This document shows positions 1 through 64,000 of a DNA stretch of 64,000 nt, piece by piece. Where the stretch lies: positions 62,001 to 126,000 of the forward strand of contig JAFYBZ010000014.1 of NCBI GenBank assembly GCA_017539905.1, read 5' to 3'. The position numbers and the translations under genes are program-made. This stretch comes from Clostridia bacterium (GTDB lineage Bacteria; Bacillota; Clostridia; TANB77; UBA1234). Position 1 is the stretch's first letter. The number at the start of each line of letters is the position of its first letter. The notes below the pieces were generated by a model, which was given only the letters and a program-made list of their open reading frames with translations, did no database searches and was not told the origin of the DNA.

Positions 1-2221
1 CAATTTTCTTGTTGTAGTTTTGAAGTGTTTCAATAGTAATGTTTTTATTTTCACGAGCTTTAAATAAATTGTTTCCAAGTGGTTGAATTTCTAGATAATC
101 ATAGAAGTCTGCAATCTCTTCTAATTCTTCATCAGACTTTCCCTCTTCTATTGCTCTATATAATTCACCTTGCTCGCATGCACTACCTATTAATAATCCT
201 TCAGAATACTTTTTAAGTAAGCTTTTTAATGTCCTTGGCTTTTTATAAAAATAATTTAAATGTGCAAAAGAAACTAATTTGTATAAATTCTTTAAACCTA
301 TTTTATTCGTTACCAAAACTATTGCATGATAAACAGGTAATGTTTTAAAACTAACATCTTTTGCAAGAGACTTATCTACATCTTTAAAATATACTATTTC
401 TTTTTCATCTAGTTTTTGAAGCATTACATCAAATACTTTTTTAAGAGTATCAACATCAGCCAAAGCTCTATGTGCAACATCAACTTCTATTCCTAAATCT
501 TCAGCAATTAATCCAAGCTTAAATTTTTTACGTTCAGGAAATAATTCTTTTGCTAAAGCTAAAGTATCTATCCATGGATAATTAAATTCAAGTCCAAGTC
601 TTCTTGCATTTTCACGAATAAAACCGATATCAAAATTTGCATTATGAGCAACTATTGTTGTATCCTTACAAAACTCAATTACTTTAGGTAAAACAACATC
701 AATAGTCTCTGCATCTTTTACCATCTCATCAGTAATACCTGTAATTTCAACAACTCTTTCAGGTATGCTCATCTCTGGATTTACAAAGCATTCAAAAGTA
801 TCTATTACTTCTCCATCTTTAACTTTCATAATACCAAACTCGGTAATTCGTTCAGTAAGTTTTGATATACCTGTTGTTTCTATATCTAGAATACAATATG
901 TTTCGTCTTTTAAAGTTTGATCATCTCTATAATCATAAATTGAAGTAACACCATCAGGAACTAAATAGGCTTCTACTCCATAAATAACTTTTATATCAGA
1001 ACCCTTAGCTGCTTTATTAGCTTCTGGAAAAGCTTGAACTACTCCATGGTCTGTAATTGCTATAGCTTTATGGCCCCATGATATTGCTCTTTTAATTAAA
1101 TCAGTAGCAGATGTTACTCCATCCATTTGTGACATTTGAGTATGCATATGAAGCTCTACTCTTTTTTCTTCGGCTTCATCCATTCTTACTACTTTGTCAT
1201 ATTCCGCTTCTTCAATAACATCAGCATTAATACCAAACTCTTTAGAAAAACTGTTATATTCATACGTACCAACAACTCTTAATGCTTTGGCTGATTTGAA
1301 TCTAGGCTTTGCCTCTGCAAATTCTTCAGGCTTTAAAAATGCTTTACAATTTATTGAGCTAGTACCATCATAAATATCAAATGATACCATCATGCTTCCA
1401 TTTTTAGTTTCACGACTATCAAAGTTTGAAACTTCACCACTAATAATTACACATGGTGTATCTTGAGCCAAATCTATAATCTTAACTCCCTTTGGATTAG
1501 GTGTATCTTTCCATCCCTTAAAAATTAATTTTTCTGGATCTTTAATATTTGCATCAGTTTTACGTCTAACAGGATGTCCTGAAAACTGTTTTGGCTTATC
1601 ATTGTTTTGACGATAACTAAGAGCAACTTGACCACTTACAATATTTGTTACAGATGTACCATCTCCAACTTGTGGTGTCACTTCTACTACGCCAGAAGAA
1701 TTAACTTCCCATACTCGTGCATTATCTACACTTGCTAAAAGTGAATTTAGTTCCTCATCAGAAGGAGTAGGAAAAGAAACATTTGCTGGTATATCTACTA
1801 TCTTATCTATGCTTCCGTCTTCAATTTGCTTTTCAATTTTATTTCTTGCCTTTTTCTCTTTTTTCTTAAGCTCTTCCTGATTCTTTTGTAACTGTATTTC
1901 TTGTGCCCTTTTTGCATTTTCATCAATCATGTTTTTGATTAGATTATCTTGCATTTGCTCTCTGCTCATTGCAAAATCAATATTGTCAGGCTCAAAAAAT
2001 TCGACCTCGAATCTATTGCCAGTAGTGTTAAAAACAAAGTCGCTAACAGTCTTGTCAACGTTCTTTTGTAATAGCAAAAATTTACCCTTGTTGCCAAGAG
2101 TAACATTTAATTTGTTGCCAACTATTTCTGCACTACTACCAGTAAAACTAGGTCTTGTTAATATATATTTTTTAGAGAAGAAATCCACTACTTCTCCCCA
2201 ATTAAACTCTTTATTCTCCAA
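1..2221 (-). CDS. polC: DNA polymerase III PolC-type alpha subunit (N-terminal part, runs off the window)
   Basis: This is the replicative polymerase of low-GC Gram-positives. Reading inward from 2221 there is a short N-terminal domain, a lysine/glutamate-rich linker, an OB-fold region, the PHP domain start (ELHMHTQMSQMDG, about residues 345-360) and the inserted DEDD 3'-5' exonuclease (CILDIETTG, then NANFD and HRALADVDT). The polymerase palm lies beyond position 1. No ATG fits the frame near the 5' end. I chose TTG at 2221, which has a GGGGG run about 10 nt upstream, because in-frame stops lie about 55 nt further up. PolC rather than DnaE1 organisation is clear from the exonuclease embedded after PHP. 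The start is the least certain part. Confidence 0.93.
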   Translation of the reverse strand, partial: MENKEFNWGEVVDFFSKKYILTRPSFTGSSAEIVGNKLNVTLGNKGKFLLLQKNVDKTVSDFVFNTTGNRFEVEFFEPDNIDFAMSREQMQDNLIKNMIDENAKRAQEIQLQKNQEELKKKEKKARNKIEKQIEDGSIDKIVDIPANVSFPTPSDEELNSLLASVDNARVWEVNSSGVVEVTPQVGDGTSVTNIVSGQVALSYRQNNDKPKQFSGHPVRRKTDANIKDPEKLIFKGWKDTPNPKGVKIIDLAQDTPCVIISGEVSNFDSRETKNGSMMVSFDIYDGTSSINCKAFLKPEEFAEAKPRFKSAKALRVVGTYEYNSFSKEFGINADVIEEAEYDKVVRMDEAEEKRVELHMHTQMSQMDGVTSATDLIKRAISWGHKAIAITDHGVVQAFPEANKAAKGSDIKVIYGVEAYLVPDGVTSIYDYRDDQTLKDETYCILDIETTGISKLTERITEFGIMKVKDGEVIDTFECFVNPEMSIPERVVEITGITDEMVKDAETIDVVLPKVIEFCKDTTIVAHNANFDIGFIRENARRLGLEFNYPWIDTLALAKELFPERKKFKLGLIAEDLGIEVDVAHRALADVDTLKKVFDVMLQKLDEKEIVYFKDVDKSLAKDVSFKTLPVYHAIVLVTNKIGLKNLYKLVSFAHLNYFYKKPRTLKSLLKKYSEGLLIGSACEQGELYRAIEEGKSDEELEEIADFYDYLEIQPLGNNLFKARENKNITIETLQNYNKKI

Positions 2222-2337
2222 CTCAAAAATGCCCCCAAAATAATATCTATATAATTTTACTATAAAGAATTTTTACTAACAAGGCGAACAAAAAATAAAT
2301 TTCAGTTACTATACATAAGTATTTGTCATAAAGAAAA

Positions 2338-2357
2338 CCCTCAGCTTTTGCTGAGGG
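2338..2357 (-). terminator. Intrinsic terminator after the 222-aa gene
   Basis: Perfect 8-bp stem CCCTCAGC/GCTGAGGG with a TTTT loop. It is flanked by A/T runs on both sides, so it could work in either direction. It sits just past the stop of the gene at 2370-3038 and upstream of polC. Confidence 0.85.
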
Positions 2358-2369
2358 TTTTTAGTTAAC

Positions 2370-3038
2370 CTATCTATCATTATCTTGATTTCTTCTTCTC
2401 TCATCTCTTTTATCTCTCATTTGCTGTAACCAGCTTTTCTTTTCGACTTCGGGTTCAAGGTAGTCATTTGGTTCAAGTCCTGCTTCTAATAGTTCTCTTT
2501 CTGTAAGCTCAATTTCTCCCTCCATTAACTCAGGATGATTTTCTCCATAACCTTTATCAGAGCTAAAAGTATATCCTAGTTTAACTTTTCTCTTTTTATC
2601 TAAACTTGGATTGCTTTCTTTAGCTTTTTCTTTTGTTCTTTCAATATCTCCTTGACGCATAGCTGCAAAATCAGAAGCCCTTTCATGAGGTTCTTTAAGA
2701 CTATTTCTATAAGTATCTCGTCTAAAATTTCTAACCATATCTAAAACATAAGTTGGGTATGGCTTTCCAATTACTTGAGACAAAAATAGTTCTCTTCTTG
2801 TAACAAGACTTTCAAGTCTAGGAAATACTGGGTTGTCATCACCTATAGAAAGCTCTGATGATGTTTTAATAATAAATACATCATCCATTCTTTTATCTTT
2901 GGATTTAAGTATTTGCTTAACTATTTCTTCAGTAGTACCACTTATACCATAATCAGATAGCTCACCAATTAAAGCATGATTCTCATCATCTTTAATTAAA
3001 CCTACATCACCTTTATTCTCTCGATATTTTAGACCCAT
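2370..3038 (-). CDS. Hypothetical protein, charged, 222 aa
   Basis: I do not recognise this family. The ATG at 3038 is preceded by a good AAGGTGGG ribosome site. The protein is soluble and very polar. The first ~100 residues look folded (hydrophobic strands such as DDVFIIKT and FLSQVIGKPYPTYVLDMV). The C-terminal half is rich in K, E and R and ends in an RDERRRNQDNDR tail. There is no signal peptide or membrane segment. It lies between hemW and polC, with its own terminator downstream. Codon use matches the native genes and it has no CGG codon. Confidence 0.75.
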   Translation of the reverse strand: MGLKYRENKGDVGLIKDDENHALIGELSDYGISGTTEEIVKQILKSKDKRMDDVFIIKTSSELSIGDDNPVFPRLESLVTRRELFLSQVIGKPYPTYVLDMVRNFRRDTYRNSLKEPHERASDFAAMRQGDIERTKEKAKESNPSLDKKRKVKLGYTFSSDKGYGENHPELMEGEIELTERELLEAGLEPNDYLEPEVEKKSWLQQMRDKRDERRRNQDNDR

Positions 3039-3146
3039 AAAAATCCCACCTTTATCTTAAGTAAATACACTAATATTATACTATTTTAGCAAGTTAATTT
3101 CAATTATGTAACCTTGAAATGCTTACTTCCGTAGTAAAGAAAATTT

Positions 3147-4241
3147 TTAGATGAACTCTTCCCAAACAATATTTGCTAAATCTAGACCCTTTTTAGTAAG
3201 TTTTATATGCTCATCCTTCTCCACTTCTATCAAATCTAAATTAACTAACTTATCTATTTCCCTTTGGAATACTTCCAAAACATTTACTTTAAATCTATCA
3301 TATGCATCACTTACTGAAACACCATCTAATAATCTTAGCCTTAAAATCATGTATTCTTTTAATTTTGATTCTGGATTTTGAGTTTCTTCAACAACTTGAT
3401 AATCATTTTGGCTATTGATAACCGCCGCTACATATTGTTCAACACTATCTATATTTTTATATCTTACATTATTGATATAGGAACTTGCTCCCGCCCCAAC
3501 TCCATAATACTCATCTTGGTTCCAGTAACATAGATTATGCTTTGACTCAAAACTAGGTTTTGCAAAATTTGAAATCTCATACTGAACATATCCCGCACTT
3601 TTTAATTCATCGCAAATCAAATAATACATTTTTCTTTCATCTTCATCATTTGGAAGGTTCGAAAATGCATCTGGATGTTTTTCTACTAATTCATCATGAA
3701 CTATTAATGAATAACAAGAAATGTGTTCTGGATTAATCTTGATTAAATAATTCAAACTTTCTTTAACATCATTAACTGTTTGTCCAGGGAGCCCAAACAT
3801 TAAATCAACACTAATATTATTAAATCCAACACTACGTGCCATATTATATGCTTCTTCAAATTGTCTTAGAGTATGAATTCTACCAATTCGTCTTAATAAA
3901 TCATCTTGTACTGCTTGAAGTCCTATACTTAATCTATTAATTCCAGCTTCTTTATAATCTTGTAACTTTTCCTTGGTAATTGTGCCAGGATTTAATTCTA
4001 GTGTTATTTCTCCATCACATTGAATCTCATTCATTAAATCTATTATGTATTTAGATGGAATATTTGAAGGCGTACCACCACCAAAGTAAACCGTTTTAAA
4101 ATTGCAATTTATTTCTTTTAATTCACTTTTTAAAGCCTCAATATATTTTTCTATTAAATCATCTTTACCACAATACGAATTAAAGTCACAGTAGTAACAC
4201 TTACTTTTACAAAAAGGTATATGAATATATAACGATTTCAA
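3147..4241 (-). CDS. hemW: Radical SAM heme chaperone HemW (coproporphyrinogen III oxidase-like)
   Basis: HemW is a radical SAM protein that delivers heme to membrane proteins. It was long misnamed oxygen-independent coproporphyrinogen oxidase. The [4Fe-4S]-binding motif CKSKCYYCDF is close to the N-terminus, followed by the SAM-binding GGGTPS. The C-terminal HemW winged region ends around residue 364. I chose TTG at 4241 as the start: AGGTGG lies 7 nt upstream and the protein then begins LKSLYIHIPFC, as in the family. A TTG 18 nt further upstream has no ribosome site. No heme biosynthesis genes are nearby. Confidence 0.9.
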   Translation of the reverse strand: MKSLYIHIPFCKSKCYYCDFNSYCGKDDLIEKYIEALKSELKEINCNFKTVYFGGGTPSNIPSKYIIDLMNEIQCDGEITLELNPGTITKEKLQDYKEAGINRLSIGLQAVQDDLLRRIGRIHTLRQFEEAYNMARSVGFNNISVDLMFGLPGQTVNDVKESLNYLIKINPEHISCYSLIVHDELVEKHPDAFSNLPNDEDERKMYYLICDELKSAGYVQYEISNFAKPSFESKHNLCYWNQDEYYGVGAGASSYINNVRYKNIDSVEQYVAAVINSQNDYQVVEETQNPESKLKEYMILRLRLLDGVSVSDAYDRFKVNVLEVFQREIDKLVNLDLIEVEKDEHIKLTKKGLDLANIVWEEFI

Positions 4242-4265
4242 ATCATCACCACCTAACAAAATGAA

Positions 4266-4288
4266 AATGGCGACTGATAGTCGCCATT
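4266..4288 (-). terminator. Intrinsic terminator downstream of the DUF362 gene
   Basis: Stem AATGGCGACT/AGTCGCCATT with a 3-nt loop, followed on the minus strand by TTTTCATTTTG. It ends the unit 4293-5177 just before hemW starts. Confidence 0.8.
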
Positions 4289-4292
4289 ACAA

Positions 4293-5177
4293 TTAGACTT
4301 CAATTAATTCATACTCTTTACTTCCAACTCCAAGTTTAGCTGCTGTATCAATTGTGTGTGTACCATGTCTTGAGTTTACTCTTTCTAAAAAATGCTCTTT
4401 TCCAGGATCATCAGATGCATTTACTATATCAATGCAAGCTTGATCAATAGCGACTGGATCTAATGAAGCAAGTATTCCAATATCTTTCATACAAGGATCT
4501 TCCGCTACTGCACAACAATCACAATCAACACTCATGTTAGCCATAATATTTATGAATGCCATATTACCATTAAAGTAATCTACAACTGCTTCAGCTGCCT
4601 CTGCCATAGATTCTAGAAAATCATCTTGAGGAGGAATGTTATCCCATACCGTATATTGATCATCGTTTGTACCAGCAGAATGAATCCACGCTTTTCCAGC
4701 CGTGGATGCGCAACCAATTGAAAGTTGTTTTAGCGCTCCACCATATCCACCCATAGGATGTCCTTTAAAATGAGAAAGAACTAGCATTGAATCATAATTA
4801 ACAATATTCTTTCCAAGAAAATCTTCTTTAAGATGCTTGCCTTCTTTTACAGGTATTGATAAATCTGGTCCTTCAGCATCCATTAAGTCAACAGTAAAGT
4901 ATTTATTCCATCCATGTTTTTCTAATGTCTTTAAGTGCTTTTTAGTTGTATTTCTTTCTCCACCATATGCAGTATTACATTCAACAATAGTTCCATTTAC
5001 ATATTCAACTATTGGTTTCCAAAACTCAGGCTTTAAATAGTTTTGATTTCCTTCTTCTCCAGAATGAACTTTAGTTGCAACTTTTCCTGGCAAATCTTTA
5101 CCAAGTAATTTGTACATTTCAACAACTTTTTCAGGTGTTAATTCTCTTGTAAAATACACTTTTGATTTTTCAGCCAT
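4293..5177 (-). CDS. DUF362 domain protein, 294 aa
   Basis: This matches the DUF362 family (for example VECNTAYGGERNTT, SHFKGHPMGGYGGALKQLSIG and LDPVAIDQACIDIV), whose biochemical role is not established. Longer members carry a C-terminal 4Fe-4S ferredoxin module, which is absent here. A CDCCAVAEDPC cysteine cluster around residue 215-225 could bind a metal; that is inference. The start is firm: AAAGGAGGT lies 6 nt before the ATG. It is the last gene of a set with alr and whiA upstream on the same strand, 12 nt after alr. Confidence 0.85.
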   Translation of the reverse strand: MAEKSKVYFTRELTPEKVVEMYKLLGKDLPGKVATKVHSGEEGNQNYLKPEFWKPIVEYVNGTIVECNTAYGGERNTTKKHLKTLEKHGWNKYFTVDLMDAEGPDLSIPVKEGKHLKEDFLGKNIVNYDSMLVLSHFKGHPMGGYGGALKQLSIGCASTAGKAWIHSAGTNDDQYTVWDNIPPQDDFLESMAEAAEAVVDYFNGNMAFINIMANMSVDCDCCAVAEDPCMKDIGILASLDPVAIDQACIDIVNASDDPGKEHFLERVNSRHGTHTIDTAAKLGVGSKEYELIEV

Positions 5178-5189
5178 AAAAGACCTCCT

Positions 5190-6272
5190 TTAAATAAAAA
5201 CTCTTGGTACTCTACTACTAATACTAGAAATTATTTCATAATTAATTGTGTCACATGTTTTAGATAGTTCTTCTAGCTTAATATTTTCGTTATCCCAAAT
5301 GACAACTTCATCTCCGACTTGACAATCAATATCCGTTACATCACACATAAAACTATCCATACATACTACACCAACTATTGGAGCATACTTTCCATCGATA
5401 AGCACTCTTCCATTATTTGAAAAAGCTCTTCTAAATCCGTCCGCGTACCCTATTGGTATAGTTGCAATCTTTGTTTCTTTATCTGTAATATATTTTCTTC
5501 CATAGCCAATGCTTGTTCCTGATTCAACAGTTTTTAAAAATGTAATCTTTGACTTCAATTTGGCAACCGGTTTTAAATCTATATCTCCTAATTCTTCTTG
5601 TAGTGGTGAATAACCATACATAATAATTCCAGGTCTAACCATATTAAAGTTACTCTCTGGATAGAATAGTAATCCATCCGAAGCAGATGCATGAATGTAT
5701 TTTATATCTGGAATTAATTCTTTGGCTTTATTAACTGCTACTCTAAAATCTTCTATTTGCTTTTTAGTATAATCATCATCAAAATCAGCAGAAGAAAAAT
5801 GTGTATAAATTCCTTCTACGATAACATTTTTAGGAAGATTTTTTATTAACTCTTCTACCTCTCCGCTTTTTATTCCAGTTCTACCCATACCGGTATCAAT
5901 TTCTAAATGAGCTTTAAATTTATAATCATACTTTGATAATTCTTTTATAAAGCCCGCCTCACAAATACCAATTGTAATTTCATTATCTATTATTCTTTGT
6001 ATTTCTTCTTTATATGGTTGATTTAAAATGAAAATATCTTTTTCATATCCATACTCTCTTAAATCAACTGCCTCATCTACAATTGCTACGGCAACAATAT
6101 CAAAATCATTTAGCACATCAATTCTAGTATTTATATATGTTCCATATGCATTAGCTTTAACAACTGGCATTAGTTTAATATCAGAGCCGACTCTATCCTG
6201 AATCTGATTAATATTGTGTTTAAATGCGTTTAAATCAACTTCCATGACTGTAGGACGAATGAAATTATTCAT
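5190..6272 (-). CDS. alr: Alanine racemase
   Basis: PLP-dependent enzyme that interconverts L- and D-alanine for peptidoglycan. The PLP lysine sits in VKANAYG (about residue 39), and the N-terminal TIM barrel includes EIDTGMGRTG. The C-terminal beta domain has GYADGFRRAFSN and VCMDSFMCDVTD, which carries the catalytic-loop Met-Asp signature. At 360 aa it is of normal length. It starts 2 nt after whiA ends, so it is translationally close-coupled to whiA. The family usually has VKADAYGHG, so the loop after the lysine is slightly divergent. Confidence 0.93.
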   Translation of the reverse strand: MNNFIRPTVMEVDLNAFKHNINQIQDRVGSDIKLMPVVKANAYGTYINTRIDVLNDFDIVAVAIVDEAVDLREYGYEKDIFILNQPYKEEIQRIIDNEITIGICEAGFIKELSKYDYKFKAHLEIDTGMGRTGIKSGEVEELIKNLPKNVIVEGIYTHFSSADFDDDYTKKQIEDFRVAVNKAKELIPDIKYIHASASDGLLFYPESNFNMVRPGIIMYGYSPLQEELGDIDLKPVAKLKSKITFLKTVESGTSIGYGRKYITDKETKIATIPIGYADGFRRAFSNNGRVLIDGKYAPIVGVVCMDSFMCDVTDIDCQVGDEVVIWDNENIKLEELSKTCDTINYEIISSISSRVPRVFI

Positions 6273-6274
6273 AA

Positions 6275-7213
6275 TTATTCCTTTCTTAAGCTTTCAGCTA
6301 TTTCATGAATTTTTTTAAATCTATGATTTACTCCTGCACGACTAATTGGTGGATTAAGCATATTGCCTATTTCTTCTAAAGTAGCTTCTTTATAATTTAA
6401 TCTTAATCTGGCTGTCTCTTTTAAATTTTCAGGAAGCTTAGCAAATTTTCTACTTTTTCTAATTACTTTTATATCTTCAATTTGTTCAAGACTAGCTTCA
6501 AGTGTTTTATCAAAATTTGCATTTTCAAAGTTGCTTTTCCTATTAATGTTATTTCTTACTTCTTTAATAACTCGAGTTTCTTCAAATTTTAATGTTCCCC
6601 TATTTGATCCAATTACAATCAAAAATGTTGATACAGACTCAGCTAGCTTTAAATAAATAGTATAGTCTTTTTTTCGTTTGATCATCTTAGCTGAAATATC
6701 AAAAGACTCTATGACATCTTTAATAAATAATGCATTTTCGTGATTACTTACGGTAAATTCCAAATGATATCTAATCTCAGGATTAATACAACTACCGCTA
6801 CCCAAGAATACTCCTCTTAGAAATGCTTTTTGATTTTCTTCATTGTCTAAGATAAACTCTTTGTTTTCTAAAACAATTTGAAGTTTTTCATTTAGATTAA
6901 AGAATTTTTCATCAAAAATCTTTTTAAGGTCATCAGAGTTTTGCACTTTTAAATGGTACACATTTTGTGCTCCAGGTATCTTTGGACGTTCAACATTAGT
7001 CTTTGAAATGATATTATAATTACTTTTCAAAATAGAGAAAATACGTCTAATAGTATATTCACTTTCTGAACTCATCTTTAGCAAAAATTTTCCATCTTCA
7101 CGAGTAACAGAAGCGTTAACAATTATAAAACCAATAAGTTCACTAATTCTTTGGTCATCATCTTTTACAGCTATTTTGGTTAACTCATCTTTAATATCAC
7201 TTGAAAAAGACAT
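6275..7213 (-). CDS. whiA: DNA-binding protein WhiA
   Basis: WhiA is a Gram-positive regulator of division and sporulation. It has a degenerate LAGLIDADG homing-endonuclease fold (residues ~1-210) and a C-terminal helix-turn-helix (TLEEIGNMLNPPISRAGVNH). The ATG at 7213 follows GGAGG by 6 nt. An in-frame TTG at 7228 would include the ribosome site, so I rejected it. In most Bacillota whiA follows rapZ and yvcK; here it follows prmC instead, which is a departure in gene order. 312 aa is a normal length. Confidence 0.93.
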   Translation of the reverse strand: MSFSSDIKDELTKIAVKDDDQRISELIGFIIVNASVTREDGKFLLKMSSESEYTIRRIFSILKSNYNIISKTNVERPKIPGAQNVYHLKVQNSDDLKKIFDEKFFNLNEKLQIVLENKEFILDNEENQKAFLRGVFLGSGSCINPEIRYHLEFTVSNHENALFIKDVIESFDISAKMIKRKKDYTIYLKLAESVSTFLIVIGSNRGTLKFEETRVIKEVRNNINRKSNFENANFDKTLEASLEQIEDIKVIRKSRKFAKLPENLKETARLRLNYKEATLEEIGNMLNPPISRAGVNHRFKKIHEIAESLRKE

Positions 7214-7228
7214 ATAATCCTCCAACAA

Positions 7229-8056
7229 TTAAATATTTGCTACAACCACTCTATCATTTCCCGAATAATCTTTTATTACCCTAATATTCTTATATCCAAC
7301 TTGATTTAAAATCTCTTCAACTTCTTTTGCTTGATCATATCCAATTTCAAATATCAAATAGCCATTCTCATACAAATACTCTTTTGCTTCATTTGAAATT
7401 GCTCTATAAAACCTAAGTCCATCTTCTCCACCATCTAAAGCAAGCATTGGTTCATTGTCCTTTACTTCTTTATCTAATGTATCAATTACTGCTTTTTTAA
7501 TGTATGGCGGATTAGATACTATAACATCAAATCTATCATTAATATTTTCAAATAAATTAGATTTTATAAAATCAACAAACACATTATTACTAATAGCATT
7601 TTCTCTTGCTACTTGTAATGCTTCTTCACTTACATCAGAAGCTATTACTTTTGCATTTTCAACATACTTTGCTAAAGATACTGCTATACATCCAGAACCT
7701 GTGCACATATCCAATACACTAATTTGTCTATCGCCAAATTCTTTACAAATGTTAATGGCTTCTTCAACAAGAATTTCTGTATCCGCTCTTGGAATCAAGA
7801 CATTTTCATTTACTTTAAAATTTAGCTTCATGAATTCTTTATTACCAGTAATATACGAGTATGGTACATGATTTTTTCTTTTGATTATTATTTTATTGTA
7901 TTTTTCACCTGTACTATCATCTACTTCGAAGTATTTTCCTAAGTCATCACTTTTGATACCTAGTGCAAATGCTAATAATAATCTAGCTTCTCGCTCATCT
8001 ATATTTTCTTCTTTAAGCAGCTTTTTTCCAGCTGTCAACAAATCTAATATTTTCAT
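7229..8056 (-). CDS. prmC: Peptide chain release factor glutamine methyltransferase PrmC
   Basis: PrmC methylates the GGQ glutamine of release factors using SAM. The SAM-binding motif is DMCTGSGCIAVSLA and the substrate-binding motif is SNPPYIKKA. The N-terminal helical domain is residues 1-80. The start is either ATG at 8056 or GTG at 8068, which overlaps the end of the upstream gene; neither has a strong ribosome site. I prefer ATG. The pairing with a DUF1385 gene directly upstream is a common arrangement in Clostridia, where prfA often lies near. No prfA is in the window. Confidence 0.92.
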   Translation of the reverse strand: MKILDLLTAGKKLLKEENIDEREARLLLAFALGIKSDDLGKYFEVDDSTGEKYNKIIIKRKNHVPYSYITGNKEFMKLNFKVNENVLIPRADTEILVEEAINICKEFGDRQISVLDMCTGSGCIAVSLAKYVENAKVIASDVSEEALQVARENAISNNVFVDFIKSNLFENINDRFDVIVSNPPYIKKAVIDTLDKEVKDNEPMLALDGGEDGLRFYRAISNEAKEYLYENGYLIFEIGYDQAKEVEEILNQVGYKNIRVIKDYSGNDRVVVANI

Positions 8057-8061
8057 ATTTT

Positions 8062-9135
8062 CTACCACAAATCTGCATCTTTATCTTCTGGAATAACTGC
8101 CTTTAATGAATGAATAGCAACTTCAATTTGTGAATCATCTGGTTCACGAGTAGTAAGTCTTTGAAGCCACATGCCTGGTTTATTAAGCCAAGCTATACAT
8201 TTATTCTCAGAATGCTTTCCAGCAAATTTAATAATCTCATAAGAGACTCCCGCAATTAATGGAAGTAATGCAAGCCTAATTAATATATTAATTAATACAT
8301 TTGGATGTCTTCCTACTATTGAATAAAAGACAATACTAATAATAACAACAAATAATAAGAAACTTGTTCCACATCTAGGATGGAATCTCTTATACTTTTT
8401 AACATTTTCAACAGTAAGCTCTTCACCATGCTCATAACAGAATATCGTTTTATGCTCTGCTCCATGATATTCAAAAACTCTCTTAATATCTTTCATTTGA
8501 GATACCAATGTTAAATATCCAAGGAATATTACAATTTTAACTATACTTTCTACAACGTTATATAAAACATTTCTATTATTTGTTGTCGTCAAAACAACTT
8601 GATCTCCACTTATTGCTTCTCCACTAATCATCTCTCCAGAAACAATATCTCCACTAGTTGCAACAATAGCTGTTTCTTGAGGAATAATTAATCCTGCAAT
8701 TAAATTTGGTAACACAAAGAACAATCCAATACTAATTGCAAGTGAACTAGCTAATGCAATAAACAATGCAAAGCCTGACAACTCAGATGAATCTTTATTG
8801 TCTTTCTTCTCCTCTTTTATTTCTTCTGATATTTCGTTTTCACTAGGTGATGGTTTCTCATCAGCTTCTTCTTTTTTAGGTGTGCCATCATCTTCATAGA
8901 ATTGTGCCGAATACATTAAAGCATTAATTCCAATTACCATAGAATTAACAAATCCAAATATACCCCTTAAAATAGGTATCTTTCTAAAACCGCCTTTTAC
9001 TTTATTTTCAGTTAATTTCATTGTTATTTCACCATCTGGTTTTCTAACTGAAACAGCTGTCTTATATGGTCCACGCATCATTACTCCTTCGATGACTGCT
9101 TGACCACCAATTGATGTTTTCTTTATTTCGCTCAA
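8062..9135 (-). CDS. DUF1385 membrane protein with an SGE/SGD repeat insert
   Basis: The N-terminus TSIGGQAVIEGVMMRGP and the block YHGAEHKTIFCYEHG...RCGTSFL are the DUF1385 signatures. Function is unknown. There are about four to five hydrophobic segments. An acidic low-complexity stretch near residues 95-115 precedes the first strong membrane helix. Between two helices there is an insertion of repeated units (SGDIVSGEMISGEAISGDQ, about residues 170-190) that is not part of the family core. Similar SGEV runs occur in two other proteins of this window (42702-43046 and 58285-58833). The start has no strong ribosome site, but it matches the family N-terminus. Confidence 0.88.
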   Translation of the reverse strand: MSEIKKTSIGGQAVIEGVMMRGPYKTAVSVRKPDGEITMKLTENKVKGGFRKIPILRGIFGFVNSMVIGINALMYSAQFYEDDGTPKKEEADEKPSPSENEISEEIKEEKKDNKDSSELSGFALFIALASSLAISIGLFFVLPNLIAGLIIPQETAIVATSGDIVSGEMISGEAISGDQVVLTTTNNRNVLYNVVESIVKIVIFLGYLTLVSQMKDIKRVFEYHGAEHKTIFCYEHGEELTVENVKKYKRFHPRCGTSFLLFVVIISIVFYSIVGRHPNVLINILIRLALLPLIAGVSYEIIKFAGKHSENKCIAWLNKPGMWLQRLTTREPDDSQIEVAIHSLKAVIPEDKDADLW

Positions 9136-9235
9136 AATCTCTCAAATCCTTTCAAATATAATAAAAATATTCGGTAATATTATACCTTATATTAATAAGA
9201 AAATGAATAGAAAAAAGGACAAAACTAGCATAGAA

Positions 9236-9315
9236 TTTTGGATGCTTTTTGGGGACACTTACAGAAAGTCAGGATTTCCTGACTTTCTGTAAGTGTCCCC
9301 AAAAAGCATCCAAAA
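9236..9315. repeat. Perfect 39-bp inverted repeat, GGGGACACTTAC type
   Basis: Arms 9236-9274 and 9277-9315 are perfectly complementary around a 2-nt centre. The core GGGGACACTTAC is shared with the hairpin at 27046-27129, but the outer and inner stem parts differ. Both lie in intergenic gaps. The form resembles REP-like hairpins mobilised by RAYT (REP-associated tyrosine) transposases; none is encoded in the window, so that link is inference. Confidence 0.85.
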
Positions 9316-9327
9316 AAGCAAAAAAAT

Positions 9328-9352
9328 CGTGTGATTTGAAACAAATCACACG
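9328..9352 (-). terminator. rpmE terminator
   Basis: Stem CGTGTGATTTG/CAAATCACACG with a 3-nt loop and a run of six or more T on the minus strand, 9 nt after the rpmE stop. Confidence 0.88.
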
Positions 9353-9360
9353 AGATTTTA

Positions 9361-9564
9361 TTAGTCTTTAATACCATATTTAGCCTTGAATTTTTCAACT
9401 CTTGAGCTAGAAACTTGGAATTTTTGGCTTCCTGTATAGAATGGATGACATTTTGAACATGTTTCAACTGTCATAGACTCTTTTGTTGAACCTACTTCCA
9501 TAACGTTTCCACAACCACATTTAATAGTAGCTTTTTGGTAATTTGGATGTAATCCTTCTTTCAT
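9361..9564 (-). CDS. rpmE: Ribosomal protein bL31, zinc-binding form
   Basis: Large-subunit protein bL31 of the C+ (zinc) type. The four cysteines are in CGC (residues ~16-18) and CSKC (~36-39). The ATG at 9564 has AGAGAGGTG 6 nt upstream. A GTG three codons earlier overlaps that ribosome site and was rejected. The protein is 67 aa. It is monocistronic, with its own terminator. Confidence 0.95.
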
Positions 9565-9684
9565 AACTTTCACCTCTCTTAAAACTCTATATATATTTAT
9601 TATTTAACTTAAATCACAGCATAAAATATGATAACACACTAAATGCCTCAATGCAAGAAAAATATTCAAAATTGACATAAAAAA

Positions 9685-9702
9685 GAGAGGCACCCGCCTC
9701 TC
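9685..9702 (-). terminator. Terminator of the two-gene coiled-coil unit
   Basis: GAGAGGC/GCCTCTC stem with a 4-nt loop and a T-run on the minus strand. It overlaps the stop codon of the 176-aa gene. Confidence 0.8.
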
Positions 9703-10231
9703 AAACAATGTACCAGAAGTACTTTTCAGGATTGGTTAAAATCCCTTCAAGTTTGTGCAAGGCATTCTGCATTCGCTTTAAACCTTGCTCCTCTTCCAAA
9801 ACCTTGAAAAACCCTTGAAGCCGCTCCTTCTCAGTTTCGATATCCTCTTTTGTCTCAGCAATAGTCTCTCGGACTTCGTCCTCTTGGAAATCACCACTGC
9901 TTGCTTCCATCGTCTCATATGACTTCAGAGACCTCTCAAGCTCTGCTACTCTTTTCTTAGCAGCTTCGAGTTCCTTATAGTTCTTATTGAAACGCTCATA
10001 GTTTTCTGTAAGCTTGTTTGTGATAACGGAGTATTCATACTGAGCCTGGGAAAGAAGCCAAACAGTGTCAAACTTATCATAGATAGGATCCAGAATCTCC
10101 AAATCCATAATATTGTCTAACACCTGAAGCCGTGTATTCTTGTTTTCCTCAGGAAGCTTCGTAGAAGCCTCTGTTTCCTTAATCCTTTTGGAAAGGAAGT
10201 CTCGAAAGTTTTTGACAGACATCATAAGCAT
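9701..10231 (-). CDS. Coiled-coil hypothetical protein, 176 aa (high-GC island gene 2)
   Basis: I do not recognise it. Long coiled coils are predicted from about residue 75 to 160 (heptad-like YKELEAAKKRVAELERSL and KERLQGFFKVLEEEQ). There is no signal or membrane segment. The ATG has GGGAGGAT 6 nt upstream. Base composition differs from its neighbours: a sample stretch near 9781-9840 is about 47% GC by count, while the surroundings are near 30%. It uses CGG for arginine at 9821-9823 and 10130-10132, a codon that is otherwise seen only at frameshift sites in this window. It is probably recently acquired. Confidence 0.75.
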   Translation of the reverse strand: MLMMSVKNFRDFLSKRIKETEASTKLPEENKNTRLQVLDNIMDLEILDPIYDKFDTVWLLSQAQYEYSVITNKLTENYERFNKNYKELEAAKKRVAELERSLKSYETMEASSGDFQEDEVRETIAETKEDIETEKERLQGFFKVLEEEQGLKRMQNALHKLEGILTNPEKYFWYIV

Positions 10232-10244
10232 TTTTTTATCCTCC

Positions 10245-10757
10245 CTATTCTTTATAGATACTCCTAAGTAACTTGTTGTGATTCATGAGATAATATAAGC
10301 AAAACCTAGCAAGTTTGTTGTCTTTCTCAAGTTGCTCATTTTCATCTTTGAGCTCCTGAATAAAAGCATCTGACTCACCACAGGCCCTATTCACCTCATC
10401 ATCTGTCAGTTTATACATATCAAAGAACGAGATTTGCCCTTTTGCCATTTTGATTTTCTTTATTTTTCTTACTTCACTAATTTTAGCTTTGTTCTTTTCA
10501 ATACGCTCTTTGGAATCTTTTGCCCAAAACTTGAGATTCCCAACGATATCTGCAACATGCTTATAAAGTGAACCTTTGAAGTAGTCCAAATCCATAAAAT
10601 CACGAAGTTTATTAGCAAATTCATGAGCTTTGTAAATGTTCTTACGCTTGCCATCCAGGTCAAACTCAGGATAGTCAGATTCAAGAAGCCGAATATCTTC
10701 CATGATCATTTCAGCGAGTTCTTCAATCGTTTTCCGGAAAATTGGATTACTTGCCAC
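10245..10757 (-). CDS. Helical hypothetical protein, 170 aa (high-GC island gene 1)
   Basis: I do not recognise it. It is mostly alpha-helical and charged, with a C-terminal coiled coil (residues ~128-150, FIQELKDENEQLEKDNKL). The GTG start at 10757 follows GGGGG by about 11 nt. It is 13 nt ahead of the second island gene and shares its higher GC and foreign codon use, with in-frame CGG at 10689-10691 and 10734-10736. The pair forms one transcription unit ending at the terminator at 9685-9702. No integrase, repeat boundary or attachment site is visible around it. Confidence 0.75.
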   Translation of the reverse strand: MASNPIFRKTIEELAEMIMEDIRLLESDYPEFDLDGKRKNIYKAHEFANKLRDFMDLDYFKGSLYKHVADIVGNLKFWAKDSKERIEKNKAKISEVRKIKKIKMAKGQISFFDMYKLTDDEVNRACGESDAFIQELKDENEQLEKDNKLARFCLYYLMNHNKLLRSIYKE

Positions 10758-10830
10758 TTGTGCTAACCCCCTTTAAAAAGTATTCAAATACCAATAAAAG
10801 TATAACACAATATTATGTAAAGTTCAATCT

Positions 10831-11379
10831 TTATTTGCTAAAAATAGCCAAAAATCTACCTATTCCCGTTATTATCTTAGTGCTGTTGTTTATAGCAACT
10901 TGCTTAAATAATCCCTTACTCCATACAGTAAGAGCAGTAACAGTTGCTGTAACTAATAAAGTAGTCACTGTAATATCTGTCTGACCAAGCATTTTAGCCA
11001 CATTTCCGGCAATTAAAGCAGCAGTAGCACCACTTAATACTCCGCAAATGTCTCCAATTACATCAGCACATACATTAGATACTCTATCTGCATTTTTTAT
11101 AAGCATAAGTGATTGCTTGGCGCCTTTCTTTTTATCTGATGCCATAGCATGAAAAGGCACCTCATCAGCAGCAGTAACAGCAGTTCCAATCATATCAAAC
11201 GCTACTCCAACTAGAACAACTATTATGAGTACAATAACTGAGATTATGATATTATTTACATTTTCAACAAGTTCAGTAGAAAGCATATTAAAAACAGCCG
11301 ACAAAGCAAATGTACTTATAAAAATTAAAAGAAGCCATCTTCCCTGACTCACCTTTTCACTTTTTTTATTCTTTTTCAT
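10831..11379 (-). CDS. oapA: OLE-associated membrane protein OapA (DUF21/CNNM-like)
   Basis: 182 aa with four hydrophobic segments (about residues 14-32, 44-62, 108-128 and 138-156). Between helices 2 and 3 lies a DUF21/CNNM-like stretch (MIGTAVTAADEVPFHAM, then KKGAKQSLMLIKNADR). OapA is known to bind OLE RNA at the membrane and is linked to magnesium tolerance and alcohol or cold stress in Halalkalibacterium halodurans. I assign it from size, topology, the DUF21-like core and its place directly downstream of the OLE RNA. The ribosome site AAAGGAG precedes the ATG. A long inverted repeat separates it from the RNA terminator, so it may have its own promoter. Confidence 0.82.
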   Translation of the reverse strand: MKKNKKSEKVSQGRWLLLIFISTFALSAVFNMLSTELVENVNNIIISVIVLIIVVLVGVAFDMIGTAVTAADEVPFHAMASDKKKGAKQSLMLIKNADRVSNVCADVIGDICGVLSGATAALIAGNVAKMLGQTDITVTTLLVTATVTALTVWSKGLFKQVAINNSTKIITGIGRFLAIFSK

Positions 11380-11404
11380 CTCTACTCCTTTTATTTATTC
11401 TTAC

Positions 11405-11550
11405 CTTACTTCATAAGAATAATATATGTGGAGCAAAACAATATGATTTAGATGGAGCTCCTAGGAATTTTAAATGCTTTAGCATTTAAAATTCGCACCT
11501 TTGGTGGAGGCGACTTGTTTTGCGTATATATATTATTCTTATGAAGTAAG
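11405..11550. repeat. Long imperfect palindrome between OLE RNA and oapA
   Basis: Outer arms of 23 bp (11405-11427 with 11528-11550) are perfect, followed by an 8-bp GCAAAACA stem after a bubble. An inner hairpin, GAATTTTAAATGC/GCATTTAAAATTC, lies at 11465-11494. It fills the whole gap. It could be a mobile hairpin or a structured 5' leader of oapA. Confidence 0.8.
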
Positions 11551-11564
11551 CAAAATAAAAATAA

Positions 11565-11582
11565 CCAATACGAATGTACTGG
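11565..11582 (-). terminator. Terminator at the 3' end of OLE RNA
   Basis: On the minus strand CCAGTAC, a 4-nt loop and GTATTGG (one G-T pair) are followed by TTATTTTTATTTTG. It marks the 3' limit of the RNA transcript. Confidence 0.75.
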
Positions 11583-12172
11583 CTAAAAAATTAAAAAATG
11601 TGATAATTTACTTAGTTAATTTTATGGCTTAGGTCCAGAAGGATTTCCCTATTTTCTACTAAGATATCGCCATCTTAGTGGTTCCCCTTTAAAGAAAATA
11701 TCTAAAGCCGTCACCAGCTTAGAGTCTGGATTACCACTTAGTCCACACCTCAATCCTAAGTATATCTTACGAAATGTAAATGTTCTAGAAGATTTCCTCA
11801 AACTACAACAAACATGTTTATCCTCTTTTGCAATAGTGGTTTCAACAAAGATAAAATGCATTCACCAAAATCACTCAAGGAAGGCTACACTGTGTACCTT
11901 AAAGCCTACCTAAATATGGCCAAGGCCTCGCAGGTTTCAAGTATTTTCTGCTGTTATTTTAAAGGTTACATGCCACAAAAATACAAGTCTCCATGAGAAA
12001 AGGGTCAACGCCCATATGCCATTACGGATCGCCCTTAACTCTTAACTCTCAGATAGCACCCTCGACTGGGCGTCGCGAGCATCTACCCAAAAGCTTCATC
12101 GATTATGCCATGTCAGTGGATTTTTAGGCCCACCCTCGCATATTGTTATAGCAACTAGAATAACACATCACG
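11583..12172 (-). ncRNA. ole: OLE RNA (ornate large extremophilic RNA)
   Basis: A stretch of ~590 bp with no credible ORF and elevated GC for this genome, full of stems (for example CTAAGAT/ATCTTAG near 11660 and GTGG/CCAC near the 5' end). It has its own sigma-A-type promoter and an intrinsic terminator. OLE RNA is about 610 nt and typically sits in the nusB-xseA-xseB isoprenoid neighbourhood, next to a DUF212 gene and oapA. All these neighbours are present in order: nusB, xseA, xseB, DUF212, RNA, oapA. The call rests on size, structure-rich sequence and this synteny. I cannot run the covariance model. Ends are set from the promoter and terminator and may be off by 10 nt. Confidence 0.85.
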
Positions 12173-12178
12173 AATTGT

Positions 12179-12207
12179 ATTATACCATAAATTAGAGTAA
12201 TTTGCAA
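12179..12207 (-). promoter_or_regulatory. Sigma-A promoter for OLE RNA
   Basis: On the minus strand: TTGCAA (12207-12202), 17-nt spacer, TATAAT (12184-12179). Predicted start of transcription near 12172. It starts 4 nt beyond the stop of the DUF212 gene, so the RNA can be made independently of the upstream operon. Confidence 0.82.
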
Positions 12208-12210
12208 ATT

Positions 12211-12663
12211 CTACAAGTCCCAGATATGACACAATAGTAGTCCCATGCATATTCCAACTAATAATCCTACGATTACTTCCATAGGAGAATGTCCCAAAAA
12301 CTCAACTAGCTTTTCTTGAACATTAATCTCTTCTCCATCAGTCTCTATAATCTTGTTTAATACTCTAGCTTGCTTTCCAGCTGCTCTTCTAACACCAGCA
12401 GCATCATACATAACTATGAAAGTAAAAACGGCTGCCAATGCAAAAGTAGCGCTTCCAAATCCTTCTGTAACGCCAATAGATGTAGCTAAACTACTAATGC
12501 AAGCAGTATGCGAACTTGGCATGCCACCTGCTCCTATAATTCTTTTAAAATTAATTTTACTTTTTCTATTAGTTATTATTTCATAAATCAACTTGAATAG
12601 TTGAACCAAAAACCATGTTATGAGTGGAATCCAAAGAAGCTTATTCTTTAATAATTCGGTCAT
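12211..12663 (-). CDS. Divergent PAP2 family membrane protein (DUF212)
   Basis: The signatures GGMPSSHTA and YDAAGVRRAAGKQA identify the divergent PAP2/DUF212 (YuiD-like) family. These are small membrane proteins related to acid phosphatases, of unknown substrate. 150 aa with three hydrophobic helices. Known OLE RNA loci often have this gene immediately upstream of the RNA, which supports the locus assignment. It follows xseB by 27 nt. Confidence 0.9.
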   Translation of the reverse strand: MTELLKNKLLWIPLITWFLVQLFKLIYEIITNRKSKINFKRIIGAGGMPSSHTACISSLATSIGVTEGFGSATFALAAVFTFIVMYDAAGVRRAAGKQARVLNKIIETDGEEINVQEKLVEFLGHSPMEVIVGLLVGICMGLLLCHIWDL

Positions 12664-12690
12664 ACTAATCCCCCTTAAAACTTTTCAAAA

Positions 12691-12921
12691 TTACTCTTCA
12701 AAAGTTTCTTCTGTGTATTCACCATCTTTATCTTTTACTAAAACTGTAATACTCTTTTCTGCTTTATCCAAAAGCTCATTACAATAATTTGATAATTCCA
12801 TTCCCTTTTTGAAATTGTTTACAGATTCGTCTAAAGTAAGTTCACCTTTTTCTAAGTTAGTAACAATTTCTTCTAGATTATTCATAGCTTCTTCAAAACT
12901 TAACTCTTCACTTTTTTTCAT
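12691..12921 (-). CDS. xseB: Exodeoxyribonuclease VII small subunit
   Basis: 76 aa with the XseB pattern SFEEAMNNLEEIVTNLEKGE then TLDESVNNFKKGMEL. The start ATG overlaps the xseA stop (ATGA), so it is translationally coupled to xseA. Because full-length XseA needs a +1 shift, ribosomes must complete that shift to reach this coupling site. Confidence 0.93.
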   Translation of the reverse strand: MKKSEELSFEEAMNNLEEIVTNLEKGELTLDESVNNFKKGMELSNYCNELLDKAEKSITVLVKDKDGEYTEETFEE

Positions 12922-14181
12922 TTAACACTAACCTCCACTTTTCCATCACTCAATGTAAGTAGTAAATCCTCTTTTACTTTAACATCTTTAGTACTCTTAA
13001 TTATTTTGCCTTCTTTATTCTCTACAATAGAATAGCCTCTTGTAAGTGTTTTAAGTGGGCTTAAAGCATCAAGATTTGAAGCTATCTTAACTAATTCCAA
13101 TTTCTTATTTTTCAATTCTAGCTTTGCATTCAAACAAAGATTCTTAGTATTCTTATCCAATAGCAGTCTTCTATTTGCAAACATTGAAATAGGATCTTTA
13201 AATACTTTTGAGTTAATAACTTTTTTATATTGCAATTTCAAATTTTCTAATTTCTTAGAAAGCGAAATTGATAAATTTCTATTTATATTATTTAACTTCC
13301 ATTTAATTTCTGATAATTCAGGTACTGCTAGTTCTCCGTGCTGCAGATGGTGTAGGCGCTCTTAAATCAGCAACAAAATCTGCAATTGTAAAATCAGTTT
13401 CATGCCCTACTGCAGAAATAATAGGAAGTTCAGAATCATAAATTGCATGTGCAGTGATTTCTTCATTAAAAGGCCACAGGTCCTCAAGCGAACCTCCACC
13501 ACGAGCAATAATAATTACATCAACATTTTTCTCCCTATTAAAATAATTAATACCATCACAAATTGTTTCAGCTGCTCCTGCTCCCTGAACTGCAGCAGGA
13601 AATAATTTCAAATTTACACTTGGAAATCTTCTTGTTGTTACATTAATTATATCTCTAATAACAGAACCTGTTTTAGAAGTAACAACTCCAATTGATTTTG
13701 GAAGCATAGGAATTTCTTTTTTGTGTTCTTCATCAAACATACCTAGTTTTGAAAGTTTCTCTTTAAGCTCTTCAAACTTTCTATAAAGATCTCCCAAGCC
13801 TTCTTGTTCCATACCCTTAACATATATCTGATAAATACCGTCTCTTTCATAGACAGCGCATGTACCAAAAACTACAACTTGCATTCCATCTTCAGGATCA
13901 AATCTAACATTAGGAGTATATGATTTAAAGCAAACACATTTAATAAGAGCATCCTTATCTTTCAAAGTAAAATACCAATGACCAGTATAATGTTTTTTAA
14001 GGTTTGAAATCTCACCTTTAACATACACATTGTTTAGAAACTCATCTCTATCTACTAAATCCTTAATATATAAATTCAGCTCCTTAACAGAAATAGGAGC
14101 TGGTCTTTCAAACTTAGGACTATTATTCTGTATTAACATGTCGAAATCTAATTGTCCATCCAAAACTTTATAATCCTCCAT
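12918..14181 (-). CDS. xseA: Exodeoxyribonuclease VII large subunit, requires a +1 frameshift at CGG
   Basis: XseA trims single-stranded DNA in repair. The N-terminal OB-fold (residues ~28-125) precedes the catalytic domain with IIIARGGGSLEDLWPFN and SAVGHETDFTIADFVADLRAPTPSAA. The zero frame then reads CGG (13338-13336) and stops five codons later at 13318. Skipping one base gives GGA GAA CTA GCA (G-E-L-A), which continues SEIKWKL... through the C-terminal helical region to 12918. Total length is 1264 nt, exactly 421 codons plus one base, about 420 aa and normal for XseA. There is no other lesion. Either a programmed +1 recoding site or a frameshift mutation; see findings. Confidence 0.9.
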
Positions 14182-14193
14182 AATATGTATTCA

Positions 14194-14316
14194 AGTTTGC
14201 ATCAAAATTATTGTATTGCAAGGAAAAATGATTGTGAGGAGCGGAATCGTATGTGTATACGTTGAGCACCGCAGCAATCATTTTGACACAGCAAGACAAT
14301 GATTTTCATGCAAACT
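14194..14316. repeat. Long interrupted palindrome between nusB and xseA
   Basis: Nested stems: AGTTTGCAT/ATGCAAACT, AAAAT/ATTTT, ATTGT/ACAAT, TTGC/GCAA, AAAATGATTG/CAATCATTTT, and an inner GCGG..CCGC stem with CGTAT/ATACG. The right arm ends on the last base of the nusB stop codon. It occupies almost the entire gap in the transcription unit. Confidence 0.78.
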
Positions 14317-14730
14317 TACTTATTCTCCTTAATAATCTCTGCTAATATACCGTTCACGAAGCTTGAAGACGAGTCTTCTCCAAAAGCTTTCGACAACTCC
14401 ACTGCCTCATTAACAGAAACCTTGCATGGTATGTCATCAACAAAACAAATTTCATAGATTGCAAGTCTTAATATTGCCAAATCAATTTTGTTGATTCTAT
14501 TAAAGTCCCAATCTTTAAGATGTGACTTAATTTTTTCATCTATAGTTGAACGATTGTTTGAAATTCCGAGAAAGAATATTCTCAATATATTTTTCATCAT
14601 CTTGAGATATTTCTTCTTGCTCTTCATCACTCTCAAAATATCTATCATATAACTCCATTATATCTTCATCTTGAAAAGCAAGTTCAAATATAATCTTAAA
14701 CGCTATCTTTCTCGCCACGGTTCTACTCAT
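14316..14730 (-). CDS. nusB: Transcription antitermination factor NusB, requires a +1 frameshift at CGG
   Basis: NusB joins NusE in rRNA antitermination. The first 54 codons read MSRTVARKIAFK...YIENILS. Next comes CGG (14568-14566), and the zero frame stops at 14536. A +1 shift gives GGA ATT TCA (G-I-S), then TIDEKIKSHLKDW, the conserved IDLAILRLAIYEI and KVSVNEAVELSKAFGEDSSSSFVNGIL. NusB proteins have a conserved glycine at the shift position (the ILxGV region), so the recoded product is the expected one. The length of 415 nt is 138 codons plus one base. NusB is a core protein, so simple loss of function would be surprising. Confidence 0.9.
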
Positions 14731-14762
14731 TTAGTTCTCCTTACTAGGTGCATATATCACCA

Positions 14763-14972
14763 TTACATTTTGTCAATCCAAGTTTTAAGTTTGTCCTTAA
14801 CAGATGTTTTATTAGTTTGAATATATTTGCCAAGTAATCCCAAACCAACAATAAGAGCAATTTTCATTAATGCAGAAATAATTGTATCTCCACCAATAAC
14901 TATTACTAAAACAGCAACAACGACACCAATAATCATGCCAAGATACTTATCGATAAAATCTTTAAATGTCAT
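14763..14972 (-). CDS. DUF2273 small membrane protein of the Asp23 cluster
   Basis: 69 aa with two hydrophobic segments (residues ~10-27 and 34-48) and a basic tail. It belongs to the DUF2273 family, which is regularly encoded beside amaP and asp23. It is 2 nt from amaP. Probably part of the membrane anchor assembly for Asp23. Confidence 0.85.
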   Translation of the reverse strand: MTFKDFIDKYLGMIIGVVVAVLVIVIGGDTIISALMKIALIVGLGLLGKYIQTNKTSVKDKLKTWIDKM

Positions 14973-14974
14973 AA

Positions 14975-15739
14975 TTACTCTTCCTCCTTTAACTCTTCCT
15001 CTTCATCCTCTGTTTCTTCTTTTGCTTCTTCTGTAATACTATCTAATTTTTCGATAGCTTCAGTTAAAACCTTTTTATCAGGTTTATTTACAATTTGTTC
15101 AATATCTTCTTCAGGAGTCTTCAAAGATACAACTTCAATTTCTTTAGAATCTGTATCTGATTCAACATTAGATTCAGCAGTATCTTCTTTCTTCTTTGTA
15201 GCAAAGATATTTTTAATTTTAATATTTACATCTACAACATTTACTCCAATGTTTTCATAGATTGTCTTTTTAATATCTTGTTGAACAGCTTCAACCAATT
15301 CACGAATGTTCGTGTCTACATATACTTGTGCTATTGCGTAAATAATAACACCATTTCTCTTCTTAGCCATTTTAGCTTGAACATCTTTAATGTTGTCATA
15401 TGACATAGCAACAGTACGCGCTGTATTTATAATTGTATCTTGAGCAATTTGAACTTCACCATTCTTACTCTTAACAGTAATTGGTGATCTATCCTTTACT
15501 CTAAACAATGATAAGAATACTGTTGTTTTAAGTGATAAAACAAGTAATACAAGTCCAGTTATTGTGATAGGATTAAACAACTTCTCACTAACGATAGCAT
15601 CATTTAATGCATATGTAGAAATCAAATCCAAGATAACTCTAGGCTCAATGATTCTAGTACCTACTAAAATTAATGCAATTGAAATTACTAAAATAATAAT
15701 TGAAAAAATAAATGAAATTAGCTTATCTAAAGCTCTCAT
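14975..15739 (-). CDS. amaP: Alkaline shock response membrane anchor protein AmaP
   Basis: Two N-terminal transmembrane segments (residues ~7-27 and 56-78) precede an Asp23-like cytoplasmic domain (VKSKNGEVQIAQDTI, residues ~88-170). It ends in a highly acidic C-terminal tail of about 70 residues (EEAKEETEDEEEELKEEE). AmaP tethers Asp23 to the membrane. The unusually long acidic tail is a local feature; family members are normally shorter (~180-200 aa). Confidence 0.88.
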   Translation of the reverse strand: MRALDKLISFIFSIIILVISIALILVGTRIIEPRVILDLISTYALNDAIVSEKLFNPITITGLVLLVLSLKTTVFLSLFRVKDRSPITVKSKNGEVQIAQDTIINTARTVAMSYDNIKDVQAKMAKKRNGVIIYAIAQVYVDTNIRELVEAVQQDIKKTIYENIGVNVVDVNIKIKNIFATKKKEDTAESNVESDTDSKEIEVVSLKTPEEDIEQIVNKPDKKVLTEAIEKLDSITEEAKEETEDEEEELKEEE

Positions 15740-15750
15740 CTAAATCCCTC

Positions 15751-16185
15751 CTATTCATCCTTTATAGTTTCTTCTTGTGTAGCCACTTTTACTTCTTGTT
15801 TCTTTTTTGGAACACTAACACCTTGAATATGAACATTAACTGATACAACATTCAAGCCTGTCATTGCTTCAACTTGTGTCTTGACTTTATTTTGAACTTC
15901 CCAAGCTATGTCAGGAATTCTTGCACCATATTCAACTGTAACATTGATATCTATTATAGTGTCTTTCTCTCCTATTTGAACCTTAACACCTTTAGTTTTA
16001 CGTCCAAGCATTTCGCCTATGCCATTTGCATTCATTGATGCAACACCTTTAACTTCTTGTGCAGCAATACCTGCAATTGTTGCAACAACTTCTTCTGAAA
16101 TACTAATTCCTTTTGTGTCTTCATCAGTAATGATGTCTCCACTCTCAATAGGAATTATAGACTCCTCTAAATTTTCGTCTTCCAT
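15751..16185 (-). CDS. Asp23/Gls24 family envelope stress response protein
   Basis: 144 aa. The Asp23 core runs from ISISEEVVATIAGIAAQEVKGV to VNVHIQGVSVPKK. The N-terminus is acidic and contains SGDIITDE. It lies 9 nt from fmt and 11 nt from amaP in the same unit. Known roles are envelope and alkaline stress. Confidence 0.9.
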   Translation of the reverse strand: MEDENLEESIIPIESGDIITDEDTKGISISEEVVATIAGIAAQEVKGVASMNANGIGEMLGRKTKGVKVQIGEKDTIIDINVTVEYGARIPDIAWEVQNKVKTQVEAMTGLNVVSVNVHIQGVSVPKKKQEVKVATQEETIKDE

Positions 16186-16194
16186 AAGAACCTC

Positions 16195-17145
16195 CTAACT
16201 TAATATAGTTCCAACTTTTAATTCATTACCTCTAAGATAATCTTTGATAGGCATTCTCTTAGAGTTTGGTGCTTGTATTTCTAAAACATTAAGTAGTCCG
16301 CTTGATGTAGTTATAATCAATCCTTCTTTACTATTTGAAACAACTATACTTCCAGGATTATTGTTTTGCTCTTCTTCGCTTAAATAATCTTCACTTAATT
16401 CTTCTGCCTTCCAAACCTTGAACACCTTGTCTTCATAAACAAACCATGCTCCTGGTGCAGGGTTAACACCTCGAATTAAGTTTACAGCAGAATAAGCAGA
16501 TTTATAAAAATCAATTTTAGTATTTTCTTTAAAAATCATAGGTGCTGTAGTGAAATCATCACCTTGTTTTTTAGGCTTAATTGTTCCATCTAAAATATCA
16601 TCCAAAGTTTTAACAGCTAATCTTGCTCCCAATAATTTTAGTTTTTCATATAAAGTTCCATAAGTGTCATCTTTTTCAATTGGAATTTCTGATGTAAGAT
16701 ATATATCTCCTGTATCCATACCAGCATCCATTTTCATTGTCGTAACACCTGTTGTTTCATCACCATTAATAATTGCCCATTGAATTGGAGCTGCTCCCCT
16801 ATACTTTGGAAGCAATGATCCATGAACATTCATTGAACCATACTTTGGAATGTCTAAAAGTTCTTGCGGTAAAATCTTGCCATATGCAACTACAACTATA
16901 ATGTCAGGCTTTAAGCTTTTTATCTTTTCAAGAAACTCTTCATTGTTTCTAATTTTTTCTGGTTGAAGAACATCAATATTATTTGCAAGAGCATACTCTT
17001 TTGTTGGAGGCATTTGAACTTTCATCCCTCTTCCTACTTGTTTGTCCGGTTGACAAACAACAGCCAAAATATTATGCCCACCATTATGAATTTGTTTTAA
17101 AGTCTCCAAAGCAAAATCCGGAGTACCCATAAATACAATGTTCAT
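16195..17145 (-). CDS. fmt: Methionyl-tRNA formyltransferase
   Basis: Formylates initiator Met-tRNA using 10-formyl-THF. Motifs are FMGTPDFALETL at the N-terminus and the catalytic region MNVHGSLLPKYRGAAPIQWAIINGD. The C-terminal OB domain begins near residue 205. 316 aa, normal. It is 3 nt from def, the usual fmt-def partnership. Confidence 0.95.
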   Translation of the reverse strand: MNIVFMGTPDFALETLKQIHNGGHNILAVVCQPDKQVGRGMKVQMPPTKEYALANNIDVLQPEKIRNNEEFLEKIKSLKPDIIVVVAYGKILPQELLDIPKYGSMNVHGSLLPKYRGAAPIQWAIINGDETTGVTTMKMDAGMDTGDIYLTSEIPIEKDDTYGTLYEKLKLLGARLAVKTLDDILDGTIKPKKQGDDFTTAPMIFKENTKIDFYKSAYSAVNLIRGVNPAPGAWFVYEDKVFKVWKAEELSEDYLSEEEQNNNPGSIVVSNSKEGLIITTSSGLLNVLEIQAPNSKRMPIKDYLRGNELKVGTILS

Positions 17146-17148
17146 TAT

Positions 17149-17667
17149 TTATTTGTTCCTTTCAGCTTCTTCTTGTTCTAATCTTTCTAACTCTTCTTGA
17201 TCAAAAATTTCTGTTGCTTTATCTATAAATAATATTCCATCTAAATGATCTATCTCGTGGCTAAGTACTACTGCAAGCAAACCTTCTGCTTTAATTTTAA
17301 TCTTTTTGCCGTCTTTATCTAATGCTTCAACAGTAACTTTTTCAGGTCTAATAACATCTCCTAATTTTCCAGGAACACTAAGACATCCTTCTCTACAAAC
17401 TTGTTCTCCACTTTTCTTAGTAATAACAGGATTAATTAAGAAGTATGGCCCCTGTGGATTTTCTTCTTCCATTGTTAAATCAACCACAATAGCTCTTCTT
17501 AATACACCTACTTGTGGCGCAGCAAGTCCGACACCATCATCAGTTACTTTTAATGTTTCATATAAATCTTCAAGCAATTCTTTCGCTTTTTCATCGACAG
17601 TATCAAAAGGACGAGATTTCTTTCTAAGCAAAGGATCGCCAACTTCTCGTATCTTCCTAATAGCCAT
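17149..17667 (-). CDS. def: Peptide deformylase
   Basis: Metalloenzyme removing N-formyl from nascent proteins. The three motifs are present: GVGLAAPQVG, REGCLSVPG (metal Cys) and LSHEIDHLDGILF (HExxH). 172 aa. It sits between priA and fmt, as in many Bacillota. Confidence 0.95.
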   Translation of the reverse strand: MAIRKIREVGDPLLRKKSRPFDTVDEKAKELLEDLYETLKVTDDGVGLAAPQVGVLRRAIVVDLTMEEENPQGPYFLINPVITKKSGEQVCREGCLSVPGKLGDVIRPEKVTVEALDKDGKKIKIKAEGLLAVVLSHEIDHLDGILFIDKATEIFDQEELERLEQEEAERNK

Positions 17668-17678
17668 TTGTTACTCCT

Positions 17679-19895
17679 TTAGTTCATATTATTTGGATTA
17701 ATATCAAAATTTAATCTTGTATCTTTTGATTTTAATTGTTCAAAATTATCAAGACATATATTAATCAAATCGATATTTTTGTCATTCATTTGCATTTTTC
17801 CAAGAACTCTCCACCTAAAATTATCATTCACTTTTGATATGGGTGCAGGCATTGGATTAAACAGCTCAAAATGCTCTTTAAAAATATCATAAAATAGTTT
17901 TGCATCATTTTTAACGGTGCTCTCATTTGGCCCCATTAAAACACCTATCATTATATCGCAAAATGGTGGATAATTCAACTTTTCTCTCACTTTTATTTCG
18001 CTTTTGTAAAAGCTTAAATAATCCTGTTTTTCAGCCATTTGAATGACAAATTCGTCTGGCATATATGTTTGAATTATTGCTCTTCCTTTTTTATCGCCTC
18101 TACCCGCTCTACCACATACTTGAGTGATTAATTGGAATGTTCTTTCTGAAGCTCGATAATCAGAAATATTCATCGAACTATCTGCTGCTAAAACTCCAAC
18201 TAAAGTAACATTTGAAAAATCATGTCCTTTAGTTATCATTTGAGTTCCTAAAAGAATATCTATCTTTTCATTTTTAAATCTATTCAAAATGATTTCATGT
18301 CCATTTTTTACATTGGTTGTATCAATATCCATTCTAATGATAGATGCTTCTGGAAAAATCTTATTAAGAGCTTGTTCAATTTTTTGAGTACCAGTTCCAA
18401 AATATCTTATATTCTCGCTTCCACATACTGGACATATTGTCACATTTTGTTTTTCTGCACCACAATAATGACAAAGCAGTTTATTCTTTGTAATGTGGTA
18501 TGTCATTGCAACATCACATTTGTCGCACTTAACTACATATCCACAATCTCTACACATGATGAAAGTAGAATATCCTCTTCTATTTAAGAACAACATGGTT
18601 TGTTCTTTATTCTCTAAATTCTTTTTAAGTTCTTCATACAATTCTTTACTAAGTACTGTCTTATTTCCTTGAGCAAGTTCTTTACGCATATCAACTGTTT
18701 TTACAGTAGGCATACCAGCACTTGAAACACGTTTAGTAAGCTTTAATAATTTAATATCATCCGTGTTTTCTGCTTTATAATATGACCTAATGTCAGGTGT
18801 TGCACTGCCTAAAACTAGCGGTATATCAGCCTTTTGAGCCATTACTCTTGCAACTTCTCTAGCATCATATTTAGGCGTAGTTTCAGACTTATAAGAACTA
18901 TCATGTTCTTCATCAATTATAATTATTCCTAAATCTTTAACTGGTGCAAACAAAGCAGAACGAGCACCTATTACAATCTTTGCTTCACCACTATCTATCC
19001 TTCTCCATTCATCATATCTTTCTCCATTAGATAGTTTGCTATGGAGAATTGCTATTATTCTTCCAAAACGAGCTAAAAATCTATCTGTTATTTGTGGTGT
19101 TAAAGATATTTCAGGGACAAGTATTATAGCAGTTTTGTTTTGTTTAATTACTTGATCAATTAAGTTTAAATAAATCTCTGTTTTACCGCTTCCAGTAACA
19201 CCATAAATCAAGTATTCATTAAATTTATTAATAGATATACTATTAATAATGCTTTTTTGTTCTTCAGAAAGTTCTGGAGCTTCATCTCTTTTTACATGTT
19301 TTGCAAAAAAAGGATTTCTAAGCACTTCAACTTTAAATGATTCACAAATATTCTTATCCGCTAATGTTTTTACAACTGCAGAATTAGTATCTGTTACTTC
19401 ATATAAAATTGAAGCAGGAATTTCTTTATTGTCTTTCAAAAACTCTATAATTCTTTTTTGTTTATCAGATCTTATCTTAAATTCATCTTGTGAATTCAAA
19501 AAATGTTCTGTTAACTTTACAAATCTTTCATACTTTATGTTGACTTTGTCTATTTTTGTCTTAGTACCTGGCGGAACAAGTAGTTTTAGAACATCAGAAA
19601 AGTTGCAAAAATACCTTTTGGCCATCCATTTTGCTATTTCTAATCTATTGTCATCAAATGTTTTGTCACATACTCTAGAAATAGTCTTACACTTGTATTC
19701 TGATTCTTTCTTAAATCCAATAATATAGCCTATTTCAAGGCTTTTATAGTTGGCAAACGATACTAAAACTCTATACCCAATGTCTATATTTTTACCAATT
19801 TCATAGCCTTCTGGAATCTTATAATCGAATATTCTATTTAGGTCATTGGCTGATGAGTTTACAATAACTTGTGCAATCTTTACCTCTTCGTTCAT
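17679..19895 (-). CDS. priA: Primosomal protein N' (PriA helicase)
   Basis: Restarts stalled replication forks. It has Walker A YGVTGSGKTEIYL, Walker B box IIIDEEHDSSYK, and a zinc-binding segment of paired CxxC motifs (CRDCGYVVKCDKC, CHYCGAE, CPVCGSE). The helicase motif RAGRG follows. The N-terminal 3'-DNA-binding domain is residues 1-100. 738 aa, complete. No CGG codon was found in its 738 codons. Confidence 0.95.
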   Translation of the reverse strand: MNEEVKIAQVIVNSSANDLNRIFDYKIPEGYEIGKNIDIGYRVLVSFANYKSLEIGYIIGFKKESEYKCKTISRVCDKTFDDNRLEIAKWMAKRYFCNFSDVLKLLVPPGTKTKIDKVNIKYERFVKLTEHFLNSQDEFKIRSDKQKRIIEFLKDNKEIPASILYEVTDTNSAVVKTLADKNICESFKVEVLRNPFFAKHVKRDEAPELSEEQKSIINSISINKFNEYLIYGVTGSGKTEIYLNLIDQVIKQNKTAIILVPEISLTPQITDRFLARFGRIIAILHSKLSNGERYDEWRRIDSGEAKIVIGARSALFAPVKDLGIIIIDEEHDSSYKSETTPKYDAREVARVMAQKADIPLVLGSATPDIRSYYKAENTDDIKLLKLTKRVSSAGMPTVKTVDMRKELAQGNKTVLSKELYEELKKNLENKEQTMLFLNRRGYSTFIMCRDCGYVVKCDKCDVAMTYHITKNKLLCHYCGAEKQNVTICPVCGSENIRYFGTGTQKIEQALNKIFPEASIIRMDIDTTNVKNGHEIILNRFKNEKIDILLGTQMITKGHDFSNVTLVGVLAADSSMNISDYRASERTFQLITQVCGRAGRGDKKGRAIIQTYMPDEFVIQMAEKQDYLSFYKSEIKVREKLNYPPFCDIMIGVLMGPNESTVKNDAKLFYDIFKEHFELFNPMPAPISKVNDNFRWRVLGKMQMNDKNIDLINICLDNFEQLKSKDTRLNFDINPNNMN

Positions 19896-20027
19896 TAACT
19901 TGTTCTCACCTCCGTTCTTTACAACTATGTTACATTATACCCTATTTTATTGTAATTCAAAAGTAATATTGATATAATTTTTTTGGATATCGAAACTGGG
20001 TTTTCTGTATTCACGGAGGTGTTTTGT

Positions 20028-20288
20028 ATGGTATTAAAAAAATGTAGAAATTGCGGAGCATTTATTAGTAGCGATGCTGAATTCTGTTCATCATGCGCTA
20101 ATAACTATGATTACAATAAAACAATATTGAAAGGATATTTTGATAATGGTATGGGAAATGATTCAATCCCTACTATATCATCAGCAACAGGTGTTTCTCC
20201 TTCATTGGTTCAAAAATATATGCTTGATAACAATTATATTGATGCTAATGGATTAGAAGCTACTAGCTTTGCAAGCTTACCTTACTAA
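20028..20288 (+). CDS. Small zinc-ribbon protein with a helix-turn-helix-like tail
   Basis: The ATG at 20028 follows GGAGGTG by 6 nt. The track-length start further upstream lacks a ribosome site. 86 aa. A zinc ribbon CRNCGAFISSDAEFCSSC (residues 6-23) is followed by a helical region (SISSATGVSPSLVQKYMLDN-like) that suggests DNA binding. One of few plus-strand genes here. Function unknown; possibly a regulator. Confidence 0.78.
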   Translation: MVLKKCRNCGAFISSDAEFCSSCANNYDYNKTILKGYFDNGMGNDSIPTISSATGVSPSLVQKYMLDNNYIDANGLEATSFASLPY

Positions 20289-20302
20289 TTAACTAATTAA
20301 AA

Positions 20303-20326
20303 GACTACCACTTATAAGTGGTAGTC
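20303..20326. terminator. Bidirectional terminator between convergent genes
   Basis: Perfect 24-nt palindrome GACTACCACTTA/TAAGTGGTAGTC flanked by A and T runs. It serves the zinc-ribbon gene and the HAD gene. Confidence 0.9.
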
Positions 20327-20335
20327 TTTTTTTAT

Positions 20336-21253
20336 TCATTTCTTCATTTTAAACTTATTTTTCTTATTGTCTCTTAAAAAGACTCTCCATCTTAATACAT
20401 ACTTTTCAACAATTTGTGCAACGCCGTCGTTATCATTAGATGGAGCAACTTTATTTGCAATTCTTCTAACATAAGGAGATCCATTACTCATTGCAACTCC
20501 AAGGCCAGCATTATAAATCATATGCATATCATTTATATTATCTCCGATTGCTATGATTTCACTCTTTTTAATTCCAAGTTTATTTGCTAGATATTCAACA
20601 GCAGTCCACTTGTTAGCTCCTTTAGCTGAGATATCTGCATAACTATATTTAAGAGTCTTCTCTTCTCCATCAACTTTAATCTTTTTAACGGAAGTATGTG
20701 GAACAGGTAAAACATCAATTTCTTCAATATCTTTTAACTTGTTAATAATGCTTCTATAAATCGATCTATCTTCATCACAAATCATTAGCTTAGTAATATT
20801 CGAATTAGTTGCATTAATATAATCTCTTCCTGCAACAACCTGTTTAATTCTTGCATTTGGATTATAGTTTTGTTTATAGAAGAACAATGACATGTATTTG
20901 ATATTCTTAACAATTAATTCTTCTTGTGTGTATACCATGTAATAAATACTATTTTCTTCACATAAATCAATTACTTTATTAGCAACTTCTTTCGAAATAT
21001 ATTTAGAGTACTCTAATTCCCCTGTTTTCAAGTTTATAATTGAAGCACCATTTTCAGAAATCAAATATTTATCTGCACCAATTTGATTACAAAAGTTTAG
21101 GACATTTTTAGAAATTCTACCAGATGTAAGCACAACAAAAATACCTCTATCAGAAGCTTCTTTAAGCACTTTTTTAGTGTTTTCAGAAAGCTCATTTTTA
21201 GAGTTTAAAAGCGTTCCATCTATATCAACTGCAATCATCTTATAAAGTGACAT
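20336..21253 (-). CDS. Cof-type HAD-IIB phosphatase
   Basis: HAD motif I is AVDIDGTLLNS, motif II VLTSGR, motif III lysine in the KGANKW region, and motif IV IAIGDNINDMHMI. These are Cof/YidA-type phosphatases of sugar phosphates and cofactors. Substrate cannot be told from sequence. 305 aa with a basic C-terminal extension (RDNKKNKFKMKK). Preceded by a transglutaminase gene with its own terminator. Confidence 0.9.
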   Translation of the reverse strand: MSLYKMIAVDIDGTLLNSKNELSENTKKVLKEASDRGIFVVLTSGRISKNVLNFCNQIGADKYLISENGASIINLKTGELEYSKYISKEVANKVIDLCEENSIYYMVYTQEELIVKNIKYMSLFFYKQNYNPNARIKQVVAGRDYINATNSNITKLMICDEDRSIYRSIINKLKDIEEIDVLPVPHTSVKKIKVDGEEKTLKYSYADISAKGANKWTAVEYLANKLGIKKSEIIAIGDNINDMHMIYNAGLGVAMSNGSPYVRRIANKVAPSNDNDGVAQIVEKYVLRWRVFLRDNKKNKFKMKK

Positions 21254-21277
21254 TTCTTCCTCCGTAAAACTTTTAAA

Positions 21278-21310
21278 ATGGAGGTTAGATTAAAAAATCT
21301 AAGCCTCCAT
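21278..21310 (-). terminator. Terminator of the transglutaminase gene
   Basis: ATGGAGG-TTAGAT pairs with ATCTAA-G-CCTCCAT with one bulged G. A T-rich tract follows on the minus strand. Confidence 0.7.
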
Positions 21311-21319
21311 CTTTAATCA

Positions 21320-22978
21320 TTAGTCAAACAAATCTACTGTTTTAATTCCCATATATCTATCAAGTATTACTGCAATTTCGGCTCTTCTTATTGGATTGTC
21401 TGGTCTAAATGTACCATCATCATATCCTTTTATTAAACCACCTTTGATAGCTTTTATTATACTAGATTCAAATTGGTGACCACTAATATCGCTCAATGGT
21501 AATAATTCTCCATCACTAATCTTAATAAATGCGTCCATAAGAGCAACTACTTCTCCTCTAGTGATAGGCTTATTCATTTGAAGAGAACTACCAAATATAT
21601 TTGTAATTCCTTCCATACCAACTGCAACTCTACCAAGTCCTGGATATGCATCTTCTAAACATCTCATTAAGAAGTCATAATCTAATTTAGAATAATGGCT
21701 CTCATCATAATCTATGAAATAATAAATCATTCCAGTAGATCTTGGTGCATAATTTAAGCTTCTTAGAATTCTAGCAAGCATACATATAAATTCTATACGT
21801 GTAATGTTGCCAGAAGGTCCAAATTCATCTTCATTATATCCATTAACTACACCCATGTTATAAAGTGTATTAATAGAATCTTCAGCCCAAGGGAAATCAG
21901 CAACATCTTTAAAAGAGTGCTCTATATCTCTTGCATTGCCATTTAATGAAAATTCTACATCTTCAGATTTTTCAAAATTATCTGTATATATAATACTTGT
22001 ACTATTTACACTAACTTTTTCGCTTGCATTATTAGGGTCTGCCACATCAATCTTGTCTGCATTAAATACACTAACTGCTATATACTCTGCTCCATCAATC
22101 TTACAGAATGAATTGAAAGATGTAACTTTAGATCCTTTTGGTGAGATGTATGTTACGCAAGTATCAACAGGAAGCCATCCATAGTCATCCATCCAAATTT
22201 CGTTCCAGTCATGATTTGTTATTGAATACTTATATTCAGCAGGAACATCAACATATTTTCCTACACTATCATCAAATACTCTATCTTCTTCTTTAACTAG
22301 TTTTCTTTCAACAATATATCCACTGATTACTCTACATGGGATACCAACAGCTCTACAAAGTGCTGCGTATAATGTAGCATATTCGCTACAAACACCTTTT
22401 TTATTGATTAATGCTGAATATGCTCCTTTATTAGCATAAGATCCACTATTATCATAAGATAAATATGTATTAACAAATTCATATAAAGCCATAGCCTTTT
22501 TGTAGTCAGAAGTAACATTATAAGTAACTTCTTTAGCTTTTGATACAATTTCACTGTTATCGCTTTCAATTCTAGTAGCTGGCTTTGTATAAATCTTATT
22601 ATCAGCATCTATTGTAGAAGATGTTCTATTTGGAATATCACCACTATATGATCCAGGTGTATAAACTCTTTCAATTGTAATATCTATACTTCTTCCAGGA
22701 TTATATGTGCCCAAATCATATGTAACATACAAATTGCCAAAGTCATCATAGAACTTTGAGTTAGGTGTTGGAGTAATTGTAACACTCTCATCATCCTCGT
22801 ATGAAACAAAGTCTTTTTGACCTATCTTTATAGTGGCAAAAGACGTTTTTATCGCACGTGTTCCTTTATTCGTAAGTTTATATGTTTGAGTTACTTTATA
22901 ACTTTCCTTTGCATAGCTAATATTAAAAATCATTAATATCATCAACAAACTCAAAACTAAAAAAAGTATCTTTTTCAT
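21320..22978 (-). CDS. Secreted transglutaminase-like protein with SLH domains
   Basis: Signal peptide at residues 1-24 (hydrophobic core ILFLVLSLLMILMIF, cut near SYA). The transglutaminase core has the catalytic cysteine in KKGVCSEYATLYAALCRAVGIPCR, histidine in NHDWNEIW and aspartate in LPVDTC. Three C-terminal SLH-type repeats (about 345-395, 410-470 and 495-545) would anchor it to the cell wall polymer. It may be a protease or a cross-linking enzyme of the envelope. 552 aa, complete. No partner genes are adjacent. Confidence 0.88.
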   Translation of the reverse strand: MKKILFLVLSLLMILMIFNISYAKESYKVTQTYKLTNKGTRAIKTSFATIKIGQKDFVSYEDDESVTITPTPNSKFYDDFGNLYVTYDLGTYNPGRSIDITIERVYTPGSYSGDIPNRTSSTIDADNKIYTKPATRIESDNSEIVSKAKEVTYNVTSDYKKAMALYEFVNTYLSYDNSGSYANKGAYSALINKKGVCSEYATLYAALCRAVGIPCRVISGYIVERKLVKEEDRVFDDSVGKYVDVPAEYKYSITNHDWNEIWMDDYGWLPVDTCVTYISPKGSKVTSFNSFCKIDGAEYIAVSVFNADKIDVADPNNASEKVSVNSTSIIYTDNFEKSEDVEFSLNGNARDIEHSFKDVADFPWAEDSINTLYNMGVVNGYNEDEFGPSGNITRIEFICMLARILRSLNYAPRSTGMIYYFIDYDESHYSKLDYDFLMRCLEDAYPGLGRVAVGMEGITNIFGSSLQMNKPITRGEVVALMDAFIKISDGELLPLSDISGHQFESSIIKAIKGGLIKGYDDGTFRPDNPIRRAEIAVILDRYMGIKTVDLFD

Positions 22979-23104
22979 TAGTTATCCCCCTAATTAGGTA
23001 AAAGTTTAATTACTGCAAAAAGGATAAAATATCCCAACTAAAATTTTATTATTTTTCACCCCTAAAAGCAACTTTTGTATAGAAATGTAACAAAAGTGAA
23101 ACAA

Positions 23105-23136
23105 AAAAGCTGAGTTTTAAAACAAACTCAGCTTTT
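23105..23136 (-). terminator. Terminator of the infC-rpmI-rplT operon
   Basis: AAAAGCTGAGTTT/AAACTCAGCTTTT stem with a 6-nt loop and a T-tract on the minus strand, 9 nt after rplT. Confidence 0.88.
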
Positions 23137-23144
23137 CTAATTAT

Positions 23145-23492
23145 TTATTTTGTTGCAGCTTTTACAACTTCTGCAAATGCAGCTGGATCAGCTACTGCCA
23201 TTTCAGCAAGCATCTTTCTATTGATTGTAATGTTGTTTTTCTTCATTCCATTGATTAATGTAGAATAATTAACTCCATTAGCTCTTGCTCCAGCATTGAT
23301 TCTAGCAATCCATAATTGTCTAAAATCTCTCTTTTTATCTTTTCTACCAACGTAAGCATACATTAAAGACTTCATAACAGCTTGGTTAGCCATTCTAAAT
23401 CTAACGCTTTTTGCTCCATAGTAGCCTTTAGCCATTTTTAAAACTTTTTTATGTTTTTTCTTTGTGATTCTAGCAGTTTTAACTCTTGCCAT
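23145..23492 (-). CDS. rplT: Ribosomal protein bL20
   Basis: 115 aa with the family core [20 protein letters not shown] and [13 protein letters not shown]. Last gene of the infC operon. In low-GC Gram-positives L20 feeds back on this operon's leader. Confidence 0.96.
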
Positions 23493-23521
23493 TTTAATTA
23501 CCCCTTTCCAATAAATTTCTA

Positions 23522-23725
23522 TTAAGCGTATGGAAGCATTCTCTTAACGTTTGCTGCCATTGTCTCATCGACTAATTTAGATTTTCTAAGTCTAACCTTT
23601 CTCTTAGCTGGTTTAGCATTAGAATTTAGTAAGTGTCTTTTGTTTGTTTGGCTTACTTTAACTTTTCCTGTTCCTGTAAGCTTTACTCTTTTAGCTGTAG
23701 CTCTGTGTGTTTTCATTTTAGGCAT
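23522..23725 (-). CDS. rpmI: Ribosomal protein bL35
   Basis: 67 aa: [20 protein letters not shown] and [14 protein letters not shown] are characteristic. Between infC and rplT. Confidence 0.96.
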
Positions 23726-23749
23726 GATAATAACTCCCCTTCCTCTATA

Positions 23750-24262
23750 TTATTGATTTTTTGGACTAATAATAAGCATCATGCTTCTTCCCTCTAACTT
23801 AGGTGCCTTTTCAGCAACACCTACTTCAGAAAGAGCCTCTGCAAATTTATTTAGAACATTTACTCCAAAAGAAGTGTTGTTAAGCTCTCTACCTTTGAAT
23901 TTGATAGTAGCTTTAACTTTGTCACCATCTTCTAAGAACTTTCTAGCATTTTTTGCCTTAAATTCAAAATCGTGAGTGTCGATTGTAGATGAAAGTCTAA
24001 TCTCTTTGATATCAACAATTTTTTGCTTTTTCTTAGCTTCTTTCTCTTTACGAGCTTGTTCATATTTGTATTTGCCATAGTTCATGACTTTACAAACTGG
24101 AATTTCTTGACCAGGCGCAACTTCTACTAGATCTAAATCATTTGAAGCAGCATAATCAAGAGCTTTATCTAGCTCCATTTCGCCAAGTTGTTCTCCTTCT
24201 TCAGAAATAACTTTCACTACTTTTGCAGTGATTTCTTCATTAATACGTAGTTCTTGTTTGAT
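23750..24262 (-). CDS. infC: Translation initiation factor IF-3, ATC start
   Basis: IF-3 with an N-domain (RINEEITAKVV...) and a C-domain (KEIRLSSTIDTHDFEFKAKNA). The frame opens further upstream, but the only good ribosome site, AAAGGAGGG, lies 6 nt before ATC at 24262-24260. Use of a rare AUN start is the hallmark of infC self-regulation, since IF-3 rejects non-canonical starts. With this start the protein is 170 aa, normal for IF-3. The upstream TTG at 24307 falls inside the leader terminator region and is unlikely. Confidence 0.9.
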   Translation of the reverse strand: MKQELRINEEITAKVVKVISEEGEQLGEMELDKALDYAASNDLDLVEVAPGQEIPVCKVMNYGKYKYEQARKEKEAKKKQKIVDIKEIRLSSTIDTHDFEFKAKNARKFLEDGDKVKATIKFKGRELNNTSFGVNVLNKFAEALSEVGVAEKAPKLEGRSMMLIISPKNQ

Positions 24263-24291
24263 AGAAAACCCTCCTTTTTTATAAGAAAAAA

Positions 24292-24411
24292 GACTTAAAT
24301 TCGTCAAAAGAAGAATTTAAGTCACCACTAGTCATATTATTTAAAAAACAATATATTTAACCGATGCTCATCCTTATGGCACGGTGAGAAGTGGTTACTT
24401 CTTCTTGAACT
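24292..24411 (-). ncRNA. infC operon leader with intrinsic terminator (L20-type attenuator)
   Basis: From the predicted start near 24411 a structured leader runs to a terminator hairpin at 24323-24292 (GACTTAAATTC/GAATTTAAGTC followed by six T). It includes a conserved-looking block CCACTTCTCACCGTGCC. Firmicute infC-rpmI-rplT operons are known to be controlled by an L20-binding leader that ends in such a terminator. I infer the same here. Confidence 0.75.
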
Positions 24412-24417
24412 TCATCA

Positions 24418-24446
24418 AATATACAACGAAAAAAGCCTTTTGTCAA
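24418..24446 (-). promoter_or_regulatory. Sigma-A promoter of the infC operon
   Basis: Minus strand TTGACA (24446-24441), 17-nt spacer, TATATT (24423-24418). Located directly after the dtd stop. Confidence 0.82.
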
Positions 24447-24453
24447 CCATTTT

Positions 24454-24912
24454 TTATAGTATTTTTCCGTCTTTTGACTCCAATATGATAGTAACTGGGC
24501 CATCATTTATAAGGTTAATCTTCATATCTGCCCCGAAAACGCCTGTAACTACCTTATTTGGAAGCAATTCCTTACAATATTCTACAAATTTTTCATAAAG
24601 TGGGACTGAAACATCTGGCTTAGCCGCATCTATAAAAGCTGGTCTATTTCCATCTTTGCAATTAGCATAAAGTGTAAATTGAGATACTAATTGAAGTTCT
24701 CCCCCTACGTCATTTAAGCTTAAGTTCATTTTTCCTTGATCATCTTCAAAAACTCTAAGCTTAACAATTTTTTCTGCTAATGTTTTAGCATCTTTTTCTG
24801 TATCGCCATAAGTAACTCCAAGTAAAACCATAAAGCCTTTATTAATACTTGAGTACTCTTCTCCGTCGATTACTAAACTTGAACTTTTTACTCTTTGAAC
24901 AATTGCTCTCAT
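24454..24912 (-). CDS. dtd: D-aminoacyl-tRNA deacylase
   Basis: Hydrolyses D-amino acids from mischarged tRNA. The SQFTLYAN motif and the NDGPVT cross-subunit proline motif are both intact. 152 aa, ATG start with an AGGAGAT ribosome site. In many Bacillota it sits beside relA; here it does not. Confidence 0.95.
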   Translation of the reverse strand: MRAIVQRVKSSSLVIDGEEYSSINKGFMVLLGVTYGDTEKDAKTLAEKIVKLRVFEDDQGKMNLSLNDVGGELQLVSQFTLYANCKDGNRPAFIDAAKPDVSVPLYEKFVEYCKELLPNKVVTGVFGADMKINLINDGPVTIILESKDGKIL

Positions 24913-24934
24913 AAAAACATCTCCTATTAAAAAT

Positions 24935-24952
24935 GGCGACTAGTTTGTCGCC
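24935..24952 (-). terminator. Terminator of the 125-aa gene
   Basis: GGCGAC/GTCGCC stem with a 6-nt loop; A/T runs on both sides. Confidence 0.78.
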
Positions 24953-24958
24953 AAAAAT

Positions 24959-25336
24959 TTATTCATCCTCTTCCTCATCTTCGTCATCACTTTCTTCAAG
25001 TAATTCGCCAGTCTCTGAAGGAAGCTTGTCTTTTTTATATCTGTTTTTGAAAACTTGACTAATAACAAGTCTTCTTGTTTCTACTTCATCCATTGCTACA
25101 AAGAATGCAAGTGCTGCACCAAGCCCAAGGAAATTGAAAAATCTATGAATATAAATATCCATAAACCAATCTGGATTCTTTGAGTGAATTAAAAGTATTA
25201 ACATGAAATAACAAACTGGTCCAAGACAAATCTTAGACTTTTTTAGTTTGAATGATGCAAACAATAATCCGACAGTAATGATATACCATAGTAGAAAAAT
25301 CCACGGATTACTAAAATCGATAATCATATTATTCAA
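24959..25336 (-). CDS. Small membrane protein with an acidic tail, unknown
   Basis: 125 aa. Three hydrophobic stretches (about 11-28, 38-52 and 68-84) are followed by a basic segment (KNRYKKDK) and a strongly acidic tail (EESDDEDEEEDE). I do not recognise the family. It lies between yebC and dtd with its own terminator. Confidence 0.7.
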   Translation of the reverse strand: MNNMIIDFSNPWIFLLWYIITVGLLFASFKLKKSKICLGPVCYFMLILLIHSKNPDWFMDIYIHRFFNFLGLGAALAFFVAMDEVETRRLVISQVFKNRYKKDKLPSETGELLEESDDEDEEEDE

Positions 25337-25371
25337 TCCTTTTTTGTGGTAAATTTAATTACTACATTATA

Positions 25372-26109
25372 TTATTCTTCGTCTGGTTCATCCCAGTTGT
25401 GCCATACTTCAGAAACATCATCATTGTCTTCCAAATTGTCAATAATAAGTCCCATCTTTCTAGCACCTTCAGCGTCTAATTGAACATAGTTTTGAGGAAC
25501 CATTTTAACTTCTGCTTCTATAAATTCTACTCCTTTTGCTTCTAATCCTTCTCTTACACTAGAAAAATCACTAGGTGCTGTTGTAATTTCATAGAATTCT
25601 TCATCTGGTTCAAAATTTTCTGCTCCAAGCTCAATAGCTTCTTCCATCAATTCATCTTCAGATAATTTGCAAGATGCTTTTTCAATAATCATTACGCCTT
25701 TTTTATCGAACATCCAAGAAACTGATCCTGTAGCACCAAGATTTCCACCAAACTTATCAAAAATGTGACGAACATCTCCAGCAGTTCTATTTCTATTATC
25801 AGTAGTAGCTTCAACAATAATAGCTACACCATTTGGTCCGTATCCTTCATAAACAACATCTTCATAATGAGCATTTGAACCTTCTCCTGCTGCTCTTTTA
25901 ATACTTCTTTCTATATTATCATTTGGCATATTATTTGCTTTACATTTAGCAATTACATCTCTTAGTTTAGAGTTAGATGCTGGATCTGGTCCACCCTCTT
26001 TAACAGCTATTAAAAGCTCTCTTCCTAATTTTGTAAAAATCTTTCCTCTTGCTGCATCTGTTTTACCTTTTTTAGCAGCAATGTTATGCCATTTGCTATG
26101 TCCTGACAT
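25372..26109 (-). CDS. YebC/PmpR family protein
   Basis: N-terminus [20 protein letters not shown] is diagnostic. Members are either transcriptional regulators or, as shown more recently for several, translation factors at proline-rich sites. I chose ATG at 26109 because AAAGGA lies 8 nt upstream; the ATG at 26118 is too close to it. 245 aa, complete. Confidence 0.93.
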
Positions 26110-26202
26110 CAATATCATCCTTTCTCTATTGCTTTTTAAAGCTATATAATTTTATTACAAAAAAGCCTATTTGTCAAAATTATAAGCCTTATGTAAACCA
26201 AT

Positions 26203-26231
26203 TTGCATTTATTTTTGATTATTTATATAAT
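26203..26231 (+). promoter_or_regulatory. Sigma-A promoter of the Bax inhibitor-1 gene
   Basis: TTGCAT (26203-26208), 17-nt spacer, TATAAT (26226-26231). Confidence 0.78.
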
Positions 26232-26271
26232 GGAGTATGAGGTATTTATTATAGCTTTAAAGGAGGATTTT

Positions 26272-27030
26272 ATGAACAATAATTACAATAATGATGATTT
26301 TAGTAGTGATTGGAATGCCCCAAATACGACAATTAATTATGATAGAGAGACTCAACCTTTTTATAGTGATACATTTGAAAGTTCAAAAGATTCTATACTT
26401 TCAAGGGTATTTTTGTGGATGACAGCTGGTCTTGGTCTATCTGCCATAGCAGCACTTACTTCGTTTAAGATATTTGGCATGGCTTTATTCACTGCTCCAG
26501 TATTTTATGGATTGATTATAGCCGAATTAGTTTTAGTATTAGTTTTTTCTAGAAAGATTACAACATTAAGTGCCACGGCAGCCAAACTTATATTTATCGC
26601 ATATTCTGTTATAAATGGCATAACACTTTCTTGTATCTTTTTTGTTTATGAAATAGGTTCTATATATATTACATTCTTTATTACTTCATCCATGTTTGCT
26701 GTTGCTGCGATATATGGAAAAGTAACTAAACAAGATTTATCCGGAATCGGTACATACCTAGTAATGGGATTATGGGGATTAATAATTGCAGGAACAATTA
26801 ATATGATTTTACATAGCTCAGGATTAGAGTTTTTTACTAGCTTTATTGGAGTGATAATATTTGTTGGTTTAACAGCATACGATGTAAATAGATTAAAAGA
26901 TTTAGCTGTACAAGGCGGAAACGAAGAATCAGTACAAAAGATTGCAATCTGGGGTGCACTTCAATTATATCTAGACTTTATTAATTTATTCTTAAGATTA
27001 CTAAGATTCTTTGGAAAAAGAAGAAGATAA
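26272..27030 (+). CDS. Bax inhibitor-1/YccA family membrane protein
   Basis: The ATG at 26272 follows AAAGGAGG by 6 nt, so it is preferred over the longer open frame. After a polar N-terminus of ~45 residues there are seven hydrophobic segments. The family region FVGLTAYDVNRLKDL carries the conserved aspartate of the Ca2+-leak pore, and a basic end (FGKRRR) follows. 252 aa. Bacterial homologues such as BsYetJ conduct calcium; function here is inferred. Confidence 0.88.
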   Translation: MNNNYNNDDFSSDWNAPNTTINYDRETQPFYSDTFESSKDSILSRVFLWMTAGLGLSAIAALTSFKIFGMALFTAPVFYGLIIAELVLVLVFSRKITTLSATAAKLIFIAYSVINGITLSCIFFVYEIGSIYITFFITSSMFAVAAIYGKVTKQDLSGIGTYLVMGLWGLIIAGTINMILHSSGLEFFTSFIGVIIFVGLTAYDVNRLKDLAVQGGNEESVQKIAIWGALQLYLDFINLFLRLLRFFGKRRR

Positions 27031-27045
27031 TTATTATATAATTAA

Positions 27046-27129
27046 ATTGCGCTTGGTTTTTTGGGACACTTACAAAATTCCAACTTAAAAGTTGGAATTT
27101 TGTAAGTGTCCCAAAAAACCAAGCGCAAT
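27046..27129. repeat. Perfect 41-bp inverted repeat, GGGACACTTAC type
   Basis: Arms 27046-27086 and 27089-27129 are exact complements around a 2-nt centre. The core GGGACACTTAC matches the hairpin at 9236-9315. It fills the gap between convergent genes and could double as a terminator. Confidence 0.85.
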
Positions 27130-27137
27130 ATTATTTC

Positions 27138-29804
27138 TTAGTGTGCTTCGTACCAGTTCTCTCCCACTTCAGCCTCAGCAATTAGTGGAACTTTTAACTT
27201 AGCAACATTTTGCATTTCATTAACTAAAATTTCTTTAGCTATTTCAACTTCACTATCAGGCGATTCTAAAACTAATTCATCATGAACTTGAAGAACAAGC
27301 CTTGTATTCAAATTCTCTTCATCTAATTTCTTTTGAACATTTACCATTGCAATTTTAATAATATCAGCAGCGCTTCCTTGAATTGGTGTGTTCATTGCTA
27401 TTCTTTCTGCACCTTGTCTAACATTGAAATTCTTTGCATTTATTTCAGGCACGTATCTTCTTCTTCCCCATAGCGTCTCAGAATATCCTTTAACTCTACA
27501 TTCTTCAACTGCCATTTTCATAAAGTTGTGTATGCCTGGATATTTTTCAAAGTACTTTTGAATATAAATCTTTGCTTTCTTTCTCGAAATACCAATATTA
27601 GCTCCAAGTCCAAAATCTGAAATTCCATATACGATTCCAAAGTTAACTGCCTTTGCTTCACTACGTTGTTGCTTTGTAACTTTATCTAAAGGTATCTCAA
27701 ATACTTGAGACGCTGTAATCGCGTGTATATCTTGTCCATCTTTGAAACCTTTTATCATTGTGTCATCATTAGATACATGTGCTAGTACTCTTAATTCAAT
27801 TTGCGAATAATCCGCATCAATAAACTTATATCCTTTTGGCGCAACAAATACTTTTCTAAACTCTCTTCCAACTTCCGTACGTATCGGAATATTTTGTAAG
27901 TTTGGATCAGAGCAACTAATTCTACCTGTTGCTGTAACCGTCTGATTAAATGATGCGTGTATTCTTCCATCCTCCTTTACAAGTGGCAATAATCCATCTG
28001 CATAAGTAGATTTTAATTTAGCCAAAGTTCTATATTCCAAAATCTTTTCGACTATTGGATGATCTTCACGAATTTTATCTAATGTCTCAGCATCTGTTGA
28101 ATATCCGCTCTTAGTCTTTTTAGGAGCATATATTCCCAAAACTTCAAATAGTATGTGGCCTAATTGTTTAGGAGAATTAACATTGAAGTTTTCTCCTGCC
28201 ATTTCCATTATTTCATCATTTAATGCATTTACTTTTACTGTTAAAGTCTTTTGATACTCTTCCAATGTAGATTTATCTACAAGCACTCCTGCAATTTGCA
28301 TTCTTGCAAGAACGATTCTAAAAGGCATCTCAATGTCTTTAAATAATTTATACTCTTCTTCACTTTTAAGTTTAGCTTCTAGTTTATTCTTACAAGCTTC
28401 AATATATTTTGCATAGTTTATAGACTTTTCTTTTTCTTCTTTATCATTTTCTTTATTATCATTGCTCATTCCAAGAAGACTGATTTGTTCAGGCTCTTTT
28501 TTCTTATTTTGATCAACTAGTATTCCTAGTTCTTCTAGGATTATATCTTCCAATCCAAATTTGTTTTTTGATGGATTTAAAATATATGATGCAATTTTGA
28601 TGTCAAAATCTAAATGTTTAGGTACAATTCCAAATCTATTTAATTCAATATATGTTTGTTTAACATCATAACTTATCTTTGAAATATCTGATTCGAAATA
28701 TACTTTTAAATCATCTACTGATGGATTTGATGCATAATAAATTGTGTCGTCTATGATAACCGCTAAAGCATTATTATCATAGTAATATGTAGATACAGTT
28801 TTAGTATCGTTATGGCGATTGATAATCGCCGCTACAAATGCTTCTTCTTTATATTCTTTTTCTTCATATGATGCGACTGATTCTTCTTGAATAGCATTTT
28901 CGCCAGTAGGTTGTGTCAATTTATACTTTTCAATATAGTTCTTAAATTGTAGTTTAATAAACAAATTATATAAATCATCATTATTTACTTCTTGTTTTTT
29001 CAAATCATCAATCGTTACATCAAGAGGCACTTCTCTAAAAATTGTTCCTAAATCTTTAGATAAATACGCTAAATCTTTATTAGCCTCAACTTTTTCACGA
29101 AGCTTTCCTTTAATCCCCTCAACTTCTCCGCCTTGTTCTACAAGCGAATAAATAGTATCGATATCATGATATTTTTCTATCAATGAAAAAGCTGTCTTTT
29201 CTCCTACTCCTGGAATACCTGGAATATTATCTGAAGTATCTCCCATCAAACCTTTAATCTCTATAAATTGACTTGGTTCAATGTTAAATTTTTCTTTAAC
29301 AACTTCTGGAGTATAATCAGTATATTCTGTTTGCCCCTGCTTAGTCGTAGGAATTCTAACTGTTACTTTGTTAGATACTAACTGTAGATAATCTCTATCT
29401 CCTGTTAATAGCAAAATAGAATCTGCTTCTTTTTCTCCAATCAATGCAATTGTTCCTAAAATATCGTCTGCTTCGTATCCTTCAAGTTCTAATATTTTTA
29501 TATTCATTGCATTCAATACATCTTTAATCAATGGCATTTGCATTCGAAGTTCATCAGGCATAGGTTTACGTGTGCCCTTATATTCTTCATATTTTTGATG
29601 TCTAAATGTTGGAGCTTTTAAGTCAAATGCAACACAAATATAATCCGGATTATAATCATCTATTGTTTTATTTAAAATAGATAAAAAACCATAAAGGGCA
29701 TTTGTAAAAATGCCCGTAGATGTCCTCATTATATTTCTGCCCATGATACCGTAAAAGGCACGGTTCATGATACTATTACCATCAATTCCTAAAATCTTGC
29801 TCAT
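27138..29804 (-). CDS. polA: DNA polymerase I
   Basis: 888 aa with three regions. The 5'-nuclease domain is residues ~1-290 (FDLKAPTFRHQKYEEYKGTR, GDTSDNIPGIPGVGEKTA). The 3'-5' exonuclease-like domain (~310-470) lacks the expected D-x-E motif, so proofreading is probably absent. The polymerase domain has ADYSQIELRVLAH, RSEAKAVNFGIVYG and QVHDELVLE. The start at 29804 follows GGAGA by 6 nt; the longer open frame has none. Known Gram-positive relatives also often have an inactive exonuclease. Confidence 0.95.
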   Translation of the reverse strand: MSKILGIDGNSIMNRAFYGIMGRNIMRTSTGIFTNALYGFLSILNKTIDDYNPDYICVAFDLKAPTFRHQKYEEYKGTRKPMPDELRMQMPLIKDVLNAMNIKILELEGYEADDILGTIALIGEKEADSILLLTGDRDYLQLVSNKVTVRIPTTKQGQTEYTDYTPEVVKEKFNIEPSQFIEIKGLMGDTSDNIPGIPGVGEKTAFSLIEKYHDIDTIYSLVEQGGEVEGIKGKLREKVEANKDLAYLSKDLGTIFREVPLDVTIDDLKKQEVNNDDLYNLFIKLQFKNYIEKYKLTQPTGENAIQEESVASYEEKEYKEEAFVAAIINRHNDTKTVSTYYYDNNALAVIIDDTIYYASNPSVDDLKVYFESDISKISYDVKQTYIELNRFGIVPKHLDFDIKIASYILNPSKNKFGLEDIILEELGILVDQNKKKEPEQISLLGMSNDNKENDKEEKEKSINYAKYIEACKNKLEAKLKSEEEYKLFKDIEMPFRIVLARMQIAGVLVDKSTLEEYQKTLTVKVNALNDEIMEMAGENFNVNSPKQLGHILFEVLGIYAPKKTKSGYSTDAETLDKIREDHPIVEKILEYRTLAKLKSTYADGLLPLVKEDGRIHASFNQTVTATGRISCSDPNLQNIPIRTEVGREFRKVFVAPKGYKFIDADYSQIELRVLAHVSNDDTMIKGFKDGQDIHAITASQVFEIPLDKVTKQQRSEAKAVNFGIVYGISDFGLGANIGISRKKAKIYIQKYFEKYPGIHNFMKMAVEECRVKGYSETLWGRRRYVPEINAKNFNVRQGAERIAMNTPIQGSAADIIKIAMVNVQKKLDEENLNTRLVLQVHDELVLESPDSEVEIAKEILVNEMQNVAKLKVPLIAEAEVGENWYEAH

Positions 29805-29823
29805 ATATTTCTCCATTACGATT

Positions 29824-30933
29824 TTATTTTGTGCGTAGTGCACCTATTCTTTGATCTTTAGTAGCTGAATTGCTATCATACTTTCTTACTTCATTGTGAT
29901 AATCAATTCCATTATTAAATCTCTTATATTTAACTTTCATCTCATCAACAAATTCAACTTGGAAGTTTTGTGGTTTTTCTTTACCAAACAAAGATTTCTT
30001 TTGAGGTTGTGGAAATTCAATATCGCTTGCCACTCTATTTGTTTGTCCATTAACATATATATAATGAAGTTCATCATTATACATTGTTTCAATTACCCAC
30101 ACTGGTAGCAAAATAAATTTCTTAACAATATTCTTAATATCACAATTCAAATGCATTCTCTTTATCTCTTCTGTCTTACCAACATACTTATTCATTTGAT
30201 TTTTTGTGTATTCTTCAGTAATTACTTTTAAATCTTTCCAAACTTTATCATGTGTTTCATATTTAGATACTGTGTAGAATCCTTTTCCAAGCATCTTAGC
30301 AAAAAACATCTTTTGCTTTTTATAATCATAGTTTGCAAAAGCATCAACTGCTTTGATTGGAATAGTCTTAGTAGCATCACATAATACATTTAGATTTTCA
30401 ACATAATCAATCTCTTGATAGTAGAAACCATCATCGCCAAATCTATTATTAATTTCAACTGTCTCTAAAAAACATCTATATGAGTTCTCTACAAGATATC
30501 TATAAAACGGAACATATAGCCCTTTTAAAGAATCAAACTTAATACCATTTAATAATTCTTGTGGGCATCCGCCAGCTTTAAGAGTATCTATTAAATGAGA
30601 TAAGAATGAAGTTGGATCTTCTTTAAACTCAATTATTAATTCTGGTTTGAAATCAACAATTCTTGGGTTTAATTCAATTAGATTATTAAAGCAGAATGGA
30701 CAAACATCATAAGAATAATCATTATTAACTATCGTTTTCTTTCCGCATAGTTTGCAAATGATTTCAACAAAGTTGTCTGTAAAATCATTATTTACCATCC
30801 CCTGCTTTTCTTCATCACTAGCTAATTCCTCATGTGCAAAAAATCCTCCACAGCTAGTACACATATAACTATCTGTATCTTGATCATATAAAAGTGGATT
30901 ATTACAATTTGGACAATTATATTGGTTTTCCAT
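29824..30933 (-). CDS. Zinc-ribbon protein, 369 aa, unknown
   Basis: The N-terminus carries two zinc ribbons: CPNCNNPLLYDQDTDSYMCTSCGG and CKLCGKKTIVNNDYSYDVCPFC. The rest is a soluble, beta-rich domain I do not recognise. The fold resembles proteins annotated as TFIIB-type zinc-ribbon proteins in Clostridia. The ATG at 30933 has GGAG 10 nt upstream. It is 19 nt ahead of polA and may be co-transcribed with it. Confidence 0.78.
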   Translation of the reverse strand: MENQYNCPNCNNPLLYDQDTDSYMCTSCGGFFAHEELASDEEKQGMVNNDFTDNFVEIICKLCGKKTIVNNDYSYDVCPFCFNNLIELNPRIVDFKPELIIEFKEDPTSFLSHLIDTLKAGGCPQELLNGIKFDSLKGLYVPFYRYLVENSYRCFLETVEINNRFGDDGFYYQEIDYVENLNVLCDATKTIPIKAVDAFANYDYKKQKMFFAKMLGKGFYTVSKYETHDKVWKDLKVITEEYTKNQMNKYVGKTEEIKRMHLNCDIKNIVKKFILLPVWVIETMYNDELHYIYVNGQTNRVASDIEFPQPQKKSLFGKEKPQNFQVEFVDEMKVKYKRFNNGIDYHNEVRKYDSNSATKDQRIGALRTK

Positions 30934-31010
30934 ATTATGTACACTCCTTCTACCCATATATATTTCTATTATATTGAACAATTCCAAAAATAACAATCAA
31001 ATTAAAAAAA

Positions 31011-31041
31011 CTGTAAAGAAGACATAATATCTTCTTTACAG
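31011..31041 (-). terminator. gltX terminator
   Basis: CTGTAAAGAAGA/TCTTCTTTACAG stem, 7-nt loop, seven T on the minus strand. Confidence 0.9.
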
Positions 31042-31051
31042 TCTAATTATC

Positions 31052-32686
31052 TTATTTAAAGTTCTCTATTCTCTTTAGAATTCTCTCTTTTCCAAGAAGT
31101 TTTAAGATATCATATAAGCTTGGTGATTGATGCTTTGTTGTAACAACATATCTAAGCATTTCGCAAATATTACCAATTGAACCAGCATAGGCCTCTGGAT
31201 TTGCCTTGTATTCCTTAGTTGTTGCATAGTTATATTTCTTACCAAATTCTGCCATATCATCAAACCACTCTTGTTGAGTCTTTGATGCATCATAGTAATT
31301 TGAAATATAATCTTTAAGCATTTCAACATCTACTTTATACTCTTTATCTTCCCAATTGTTTGTGAATAATTCATCAAACATATACCACATTTCTTTTTTA
31401 GCATCAGAATAATATGCTAAATCTTTACGTGGTTTCTTTTGCTCTCTTTCGATATTCAAAAATGCAGTTGAATATTCAGGATCTTTTGTGAATATATCAT
31501 AGAATTCTTTATCAAATTCATTTAAGTATCCAGCAATTCCTTCATAAACTTCTTTTGCTGAGATCTTAGCCATGTATTCTTTACAAATAAAGTTTAATTT
31601 ATCTAGATCAAATATAGCAGGGCTCTTTGACATCTTTGGAAATTCGAATACATACTCTTCCGCTTTAACTGCAGGATTAGATGTATACCATGGTTCGAAT
31701 CCAGAATTTGCTAAGGTTCCTAAATATAATTTAACAGCTTCTAGTGGAACACCAAGTTCATGATAATATGATGTTGCAGCTTCTGGATCTTTTCTCTTAC
31801 TAATCTTTCTAACCTTACCATCATCTAATTTTGCAATTGGTGCTATATGACAATATGTAGGTGCCTTAAATCCAAACACTTCAAACAATTGTGTATGAAT
31901 TGGAAGTGAAGCTACCCACTCATCTCCTCTAATAACGTGTGTCGTACGCATCAAGTGATCATCTACTAAATGTGCAAAGTGATATGTTGGTAGTCCATCT
32001 GATTTACAAATAACTATATCCATATCATTTTCTGGGAAGCTAAGTTTTCCTTTAATAGCATCAATAACTGTTTTCTTATTATTGAAATTACCTGGTGACT
32101 TAAGTCTAATGATATATGGATCACCATTTTTAATTCTCTCTGCTCTTTGATCATTACTTAAGTTTCTACAGGTTGCCCAAGGACCATAATAACCTATTCT
32201 TGCTTTTAATTTTTCTTGCTTAGCTCTTATTGCATCTAGTTCTTCTGGAGAACAAAAACATGGATAAGCCAGTCCTCTTTCAAGCAAGTGTTTAACAAAT
32301 GCTTGATAGATTTCTTTTCTCTCACTTTGAACATAAGGGCCATAATCACCCTTATAGTTGTCATCATCAACTTGTCCTTCATCAAAAGTAACATTATATT
32401 CTCTAAGGCCATTAATAATATGATGAATTCCATTATCTATTGTTCTTTTTGTATCAGTATCTTCTACTCTTAAGAAAAATACACCATTTGTTTGTCTAGC
32501 AAAAGCTTGAGATACAAAGCTTTGGTATAAAGCACCTATATGAATATATCCTGTTGGACTTGGAGCATATCTAGTAACGATTGCTGTTTCTGGTAAATTT
32601 CTTTCAGGATACATCTTTTCATAGTCTTCCACTGTTTTAGTAATTTCTGGAAATATTAGGTCTGCTAACTCTTTATCTGAAATCAT
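31052..32686 (-). CDS. gltX: Glutamate--tRNA ligase
   Basis: Class I synthetase. The HIGH motif is YAPSPTGYIHIGALY and the KMSKS loop is KISKRKDPE. 544 aa, slightly longer than typical (~480-500) and with an N-terminal extension of ~35 residues before the catalytic fold. No T-box or other leader is visible upstream, only ~70 bp to the divergent tRNA promoter. Confidence 0.93.
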   Translation of the reverse strand: MISDKELADLIFPEITKTVEDYEKMYPERNLPETAIVTRYAPSPTGYIHIGALYQSFVSQAFARQTNGVFFLRVEDTDTKRTIDNGIHHIINGLREYNVTFDEGQVDDDNYKGDYGPYVQSERKEIYQAFVKHLLERGLAYPCFCSPEELDAIRAKQEKLKARIGYYGPWATCRNLSNDQRAERIKNGDPYIIRLKSPGNFNNKKTVIDAIKGKLSFPENDMDIVICKSDGLPTYHFAHLVDDHLMRTTHVIRGDEWVASLPIHTQLFEVFGFKAPTYCHIAPIAKLDDGKVRKISKRKDPEAATSYYHELGVPLEAVKLYLGTLANSGFEPWYTSNPAVKAEEYVFEFPKMSKSPAIFDLDKLNFICKEYMAKISAKEVYEGIAGYLNEFDKEFYDIFTKDPEYSTAFLNIEREQKKPRKDLAYYSDAKKEMWYMFDELFTNNWEDKEYKVDVEMLKDYISNYYDASKTQQEWFDDMAEFGKKYNYATTKEYKANPEAYAGSIGNICEMLRYVVTTKHQSPSLYDILKLLGKERILKRIENFK

Positions 32687-32736
32687 TTATATGTCAACTC
32701 CTTTTTTTTCGCTTTGTCGCATTTTATCATATTTTC

Positions 32737-32765
32737 TTGCCATTTACAATAAATAATGCTATAAT
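32737..32765 (+). promoter_or_regulatory. Promoter of tRNA-Leu
   Basis: TTGCCA (32737-32742), 17-nt spacer, TATAAT (32760-32765), about 19 nt before the mature tRNA 5' end. Confidence 0.85.
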
Positions 32766-32783
32766 GAGCAAGTATTTGTAAAA

Positions 32784-32865
32784 GCCGGTGTGGCGGAATG
32801 GCAGACGCACATGACTCAAAATCATGCGGGAAACCGTGTGGGTTCAAGTCCCACCACCGGTACCA
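32784..32865 (+). tRNA. tRNA-Leu (anticodon CAA)
   Basis: Acceptor arm GCCGGTG/CACCGGT, anticodon stem CATGA/TCATG with loop CTCAAAA (anticodon CAA, reads UUG), T-arm GTGGG-TTCAAGT-CCCAC and an encoded CCA at 32863-32865. The variable arm is short for a leucine tRNA. The only tRNA gene I see in the window. Confidence 0.93.
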
Positions 32866-32877
32866 AAAGCACAAAAA

Positions 32878-32904
32878 AGTCTATCACAATCTATGTGATA
32901 GACT
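32878..32904. terminator. Bidirectional terminator after tRNA-Leu
   Basis: AGTCTATCACA/TGTGATAGACT stem with a 5-nt loop and A/T runs on both sides. It also ends the convergent gene at 32920-33264. Confidence 0.9.
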
Positions 32905-32919
32905 TTTTTATTAGCTTTT

Positions 32920-33264
32920 CTAATAATTATAATTTACACTTCCGCCAGCTACAACGCCAACAACAACTGCAATAATGAATATAACAAGCCAAATAATAAA
33001 GCTTAGAAGCATTAACCATAAGTATGATCTAGCAAAGTTTCTCTTGTTAATGTTATCCTCTGATAATGCATTAACGATAAGCATAATAAAACCAACAAGT
33101 GGAATACTATATAGAAGCATATATCCTATATATCCCCATGGTTTGATTGGTCTGTAATATGGCGGAACACTATTATATGCATTTGGTTGCGCATAATTTT
33201 GTGGGCCATAGTTTGGTGCTGCATTGTATTGTGGATTTCCGTTTGGATAGTTATTGTTATACAA
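32920..33264 (-). CDS. Small membrane protein with an Asn/Tyr/Pro-rich N-terminus
   Basis: 114 aa. A disordered N/Y/P/Q-rich segment (residues 1-42) precedes two hydrophobic helices (~47-65 and 80-104). The TTG start at 33264 follows GGGGGAG by 6 nt, which decides it. It resembles small clostridial membrane proteins with low-complexity N-termini. Function unknown. Confidence 0.75.
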   Translation of the reverse strand: MYNNNYPNGNPQYNAAPNYGPQNYAQPNAYNSVPPYYRPIKPWGYIGYMLLYSIPLVGFIMLIVNALSEDNINKRNFARSYLWLMLLSFIIWLVIFIIAVVVGVVAGGSVNYNY

Positions 33265-33328
33265 TTAAAACTCCCCCTCTTCTTAAGATACTAACATTTT
33301 ACTATAAAAGATATTGATATGTAAATAC

Positions 33329-35506
33329 CTATTTGCTTCTTTGCACGTCATAAACAGAGTCCACTTTTCTCAAGGCTTTGATTATTTTATTAAGCTTATC
33401 TACGCTTTCAACCTCAATACCAATAGTAATTATAGCAACTCTATTTTGAGTGGTTCTTGCATTAACAGAAACCATTGTAGCTTTGACATCATTCATAGCA
33501 ATTGTAATATCTTGCAATAATCCGTTTCTATCATTTGCATAAACAGTAAGATCAGTAACAAATGATGCTTTTACTTCTTTCTCCCAAGAAACATCTATTA
33601 ATCTTTGTTCATTATTAATTAGGTCTCTACAATTATCGCAGTCGGCTCTATGAACAGAAACTCCTCTGCCTCTTGTAACATATCCAATGATTTCATCACC
33701 AGGAAGTGGGTTACAACATTTAGCAAGTTTTACTAAACAGTTTTCAATTCCTTTAACGATAATACCATTTTTAGAACTTCTTGGTCTATTATCTAGTTTG
33801 ACTTTTTTAAGCTCTTCAATTGTTTTTTCAATCTCGAGATCTTTATTTTCTTTTTTATATTCTTCCAAAAGTCTAGTAATAATCTTAAGTGGTGAAATTG
33901 CTCCAAATCCGATTGCAGCATAAGCATCATCTAAAGAATTATATTTATACTTTTCTAATACTTCAGGAAGCCATTCTGGTCTAAACAAATCAGAAAAACT
34001 GATTCCAATTCTTTTAATTTCTTTTTCAACCATTTCTTTTCCTTTAGCTGTGTTTTCCTCTCGAAGTGCTTTCTTAAAATAGTTTTGAATTTTAGAACGT
34101 GCAGCATTTGTTTTGACCATCTTAAGCCAATCTCTTGATGGGCCACTAGAATTATCCGAAGTAATTATCTCTACTATGTCGCCATTTTGAAGTTTAGTAG
34201 TAATTGGTACAATTCTAGAATTAATTTTTGCGCCTACCATCTTATGACCAACTTGTTCATGAATAGCATAAGCAAAATCTATAGTAGTCGAACCAACTGG
34301 CAAAGACTTGATATCTCCAGCAGGTGTGAATGCAAAAACTTCTTCGTCAAACAAATCGAATTTAAGCTTGCTCATAAATTCTTTATCATCATTTGTTTCA
34401 TTTTGCCATTCAATAGTCTCACGAAGCCATGAAAGTTTATCATCCGAAACTGATACTGATGCACCTTTTTCTTTATATGCCCAATGAGCAGCAATACCAT
34501 ATTCAGCAACTCTATGCATGTCCCATGTACGTATCTGAACTTCAAAAGGAACACCATTTTTACCTAAAAGTGTTGTATGAAGTGATTGATACATGTTAGG
34601 TTTAGGCATAGCAATATAATCTTTAAATCTACCTGGCATTGGCTTGTACATTTCATGTACAAATCCAAGTGCAGCATAACAATCTTTAACCGAATTAACA
34701 ATTATTCTTAAAGCAAATAAATCATAAATCTGATCTAATGTTTTATGATCTTTTTGCATCTTTCTATATATACTCCAAAGATGCTTTGGCCTTCCATATA
34801 TTTCTGCTTGAATTTTAGCTTCCTTCATTTTTGCACGAAGCTCATCTAGAATTTCATTTATAAACTTTTCTCTTTCTTCTCTTTTTGTCTTAACACCTTT
34901 AGCAAGTTCAAAATATGCATCCTCTTCAAGATACATAAATGCTAAATCTTCTAATTCCCATTTAATAGAATAAATACCAAGACGATTTGCGAGAGGTGCA
35001 TAAAGCATACGTGTTTCTTTTGCATTAGCTACTCTTCTATCACCAGGAAGGTGTTTTAAAGTACGCATATTATGAAGTCTATCAGCAAGCTTAATCATTA
35101 GAACACGAATGTCTTTGGCCATAGCCATAAAGAACTTACGATAGTTTTCAACTTGTTCTTCTCTTTTATCTATAAAAGTTTGTGCAGCAAGAGAACCTAA
35201 TTTTGTAACACCATCAACCATCTCTGCAACATCTTCGCCAAACTCTTTAACTACTTCTTCTCTAGTTACTGCTGTATCTTCAAAAACATCATGCAAAAGT
35301 GCAGCGCAAATTGCATCGTCATCTAATTCTAATGTAGTAATAATGTAAGCAACTTCAGTTGGGTGAATAATATATGGTTCGCCAGACATTCTTAGTTGAT
35401 CACCATGTGCTTCTTTCGCAAAGTCATATGCTTTTTGAATTTTCTTACTATTAGATTTTTTATTATACTTTTTCGCATTTGCAATAACATCTTGAATCTC
35501 TGCCAT
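33329..35506 (-). CDS. relA: Bifunctional (p)ppGpp synthetase/hydrolase
   Basis: Controls the stringent response. HD hydrolase domain (LLHDVFEDTAVTREEV, KLADRLHNMRTL), synthetase domain (RFKDYIAMPKPNMYQSLHTT), TGS domain (FTPAGDIKSLPVGSTTIDFAY) and C-terminal ACT domain are all present in 725 aa. The ATG at 35506 follows GGGAGGTGAG. Both active sites look intact. Confidence 0.95.
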   Translation of the reverse strand: MAEIQDVIANAKKYNKKSNSKKIQKAYDFAKEAHGDQLRMSGEPYIIHPTEVAYIITTLELDDDAICAALLHDVFEDTAVTREEVVKEFGEDVAEMVDGVTKLGSLAAQTFIDKREEQVENYRKFFMAMAKDIRVLMIKLADRLHNMRTLKHLPGDRRVANAKETRMLYAPLANRLGIYSIKWELEDLAFMYLEEDAYFELAKGVKTKREEREKFINEILDELRAKMKEAKIQAEIYGRPKHLWSIYRKMQKDHKTLDQIYDLFALRIIVNSVKDCYAALGFVHEMYKPMPGRFKDYIAMPKPNMYQSLHTTLLGKNGVPFEVQIRTWDMHRVAEYGIAAHWAYKEKGASVSVSDDKLSWLRETIEWQNETNDDKEFMSKLKFDLFDEEVFAFTPAGDIKSLPVGSTTIDFAYAIHEQVGHKMVGAKINSRIVPITTKLQNGDIVEIITSDNSSGPSRDWLKMVKTNAARSKIQNYFKKALREENTAKGKEMVEKEIKRIGISFSDLFRPEWLPEVLEKYKYNSLDDAYAAIGFGAISPLKIITRLLEEYKKENKDLEIEKTIEELKKVKLDNRPRSSKNGIIVKGIENCLVKLAKCCNPLPGDEIIGYVTRGRGVSVHRADCDNCRDLINNEQRLIDVSWEKEVKASFVTDLTVYANDRNGLLQDITIAMNDVKATMVSVNARTTQNRVAIITIGIEVESVDKLNKIIKALRKVDSVYDVQRSK

Positions 35507-35555
35507 ACATCTCACCTCCCTTTCCAAATTGTAAATGAAATTAATTCACTTGCGA

Positions 35556-35625
35556 GCATCGTGCAAAGGACGAGTGTGGTTTTGTACGTTTATGTACAAA
35601 ATCCACCGAGTCCTTTTAACGATGC
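35556..35625. repeat. Structured hairpin, GAGTGTGG/CCACCGA family, copy 1
   Basis: Nested stems: GCATCGT/ACGATGC, AAAGGAC/GTCCTTT, GTGG/CCAC and TTTTGTAC/GTACAAAA, with internal loops at GAGT and CGA. A second copy at 42512-42580 keeps the loops but changes stem bases in a compensating manner. Lies between recJ and relA. Confidence 0.82.
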
Positions 35626-35631
35626 GACCAA

Positions 35632-37320
35632 TTATATACTTTTCTTAATATCCTTAATATTAAGCTGAATCATCTCAATACCATTATAAGAATTAATTTC
35701 CAATGCACAAAGTATGTCGGCTTTTTCACCCATACGTATAGTATTCTTCTTTTCGCCCATATTAAACGCAATAGCCGAAAAGATTCTATGATCTTCTTTA
35801 ACATTAAGTTTTAAATGTTTGTCATTAGATAGTGTTCTAATGCTATCTACTTTAACATTCTTATATGCAAATAATGGTGCTGGATTAGATTCACCATATG
35901 GTTCTAATAGTTTTAATTCTTGTATAGTTTGAACTGTTATATCTTTATGAGTTATCTCAGCATCATATTTAATTGTAGGAATTATTTCGTCTGGAAGTTT
36001 GTCTTCAACATATTTAGTAATACTATTTCTAAAATCATCATATTGTGATCTTTTCAATGTAAGACCAATTGCCATTTCATGGCCACCAAATTTTTGAAGA
36101 TCTGCTTGGCATGCTGTTAATGCAGCATGTAAATCAAAGCCATCTACTGAGCGTCCTGAGCCTTTACACTCATCATCCTCTAAAGAAATAAGTATAGAAG
36201 GTTTGTAATAATTCTCTGTTATTTTTGAGGAAACTATTCCAATAACTCCATGATGCCAATTTTCTTTACCAACAACAATTATTTTGTTTTCTGCAAGTTT
36301 CTCTTTTGAAATGATTTCTTGCACTTCGTTAAAAATACCTCTTTCAATTTCTTGTCTTTCTCTATTCATTTCATTAAGACTATTTGCAATATCCATAGCT
36401 TCTTTCATATTATCTGTAAGAAGCATCTTAAGTGCTAACTCAGCATTACCCATTCTACCACTTGCATTTATTCTTGGAGCAAGTCCAAAACTTATTGATG
36501 TAGAATCTATTCCTTTTATCATTGATGAACTAATCAAAGCTCTTAAACCATAGTTCTCTGTTTTAGCCATAGCCTTAAGACCATACTTAACAATAACCCT
36601 GTTTTCATCAACTAAAGGAACAATATCTGCAACAGTTCCAAGGCAAGCTATATCTAAATATTTTAAGTAGTCTTCATCTTGTTTATTTAACTTTTTGCAA
36701 AGTGCTTGAACTACTTTAAAAGCAACTCCGCATCCTGCTAAACTATTAAATGGATATGTACTATCAGGTCTTTTAGCATCAATAACAGCAACACAATCTG
36801 GTAATTTTTCTGGACATTCATGATGATCTGTAACAATAACTTCTAGTCCTTTTGATTTAGCATACTCTACTTCATCATGGCCCGAGATGCCACAATCAAC
36901 TGTAATTAAAAGTTTAGTACCTCTTTCAGCAATTGCATCTATTGCTTCATTATTTAACCCATATCCTTCTTGAATTCTATTTGGTAAATAGTAATCAACT
37001 TTTGCATTAATCTCATCTAAGAATTTATATAAAATAGTGGTACTTGTAATTCCATCAACATCATAATCGCCATATATTGTAATCTTGTCGCCAGCTTCAA
37101 TAGAATTTATGATTTTATCGACTGCTTTATCCATATCATTAAACATAAATGGATCATTTAAATCATCTAATCTAGGATGTAGAAATTTTTCAATTCGATC
37201 ATCTTCAACAATATCACGATTAACTAATATTCTTGCTAACAATGGTGATATATTATGCTTTTCTGCAAGAGGCATAATAAGTGACTCATCTACTTTATAA
37301 GATTCCCATTTTTTATTCAT
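35632..37320 (-). CDS. recJ: Single-stranded-DNA-specific exonuclease RecJ
   Basis: DHH-family 5'-3' exonuclease. Motifs: IYGDYDVDGITST, TVDCGISGHDEV, VTDHHECPEKLP (DHH) and GRMGNAELA, with GGHEMAIGL in the DHHA1 part. 562 aa, the short form without the extra C-terminal domain of Bacillus. The ATG at 37320 follows TTGGGGG by 4-5 nt. Confidence 0.94.
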   Translation of the reverse strand: MNKKWESYKVDESLIMPLAEKHNISPLLARILVNRDIVEDDRIEKFLHPRLDDLNDPFMFNDMDKAVDKIINSIEAGDKITIYGDYDVDGITSTTILYKFLDEINAKVDYYLPNRIQEGYGLNNEAIDAIAERGTKLLITVDCGISGHDEVEYAKSKGLEVIVTDHHECPEKLPDCVAVIDAKRPDSTYPFNSLAGCGVAFKVVQALCKKLNKQDEDYLKYLDIACLGTVADIVPLVDENRVIVKYGLKAMAKTENYGLRALISSSMIKGIDSTSISFGLAPRINASGRMGNAELALKMLLTDNMKEAMDIANSLNEMNRERQEIERGIFNEVQEIISKEKLAENKIIVVGKENWHHGVIGIVSSKITENYYKPSILISLEDDECKGSGRSVDGFDLHAALTACQADLQKFGGHEMAIGLTLKRSQYDDFRNSITKYVEDKLPDEIIPTIKYDAEITHKDITVQTIQELKLLEPYGESNPAPLFAYKNVKVDSIRTLSNDKHLKLNVKEDHRIFSAIAFNMGEKKNTIRMGEKADILCALEINSYNGIEMIQLNIKDIKKSI

Positions 37321-37418
37321 GTGACCCCCAATCTTAAATGAAAACTCCGTTTTCAATTAATCATTAATTTTGCATCTATTTTATATCTTTTAGCGTAAAT
37401 TAACAAGACAAAATCACA

Positions 37419-37580
37419 AAAAGCTGGTTGATATATTACTAATAGAAAACAATCCGCACGATTACAGCTTGTATAATTTGAAGCGAAGAATCCCGAGTTA
37501 ACGAGGAAATAGATTCGAGCTTCAAATGGTACAAGTTGTTGAGTCAGGACGTTTTCGTAGTAATATATCAACCAGCTTTT
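37419..37580. repeat. Long palindrome between recJ and the RCK gene
   Basis: Perfect outer arms of 23 bp (37419-37441 and 37558-37580), then GAAAAC/GTTTTC, and an inner CTTGTA..ATTTGAAGC/GCTTCAAAT..TACAAG stem. It covers nearly the whole intergenic region. It shares no obvious sequence with the other palindromes here. Confidence 0.8.
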
Positions 37581-37592
37581 AGGAATCATAAA

Positions 37593-38255
37593 TTATTCAT
37601 ATAATCGATCTAGTGATTCAATGCTCTTGTTAGGAGCCATAATCATTAATGTATCATTTTCTTCAACAATTGTAGCCGCTGTTGGGAATACAACGTTTTC
37701 TCCCCTCTTAACGCAAACAATATTAAAAGAATACTTTTGTCTTAAAGCTAAATCTCCAAAAGATTTACCAAACCATGACTTTGGAGCTTGGATTTCAACC
37801 ATACTAAAGTCTTTACCAAGTTCAATTCTATCAACAACATATTTTGTAGTAATGCTATTAACCAATTTCATTGCAGAATCAATTTCTGGTTGAACGATTT
37901 TATTTACGCCAATCATTTCAAGAAGCTTAGCATGTTTTTCATCTCTAGCCTTCGCAACAATATGTGGAACGCCTAAATCCTTAAGTGAAAGTGCAACCAT
38001 TAAGCTAGACTCTATATTATCTCCAATACCAATAATTGCTATATTAAACCCTTTAATTCCACATGCATCTAAAGCATCTGCATCTAGCGCATTTATTTGA
38101 ACCGCTTTAGTAACATATGGCATTGCCTCTTCTACCAAAGATTCTTCACTATCAATTGCTAAAACATCGCAATCATAATTAGATAATCCTTTGGCAACTG
38201 TCATACCAAATTTTCCAAGTCCAATAATTGCAATTTGTTCTAATTCTTTTTTCAT
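37593..38255 (-). CDS. Potassium uptake regulatory protein (TrkA/KtrA, RCK domains)
   Basis: RCK-N Rossmann fold with AIIGLGKFGMTVAKGL at the N-terminus, then an RCK-C domain. 220 aa, the single-subunit KtrA size. It binds nucleotides and gates the K+ channel encoded immediately upstream. ATG chosen at 38255; an upstream in-frame start overlaps the channel gene end. Confidence 0.92.
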   Translation of the reverse strand: MKKELEQIAIIGLGKFGMTVAKGLSNYDCDVLAIDSEESLVEEAMPYVTKAVQINALDADALDACGIKGFNIAIIGIGDNIESSLMVALSLKDLGVPHIVAKARDEKHAKLLEMIGVNKIVQPEIDSAMKLVNSITTKYVVDRIELGKDFSMVEIQAPKSWFGKSFGDLALRQKYSFNIVCVKRGENVVFPTAATIVEENDTLMIMAPNKSIESLDRLYE

Positions 38256-38269
38256 ATTTAGTCCCTCCA

Positions 38270-39657
38270 CTATCCGACTATTACATCATCTTTAGGATAA
38301 TTAACTATATTGCTTTGCTTAAATCTTTTTCCAGCAACAGCCATAGTCATTGTAACAGTTGATACTCTTCCTATGTACATTATAACTATTAATAAAATCT
38401 TACTTGTTGTAGTAAGTCCAGCAGTGATTCCCAAAGAATAACCACATGTAGCCAATGCCGAGATTACTTCAAACATCATATCTATAAAAGCAATTTGAGG
38501 ATTTAAAGCAGATAATACCATAGTCATTACAGAAACAATTATTAAAGCACTAATCAAAACTGTAATTGCCATTTTAATATCTTCATCTGCAATCTCTCTT
38601 CTAAACACATTAACTCTTTTATTATTAGATGCTCTACTAAGCATAGTTATTACAAGTACTGCTATTGTAACAGTTTTAATACCACCAGCCGTGCTACCAG
38701 GTGCTCCACCAATAAGCATTAATATCATGGTAAAGAATTTACCAGATTGTGTCATGCTCATTAAATCAACGGCAGCCATACCAGTAGTCCTTGCCGAGAC
38801 ACCATGGAATAAAGAAATAAAAATTTTATCAAATGTATTATATTTTCCTAATGTCAAAGGATTCTTATATTCAAATAATAAAAATCCTAAAGTTCCAACA
38901 ACAATCATTACAATTAACATTACAAAAACAAGTTTTGTATGTGTAGAAAAAGTAAGCCATGTTTTTCTACGAGATAAATTATTTTCTTTTTTAAGCTTAC
39001 GTTTTTCAAAAATTTCATTCCAAACAATAAAACCTAGGCTTCCCATAATAGTCAAAATTCCGCAAACACCAATCACAAGATAATCTGTCGCAAAATCTTT
39101 AAGGCTATTAGGTCCGAAGCAAATCATAACCACAATTGCAAAAACTTGATACCGATGTAAAAAACGCTTGTCCCATTCCCTTCCAAGGTCCATACATTGG
39201 TACAAATCTAAAGCATAGAATTATTGCCCCAATTAATTCCGAGAAAAACGTGAATTTTATAATTCTCTTTATAAGAACTTTTATTTTATTCAGTTTTTCG
39301 GGTGTACCGTAAAATCGTGCCAATATTTATTTGTTCTTTAAATGTTAGTTTTCGTTTTGTAATTAAGATAAATGCTGACATTATAAAAATGAAACCTAAA
39401 GCTCCGATTTGTATTAAAATCAGCATTACTATTTTACCAAACAACGTGTATTGCTCTGCCGCAACAACAGTAGAAAGTCCAGCAACACATACTGATGCTG
39501 TTGCTGTAAACATTGAGTTTAATAAATCATGTGGTTTTCCAGGCATATTACTAATAGGAAGGTTTAACAATAAACCACCGACAATAATAAGTAGTAGAAA
39601 ACTAATTATTACTAATTGAGTTGTTTGGGCCATCTTCTTTTCTTTTACAATTTTCAT
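38270..39657 (-). CDS. Potassium uptake channel KtrB/TrkH, requires two +1 frameshifts at CGG
   Basis: K+ translocating subunit. Frame 1 (from 39657) runs MKIVKEKKMAQTTQ... with a P-loop (TATASVCVAGLSTV). It reaches CGG at 39309-39307 and would stop at 39286. A +1 shift gives GGT ACA CCC and continues through KRIIKFTF...YGPW...FFTSVSSFCNCGYDLL. A second CGG at 39116-39114 would stop at 39108. A second +1 shift gives GGA CCT AAT (G-P-N-S-L-K-D), the expected continuation of the second P-loop. The remainder (GVSARTTGM, GGAPGSTAGG, ATCGYSLG) is intact. Total 1388 nt is 462 codons plus two bases. About 461 aa, the normal length. No other lesion. Confidence 0.9.
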
Positions 39658-39660
39658 TTT

Positions 39661-40383
39661 TTATCCCTTCGTAAAAAAAGCCAAATATTCGATATTACCA
39701 TCGCCACCTTTTATTGGTGACTCACAAACTCCAACATTATTATACCCTATTTCGTTAAAAGCTAGTACAATTTTTTTAATTGCATCTTGTCTTACATTTT
39801 CATCCTTAATAACACCTTTAAACTTAGTAGCTATTTCCATACCACATTCAAATTGTGGCTTAATCAAACATACTATTTCTTTTAGATTTGGAAGTTCCAA
39901 AAACTTTGGAATTATCTTGGTTACAGATATAAAAGAAACATCAATAGCAGCAAATGTAGCATCTTTTATTAACTCTTTATCCATTTCTCTAAAATCTGTA
40001 TTCTCATATAAATTGATAATTGGATTTTTCGCAAGGTCTTTATCAAATTGATCTGTTCCGACATCAATTGCATAAATCTTTGCTATTCCGTTTTGGATAG
40101 CTACATCTGAAAAGCCTCCTGTAGACGAACCAATATCAATCATTATTTTATTAGTTAAATCTATGTGCCATTCTTGCAAAGCTTTTTCTAATTTTAATCC
40201 CCCACGAGAAACATATTTTAAAGTCTCGCCTTTAATCTCTACTCTATCATTATCGCTTACTTCAAAACCAGTTTTAGTAATTTGTTTATCATTCACATAA
40301 ACAATACCATCTTTAATCCCAAGTTGCGCCTTCGAGCGGGTTTTAAAATAATTATTTGTAACTAAATAAACATCCAATCTCAT
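39661..40383 (-). CDS. TlyA family rRNA (2'-O) methyltransferase
   Basis: N-terminal S4 RNA-binding domain (MRLDVYLVTNNYFKTRSKAQ, residues 1-60) and an FtsJ-like SAM domain (IDIGSSTGGFSDVAIQNG). TlyA proteins methylate ribosomal RNA; older annotations call them hemolysin A. The ATG at 40383 follows AAAGGGTG by 6 nt. 240 aa. Confidence 0.9.
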   Translation of the reverse strand: MRLDVYLVTNNYFKTRSKAQLGIKDGIVYVNDKQITKTGFEVSDNDRVEIKGETLKYVSRGGLKLEKALQEWHIDLTNKIMIDIGSSTGGFSDVAIQNGIAKIYAIDVGTDQFDKDLAKNPIINLYENTDFREMDKELIKDATFAAIDVSFISVTKIIPKFLELPNLKEIVCLIKPQFECGMEIATKFKGVIKDENVRQDAIKKIVLAFNEIGYNNVGVCESPIKGGDGNIEYLAFFTKG

Positions 40384-40395
40384 AAAATACACCCT

Positions 40396-41112
40396 TTATC
40401 TTGCGCTAAGTTCTTTTAAAACTAATTCATAACCTTCTTGTTCGTTTTTGTAATCAATATCTTTGATTTCAAAGCCAGCATCTTTTGAATGAATTATTTT
40501 TTCTACAAAGATTTTTAAAACATGTGGATTTCTTACGAGTATAGGTCCAATTACATATGTAGCATATAAATTATTTTTGTATGCTCCCTCATATTGCTTT
40601 GTTTCATCTTCTCCAATACCAAACTTAACGTTAAACAAATGATTAGTATTATTTTTCAAATTAGATTGCTTATTGATAAAACCAACAACTTCTTTCCCAA
40701 AAACTTCGGAATTCAAAATAACATCATCAGTTTTTCTGTCTTTAAGTCTTTGAACCTCATAATCAAATACGCCAATTGCTTCTTCACTATCTTCGCCATC
40801 TATAATTGCTTTTCCAAGCATTTCAAGACTACTACCAGTAAACAAAGCAACTTTGTTATTATTCACATATTCTAGTAATTCTGCCTTATGATTTTTTAAG
40901 TCTTCAAGTGCCATCTTTAAATGATTCTCTGTTCCACAGCCACAATAGATAAAGTCATAATCATTAAGATTAAAAGAATCACCTATTGTTTTTTTGTCTA
41001 AGAAAACTTCTGCACCTTGATCTTTTAAATGAGCACACAGAATATTAACATTTCCATATTCACCATATAGATTTAGTAAGTCACTATAAAGATGAAGTAT
41101 CTTTATCTTCAT
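40396..41112 (-). CDS. GatD-like glutamine amidotransferase with missing catalytic Cys and His
   Basis: It is the neighbour and expected partner of MurT (lipid II isoglutaminyl synthase). The fold matches GatD (HLYSDLLNLYGEYGNV, YDFIYCGCGTEN). The nucleophile position, normally CGG in the ..ICGGYQ.. elbow, reads FTGSS (Thr92), and the catalytic His, normally YLHGP, reads YVIGP. It therefore probably cannot hydrolyse glutamine by the usual mechanism. It may act as a scaffold, use ammonia, or have another role. The ATG at 41112 follows GGAGG by 5 nt. A GTG 12 nt earlier was rejected. Confidence 0.82.
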   Translation of the reverse strand: MKIKILHLYSDLLNLYGEYGNVNILCAHLKDQGAEVFLDKKTIGDSFNLNDYDFIYCGCGTENHLKMALEDLKNHKAELLEYVNNNKVALFTGSSLEMLGKAIIDGEDSEEAIGVFDYEVQRLKDRKTDDVILNSEVFGKEVVGFINKQSNLKNNTNHLFNVKFGIGEDETKQYEGAYKNNLYATYVIGPILVRNPHVLKIFVEKIIHSKDAGFEIKDIDYKNEQEGYELVLKELSAR

Positions 41113-41123
41113 ATTATCCTCCA

Positions 41124-42443
41124 CTATTTAATTCTATTAATAAATTTATATCTATCAGTAAAACAAGTAACTAGATAAATATCGCCCTTTGCTTGTTCGC
41201 GAGTGATGTTCATCATTTCATCCAAATCACTTGTACAAAGCACTTTAGACATATCACAATCCGAATAGTTAAATCTAGCTATCAAATCATGAACATATTT
41301 ACCTGCAAGAATTACTTTTTTAACACAATCTACATTTAACTTTTCAAAGTCAATATCCCATATCCATGATGTCTCTGATGTAAAATACTTTCTACTGATT
41401 TGATCAACAATTACAACGACTGTACATGGTTTATTCTCGTTCACAACATATGAGATGGATTGATTGTAAGCAATCGAATTTTCATGCTTACTAGTTAAAA
41501 GCATTCCATTATGCTCCCCTATTTTAAAGCTTTGTACTCTGTCATTTTTCAAAATATAATCACTAAGCGATTTAATAATATTATCTTCATTAATTCCAAC
41601 CAAGTTAGCTACAGCAAATGCAGCAAGCATATTATATGCTGAATAAACACTTCTTAATGATAAATGAATTGAATACTTATCATTAATCTTCATTTCGCCA
41701 GTTTGTAAATCTATACTTGTAATAGCATAATCCGGATTCTTTCTTTCATGTCCACATTTATCACATTTATATCCGCCAATTTGCGAATAATTATGATAAG
41801 AATACTCTAATTTGCCACCACAGTTTGGACAATAAATACCATCATTATAAACACCCGTGTTTTCTTTAGTAGATAATCCTGATTCATTCATTCCAAAATA
41901 TGTGACATTATCTCTCTTGAATCCATATAAAGAAGAAAGCGGATCATCAGTATTTAGAATCAAATGAATATCCTCTAAACCAGCTTCTTTAATAATATTA
42001 TATATTAACTCCGGATGACCATTTCTAGTCATTTGATCTCTATACAAATTAGTAACAACTAAAAACTTTGGTTTAAAAAACTTAAGAGTATGTCTTAAAT
42101 ATCTTTCATCGCTTTCAATAACTAAAGCATCTTTAGCTACAACACCTTTTAAATTGCAATTATTCAAAATCATAGTTGTAACGCCTTCAGTTTGGTTAGA
42201 ACCTTCCAGATTGCAACCAACACTCAACCCATTATTTGATAAAATATTGTAAATTAATTCTGTCGTTGAAGTTTTACCATTACTACCAGTAACAACAATT
42301 ACATTTTCTGGCATCTTAACTTTTGCCAAAATGTTAGGGCAAAGCTTAAGCGCAATTTGACCAGGCTTACTACTTCCCTTCTTCAACAACTTTCCAATTT
42401 TATATAATATTTTATTCACGATAATAACAATCGACTTGTTCAT
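41124..42443 (-). CDS. murT: MurT-like Mur ligase (lipid II isoglutaminyl synthase subunit)
   Basis: Mur ligase ATP motif VVTGSNGKTSTTE, DUF1727-type C-terminus, and a four-cysteine zinc ribbon inserted in the central domain (CPNCGGKLEY, then CDKCGHERK) as in MurT. With GatD it amidates D-Glu of lipid II to D-isoglutamine. 439 aa. Its stop is 11 nt from the GatD-like start. Confidence 0.92.
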   Translation of the reverse strand: MNKSIVIIVNKILYKIGKLLKKGSSKPGQIALKLCPNILAKVKMPENVIVVTGSNGKTSTTELIYNILSNNGLSVGCNLEGSNQTEGVTTMILNNCNLKGVVAKDALVIESDERYLRHTLKFFKPKFLVVTNLYRDQMTRNGHPELIYNIIKEAGLEDIHLILNTDDPLSSLYGFKRDNVTYFGMNESGLSTKENTGVYNDGIYCPNCGGKLEYSYHNYSQIGGYKCDKCGHERKNPDYAITSIDLQTGEMKINDKYSIHLSLRSVYSAYNMLAAFAVANLVGINEDNIIKSLSDYILKNDRVQSFKIGEHNGMLLTSKHENSIAYNQSISYVVNENKPCTVVVIVDQISRKYFTSETSWIWDIDFEKLNVDCVKKVILAGKYVHDLIARFNYSDCDMSKVLCTSDLDEMMNITREQAKGDIYLVTCFTDRYKFINRIK

Positions 42444-42511
42444 AACTTTTGCCTCTCCAAAACAAAATTATTATAATAATATTACTAAACTTTATCGTTA
42501 TTATCAATAGA

Positions 42512-42580
42512 GCATTGCGCAAAGGCTGAGTGTGGTTTTGTTCGTTGCGAGCAAAATCCACCGAAGCCATTTAGCAATGC
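42512..42580. repeat. Structured hairpin, GAGTGTGG/CCACCGA family, copy 2
   Basis: Stems GCATTGC/GCAATGC, GGCT/AGCC, GTGG/CCAC and TTTTGTTC/GAGCAAAA. Loops GAGT and CGA are identical to copy 1 at 35556-35625. Intergenic, upstream of murT. Confidence 0.82.
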
Positions 42581-42625
42581 GATAGCATGTAACATTAGCG
42601 TAATAATTATTTAACATAATTTTAG

Positions 42626-42654
42626 TTTACTTTATAATTTGCAAAATATATAAT
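42626..42654 (+). promoter_or_regulatory. Probable promoter of the 114-aa membrane protein gene
   Basis: TTTACT (42626-42631), 17-nt spacer, TATAAT (42649-42654). Confidence 0.6.
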
Positions 42655-42701
42655 AATTTTGTATGTATGATGATGTCTCATAACGGGGAGGTGAATCGAT
42701 T

Positions 42702-43046
42702 ATGGCAGAAAATGAAACAAAACCAGAGAAGAAACAAATCGAGATGAGTATTTGGTTTGTAATTCTTCTAGTTGTAGTTATCGTATTTATGTGCGTATTT
42801 ATGAGCATGAATAAAAAATTAGGTGAAGCTAATGATAAGATTACAGAGTTAGAATCTAGCTATGCATCTTTACAAGGAAAATATAGCGCTCAAGTTGAAA
42901 ACGTAAGTGCATTAGTTAACCAAGTTTATTCTCTATCTCCAGATCAATTAAGAGAGAGATTAGCCGCTTTATCAGGAGCTGAAGTTGAACCAGCTGCTGA
43001 AGAAGTTGTATCTGGCGAAGTTATCTCAGGAGAAGTTGCTGAATAA
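42702..43046 (+). CDS. Single-pass membrane protein with coiled coil and SGEV tail
   Basis: 114 aa. The ATG follows GGGGAGGTG. One transmembrane helix (residues ~16-36) is followed by a coiled coil (EANDKITELESSYASLQGK, ~42-85). It ends in an acidic tail with two SGEV units (VVSGEVISGEVAE). The tail repeat recurs in the DUF1385 protein and at 58285-58833. Unknown function, probably envelope. Confidence 0.78.
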   Translation: MAENETKPEKKQIEMSIWFVILLVVVIVFMCVFMSMNKKLGEANDKITELESSYASLQGKYSAQVENVSALVNQVYSLSPDQLRERLAALSGAEVEPAAEEVVSGEVISGEVAE

Positions 43047-43062
43047 TAAAAGATAAAAAAAT

Positions 43063-43086
43063 GACGTCCAAATTAATTTGGACGTC
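43063..43086. terminator. Bidirectional terminator, convergent with rpsR
   Basis: 24-nt perfect palindrome GACGTCCAAATT/AATTTGGACGTC with A and T flanks. Confidence 0.9.
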
Positions 43087-43093
43087 TTATTTT

Positions 43094-43378
43094 TTACTCA
43101 GCTGTAAATGGTAATAAAGCAACTTGTCTTGCTCTCTTAATAGCTGTTGTAACTTCTCTTTGATGCTTAGCGCAAAGACCTGTAACTCTTCTTGGAAGAA
43201 TCTTGCCTTTTTCACTAATAAACTTCTTAAGTTTTTCAGCATCTTTATAATCAATAACTAAATTCTTGTCAGCACAATACATGCAAACTTTCTTTTTAAT
43301 TCTTCTTACTCTTGGCATAGAATCGTCATCGTTATTGTTTCTTCTATTATTGAATTTTTTTCCTTTCTTTTCAGCCAT
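43094..43378 (-). CDS. rpsR: Ribosomal protein bS18
   Basis: The S18 core [17 protein letters not shown] and [14 protein letters not shown] is intact, with a C..C pair. The N-terminus is extended by ~25 residues rich in K, N, R and D. The ATG at 43378 follows AAAGGAGG by 8 nt. 94 aa. Last gene of rpsF-ssb-rpsR. Confidence 0.95.
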
Positions 43379-43404
43379 ATTAGCCAACCTCCTTTTCAAA
43401 TACT

Positions 43405-43830
43405 TTAAAATGGTAGGTCGTCATCTGTAACTGGAGTAAAGTCGCCTGAACCTTCTTGTACATTAAATGGAGCATCAACTCCAGCAAATGTATTACCAGA
43501 ACCATCGCCTTCTCTACGAGAGTCAGCAAAATATGTTTCTTCAGCAACAACTTCTGTTACATAAACTTTTTTACCATCTTTGTCATCATAATTTCTAGTC
43601 TGAAGTCTACCAATAACTCCTACTTGTTGACCTTTCTTGAAATACTTGCTACAAAACTCTCCTGTTTTGCTCCATGCTACTATGTTGAAGAAATCAGCAT
43701 CAGGTTGTCCTTCTTGCTTAAATCTTCTATTTACTGCAAGTGAAAAAGTACATACAAGTGTGTTATTTGTTTGTGTGTATCTAACTTCTGGATCTCTAGT
43801 AAGTCTTCCCATTAAAATTACTTTGTTCAT
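43405..43830 (-). CDS. ssb: Single-stranded DNA-binding protein
   Basis: OB fold with [19 protein letters not shown] and a C-terminal acidic tip ending DDDLPF, the partner-docking peptide. 141 aa. Between rpsF and rpsR, the standard order. Confidence 0.96.
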
Positions 43831-43853
43831 ATAATTTTCTCCTTAATTTAAAA

Positions 43854-44138
43854 TTAATCTTCTTTTTTTACAATTATATGCTTAATAATTTCGTCTGTGA
43901 TGTTGTAAATTCTGTTTAGCTCATCAATAAACTCTGGGTTGCTACTAAAGTTAATTAGTACATAGTATCCTTCATTATTTTTTTGAATAGGATAAGCTAA
44001 TTTTCTTCTTCCCCATACCTCAGTAGATTCAACTTCGCCTTCTTTAGCAATCATATCTGTGAATTTTGCTGTAATTCCAGCGCAAGCTTCGTCATCTAAC
44101 TTTGGATCGATGATGATAATTGTTTCATATTTATTCAT
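43854..44138 (-). CDS. rpsF: Ribosomal protein bS6
   Basis: 94 aa; YETIIIIDPKLDDEA and WGRRKLAYPIQKNNEGYYVL are family signatures. First gene of the operon. Confidence 0.95.
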   Translation of the reverse strand: MNKYETIIIIDPKLDDEACAGITAKFTDMIAKEGEVESTEVWGRRKLAYPIQKNNEGYYVLINFSSNPEFIDELNRIYNITDEIIKHIIVKKED

Positions 44139-44164
44139 CTATCTGCACCTCCTTTTGGACTATT

Positions 44165-44226
44165 TGGCCCTACTACATTAAAAGTAGAGCAAGGAATGGT
44201 GATACCTGAACCGGTAAAACCGCATA
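44165..44226 (-). promoter_or_regulatory. Candidate S6:S18 autoregulatory leader of rpsF
   Basis: The minus-strand leader just upstream of the rpsF ribosome site has CCGG, a CACC box and a CTAC/GTAG hairpin (44170-44187). The known S6:S18-binding motif uses CCG and CACC elements in this position. The match is by pattern only. Confidence 0.6.
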
Positions 44227-44264
44227 TAAATATACCATTTTAATAGCAAAAAAGCAAGAAAAAT

Positions 44265-45335
44265 CTATACTTTTTTTCTCGCTATTTCTACTAATCCTAG
44301 GTTAGTAAACCCATATATTTCAACTTTTGAGCGGTCTTTTAAGGCCTCTTGGCGCATCAAATCTATGATTTTTGCCTTATTTTCAGGGCTTTTCATGTTT
44401 ATAAAGTCCACTACAATGATACCGCCTAGATTTTTAAGCCTTAATTGCCTCATAACCTCCAAAGCCGCTTCCTCGTTAACTTTAGAGCAAAACTCTTCTT
44501 TATCAGCCCCATTATTTCCTAAATACTTACCCGAATTAACATCAATTGCTGTAAGGGCCTCTGTAAAATCAATATTTATAAACCCGCTAGATTTAAGCCA
44601 AATTTTTCTTTTTTCCTTATCTTCTAACTGGCCAATCATTCCAAATTTTTCAATAAAATCAGCATCTGGTTCAAAATCAATTTCAATATCTATTTTGCTT
44701 TTAATTTCTTCATATATTTCTTCAGAATTTATATAAATCTTTGAAAGACTTTTTTTGCAAAACTCTCTTAAAATTACTTCATTTATTTCATTGGCATTAT
44801 ACAAAAATGAATTATAATTTTCTTCCATACTATGCCATTTATTAATTAATTGTTTTAGTTCATCAAAAACAATTTCAGGTTCAACATTTGACGCCTCTGT
44901 TCTAACAACATATCCATACTTGTTTTGCAACTCTTCTTCTATCATTTTTGTTAGGTTGCTATCAATTGAATTCTTCTTTGAAGAAGAATGAATATCAGAA
45001 TTAGAAAACAAAACTATATACTTTCCAGCAATTGAAATATCAGTAGTCATTTTTGCATCTTTAGTTTCTGTAGCCTCTTTTTTTAGCATTACTACTATTT
45101 CATCATTAACTCTAACATCCTTGTCAGTTCTATCAATGTATCCTACTTTATTGTCATCATAATAAACAAAAATAGCTCCTGAATTTCTGTTAATGTCTTT
45201 TACCTTAGCGCGATAAATATTACCTATCTTAGGCATATTGTTTTTATCGAATTGATAAAACTCAACAATCTTGTTGTCTTCTAAGACTATTAATTTAATA
45301 AACAATTTACCTTCTTCAATAATTAATTCCTGCAT
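44265..45335 (-). CDS. Ribonuclease E/G family protein
   Basis: An N-terminal S1-like RNA-binding region (PKIGNIYRAKVKDINRNSGAIFV) and the RNase E/G catalytic core (ALTAIDVNSGKY, LRLKNLGGIIVVDFINM). 356 aa, short compared with typical RNase G (~400-490). The Zn-link cysteines are absent and it ends right after EIARKKV. It is probably a compact form and not a fragment, since the frame closes naturally. Confidence 0.87.
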   Translation of the reverse strand: MQELIIEEGKLFIKLIVLEDNKIVEFYQFDKNNMPKIGNIYRAKVKDINRNSGAIFVYYDDNKVGYIDRTDKDVRVNDEIVVMLKKEATETKDAKMTTDISIAGKYIVLFSNSDIHSSSKKNSIDSNLTKMIEEELQNKYGYVVRTEASNVEPEIVFDELKQLINKWHSMEENYNSFLYNANEINEVILREFCKKSLSKIYINSEEIYEEIKSKIDIEIDFEPDADFIEKFGMIGQLEDKEKRKIWLKSSGFINIDFTEALTAIDVNSGKYLGNNGADKEEFCSKVNEEAALEVMRQLRLKNLGGIIVVDFINMKSPENKAKIIDLMRQEALKDRSKVEIYGFTNLGLVEIARKKV

Positions 45336-45339
45336 ACAT

Positions 45340-45903
45340 TTACCTCTGGTTATATTTATTCATTGCACCTTCAATACTATTATTAATTATCTCTAAGATA
45401 GCATCAGCCGCTTTAGAAGTCACCTCTTCGATAATCTTATCCTCTTCTTTTGAAAACTTACCTAAAACATAATCGGCTAAATCTCTTCCATCCGTAGGTT
45501 TTCCAGTACCAATTCTAACTCTAGCAAAGTCTTTGGAACCAATTTTTTTAGTGATGTCTTTCATACCATTATGAGTTCCAGGATTTCCTGAAGGTTTGAT
45601 TCTAATACTTCCAACATCAATATCAATATCATCATAAATAACAATCAGATCTTCTACATCTGCCTTGTAGTATTTTAGTAATTCAACAACACAATCTCCA
45701 CTTAAATTCATATAGGTTTGAGGCTTGCAAAGAATAACCTTTTTGTCTAGCATTCCCTTACTTCCATATAGTCCTTTAAACTTTGATTTATTAACATCTA
45801 TATTTAGTCTATTGGCAACCTTATCTAATACTCTAAAACCAGCATTATGCCTTGTTTTTTCATATTCTTTACCAGGATTGCCCAACCCAACAATAATCTT
45901 CAT
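45340..45903 (-). CDS. pth: Peptidyl-tRNA hydrolase
   Basis: Recycles stalled peptidyl-tRNA. Catalytic His in GNPGKEYEKTRHNAG, Asp in YDDIDIDVG, plus PSGNPGTHNGMKDI. 187 aa, complete. 4 nt upstream of the RNase gene. Confidence 0.95.
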   Translation of the reverse strand: MKIIVGLGNPGKEYEKTRHNAGFRVLDKVANRLNIDVNKSKFKGLYGSKGMLDKKVILCKPQTYMNLSGDCVVELLKYYKADVEDLIVIYDDIDIDVGSIRIKPSGNPGTHNGMKDITKKIGSKDFARVRIGTGKPTDGRDLADYVLGKFSKEEDKIIEEVTSKAADAILEIINNSIEGAMNKYNQR

Positions 45904-46053
45904 CTTTTCACTCCTTTTTCAATACCTAGACTATTTTACCATATATAAGTAGAAAATTGCATCATTTTTACATAATATTAGCCCAAATCTATTGAAATTT
46001 TTGCCAAAATAAGGGATAATATAGGTGATTTTATACTATCGTTGGAGGTAGAC

Positions 46054-48645
46054 ATGTTAAAAACATTACTTGGCAAAATATTAGATCCAATAGATAAGCT
46101 AATATTTAAGCCTTTAAAGATAAATATGAATGAATTTTGTGGCTATTTGTTTGGAATTATATCCATTATTTTAGCTGCAGATAGACTGATTCAGTACATT
46201 AGAGTGTTCTTTACAGGGCAATTCTCATTCTATTGGTCTCCAATAGGATATTTATTTGCATTGCTTTGCCCATTTATAGGATACGTTACATTGTGTGGTT
46301 CACCAAAGTGCAAAACACTTCGTGACCCAATGCATTATTTTGTATTCTATTCACTTTTAATGTATGCCATCGTTCTAGGAATGATAGCACAATGGACAAA
46401 CGAGATTACATGGTATGTTCTTATGAGAAGTACAGGATTTAAAAACATCATTGAGCATTTGCCAGACATCATAATCCCAGCAGTTGGTGGTATTTCTATC
46501 CTACCTACTTTCCTTACTTTCAAGACAATGTTTAATTACTACATTGGTAACATTGTTGATGGTGATGAATATTGGATTGAATCATTCGAAGAATTCAAAG
46601 GTGTTAAATTAGAAACAGCATCTTCTAAAAAAACATTACCAAGAGCATATTTTTGCGATGCTCCAATTTGTTTAGATGAAAAAACTGGTAAGATTACAAT
46701 GATACCAGAAAAGCTTCGTTTCGAAGCTACTATGATTGAAGGTGCTACTGGTACAGGTAAAACAGCTACTGTAGTTGAGCCTATGTGTGCAAATGATATT
46801 GAAAGAAAATTCTTCTTTAGAGAGCTTTCTAAAAAAATGGCACATCACGCTTTATCTACTGGTATGGCAGAATTAAATGTACCATATAGCAATGATGTAT
46901 TAAACCACAACTTTGACCTATCTTATCTTACACCTCGTAGTGGTCGTGAGAAAGAATACAAAGACTATGTTAAAGATATGATTAGATATGAAGATCCTGA
47001 GACAGGTCTTCTATACTATAGAGGAATTGGATTTACACTTGTTGCACCAGATAATGCTTGTATCGAAAGAGTGCACAAAGTTGCTGAAGCATTCCAAATG
47101 CACATAAATGTTATTGATCCAACAGATCCAAATTCTTATGGTATCAACCCATTTACTGGTAAAGATCCAGCTAAGATTGCTGCTATTATTTCTACAGTAT
47201 TAAAAGCTATGAATGAAGCTGATGGCGGTAAAGATGATACATTCTTCCAAAACGTTGCACAACAAGCATTTGAAAACTTAGCTATTTTATTAAAACTTAT
47301 TTATCCAAGAATGCATAATGGTGACACCCCTACTTTGGAGGACATGCTTGCTATACTTAACAACTTTGACTTAGCAGAAGAAATGTGTGAAGTTCTTAAG
47401 AAAGATGCAAAACTTGCAGAAGATTATACTTCACTAGTTGGATATTTTGAAAAGAACTTCTATAAACCACCAGTTAATATTCATGGTTATGAAATCGCTA
47501 CTACTTATGGTAGTGGCCGTAAAAAGACTGAAGAAGTTGTTTATGGTGCTATCACACAGCTAGATAACTTCCTTAGAAACCCTGGTGTTAAGAGAGTTTT
47601 ATGTAGTAGAAATCACAATATAGATTTTGACCAAGCACTTCAAAATGGTGAAATTATCACAGTATGTACTCGTCAAGGTGCATTAGGAGAAATTCACCAA
47701 AGAGCATTTGGTATGTTCTTTATACTATCATTTAAAGATGCAGTATTAAGACGTCCAGGTGTTGAAGATTCACGTACACCACACTTTGTATATATTGATG
47801 AGTTCCCTATGTATGTTAATAAAGATGTTGAAGCATTCTTTACCCTATTTAGAAAATATCGTTGTGGAACATTAATTACAATACAGAACTTATCTCAATT
47901 ATCTCGTGTAAAAGCATTAAACTTTAAAGACATTGTTCTTACAAACACAAAATCTCAAGTAGTATTTGGTGACTTAACAGCCGAAGAAAGTGAATTCTGG
48001 GCTAAGGAATTAGGTCAAAAGAAAAAATGGGATTACAAAGCTAAGAAGATTATTGATACCTCTACAGAAGAAGGCGACAAAGCTCAAACAGAAGCCTTCA
48101 TGCAAGCTAACCAAATCTATACAGATAATTATAAAGCAGGTAAAATCTTTAATCTTAAATTTAAACAATGCGTATACAAAACAAAAGATGTTAAAGGCGG
48201 ACGTATTGTTGGTAAAGGTACAACAGACTTTATCAAACCAGAATACTATAAAGAACACAAAATGTCAGAATATGACTTTGAGGCGTTTGGCTCTACTTCA
48301 TCAAATCAAAGCCACTTAAAAGGTCAATCAGATAACATGTTGTTTGGTGATATGCCTTCTACTTCTAAAGTTACTATAGATCCTATTCCAACTGCTGCCA
48401 CAAATTTAGGTGGATTTGAAACATCTAGAGCAGATAATAGTAAAGTTGAAGACATTTACATTGACCTGGATAACGATGGTAAAAATGATCTTTCATATAA
48501 TACATCAGGTGGTTCTTCAAATACAAAGAATAAAAAGAAATCACAACCATCATCTTCTTCATCAAGCAATCCTACAGGTTCAGATGGAAGCGATGATCCA
48601 ATTATCGGAAACGAAAATGATGATTCAATTATCATTAAATTCTAA
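46054..48645 (+). CDS. VirD4/TraG-like type IV coupling ATPase, orphan
   Basis: 863 aa. Two to four membrane helices in the first 165 residues. Walker A is EGATGTGKTATV and Walker B HFVYIDEFPMYV, followed by the TraG motif LITIQNLSQLSR. The C-terminal ~130 residues are low-complexity and Ser/Asn-rich, with an acidic end. VirD4 proteins deliver DNA or protein to type IV secretion channels, but no channel, relaxase or mating-pair genes are nearby. The ATG at 46054 follows TTGGAGG. Codon use looks native (no in-frame CGG), so it is not obviously a recent element. Confidence 0.85.
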   Translation: MLKTLLGKILDPIDKLIFKPLKINMNEFCGYLFGIISIILAADRLIQYIRVFFTGQFSFYWSPIGYLFALLCPFIGYVTLCGSPKCKTLRDPMHYFVFYSLLMYAIVLGMIAQWTNEITWYVLMRSTGFKNIIEHLPDIIIPAVGGISILPTFLTFKTMFNYYIGNIVDGDEYWIESFEEFKGVKLETASSKKTLPRAYFCDAPICLDEKTGKITMIPEKLRFEATMIEGATGTGKTATVVEPMCANDIERKFFFRELSKKMAHHALSTGMAELNVPYSNDVLNHNFDLSYLTPRSGREKEYKDYVKDMIRYEDPETGLLYYRGIGFTLVAPDNACIERVHKVAEAFQMHINVIDPTDPNSYGINPFTGKDPAKIAAIISTVLKAMNEADGGKDDTFFQNVAQQAFENLAILLKLIYPRMHNGDTPTLEDMLAILNNFDLAEEMCEVLKKDAKLAEDYTSLVGYFEKNFYKPPVNIHGYEIATTYGSGRKKTEEVVYGAITQLDNFLRNPGVKRVLCSRNHNIDFDQALQNGEIITVCTRQGALGEIHQRAFGMFFILSFKDAVLRRPGVEDSRTPHFVYIDEFPMYVNKDVEAFFTLFRKYRCGTLITIQNLSQLSRVKALNFKDIVLTNTKSQVVFGDLTAEESEFWAKELGQKKKWDYKAKKIIDTSTEEGDKAQTEAFMQANQIYTDNYKAGKIFNLKFKQCVYKTKDVKGGRIVGKGTTDFIKPEYYKEHKMSEYDFEAFGSTSSNQSHLKGQSDNMLFGDMPSTSKVTIDPIPTAATNLGGFETSRADNSKVEDIYIDLDNDGKNDLSYNTSGGSSNTKNKKKSQPSSSSSSNPTGSDGSDDPIIGNENDDSIIIKF

Positions 48646-48656
48646 AACCAAAACAA

Positions 48657-48684
48657 AAGGCGAAGCTTTTAAAAGCTTCGCCTT
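48657..48684. terminator. Bidirectional terminator between convergent genes
   Basis: 28-nt perfect palindrome AAGGCGAAGCTTTT/AAAAGCTTCGCCTT. Confidence 0.9.
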
Positions 48685-48688
48685 ATTT

Positions 48689-49633
48689 TTATGATCTAGA
48701 AAGTATTGGAGTTTGAATAACTTCTTTTTGATATCTTCCTGTCTCTTGATTTAATCTAAATGCAATCAAGCTTGTTTCTAGAGTCTCATCTAATTGTCTT
48801 AAGTCTGTTGTATAGTATACCTCTATTCCCTCTAGGTCAGCTTGAACTCTCATATAATCTTTAAAGATTTCTACTAGATGATCTTCATCTTCGCCTATGA
48901 TTATCAATTGAGGTTTTTTATCAAATCCACAATCCTTAGCTTGGAAATTCTTATAGAAGTTTTCATATAGCTTAATCTTCTCCATGAACTTTTCTTCCCA
49001 ACCAGGATTACGTCTAACAACTTCAAAAATAATATCTACTTTAATGTCGTTTTTAACTAATATTACTTGTCCGCCAGAAGCACTAAATTTTGTGTTTTGA
49101 CGCTTAGCAAATAAATTCGCATTAGCAACATAGCCTCTAAATGCTCCAACTTTTTGCATATAAGCTATAATTGCTTGGTTACCTGCTAATCTTTTTTTAA
49201 TCATATATACTGGCTTTGTATTATCAGTAATTTGCCATTCTGTTTTGATACCTCTAGATTGAAGTAGATATTTACCATTTTTATCTAAGCAGTAAACTCT
49301 GTAAATTCCTTTGCCTTCAGAGCTTTCAAAATAATATCTTGTAATTACTTTTGTTTTTATTAAATCTTCTAACTTTTTATTTAATTTATCTTGAGACTTA
49401 AGCTCTTCTCCTCTCATCTTAAGAAGTTGATAAATTTGTCTTGAAGTAATAAAACCAAAGTCATTAATTATCTCTAAAATTTGAAAATGTAGTTCGTTAA
49501 TAACACCCATATCGATTTTATTAACTACTCTGTCGATTGATGAATAACCATCTTTTCCATCAAACACTTTAATTTCATTTTCCCTCATCGCAAATGGCGA
49601 TTTAGGAGCTTTGATAGCACTATCTTCTACCAT
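48689..49633 (-). CDS. Winged-helix protein of the replication-relaxation type
   Basis: 314 aa. A winged-helix domain (residues ~45-115: HFQILEIINDFGFITSRQIYQLL, then a wing) is followed by an alpha/beta region (KVDIIFEVVRRNPG, KPQLIIIGEDEDH) that resembles a nuclease-like or DNA-processing fold. Proteins of this layout are often called replication-relaxation family proteins on mobile elements. It faces the VirD4-like gene, separated only by a shared terminator, so a functional tie is plausible but unproven. Confidence 0.7.
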   Translation of the reverse strand: MVEDSAIKAPKSPFAMRENEIKVFDGKDGYSSIDRVVNKIDMGVINELHFQILEIINDFGFITSRQIYQLLKMRGEELKSQDKLNKKLEDLIKTKVITRYYFESSEGKGIYRVYCLDKNGKYLLQSRGIKTEWQITDNTKPVYMIKKRLAGNQAIIAYMQKVGAFRGYVANANLFAKRQNTKFSASGGQVILVKNDIKVDIIFEVVRRNPGWEEKFMEKIKLYENFYKNFQAKDCGFDKKPQLIIIGEDEDHLVEIFKDYMRVQADLEGIEVYYTTDLRQLDETLETSLIAFRLNQETGRYQKEVIQTPILSRS

Positions 49634-49807
49634 CTTAAAATCCTCCTTTTACCCAAATAATTAGCTTATTTAGGACTTATTTTAAAATATTAAATAAGTT
49701 TTAATGACTTGTCTTTAATTGACAAATCAGGTGATATTATTAAATTAATCACCACATATATTATACCAATTAAAAAGTGAAATTTTCAAGTGTTTCTCAT
49801 AAAAAAA

Positions 49808-49828
49808 TTGGCGCTTAAAAAGCGCCAA
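49808..49828 (-). terminator. Terminator of the split surface protein gene
   Basis: TTGGCGCTT/AAGCGCCAA with a 3-nt loop; seven T follow on the minus strand. Confidence 0.85.
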
Positions 49829-49844
49829 AATACGTCATTTTTTC

Positions 49845-52040
49845 CTAATTTGTAGGAATAGCAGTCATATTGCCCCATGTATCTCTTAGTACTAAATATA
49901 CTGTCTTCTCACCATCTCCTGTTGATAATGTAAAAGATTTACTTGTACTTGGATTTTCTAATATAGAATTTACATTACTTGTTTGTTCAAATACTGCCAT
50001 CTTATCTACTGATGAACCAGCATCTGAATATGTTATTGCAAGAGTAATGTTTCTCGTCTTAACTGCTTTTTTTCCGTTTTTCATTGTGCTTGTATTATTT
50101 ACACTTATTGAACCTGTTGGTGCTACATCGTCTACCACTTTCAAAACATAAGTTGCACTTGCTTCTTTATAATTTGTTGTTGCAGCTGATTTTACTGTAA
50201 CTGTAATTGTAGGACATACACTCTCATTTGCTCCTGCAGAAAGTCCACCAAGTGAACCTATTGTTACTGTTGTCCCACTTATACTAGATGTTGCAGTCCC
50301 ATGATTATCCGAAACACTCAATGTTCCTCCATGATGGCTACTTACTGTAAATGTTTTACTTGACGTTCCGTATCTTACTCTTCCACTTGATGCACTTAAA
50401 TTTACATATCCATTTGCTTTATTTATTGTAAAATCTGCGGTTGCTGTTACTGCATTATAATTTGTTGTTGTGGCAAATGTAGCTGTTATTGTATATGTTC
50501 CTGCATTTGTTGGTTTGGTCGTGCTCTCAGTATATGATGTACTGCCTCTTCCCTTATATTTATATGATACGTTTGAAGTTCCATTTGTTGATGAACTTGG
50601 TGATGGATTCGATGCTGTTCCACCATATGTCCAGTCTGCCATTGTAACACTTCCACTACCATTTATTTTTGTAAAAGTTAATGAAAATGTTGCTGTTGCT
50701 TGTTTATAATTCGTTGTTGCAGCACATGTAACTGTAACTTTTACTGTTGTTCCAACATTTATTGATCCTATGTTTGAGATTGTAACAGTTGTTCCACTTA
50801 TACTACATGTTGCTGTGCTATTATCATCAGCAACTGATAATGTTCCCCCATGATTTGTTTTTACTGCAAATGTCGTGCTGGCCGTTTTGTATGGCACACT
50901 TTTATTTGCATCTAATGTCACATATCAATCTATTTTTGTAAACGTTAATGAAAATGTAGCACTAGCAGCCCTATATCTACCAGTTGCAGCACATGTTACT
51001 GTGACTTTTACTGTTGTTCCAACATTCAAAGTTCCTATATTCGAAATTGTAACTGTTGTTCCACTTATACTACAAGTTGCAGTTGCATTATCATCCGTAA
51101 CAGATAATGTTCCTCCATGATTCGTTAAAACTGAAAATGTTGTGCTACTTGTTTTATATGGTACACTTTTATTTGCATCTAATGTTATATATCCATTAAC
51201 CATCATTTCATAATTACATGCATCACAATATCCGTTGTTATTATTATCGTAGTGTGCTTGTGTATTTTCTAACGTTCTTCCACAATTTGAATAAGTACAC
51301 TTTTTATAATGTCCACTTGCTCCATTTTGAAGCCAGTCAGAAGAAGTATGGGCACTCTTATTTTGGATATAGCCACACTTTGAACATTCTTGCCAGTGAT
51401 ATGACGCATCATTTGTCCAATTAAAACTATGACTTGCACAATATATAAGGACAGGAAGACATATTTTATTATTTGTAGAAGTAATTGGATCCGCCTCACC
51501 TATAAAAGAACCAGCTGTATCCCATGCATAACCTGCTAGTGTCGGATGTAAATCATTTTGCCACCAACGATATCCCACCGATGAGGCATAAACCCTAGAA
51601 GTAACACTTTGGGCTGTTGCAGCTTCATCATGAGTTAATAGTCTTCCAACTAATCCATATAAATTACCATATTCAGCAGCAAGATCCTTTGCTGCTTGCC
51701 AATTAAGATTATGTTTTTGATAAGATTCATCTGATGATTTACACTGTCTCAAAACTCCATTATTATAAGGATCATACCATAAAGGAAATCTTGCAAGTAA
51801 CAAATAAGTTTCGCCTATATGTTTAATTACAAAAAACGTATCTTCATTAGAACCATTTTTTAAATCAACTGCTTCACCAATCGTAAGAGTTCCATCAGTT
51901 ATAGTTACAGCAAAAGAAGTGCTTGTCAAAGCTATAATAAATAATAATGTTACCAAAATAATATTTTTTATAACTCTAAAATAATCCCCGTGTGTGTGTA
52001 CAGCTGCAAGGGTTTCAAACGAACAGCAACTCTTTTTCAT
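49845..52040 (-). pseudogene. Secreted multi-repeat surface protein, interrupted by one in-frame TGA
   Basis: Signal-anchor at residues ~25-45, an N-terminal ligand-like domain (residues 50-200), a cysteine-rich insert (ECSKCGYIQNK, CTYSNCGRTLE, CDACNYE) and three or more repeated beta modules beginning [N/D]GYITLDANKSVPYKT. The open frame stops at TGA (50927-50925) and resumes in the same frame (49845-50921). The aligned position in the other modules is GGA (Gly), so this is a G-to-T nonsense change at one base. The downstream part holds two further modules and ends at 49845. Either a recent pseudogene, a shortened protein, or read-through. Confidence 0.8.
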
Positions 52041-52199
52041 ATCATACCACCCATTTTATTAAATACTTTTATTAATTTTATCATATAAGCAGAATAAAAG
52101 TACTGAAATATACATATTTTTAACAATTATTTAATAATGGATGAGAACTTATTCAAAATGTCCGTTTATGCTACTTTTTATATTTTCTTAAAAAAAAGA

Positions 52200-52215
52200 A
52201 AGCACTTTCGTGCTT
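52200..52215 (-). terminator. Terminator of the alpha operon
   Basis: AAGCAC/GTGCTT with a 4-nt loop and long T-run on the minus strand, after rplQ. Confidence 0.82.
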
Positions 52216-52232
52216 CTTTTTTATAATTAAAA

Positions 52233-52754
52233 TTAAACTAATTGAAGAATAACTTCTTCTGCTGCGTCTCCTCTTCTTTGACCTAATTTGATGATTCTTG
52301 TATATCCACCTTTGTTATTCTTGTACTTAGGTGCTAATTCATCAAACATTTTTGTAGGTAAATCGATGTTCTTTCCCTTTTCGTCTTTAACTTTATTAAG
52401 GTTCTTCATCAAAGTACGTCTTGCAGCAAGTCTTGATGGCTTATCTTGTTTAGCTTGAACTGTAACAACTTCTCTAACGGCTCTTTCATATTTTTTGCCG
52501 TTTTTAGATGTAACTGTTTCAGTAACTTTCTTACCAGATGCATCAAGTTTAACACGAGAAACTTTTTTATCAGCCATTTCGTAGTTATCTTGTTCAGCAA
52601 CTGCTAAGCTCATTAAGCTATCAACTAAGCTCTTAACTTCTTTAGCTTTACTTTCAGTAGTTTTGATTTGACCATGTAAAATAACATTTGTTACTTGGTT
52701 TTTAAGTAATGCTTGTCTATGGTCAGCTGTTCTACCTAACTTTCTATTTGCCAA
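52233..52754 (-). CDS. rplQ: Ribosomal protein bL17 with an internal insertion
   Basis: 173 aa, while the family is usually ~115-130. The core MANRKLGRTADHRQALLKNQ and RIIKLGQRRGDAAEEVIL is normal. A charged insertion of about 45-50 residues (around 65-115) contains VSRVKLDASGKKVTETVTSKN. Final gene of the alpha operon, directly after the extra alpha-CTD gene. Confidence 0.94.
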   Translation of the reverse strand: MANRKLGRTADHRQALLKNQVTNVILHGQIKTTESKAKEVKSLVDSLMSLAVAEQDNYEMADKKVSRVKLDASGKKVTETVTSKNGKKYERAVREVVTVQAKQDKPSRLAARRTLMKNLNKVKDEKGKNIDLPTKMFDELAPKYKNNKGGYTRIIKLGQRRGDAAEEVILQLV

Positions 52755-52774
52755 TTTATTTCACCTTCCTATTT

Positions 52775-53014
52775 CTAATATTCCGTAGGCTTAAAGTCTA
52801 ATCCTAATGAAAAAAGTTTTTCTTTAACTTCTTCAAAAGACTCTCTACGTAAATTTCTAACTTTCATCATATCATCTTCAGTCATATCAATTAAGTCTTG
52901 AACTGTAAAAATACCTGCTCTTCTTAAGCAATTATATGCTCTAACAGATAAGTCCAATTCCTCGATAGTCATTTCAAGAATTTTATTTTTCCTAGACTCT
53001 TCTTCCTCAATCAT
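52775..53014 (-). CDS. Stand-alone RNA polymerase alpha C-terminal domain paralogue
   Basis: 79 aa almost entirely matching the C-terminal domain of the adjacent rpoA ([32 protein letters not shown]). The alpha-CTD helix-hairpin-helix residues around the promoter UP-element contact are changed: NLGRKSLEE of rpoA reads NLRRESFEE here, while the RxYNC residues are kept. The ribosome site AAAGGTGA precedes an ATG, so it should be translated. It is a tandem duplication within the alpha operon. Confidence 0.88.
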
Positions 53015-53036
53015 TATCTGACTTCACCTTTCTGAT

Positions 53037-53984
53037 TTAGTCTTCAGTAGGCATAAAGTCTAATCCTAATGAACGAAGCTTGTTTGTAACTTCTTCTAAA
53101 GACTTTCTACCTAAGTTTCTAACTTTCATCATATCGTCTTCTGTCTTGTTAGTTAAATCTTCAACATTAACAATACCAGCTCTCTTTAAGCAGTTATATG
53201 ATCTAACTGAAAGGTCTAATTCTTCGATAGTCATTTCAAGCACTTTCTCTTTCTTAGACTCTTCTTTTTCTATCATAATTTCTGTATTCTTTGTTGCTTC
53301 TGATAAGTCAATGAATAAAGCTAAGTGCTCATTCATAACTTTAGCAGCAAGTGAAAGAGCTTCATGAGGAAGCATGCTTCCATCTGTCCATAATTCAATT
53401 GTTAATTTATCATAATCTGTAATTTGTCCAACTCTAGTGTTTTCAACAAAGAAATTAACTTTTTTCACAGGAGTATAAATTGAATCAATTGCAATTACAC
53501 CAAGTGGTTGATCTGGCTCTTTGTTTTTGCTTGAAGGATTGTATCCTCTACCACGATTAGCTGTAAGTTCCATATTTAATTTTCCGCCAGCAGTAATAGT
53601 ACAAATATGTTGCTCTGGATTTAATACTTCAGCAACACCATCAGTAACTATATCAGCAGCTGTAACTTCGCCTTCGCCTTTAACGGAAATTTTAAGATTG
53701 TGTACTTCGTTGTCTGTAATCTTTAGTCTAACGCTTTTTAAATTTAAGATGATTTCAACTACGTCCTCGATAATACCAGGAATTGTAGTGAATTCATGCT
53801 CAACGCCATCAACTTTAATACTTGTAATTGCGGCTCCAGGCAATGATGATAACAAAATTCTACGTAGTGAATTACCAATAGTAACACCATAACCTCTTTC
53901 TAAAGGCTCACATACAAATTTTGCATACATATTGTCATTGTCTAATTTCAAACATTCGATTTTTGGCTTTTCGAATTCAATCAT
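53037..53984 (-). CDS. rpoA: RNA polymerase alpha subunit
   Basis: 315 aa with the N-terminal assembly domain ([21 protein letters not shown], residues 30-50; GRGYNPS) and C-terminal DNA- and activator-binding domain (residues ~250-310, [20 protein letters not shown]). Complete. Confidence 0.97.
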
Positions 53985-54050
53985 TCCTTAACCTCCTAAA
54001 TAATTTATTTTATTTTAAAACTTGCTTGTTGTAACAAACAACATTAATTA

Positions 54051-54644
54051 TTACTTAGAATATAACTCAACAATCAAATGCTCTTCTACTGGTAGATCAA
54101 TTTGTTCTCTCTCTGGAACAGCAACGATTTTACCAGACTTTGCGTCTTTGTTTGCTTCAAGCCATGTTGGAACAGCTCTCTTAGCATTTTCTTCAACGAT
54201 TTGTTTGAAGATTTCTTTGCTTGCGCTTGATTCTTTAACTTTAATTTCTTCACCAACTTTTGTTAGATATGAAGGAATATTAACTTTCTTTCCATCAACT
54301 AGAAAATGTCCTTGTGAAACAAGAGCTCTAGCTTGTGCACGTGTGCTTGCAAGACCTAATCTATAAACTACATTATCAAGTCTGCTTTCAAGAATTTGAA
54401 GAAGAATTGTACCTGTGATACCCTTTCTTCTAGAAGCTTCTTCGAAGTATCCTCTGAATTGCTTCTCTTGTACACCATACACCCATTTTGTTTTTTGTTT
54501 TTCTTTAAGTTGTAGGCCATACTCACTAACTTTTCTATGGCTAGCTTTAGGATTCTTGTTGCTCTTCTTATCATAGCCAAGGTATGTAGGATCAATGCCT
54601 AAACTTCTACATCTTTTTAAAACAGGGCCTTTACTTTTAGCCAT
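54051..54644 (-). CDS. rpsD: Ribosomal protein uS4
   Basis: 197 aa with the S4 domain (LDNVVYRLGLASTRAQARAL, VSQGHFLVDGKKVNIPSYL). In the alpha operon. Lacks the zinc cysteines of some S4 proteins. Confidence 0.95.
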   Translation of the reverse strand: MAKSKGPVLKRCRSLGIDPTYLGYDKKSNKNPKASHRKVSEYGLQLKEKQKTKWVYGVQEKQFRGYFEEASRRKGITGTILLQILESRLDNVVYRLGLASTRAQARALVSQGHFLVDGKKVNIPSYLTKVGEEIKVKESSASKEIFKQIVEENAKRAVPTWLEANKDAKSGKIVAVPEREQIDLPVEEHLIVELYSK

Positions 54645-54678
54645 TTATTTACACCTCTTTTATTATCAAATTTCGCGA

Positions 54679-55077
54679 TTATACTCTTCTTCTCTTTGGA
54701 GGTCTGCATCCATTGTGAGGAATTGGAGTAACATCTTTAATTAAACTAATCTCTAGGCCTGCTGTTTGAAGAGCACGAATAGCTGCCTCTCTACCAGAAC
54801 CTGGACCTTTTACATAAACTTCAACTGACTTTAAGCCATGTTCCATTGCTGCTTTAGCTGCTGTTTCAGCTGCCATTTGTGAAGCAAATGGAGTGCTCTT
54901 TCTTGAACCTTTGAAACCAAGTCCGCCAGAGCTTGCCCAAGAAATACTATTTCCTTGTACGTCAGTAATTGTAACGATTGTATTATTGAAACTAGAATGA
55001 ATGTGAGCTTGACCTTTTTCAATGTTCTTACGTTCTCTTCTTCTAGTTGTAGTCTTTTTAGCTTGAACTTTAGCCAC
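54679..55077 (-). CDS. rpsK: Ribosomal protein uS11
   Basis: 132 aa; [19 protein letters not shown] and [10 protein letters not shown] at the C-terminus are diagnostic. Confidence 0.96.
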
Positions 55078-55094
55078 TTTACATTTACCTCCCT

Positions 55095-55463
55095 TTATTT
55101 CTTCTTACCTGCTACTAGCTTACGAGGTCCTTTTCTTGTTCTTGCGTTTGTTTTTGTTCTTTGTCCTCTAACTGGTAGGTTCTTCTTGTGTCTAATACCT
55201 CTGTAGCAATTAATTTCCATTAATCTCTTTATGTTAAGAGCTTGTTCTCTTCTAAGATCGCCCTCAACTTTATACTCTTTATCAATAACTTCTCTTATTT
55301 TGATAACTTCATCTTCAGTTAAATCCTTAACTCTAGTATCAGGATTAACTCCTGTCTTTGCTAAGATTTCGTTTGATTTTGTTCTACCAATACCGAAAAT
55401 ATAAGTTAAACCAATTTCAACTCTTTTTTCTCTTGGTAAATCAACACCTGCAATACGAGCCAT
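55095..55463 (-). CDS. rpsM: Ribosomal protein uS13
   Basis: 122 aa; [20 protein letters not shown] and [20 protein letters not shown]. Confidence 0.96.
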
Positions 55464-55485
55464 TTAAAAAATACACCTCCAAATT

Positions 55486-55599
55486 TTAACCTTGTCTTTG
55501 TTTGTGTTTAGGGTTAACGCAAATAACTCTAACTACACCTTTTCTCTTAATAACCTTACATTTGTCGCAAATTGGCTTTGCTGATGGTCTTACTTTCAT
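55486..55599 (-). CDS. rpmJ: Ribosomal protein bL36, zinc-binding form
   Basis: 37 aa, too short for a standard ORF list. [20 protein letters not shown] with a later Cys and His ([13 protein letters not shown]) is the C+ zinc-binding form. Ribosome site AAGGAGGG is before the ATG. Between infA and rpsM as in other Bacillota. Confidence 0.96.
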
Positions 55600-55807
55600 T
55601 TCTTTTCCCTCCTTGTAGGAATAAAACATATTAAACTAAATAGCTAAGATTGATCGGCTAAACGATTCACTATCTGGTCAAATATGTGAGTTGTGTCGTT
55701 TTTGTGTGTGAAATGTCGCACAAAAACATATACCAAAATAAAACGTGGGTTAAACATTAAATTTTGATATGAATATATATTGTCGCTCATTTAAGAGCGT
55801 GCCGCGC
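55600..55807 (-). other. Gap of ~200 bp inside the alpha operon, possible structured leader
   Basis: No ORF. Contains a hairpin TTTTTGTG/CACAAAAA at about 55700-55728 and an 8-nt-class stem CGCTC/GAGCG near 55785-55800. Such a gap between infA and rpmJ is larger than usual and may hold a regulatory leader or a processing site. Confidence 0.45.
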
Positions 55808-56026
55808 TTATTTACCTCTCCAAGTAATACGACCTCTATTTAAGTCGTATGGAGACATTTCAAGCTTAACTTTGTCGCCTGGAAGAATTCTAATATAATT
55901 CATTCTAAGCTTGCCTGAAATATGGGCATGTAACTTATGTCCATTTTCTAATTCAACTATAAATTCAGCATTAGGAAGAGCTTCTGTAACAACTCCCTCT
56001 ACTTCAATAACATCTTCTTTAGACAT
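55808..56026 (-). CDS. infA: Translation initiation factor IF-1
   Basis: 72 aa OB fold ([20 protein letters not shown]). The ATG at 56026 follows GGGAGGT by 4 nt. It overlaps the end of the KOW gene by 8 nt, so the two are coupled. Confidence 0.96.
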
Positions 56027-56279
56027 TAGTACCTCCCAATTTTTTAAGTGCCCTTTTAACATCCTGATTAGTGATTTTTGACTTATTTTTGATTTTGTTT
56101 ATCAAATCTTCAACTTTGAAATCTTGCTCAGCCATATGTTTAAGCTTTTTAAGCTTAGGATTTTCGACTTTGTGGATTTTACCATCCACAATATATGCAA
56201 AATTGTCCTTAATTTCGGTAACTATAAAGTAATTACCCTTATCTCTACCAGCAAGTGACAAGACTATACTGCCGAACAT
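56019..56279 (-). CDS. oapB: KOW-domain RNA-binding protein (OapB, OLE-associated protein)
   Basis: 86 aa. A KOW fold ([21 protein letters not shown], residues 3-23) precedes a basic region ([11 protein letters not shown]) and helical C-terminus. The same gene lies between map and infA in Bacillus relatives, where the homologue was named OapB and binds OLE RNA. Because this genome appears to have OLE RNA and oapA, OapB is the likely role. The family also occurs in bacteria without OLE, so the role is an inference. The ATG has a weak, distant ribosome site. No map gene is upstream here. Confidence 0.8.
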
Positions 56280-56401
56280 CTAACATTTAAAAATCTACCT
56301 TTCATAAAATTAAAAGTGCATTTGATGAAGCTGGCTTTTATCAGGGCTTTTATGGATTTTTTCTCCTGAAAACCGAGACCTAGCCATTCTCTAACTTGCA
56401 T

Positions 56402-56430
56402 ATTATACAAAAAAAGTATACAAAAAGCAA
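56402..56430 (-). promoter_or_regulatory. Sigma-A promoter of the alpha operon
   Basis: TTGCTT (56430-56425), 17-nt spacer, TATAAT (56407-56402) on the minus strand. It leaves a ~115-nt leader with several short stems before the KOW gene. Confidence 0.8.
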
Positions 56431-56583
56431 CACTTTTTGCACACTTTTTTAACTTTTTTTTGGCTATTCCGTAAGGGTTTTCTAACATCTCACAATTGGC
56501 ATTTTATGACAACTACTCTAGTATAGAAAAATTTGTCAAAACGCCCTATTTTTAGCCATTTTTCACACTTTTGAGGCTCAATC

Positions 56584-56612
56584 TCGACAAAAAAGCTATA
56601 TCAATATATAAT
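56584..56612 (+). promoter_or_regulatory. Promoter of the TIGR01212 radical SAM gene
   Basis: TCGACA (56584-56589), 17-nt spacer, TATAAT (56607-56612). Confidence 0.75.
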
Positions 56613-56635
56613 TTAAAAAATAAAGGAGCCTAAAA

Positions 56636-57547
56636 ATGGTAAAAATCAATTATATAAATCAATATTTAAAAGATAAGTTTGGCGAGCGTACCTTAAAAAT
56701 ATGTATCGATGGTGGCTTCACTTGCCCAAATAGAGACGGTATCAAAGGAAAAAACGGGTGCATTTTTTGTAGCGAACTAGGCAGCGGTGAACATTTAGAT
56801 AGAAGCCTTAGTATAAAGGAACAAGTTGCTCAAGCTTTTCATTCAATAAAAATAAAACGCGCAAATAGTTTTATTTTATACTTTCAAAATTTTAGCAATA
56901 CATATGGAAGCGTTGAAGAATTAAAAACAAAATATGATGAAGCAATTAATGCATTTTATGATTATTCTGATGGCTCAAAAAAATTAGTTGGTCTGCAAAT
57001 TGCTACTCGACCTGATTGTATCACTGAAGAAATTGCAAAACTATTATCATCATATAAAGATAAATTATATATAGCTGTCGAATTAGGATTGCAAACAACA
57101 AATGATGACAACAACTTTTTAAATAGATGTTATACAAAGGAAGACTTTGAAAAAGCTGTAAAAATATTGAACAGTTATGATATCGACGTAATTGCGCATA
57201 TAATGGTTGGACTCCCTACTCCTGCTGGTAGAGAAACACATGATGATATCGTTAGGACTATAGATTTTATAAACACTCAAAAAATTCAAGGAATCAAAAT
57301 TCATTCATGTTATGTTGTTAAAAATACATACTTAGAAAAATTATACAACGAAAAAAAGTATTCTCCAATTTCACTTGAAGAATACTTAGATGAACTTACA
57401 TATATACTAACTCATATTTCACCAGACTTAGTTGTACACCGAATTTCAGGTGATGCACCAAAAGATATTTTAGTAGCACCCGAATGGAATTTACACAAAA
57501 AATATGTATTAAATTATATCTTTAACAACTTCACCAGCAATAATTAA
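56636..57547 (+). CDS. TIGR01212-type radical SAM protein (YhcC family)
   Basis: 303 aa. Radical SAM-type cysteines in CIDGGFTCPNRDG and GCIFCSELGSG; HIMVGLPTPAGRETHDD is shared with the family. Precise substrate unknown. The ATG follows AAAGGAG by 8 nt. Its 3' end overlaps the convergent tcdA gene by 39 nt. Confidence 0.9.
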   Translation: MVKINYINQYLKDKFGERTLKICIDGGFTCPNRDGIKGKNGCIFCSELGSGEHLDRSLSIKEQVAQAFHSIKIKRANSFILYFQNFSNTYGSVEELKTKYDEAINAFYDYSDGSKKLVGLQIATRPDCITEEIAKLLSSYKDKLYIAVELGLQTTNDDNNFLNRCYTKEDFEKAVKILNSYDIDVIAHIMVGLPTPAGRETHDDIVRTIDFINTQKIQGIKIHSCYVVKNTYLEKLYNEKKYSPISLEEYLDELTYILTHISPDLVVHRISGDAPKDILVAPEWNLHKKYVLNYIFNNFTSNN

Positions 57548-58213
57548 TCCAGCAACAGATGGCACGAAAGAAATGCTACCAGGCACTTTCTTTTGTGCTT
57601 TTTTATTTAATTCGCATTCACTTGTATCAATCGGATCTTCTTTAGAATAAAGAACTTTCAATTTTTTAATATCTCTTTTTCTTAATTCTCTTCGCATAAC
57701 TTTTGCAAGTGGACATACTGTTGTTTTATTAATGTCTGTCACTTCGAATTTCAATGGATTTAATTTATTACCAGTTCCCATAGATGAAATTACCGGAACT
57801 TTTAATTCATTACATTTACACACAATTGCTATCTTTGCAGTAACTGTATCAATGCAATCAACAACATAAGACAAGTCTTTAGTTATAATTTCAGAATCAG
57901 AATCTGGCATATAGAATTCTTTATATACTTCTACATTTGCATCAGGATTTATTTCTAGAATTCTTTTTTTCATAACATCAACTTTATATTTACCAATTGT
58001 TTTTGTTGTTGCAATTAATTGTCTATTAATGTTACTTTCGCTAACTTTATCATGATCAATCAAAACAAAGCTACCTACTCCGCTTCTAGCAAGTCCTTCA
58101 CATACAAAAGAGCCAACACCGCCAATACCAAAAATAGCAACCTTTGCTTTTTTTAGTTTTTTGATTCCTTCTTTTCCAATTAACATTTCAGTTCTTTGAA
58201 ATTTTTCATCCAT
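57509..58213 (-). CDS. tcdA: tRNA threonylcarbamoyladenosine dehydratase TcdA
   Basis: E1-like ATP-dependent enzyme that cyclises t6A in tRNA. Nucleotide-binding GIGGVGSFVCEGLARSG and LIDHDKVSESNINRQL; catalytic Cys region CIDTVTAKIAI. 234 aa. Ends inside the convergent radical SAM gene. Confidence 0.92.
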   Translation of the reverse strand: MDEKFQRTEMLIGKEGIKKLKKAKVAIFGIGGVGSFVCEGLARSGVGSFVLIDHDKVSESNINRQLIATTKTIGKYKVDVMKKRILEINPDANVEVYKEFYMPDSDSEIITKDLSYVVDCIDTVTAKIAIVCKCNELKVPVISSMGTGNKLNPLKFEVTDINKTTVCPLAKVMRRELRKRDIKKLKVLYSKEDPIDTSECELNKKAQKKVPGSISFVPSVAGLIIAGEVVKDII

Positions 58214-58230
58214 AATATCACCCTTTAAAA

Positions 58231-58268
58231 AAACTTCAAATAATGAATTAATCCATTATTTGAAGTTT
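58231..58268 (-). terminator. Terminator of the 182-aa gene
   Basis: 15-bp stem AAACTTCAAATAATG/CATTATTTGAAGTTT with an 8-nt loop. Confidence 0.82.
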
Positions 58269-58284
58269 AATTATCAATTAAATA

Positions 58285-58833
58285 TTACCAACCTGTTCCT
58301 AAGTTGTCAATTATATAATCACCTGACTCATTAACTTTTAATACGCCTAAGCCGTATTTTTTAATCCAGCCAGATTCTTCATCATATTCACCATTTGCAA
58401 TTGACATTAATAGGATATCTCCGCTTGTAGCATCTGCTGATGGTTTAATATCATATTCGAATTCTACAGCAACTTCATCTGCACCAAGATTCATTTCTGC
58501 AACTGCAGGAACTTCTTGTTCTGCTTCATAATCATAAGCTTTTGTAACGTTAGTTCTAACATCGAAAACTTTGTCTCCATATTCTTCACTAACAAGATTG
58601 AAGATTGCACTTCTAACACCCATTTCGATTTCATTGTAGTTGTCTTTTAATGGGATGTTGCTTCCTGCTGTACCTGTTTGTTCTTTCTTTGGAACTTCTA
58701 CAAATTCTTCACCTGAAGTAACAACTTCACCAGATTCTGGTTTAGCTGGTTGTTTACCACGGCTTAAAATTACTGCTGCTACTATACCAGCAATGATAAG
58801 TAAAATAACTATAACAATAATAGCTTTTTTCAT
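58285..58833 (-). CDS. Secreted or membrane-anchored protein with SGEV linker
   Basis: 182 aa. N-terminal membrane anchor (residues 2-24) with a short basic start, then a linker containing SGEVVTSGEEF, then a ~120-aa extracytoplasmic domain of unknown fold. It has the same SGE-type linker as two other membrane proteins here. Family not recognised. Confidence 0.75.
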   Translation of the reverse strand: MKKAIIVIVILLIIAGIVAAVILSRGKQPAKPESGEVVTSGEEFVEVPKKEQTGTAGSNIPLKDNYNEIEMGVRSAIFNLVSEEYGDKVFDVRTNVTKAYDYEAEQEVPAVAEMNLGADEVAVEFEYDIKPSADATSGDILLMSIANGEYDEESGWIKKYGLGVLKVNESGDYIIDNLGTGW

Positions 58834-58927
58834 TTTCTCTCTCCTCCGTTTAGTTATAAAATGATACTTTTTTAAAGTCCGTTTCTAATACTACCACTTT
58901 GAAATAATATATACAAGCTTTTTAATT

Positions 58928-59458
58928 TTATGTAACCTTTTCTTTCGGATTTTTTATTAATGATACTGCTGTTGCAATTAATGTAATTGTCTCAAACACA
59001 ATTGCTGCATATGATACATATACTATTGCATATACTAACCAACAAATAGCTACAATGATTCCTAATTTTCTAATTTTATCTTCATCACCAGTTAAGAAAG
59101 AAATGATTGCAACTGAGAATGCAATGAATGGCAATATAGAATAAATATTTTCATAAGCTAAAATAACAGCGATTAATAAAAATAGTATCATAAATAAAGA
59201 AAAAATATTTTTTGACTTTTTTAGCTTATACTTATCCATAATATAAATAACAATATAAGTAATTAATCCTAACACATTACTAATAGCACCTGCTATTCCA
59301 CTAAGCATAGAATAATGTACCGTAAAAAACATATTAGCTATTATTTGCATGAATAGTATTTGTCTTTTATCCTTTCTATAAAAGCTGATTGATAAAAGCG
59401 CATACCCTATTGCGCCTATAATTTGTATTAAAATAAATCTCCAATCAATGTTTGTCAT
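58928..59458 (-). CDS. YgjV family membrane protein
   Basis: 176 aa, five or six hydrophobic helices. N-terminus FILIQIIGAIGYALLSISFYRKD and SGIAGAISNVLG are family signatures (YgjV/Imp). Function unknown. Confidence 0.82.
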   Translation of the reverse strand: MTNIDWRFILIQIIGAIGYALLSISFYRKDKRQILFMQIIANMFFTVHYSMLSGIAGAISNVLGLITYIVIYIMDKYKLKKSKNIFSLFMILFLLIAVILAYENIYSILPFIAFSVAIISFLTGDEDKIRKLGIIVAICWLVYAIVYVSYAAIVFETITLIATAVSLIKNPKEKVT

Positions 59459-59495
59459 TAAATCACTCCGTAATTATTTTTATACTATGATTATA

Positions 59496-59531
59496 AAAGA
59501 CACTTATTGTAAATTCAATAAGTGTCTTTTT
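59496..59531. terminator. Terminator of the dockerin protein gene
   Basis: Stem AAAAGACACTTATTG/CAATAAGTGTCTTTT with a 6-nt loop and T-run on the minus strand. Confidence 0.88.
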
Positions 59532-59533
59532 AT

Positions 59534-61129
59534 TTATGGTTTTACATATAGTTGTATCAACTTTCTTATATCTGCTACTGAAATAACTCCATCGCCATCC
59601 ATATCCATTATTGGGAAATCAGCTTCAGCTATTTGATCAGGATGTATGTATGCTTGTATTAATAATCTAATATCTTCAACAGTTATTACTTTATCTCCAT
59701 TAATATCACCTTTTGCTTTTGTAGAAATATTAATAATTGTTTGCCAAGTGTTTGTTATAAACACTGGATTTCCTCCAACATTTTTTATAGCAGTAATTTT
59801 TACTGTAACATTTCCAGTTGTTCCTTCTGGAATATGTTCAAACACATCAAGTGATCTAACTCCATAAGTATAATCGCTCTCTTCACCTATTTCATAATAG
59901 TAATCATCTGCACCTTCATATGCATCCCAAGTAATTACACCGCTTGAAGATACACTAACATTTAAGTCGCCTAGTACTATATCACCTGTAAGGTTATCAC
60001 TTGGAACTGATTGCTCACTTGTAGGATATCCCTCCCCTTTGGCTTTAACTGTGAAGAAATATGTATTTCCTTCTTGTATTCTTGAATCATTAGTAAAATC
60101 AAAGCTATTTGTTGTAGGATAAATTGTATAAGAAGATGTTGTATTAGGACTAATAAATAAGAATAGAATATATGAATCTGCATTTGTTACAGCATCCCAT
60201 CTAGCTATCTTTCCATCCCATCTAGGATTTTGTGGAGTATCTAATTGTTGATTTGAGGCTGAATAATTGTAAGTACCTGTCCAATCATTAGATAGGTGTT
60301 CACCTGTATCAGAGTTAAACGCAAATAACTTAACTTGATAAGATCCACTTGTAAGCCCAGCATACTCAGCTAAATTTGAAAGATCATATGAATATGTATT
60401 TGTTAAATTAACACCTGCATATCCTGTCAATTCAATTCTAAATCTATTTGTCAATGCATATTGACCCCAACTCAAAGTATTTCCTACTAAAGTAACATTT
60501 GGAATATCACCTTTTTCAGCACTTGGATCGCTTACATAATAGCTTGCGCTTCCACCAGAAAAATCACTATTTGGATAACCTTCTCCTGTTGCAAACAAAC
60601 CAAATCTATAACTATGGCCAACTAATATTCTAGAGTCACTAGAAAAATCATGGTAATTATGTGTTTCTTCTATATCAAATTTTGATTCTGTATTAGTGTC
60701 TTCAAAAATGTATACAAGATATTTTTGTGCATTAGTTACAGCAGTCCATCTAGCTGTTAAGCCATCCCATACTAAACCAGTTGGTTTATCTAACGGATCA
60801 TGTGCGGCTGTATAATGCCATTGAACTATATAAGTATTTGAAATCTCATTTTCACTTGAGTCTAATGCAGTAACTCCTACATCATAGTCTCCCGTTCTCA
60901 TTCTCCAATCATCAGCATATTGTGCTATATTATCAAGAAGATTTGCACTTGTAGTGATACAACCGCCATCTTCAATATCGACTCTATATTTTGAAGCTCC
61001 TTCATAAGGGCTCCAACTTAAATCGTTTCCACTTAACACTATATTTTGTATATCGCTCTTTGCAAAACAAACACTAGATAGAATCAAAGTAAAAACTAAT
61101 AATAAAATTCCAACTTTTAATTTGTTCAT
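59534..61129 (-). CDS. Secreted protein with repeated beta modules and a C-terminal dockerin
   Basis: 531 aa. Signal peptide (residues 1-23, cut near CFA). Four or so ~95-aa repeats with the recurring pattern W-[DE]-x-x-x-A-x-x-Y. A type I dockerin is at ~470-531, with two EF-hand-like loops DINGDKVITVEDIRLLIQ and DMDGDGVISVADIRKLIQ. Dockerins bind cohesins; no cohesin or catalytic domain is visible here. The repeats look like fibronectin type III-like modules. Confidence 0.87.
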   Translation of the reverse strand: MNKLKVGILLLVFTLILSSVCFAKSDIQNIVLSGNDLSWSPYEGASKYRVDIEDGGCITTSANLLDNIAQYADDWRMRTGDYDVGVTALDSSENEISNTYIVQWHYTAAHDPLDKPTGLVWDGLTARWTAVTNAQKYLVYIFEDTNTESKFDIEETHNYHDFSSDSRILVGHSYRFGLFATGEGYPNSDFSGGSASYYVSDPSAEKGDIPNVTLVGNTLSWGQYALTNRFRIELTGYAGVNLTNTYSYDLSNLAEYAGLTSGSYQVKLFAFNSDTGEHLSNDWTGTYNYSASNQQLDTPQNPRWDGKIARWDAVTNADSYILFLFISPNTTSSYTIYPTTNSFDFTNDSRIQEGNTYFFTVKAKGEGYPTSEQSVPSDNLTGDIVLGDLNVSVSSSGVITWDAYEGADDYYYEIGEESDYTYGVRSLDVFEHIPEGTTGNVTVKITAIKNVGGNPVFITNTWQTIINISTKAKGDINGDKVITVEDIRLLIQAYIHPDQIAEADFPIMDMDGDGVISVADIRKLIQLYVKP

Positions 61130-61167
61130 TATTATTCCTCCTTAAATACATACAAATAAATTGTATA

Positions 61168-61606
61168 CTATTGAAAATTTGAATTCAATACATTATTTAA
61201 GAAAGAAACATCTATTAATTCATTTATTGGAATTATTTTTCTATCCATTAAAATAATTTCTTGATTAATATCATCAAAAGATTTTACAACACCAACCTCA
61301 GTAACATATCTTCCACCCTCTTTATATAAATCGGGCACAAAATATGTAAATGCTACTTCTTGTTTTTTATTCAAGTTTTCTTTTATCAATTGTAATTTAC
61401 AATCTATCATCGCCATTAATTCTTCAGAAATTTCTTGCTTTGATAATGTCTCTCTACCAGTTTCTCTAACAGCATCTTCATATCCGAGTAAGAGCTGCAA
61501 AAGGAGCAAATTGTGCAGAGCGCGCATAAAGCGACATAGGCGGATGCTTTTTTGAGCGATGATTTGGTAAATTTATAATATCGTCATATTCATGTGTGTA
61601 CTTCAC
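61168..61606 (-). CDS. YolD-like protein, requires a +1 frameshift at CGG
   Basis: YolD-like proteins are usually paired with a Y-family polymerase gene, which follows upstream here. Start GTG at 61606 (AGGAGG 8 nt before). It reads MKYTHEYDDIINLPNHRSKKHP then PMSLYARSAQFAPFAALT, and then CGG (61486-61484) with a TGA two codons on. A +1 shift gives GGA TAT GAA (G-Y-E-D-A), the family's conserved FAALTGYxxA, and the frame runs to 61168. Length 439 nt is 146 codons plus one base. The shift glycine is highly conserved in this family. The second half alone opens as a 119-aa frame, but has no ribosome site. Confidence 0.88.
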
Positions 61607-61624
61607 TCTTCATACCTCCTTTAC

Positions 61625-61704
61625 GCAACTAGGGGACGGTTCTCAAGTTGCACCGTGCAACCGAGGGACAGGTCTATGCAACTTGAGAACCGTCCCCAAG
61701 TTGC
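61625..61704. repeat. Inverted repeat, GGGGACGGTTCTC type
   Basis: Inner arms 61632-61652 and 61677-61697 are exact complements (21 bp), with an outer GCAACT/AGTTGC pair. It starts 18 nt beyond the yolD start and ends next to the polymerase stop codon. Same core as the repeat at 63270-63327. Confidence 0.85.
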
Positions 61705-61705
61705 A

Positions 61706-63187
61706 TCAACCTCGATGGCCTCCTACTTGACCGTTTCGTGCAATCATTGTTGCTCCATCAATAAAGTTCATTCCTTTTAATACAGAATTTTTTCCATATT
61801 TGTCTTTTAAATCTAGCACTGCTTTTTGAAGTGATTTTTCCTCTCTTTCTTTTTTACGTTGTTCTTCTAACTTTGAATAATCTATAAAAATATTCATTTG
61901 TTCAAAAGTTAAAATATTTTTATAATCTTCTTCATTTACAACATCACAAGCAGTAATGCACAATTTTCGAACTAGTAAATCTTTATTAGCAATTCTATCG
62001 AATAAATTTACTGCACCTTCTAAAATTAATTTAGTAGATGATGTCTTGTGATCTAAATTAATTGTGCCATGTGCATGCTTTGGCACTCGCCTACCATAGT
62101 GGTCATAATCGACTTCACCACTATATTTAGAAGAATACAAATTGCTCACATCATAAATAATGTCTATAACAATTTTACTTGTAATTAATTCTCTTCGAAC
62201 TAAACTTAGCGAAAGATTTTCTGCCATCTCTTTAATGATTAATCTTGCTTTATTAAAATTATATGCTTCACTTAAAACTTGGCCTTCGCTAAGACTATTA
62301 GTAACTGGCTTGAATGACTTAATACTTTCAATTGTACTTGGTTCATATCCCCATGCATGATCAATTAGTAATTCTGCATTTATTCCAAATAGTTTGTACA
62401 AAAACTCTTCATCTTTAATTGACATTCGGGCAACATCGCCCATTGTGTACATTCCATATTTCTCTAGTTTTGACGAGATGCCTTTACCTACTCTCCAAAA
62501 ATCTGTGAGAGGTTTATGACTCCACAAAAATTTTCTGTAAGACAATTCATCAAGGCCCGCGATTCTTACACCATTTTTATCTGGTTCCATATGTTTGGCA
62601 ACAATATCCATTGCAATCTTGCAAAGATATAAATTAGTACCAATTCCACAAGTGGCTGTGATGCCAGTCTCATCTAGTACATTTTGAATTACTGCTGTTG
62701 CAAGCTCTCGTGGAGTCATTTTATATGTAGGTAAATATCTAGTAACATCTATAAAAACTTCATCAATCGAATAAACACAAATATCTTCTTTAGAAAACCA
62801 TTTTAAATAAATAGAATATATTTTTTGACTATATTCCATGTAATATCTCATTCTTGGAGTTGCAACTATGTAGCTTAGTTCTAAATCGGGATTCTTTTCA
62901 AGAGCAATTGCATCATAAGAAGTACAACTAAAAGTATGTTTAGGTGCAAACTTTCGTCTTTCGTTGTTAACCTCTTTTACTTTTTGAATAACTTCAAATA
63001 ATCTTGCTCTTCCTGGAATTCCATATTTTTTAAGCGAAGGGCTGACTGCAAGACAAATTGTCTTTTCGGTGCGGGAGCTATCTGCAACGACAAGATTCGT
63101 AGTCAAAGGATCTAATTTTCGCTCTTGGCACTCAACCGACGCATAAAAACTCTTTAAATCAATAGCAATATAGACCTTATCGTACAT
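61706..63187 (-). CDS. Y-family DNA polymerase (UmuC/UvrX type)
   Basis: 493 aa translesion polymerase. Catalytic motifs: AIDLKSFYASVECQER (residues ~8-23) and YSIDEVFIDVT (the second acidic pair). Helix-hairpin-helix and C-terminal DNA-binding region follow, ending ARNGQVGGHRG. It faces the same way as the YolD-like gene downstream, with a REP-like hairpin between them. Both are common SOS-type partners in Bacillota; no LexA box was checked. Confidence 0.93.
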   Translation of the reverse strand: MYDKVYIAIDLKSFYASVECQERKLDPLTTNLVVADSSRTEKTICLAVSPSLKKYGIPGRARLFEVIQKVKEVNNERRKFAPKHTFSCTSYDAIALEKNPDLELSYIVATPRMRYYMEYSQKIYSIYLKWFSKEDICVYSIDEVFIDVTRYLPTYKMTPRELATAVIQNVLDETGITATCGIGTNLYLCKIAMDIVAKHMEPDKNGVRIAGLDELSYRKFLWSHKPLTDFWRVGKGISSKLEKYGMYTMGDVARMSIKDEEFLYKLFGINAELLIDHAWGYEPSTIESIKSFKPVTNSLSEGQVLSEAYNFNKARLIIKEMAENLSLSLVRRELITSKIVIDIIYDVSNLYSSKYSGEVDYDHYGRRVPKHAHGTINLDHKTSSTKLILEGAVNLFDRIANKDLLVRKLCITACDVVNEEDYKNILTFEQMNIFIDYSKLEEQRKKEREEKSLQKAVLDLKDKYGKNSVLKGMNFIDGATMIARNGQVGGHRG

Positions 63188-63269
63188 ATCTCACCCTCCC
63201 CACTTAAGTATTTCAACTAAATCATAATATAAGAACAACCGTTTGTAAAGCGAACAAAATGTAAATTTT

Positions 63270-63327
63270 TAGACTTAGGGATGGTTCTCTAGTCCAAAAT
63301 TGGACTTGAGAACCGTCCCCTAGTCTA
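63270..63327. repeat. Inverted repeat, GGGACGGTTCTC type, second copy
   Basis: Imperfect arms TAGACTTAGGGATGGTTCTC and GAGAACCGTCCCCTAGTCTA around a short centre (inner AGTCCAA/TTGGACT). It flanks the polymerase gene on its 5' side, so the gene lies between two such repeats. Confidence 0.8.
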
Positions 63328-63405
63328 AAATTCAAAAACTCTATTTTAATTTCAAAATCGTTATGCTACCATTTTTATATAAGAATATTGAAAAGGGGTT
63401 TTCAA

Positions 63406-64000
63406 ATGAAAAAAGTCGTATTTTTATTAGTATTAATTTTGATAGTAGCCTTATCTTCTATTTCCTTTGCAAAAATTGGAGATAAAACAGGAGATATTTA
63501 TTCAACAGATATTAGAGCATATATAAATGGCATTGAAGTAAAATCTTATAGCATCAATGGCAAAACTTGCGTTGCCGTAGAGGAAGTAACAAAAGCTTTT
63601 GCATACAACAACGATTTACGTACATTATTCATTGGTTCTTTTGATCCACAATATATAATAAGATATAGTGCCAATACTTCTAATGTAAAAATCGGAAAAG
63701 TTGTTGGCCATACATACGAAACAGATATCGTAGTTTACATGTACGACAAAAAAATTCCATCATATGCAATCGATGGAATGACATGTGTATGTATTGAAGA
63801 TTTAGGAGATGTTTATAATTATTCAGCAATCGGCGGAAAATGTACATGGGATCCTGATGCAAGAACAATTAGTTTAGAAATGTTATATGACACTCAAATA
63901 AACGATATTTTGGAAGCAAATAAATTCGATTTAGATATTAAAGATGGTATCGCAACATTAAAAAGAGATTACGTTGCTTCTGTATTATCTGTAGAATATA
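63406..64000 (+). CDS. Secreted stalk-domain protein (copper amine oxidase-like N-terminal domain), partial
   Basis: Starts at ATG 63406, 7 nt after AAAAGGGG, and runs off the window. Signal peptide at residues 1-24 (VFLLVLILIVALSSISFA). The repeated pattern DIRAYINGIEVKSYSINGKTCVAVEEV and YMYDKKIPSYAIDGMTCVCIEDL are two stalk-like modules. At least 198 residues are visible. C-terminal function unknown. Confidence 0.85.
   Translation, partial: MKKVVFLLVLILIVALSSISFAKIGDKTGDIYSTDIRAYINGIEVKSYSINGKTCVAVEEVTKAFAYNNDLRTLFIGSFDPQYIIRYSANTSNVKIGKVVGHTYETDIVVYMYDKKIPSYAIDGMTCVCIEDLGDVYNYSAIGGKCTWDPDARTISLEMLYDTQINDILEANKFDLDIKDGIATLKRDYVASVLSVEY

Follow-up and report, generated by a model that had tools for sequence, protein, structure and literature searches.

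What does the stretch between a DUF212 gene and an oapA-like gene encode in this Clostridia bacterium: a functional OLE RNA with a transcription unit of its own, and with the protein partners known from Halalkalibacterium halodurans? A preliminary description, made from the letters of the 64,000-nucleotide stretch analysed here (the window), had placed an OLE RNA there on the minus strand.

Identity and pairing of the OLE RNA

The RNA, its closing helix and its two neighbours lie as follows.

11584-12187, minus strand: OLE RNA, bounds of the match to Rfam RF01071
12167-12171, minus strand: 5' strand of helix P1, GTGAT, with partner ATCAC at 11604-11600
12211-12663, minus strand: upstream neighbour, a DUF212 (divergent PAP2 family) gene, PF02681 with E 2.8e-47
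10831-11379, minus strand: oapA, encoding a membrane protein of 182 residues, by homology with the gene after OLE in many genomes

An Rfam search of the window returned two matches, one tRNA and the OLE RNA, the latter running from 12187 to 11584 on the minus strand and scoring 379.5 bits (E 6.1e-108; gathering score 50 bits) over positions 1-616 of the 616 in the model. A genome search found a single OLE copy. When the Rfam pairs were mapped onto the window sequence, 129 of 143 were canonical; 500 shuffles averaged 58 such pairs and never exceeded 74. The preliminary description had named a high-scoring minus-strand match to the Rfam OLE model as the check on its identification, and both the full-length match and the canonical pairs bear that identification out. 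Its account of the flanks also stands, with the PF02681 match upstream and an OapA orthologue downstream. The locus adds a member to an RNA class that has been described before.

The window's family is probably UBA1234 in the GTDB taxonomy, a family within the order TANB77 (PMC12270094), and was sampled through 13 genomes, the window's own being a draft with a reported contamination of 9%. An alignment of 24 OLE sequences (11 from this family, 3 from sister families and 10 others) has 87.3% of its cells paired under a structure taken from Rfam, not derived from the aligned sequences, to which P1 was added; sliding the 3' partners by one to three columns leaves 41-48%. Both sides have changed in 112 of 148 pairs, and the covariation score is 0.515, as compared with at most 0.152 for the slid partners. 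P1, which is unpaired in the Rfam structure, is paired in 99.2% of cells, both sides having changed in three of the five pairs. The weakest helix is P7, 50% paired, a value that the alignment of so variable a region may explain. In the window itself the P9 stem is short, and P7 fits the Rfam model poorly.

DUF212 adjoins OLE in several loci of the family. The window's OapA shows a sub-threshold Pfam match to CNNM (E 7e-6, score 26.2 against a cut-off of 28.4), a relation already published for OapA (PMC11332333). A viral link was considered and rejected: no OapA was found among viral contigs, nor did the locus match phage DNA. Further upstream, xseA (12918-14181) occupies two frames with a break near 13330, where APTPSAA is followed by GELAVPEL in another frame, which may be an assembly error; nusB (14316-14730) is likewise read in two frames, its apparent frameshift lying about 1.2 kb from the break in xseA. 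Downstream of oapA, the interval 9701-10757 encodes predicted proteins of 176 and 170 residues, dissimilar to each other, for which no confident Pfam or NCBIfam match was found.

Transcript ends and the OLE-oapA spacer

Three features bear on how the RNA would begin and end, and on what separates it from oapA.

12179-12207, minus strand: predicted extended -10 promoter of OLE, TTGCAA-17-TATAAT with TGG before the -10 box, at a position conserved in relatives
11552-11585, minus strand: predicted intrinsic terminator, a 10-bp stem and U-tract (hairpin 11585-11562)
11391-11564, core 11416-11537, minus strand: long imperfect inverted repeat between terminator and oapA

The promoter, summarised as TTGCAA-17-TGGTATAAT, starts three bases past the DUF212 stop and consists of TTGCAA (12207-12202), a spacer of 17 nt and TATAAT (12184-12179) with a TG extension. 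Promoter-like sites number 10 in the 2.2-kb region, with 8.6 expected, so a single site is not above chance. Conservation adds a different kind of evidence. An equivalent promoter precedes P1 by 7-13 nt in 10 of 11 loci of the family, the window's included, and by 6-8 nt in each of the 10 sampled sister-family loci; the relatives' promoters are TG-extended with spacings of 17 or 18 nt, and in comparison with Markov shuffles p is below 0.05 for 18 of the 21 loci. Because the genes upstream of OLE vary among the family loci, mere shared descent of the flank is a poor explanation for this conservation. The predicted terminator hairpin has a dG of -11.5 kcal/mol (z -4.8), and none of 200 shuffles was as stable.

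The preliminary description had proposed both ends from the window alone. Its promoter, TTGCAA-17-TATAAT, now finds an equivalent in 20 of the 21 loci sampled from the family and its sister families, and its intrinsic terminator behind OLE is upheld by the 10-bp hairpin, the U-tract and the z-score. Since part of the -10 box falls within the Rfam bounds, the transcript probably runs from about 12172 to about 11555, ends to which the previously proposed extent of 12172-11583 comes close.

Terminator-like hairpins occur at the 3' end of OLE in all four members of the window's genus, by script or by eye (L006 and L007 by eye only); outside the genus, L012 is the only family locus with such a hairpin. 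In most family loci beyond the genus no terminator was seen between the two, some of the gaps being 3-14 nt, and transcription there may pass straight into oapA. The conserved promoter before P1 and, in the genus, the predicted terminator before oapA could allow more of the RNA to be made than of OapA. For H. halodurans, transcription of the ole cluster into a single polycistronic RNA has been reported (PMC12265935), so an autonomous unit would not be the rule everywhere. In one locus of another family genome (L015, genome G007) the two ends of OLE continue into a P1-like stem of much greater length, with no promoter match upstream; that RNA may be made or processed differently.

The spacer between OLE and oapA measures 204 nt and contains the inverted repeat, whose fold has a dG of -68.9 for 189 nt (z -12.9). 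The genome has one further copy (L003, 1501-1622), situated between dnaJ and dnaK and sharing 89% identity with the first across 122 bases; no copy was found in 12 other genomes of the family. The two copies have different outer arms of 12-13 bp, but within each copy the arms pair with one another, as would be expected had the repeat entered a palindromic site. From these sequence features, the likeliest identity is a small mobile element such as a MITE. An RNA motif linked to OLE is unlikely, because the second copy sits at dnaJ/dnaK, oppositely oriented relative to its genes, and the 12 other family genomes lack the repeat.

Partner proteins and their sites in the RNA

In H. halodurans, OLE RNA binds OapA, OapB, OapC and bS21 and is found at the membrane, and the organism needs it in cold, in ethanol, at high Mg2+ and on poor carbon sources (PMC12265935, PMC12054373, PMC9723947); the purified RNA forms a dimer (PMC12286853). 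Genome-wide, the window's genome contains genes for all four partners, OapA, OapB, OapC and bS21. OapB and the sites relevant to OapB and OapC are within the window.

56019-56279, minus strand: oapB, 86 residues, directly upstream of infA, phmmer best PDB match 7k9b
11705-11720, minus strand: hairpin P12.2 with a GGTGAC loop, OapB docking region (presumed)
11659-11678, minus strand: hairpin P13, CTAAGATGGCGATATCTTAG, predicted OapB binding loop of the form TGGCGAY
12096-12102, minus strand: conserved TCGATGA element, in 10 of 11 family OLE sequences, the window's included

Residues 2-81 of the window's OapB align by phmmer with 7k9b, OLE-associated protein B (E 1.1e-7). The gene holds the same position in 12 of 13 genomes of the family, and in the window the gene upstream of it is not map. 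A KOW (PF00467) search of the genome had returned only two frames, of 186 and 107 residues, taken as NusG and L24; absence of OapB from the genome was considered on that ground, but is rejected since oapB was found upstream of infA. We take P12.2 to be the OapB docking region on the basis of the OapB-OLE structure. Its GGTGAC loop and the GGCGAT loop of P13 are shared with the OapB-OLE complex (PDB 7k9b and related entries), to whose protein the OapB orthologue aligns; the P13 loop ends in U in the window (GGCGAU) and in C in the Rfam consensus. The loop reads TGGCGAT in the window and TGGCGAY in all 11 family OLE sequences, and AGYAAT in ten from sister families.

The OapC/YbxF gene lies elsewhere in the genome, on contig C17, with rpsL directly after it; the best PDB matches of its product, an L7Ae-type k-turn protein, are the YbxF entries 4lck and 3v7e (E 3e-11). 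The TCGATGA element is taken to belong to the k-turn for OapC near P5, a k-turn described previously (PMC9723947). The bS21 gene is on contig C38, outside the window. No CorC_HlyC protein, the mark of MpfA, was found in the window's genome.

The window's OLE resembles that of H. halodurans and other Bacillota in its coverage of the full model, in having oapA directly downstream, and in its motifs and long-range helices. It differs in the short P9, the weak pairing of P7 and the apparent promoter and terminator of its own, set against polycistronic transcription in H. halodurans.

The proposed OLE unit, competing readings and relatives in the order

Taken together, the evidence makes it highly likely that the locus specifies a functional OLE RNA of about 600 nt, transcribed as its own unit and working in a membrane ribonucleoprotein with OapA, OapB, OapC and bS21 that aids stress tolerance. 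The extended -10 promoter just past DUF212 would start the RNA and the intrinsic terminator would end it at about 600 nt, with oapA expressed by read-through or from a separate promoter. P1 would close the RNA on itself while the rest folds into the structure of the class, and assembly with the four proteins would yield a membrane complex that supports tolerance of stresses including excess Mg2+. We infer membrane location, binding and stress function from the work in H. halodurans and from the conserved sites and partners.

The OLE RNA might instead be cut from a longer operon transcript, the promoter-like site being incidental. The upstream genes are co-directional, the lone promoter match is not above chance in an AT-rich region, and H. 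halodurans offers the polycistronic precedent cited above; against this, a TG-extended site recurs 6-13 nt before P1 in 20 of 21 loci, including those with differing upstream genes, and we regard the operon reading as unlikely. It is very improbable that the locus is a relic in decay, whose RNA has lost pairs and whose oapA has had a repeat inserted ahead of it: 14 of the 143 mapped pairs are indeed non-canonical and the repeat does sit in the spacer, but most of the pair losses fall in the variable P7-P9 region, the insertion is outside the RNA, and neither the invariant motifs nor the reading frame of OapA is disrupted.

A further reading concerns the order rather than the transcript. OLE variant 1, described in TANB77 by Fernando and Breaker in 2024, has a shorter P7-P9 region, lacks the P13 nucleotides bound by OapB, and occurs where OapB and OapC are largely absent (PMC11332333). 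The window resembles it in its apparently shortened P9 and, by inference, in its order, so a reduced RNA working with OapA, without OapB and OapC, could be envisaged. The P9 span is 46 nt in the window and 83 and 124 nt in the two full-length OLE sequences that were comparably measurable; the P7 span, 56 nt, falls inside the spread of the other OLE sequences, many anchors for these spans not having been found. This reading is quite unlikely, as the OapB-binding P13 loop is intact in 11 of 11 family sequences and the OapB and OapC genes are both present.

Eleven of the 13 family genomes have both OLE and OapA, and the other two have neither. One of these (G005) is 89% complete in 220 contigs. 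The other (G009, 97% complete) also lacks OapB, and alone in the family it has a CorC_HlyC protein, which agrees, in one genome, with the anticorrelation already published for MpfA and OLE (PMC11332333). OLE was found in 165 of 287 genomes of the order, with eight of the 10 best-scoring loci coming from the window's family. Two sister-family genomes, G039 and G283, have two OLE matches each, either split hits or real duplicates.

When OapB was sought in four sister-family genomes, infA was not found in the stretches around OLE. The loss of OapB in sister families rests on one genome, G169, in which some 86 nt separate map from infA and contain no OapB gene, and almost the whole of which, when scanned, gave no confident match to OapB or YbxF; its OLE has an AGTAAT loop, and TCGTTGA in place of the window's TCGATGA. 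The locus L008, from the window's own genus, also has TCGTTGA, and no L7Ae match was found in its genome (G003), but that genome is 84% complete. Within this order of gut Clostridia with reduced genomes, probably TANB77, the window's family carries the full set, a sister-family genome lacks OapB and its loop and has an altered form of the presumed k-turn element with no OapC found, and G009 lacks OLE, OapA and OapB and has an MpfA-type protein. From this series we tentatively suggest, at chances a little below even, that the OLE machine has been dismantled stepwise in the order, docking sites being lost with their proteins, and that OLE there is self-standing with its own promoter.

To our knowledge, OLE RNA has no known biochemical function after some 20 years. 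As a discovery the locus is ordinary, and its value lies mainly in the natural series to which it belongs, in which close relatives have lost parts of the machine. Relatives without single partners, or without OLE, OapA and OapB but with an MpfA-type protein, are natural comparisons for the functions of the parts; G009 supports, inside one family, the published idea that MpfA can stand in for the OLE complex, and the conserved promoter offers a simple test of OLE's own regulation.
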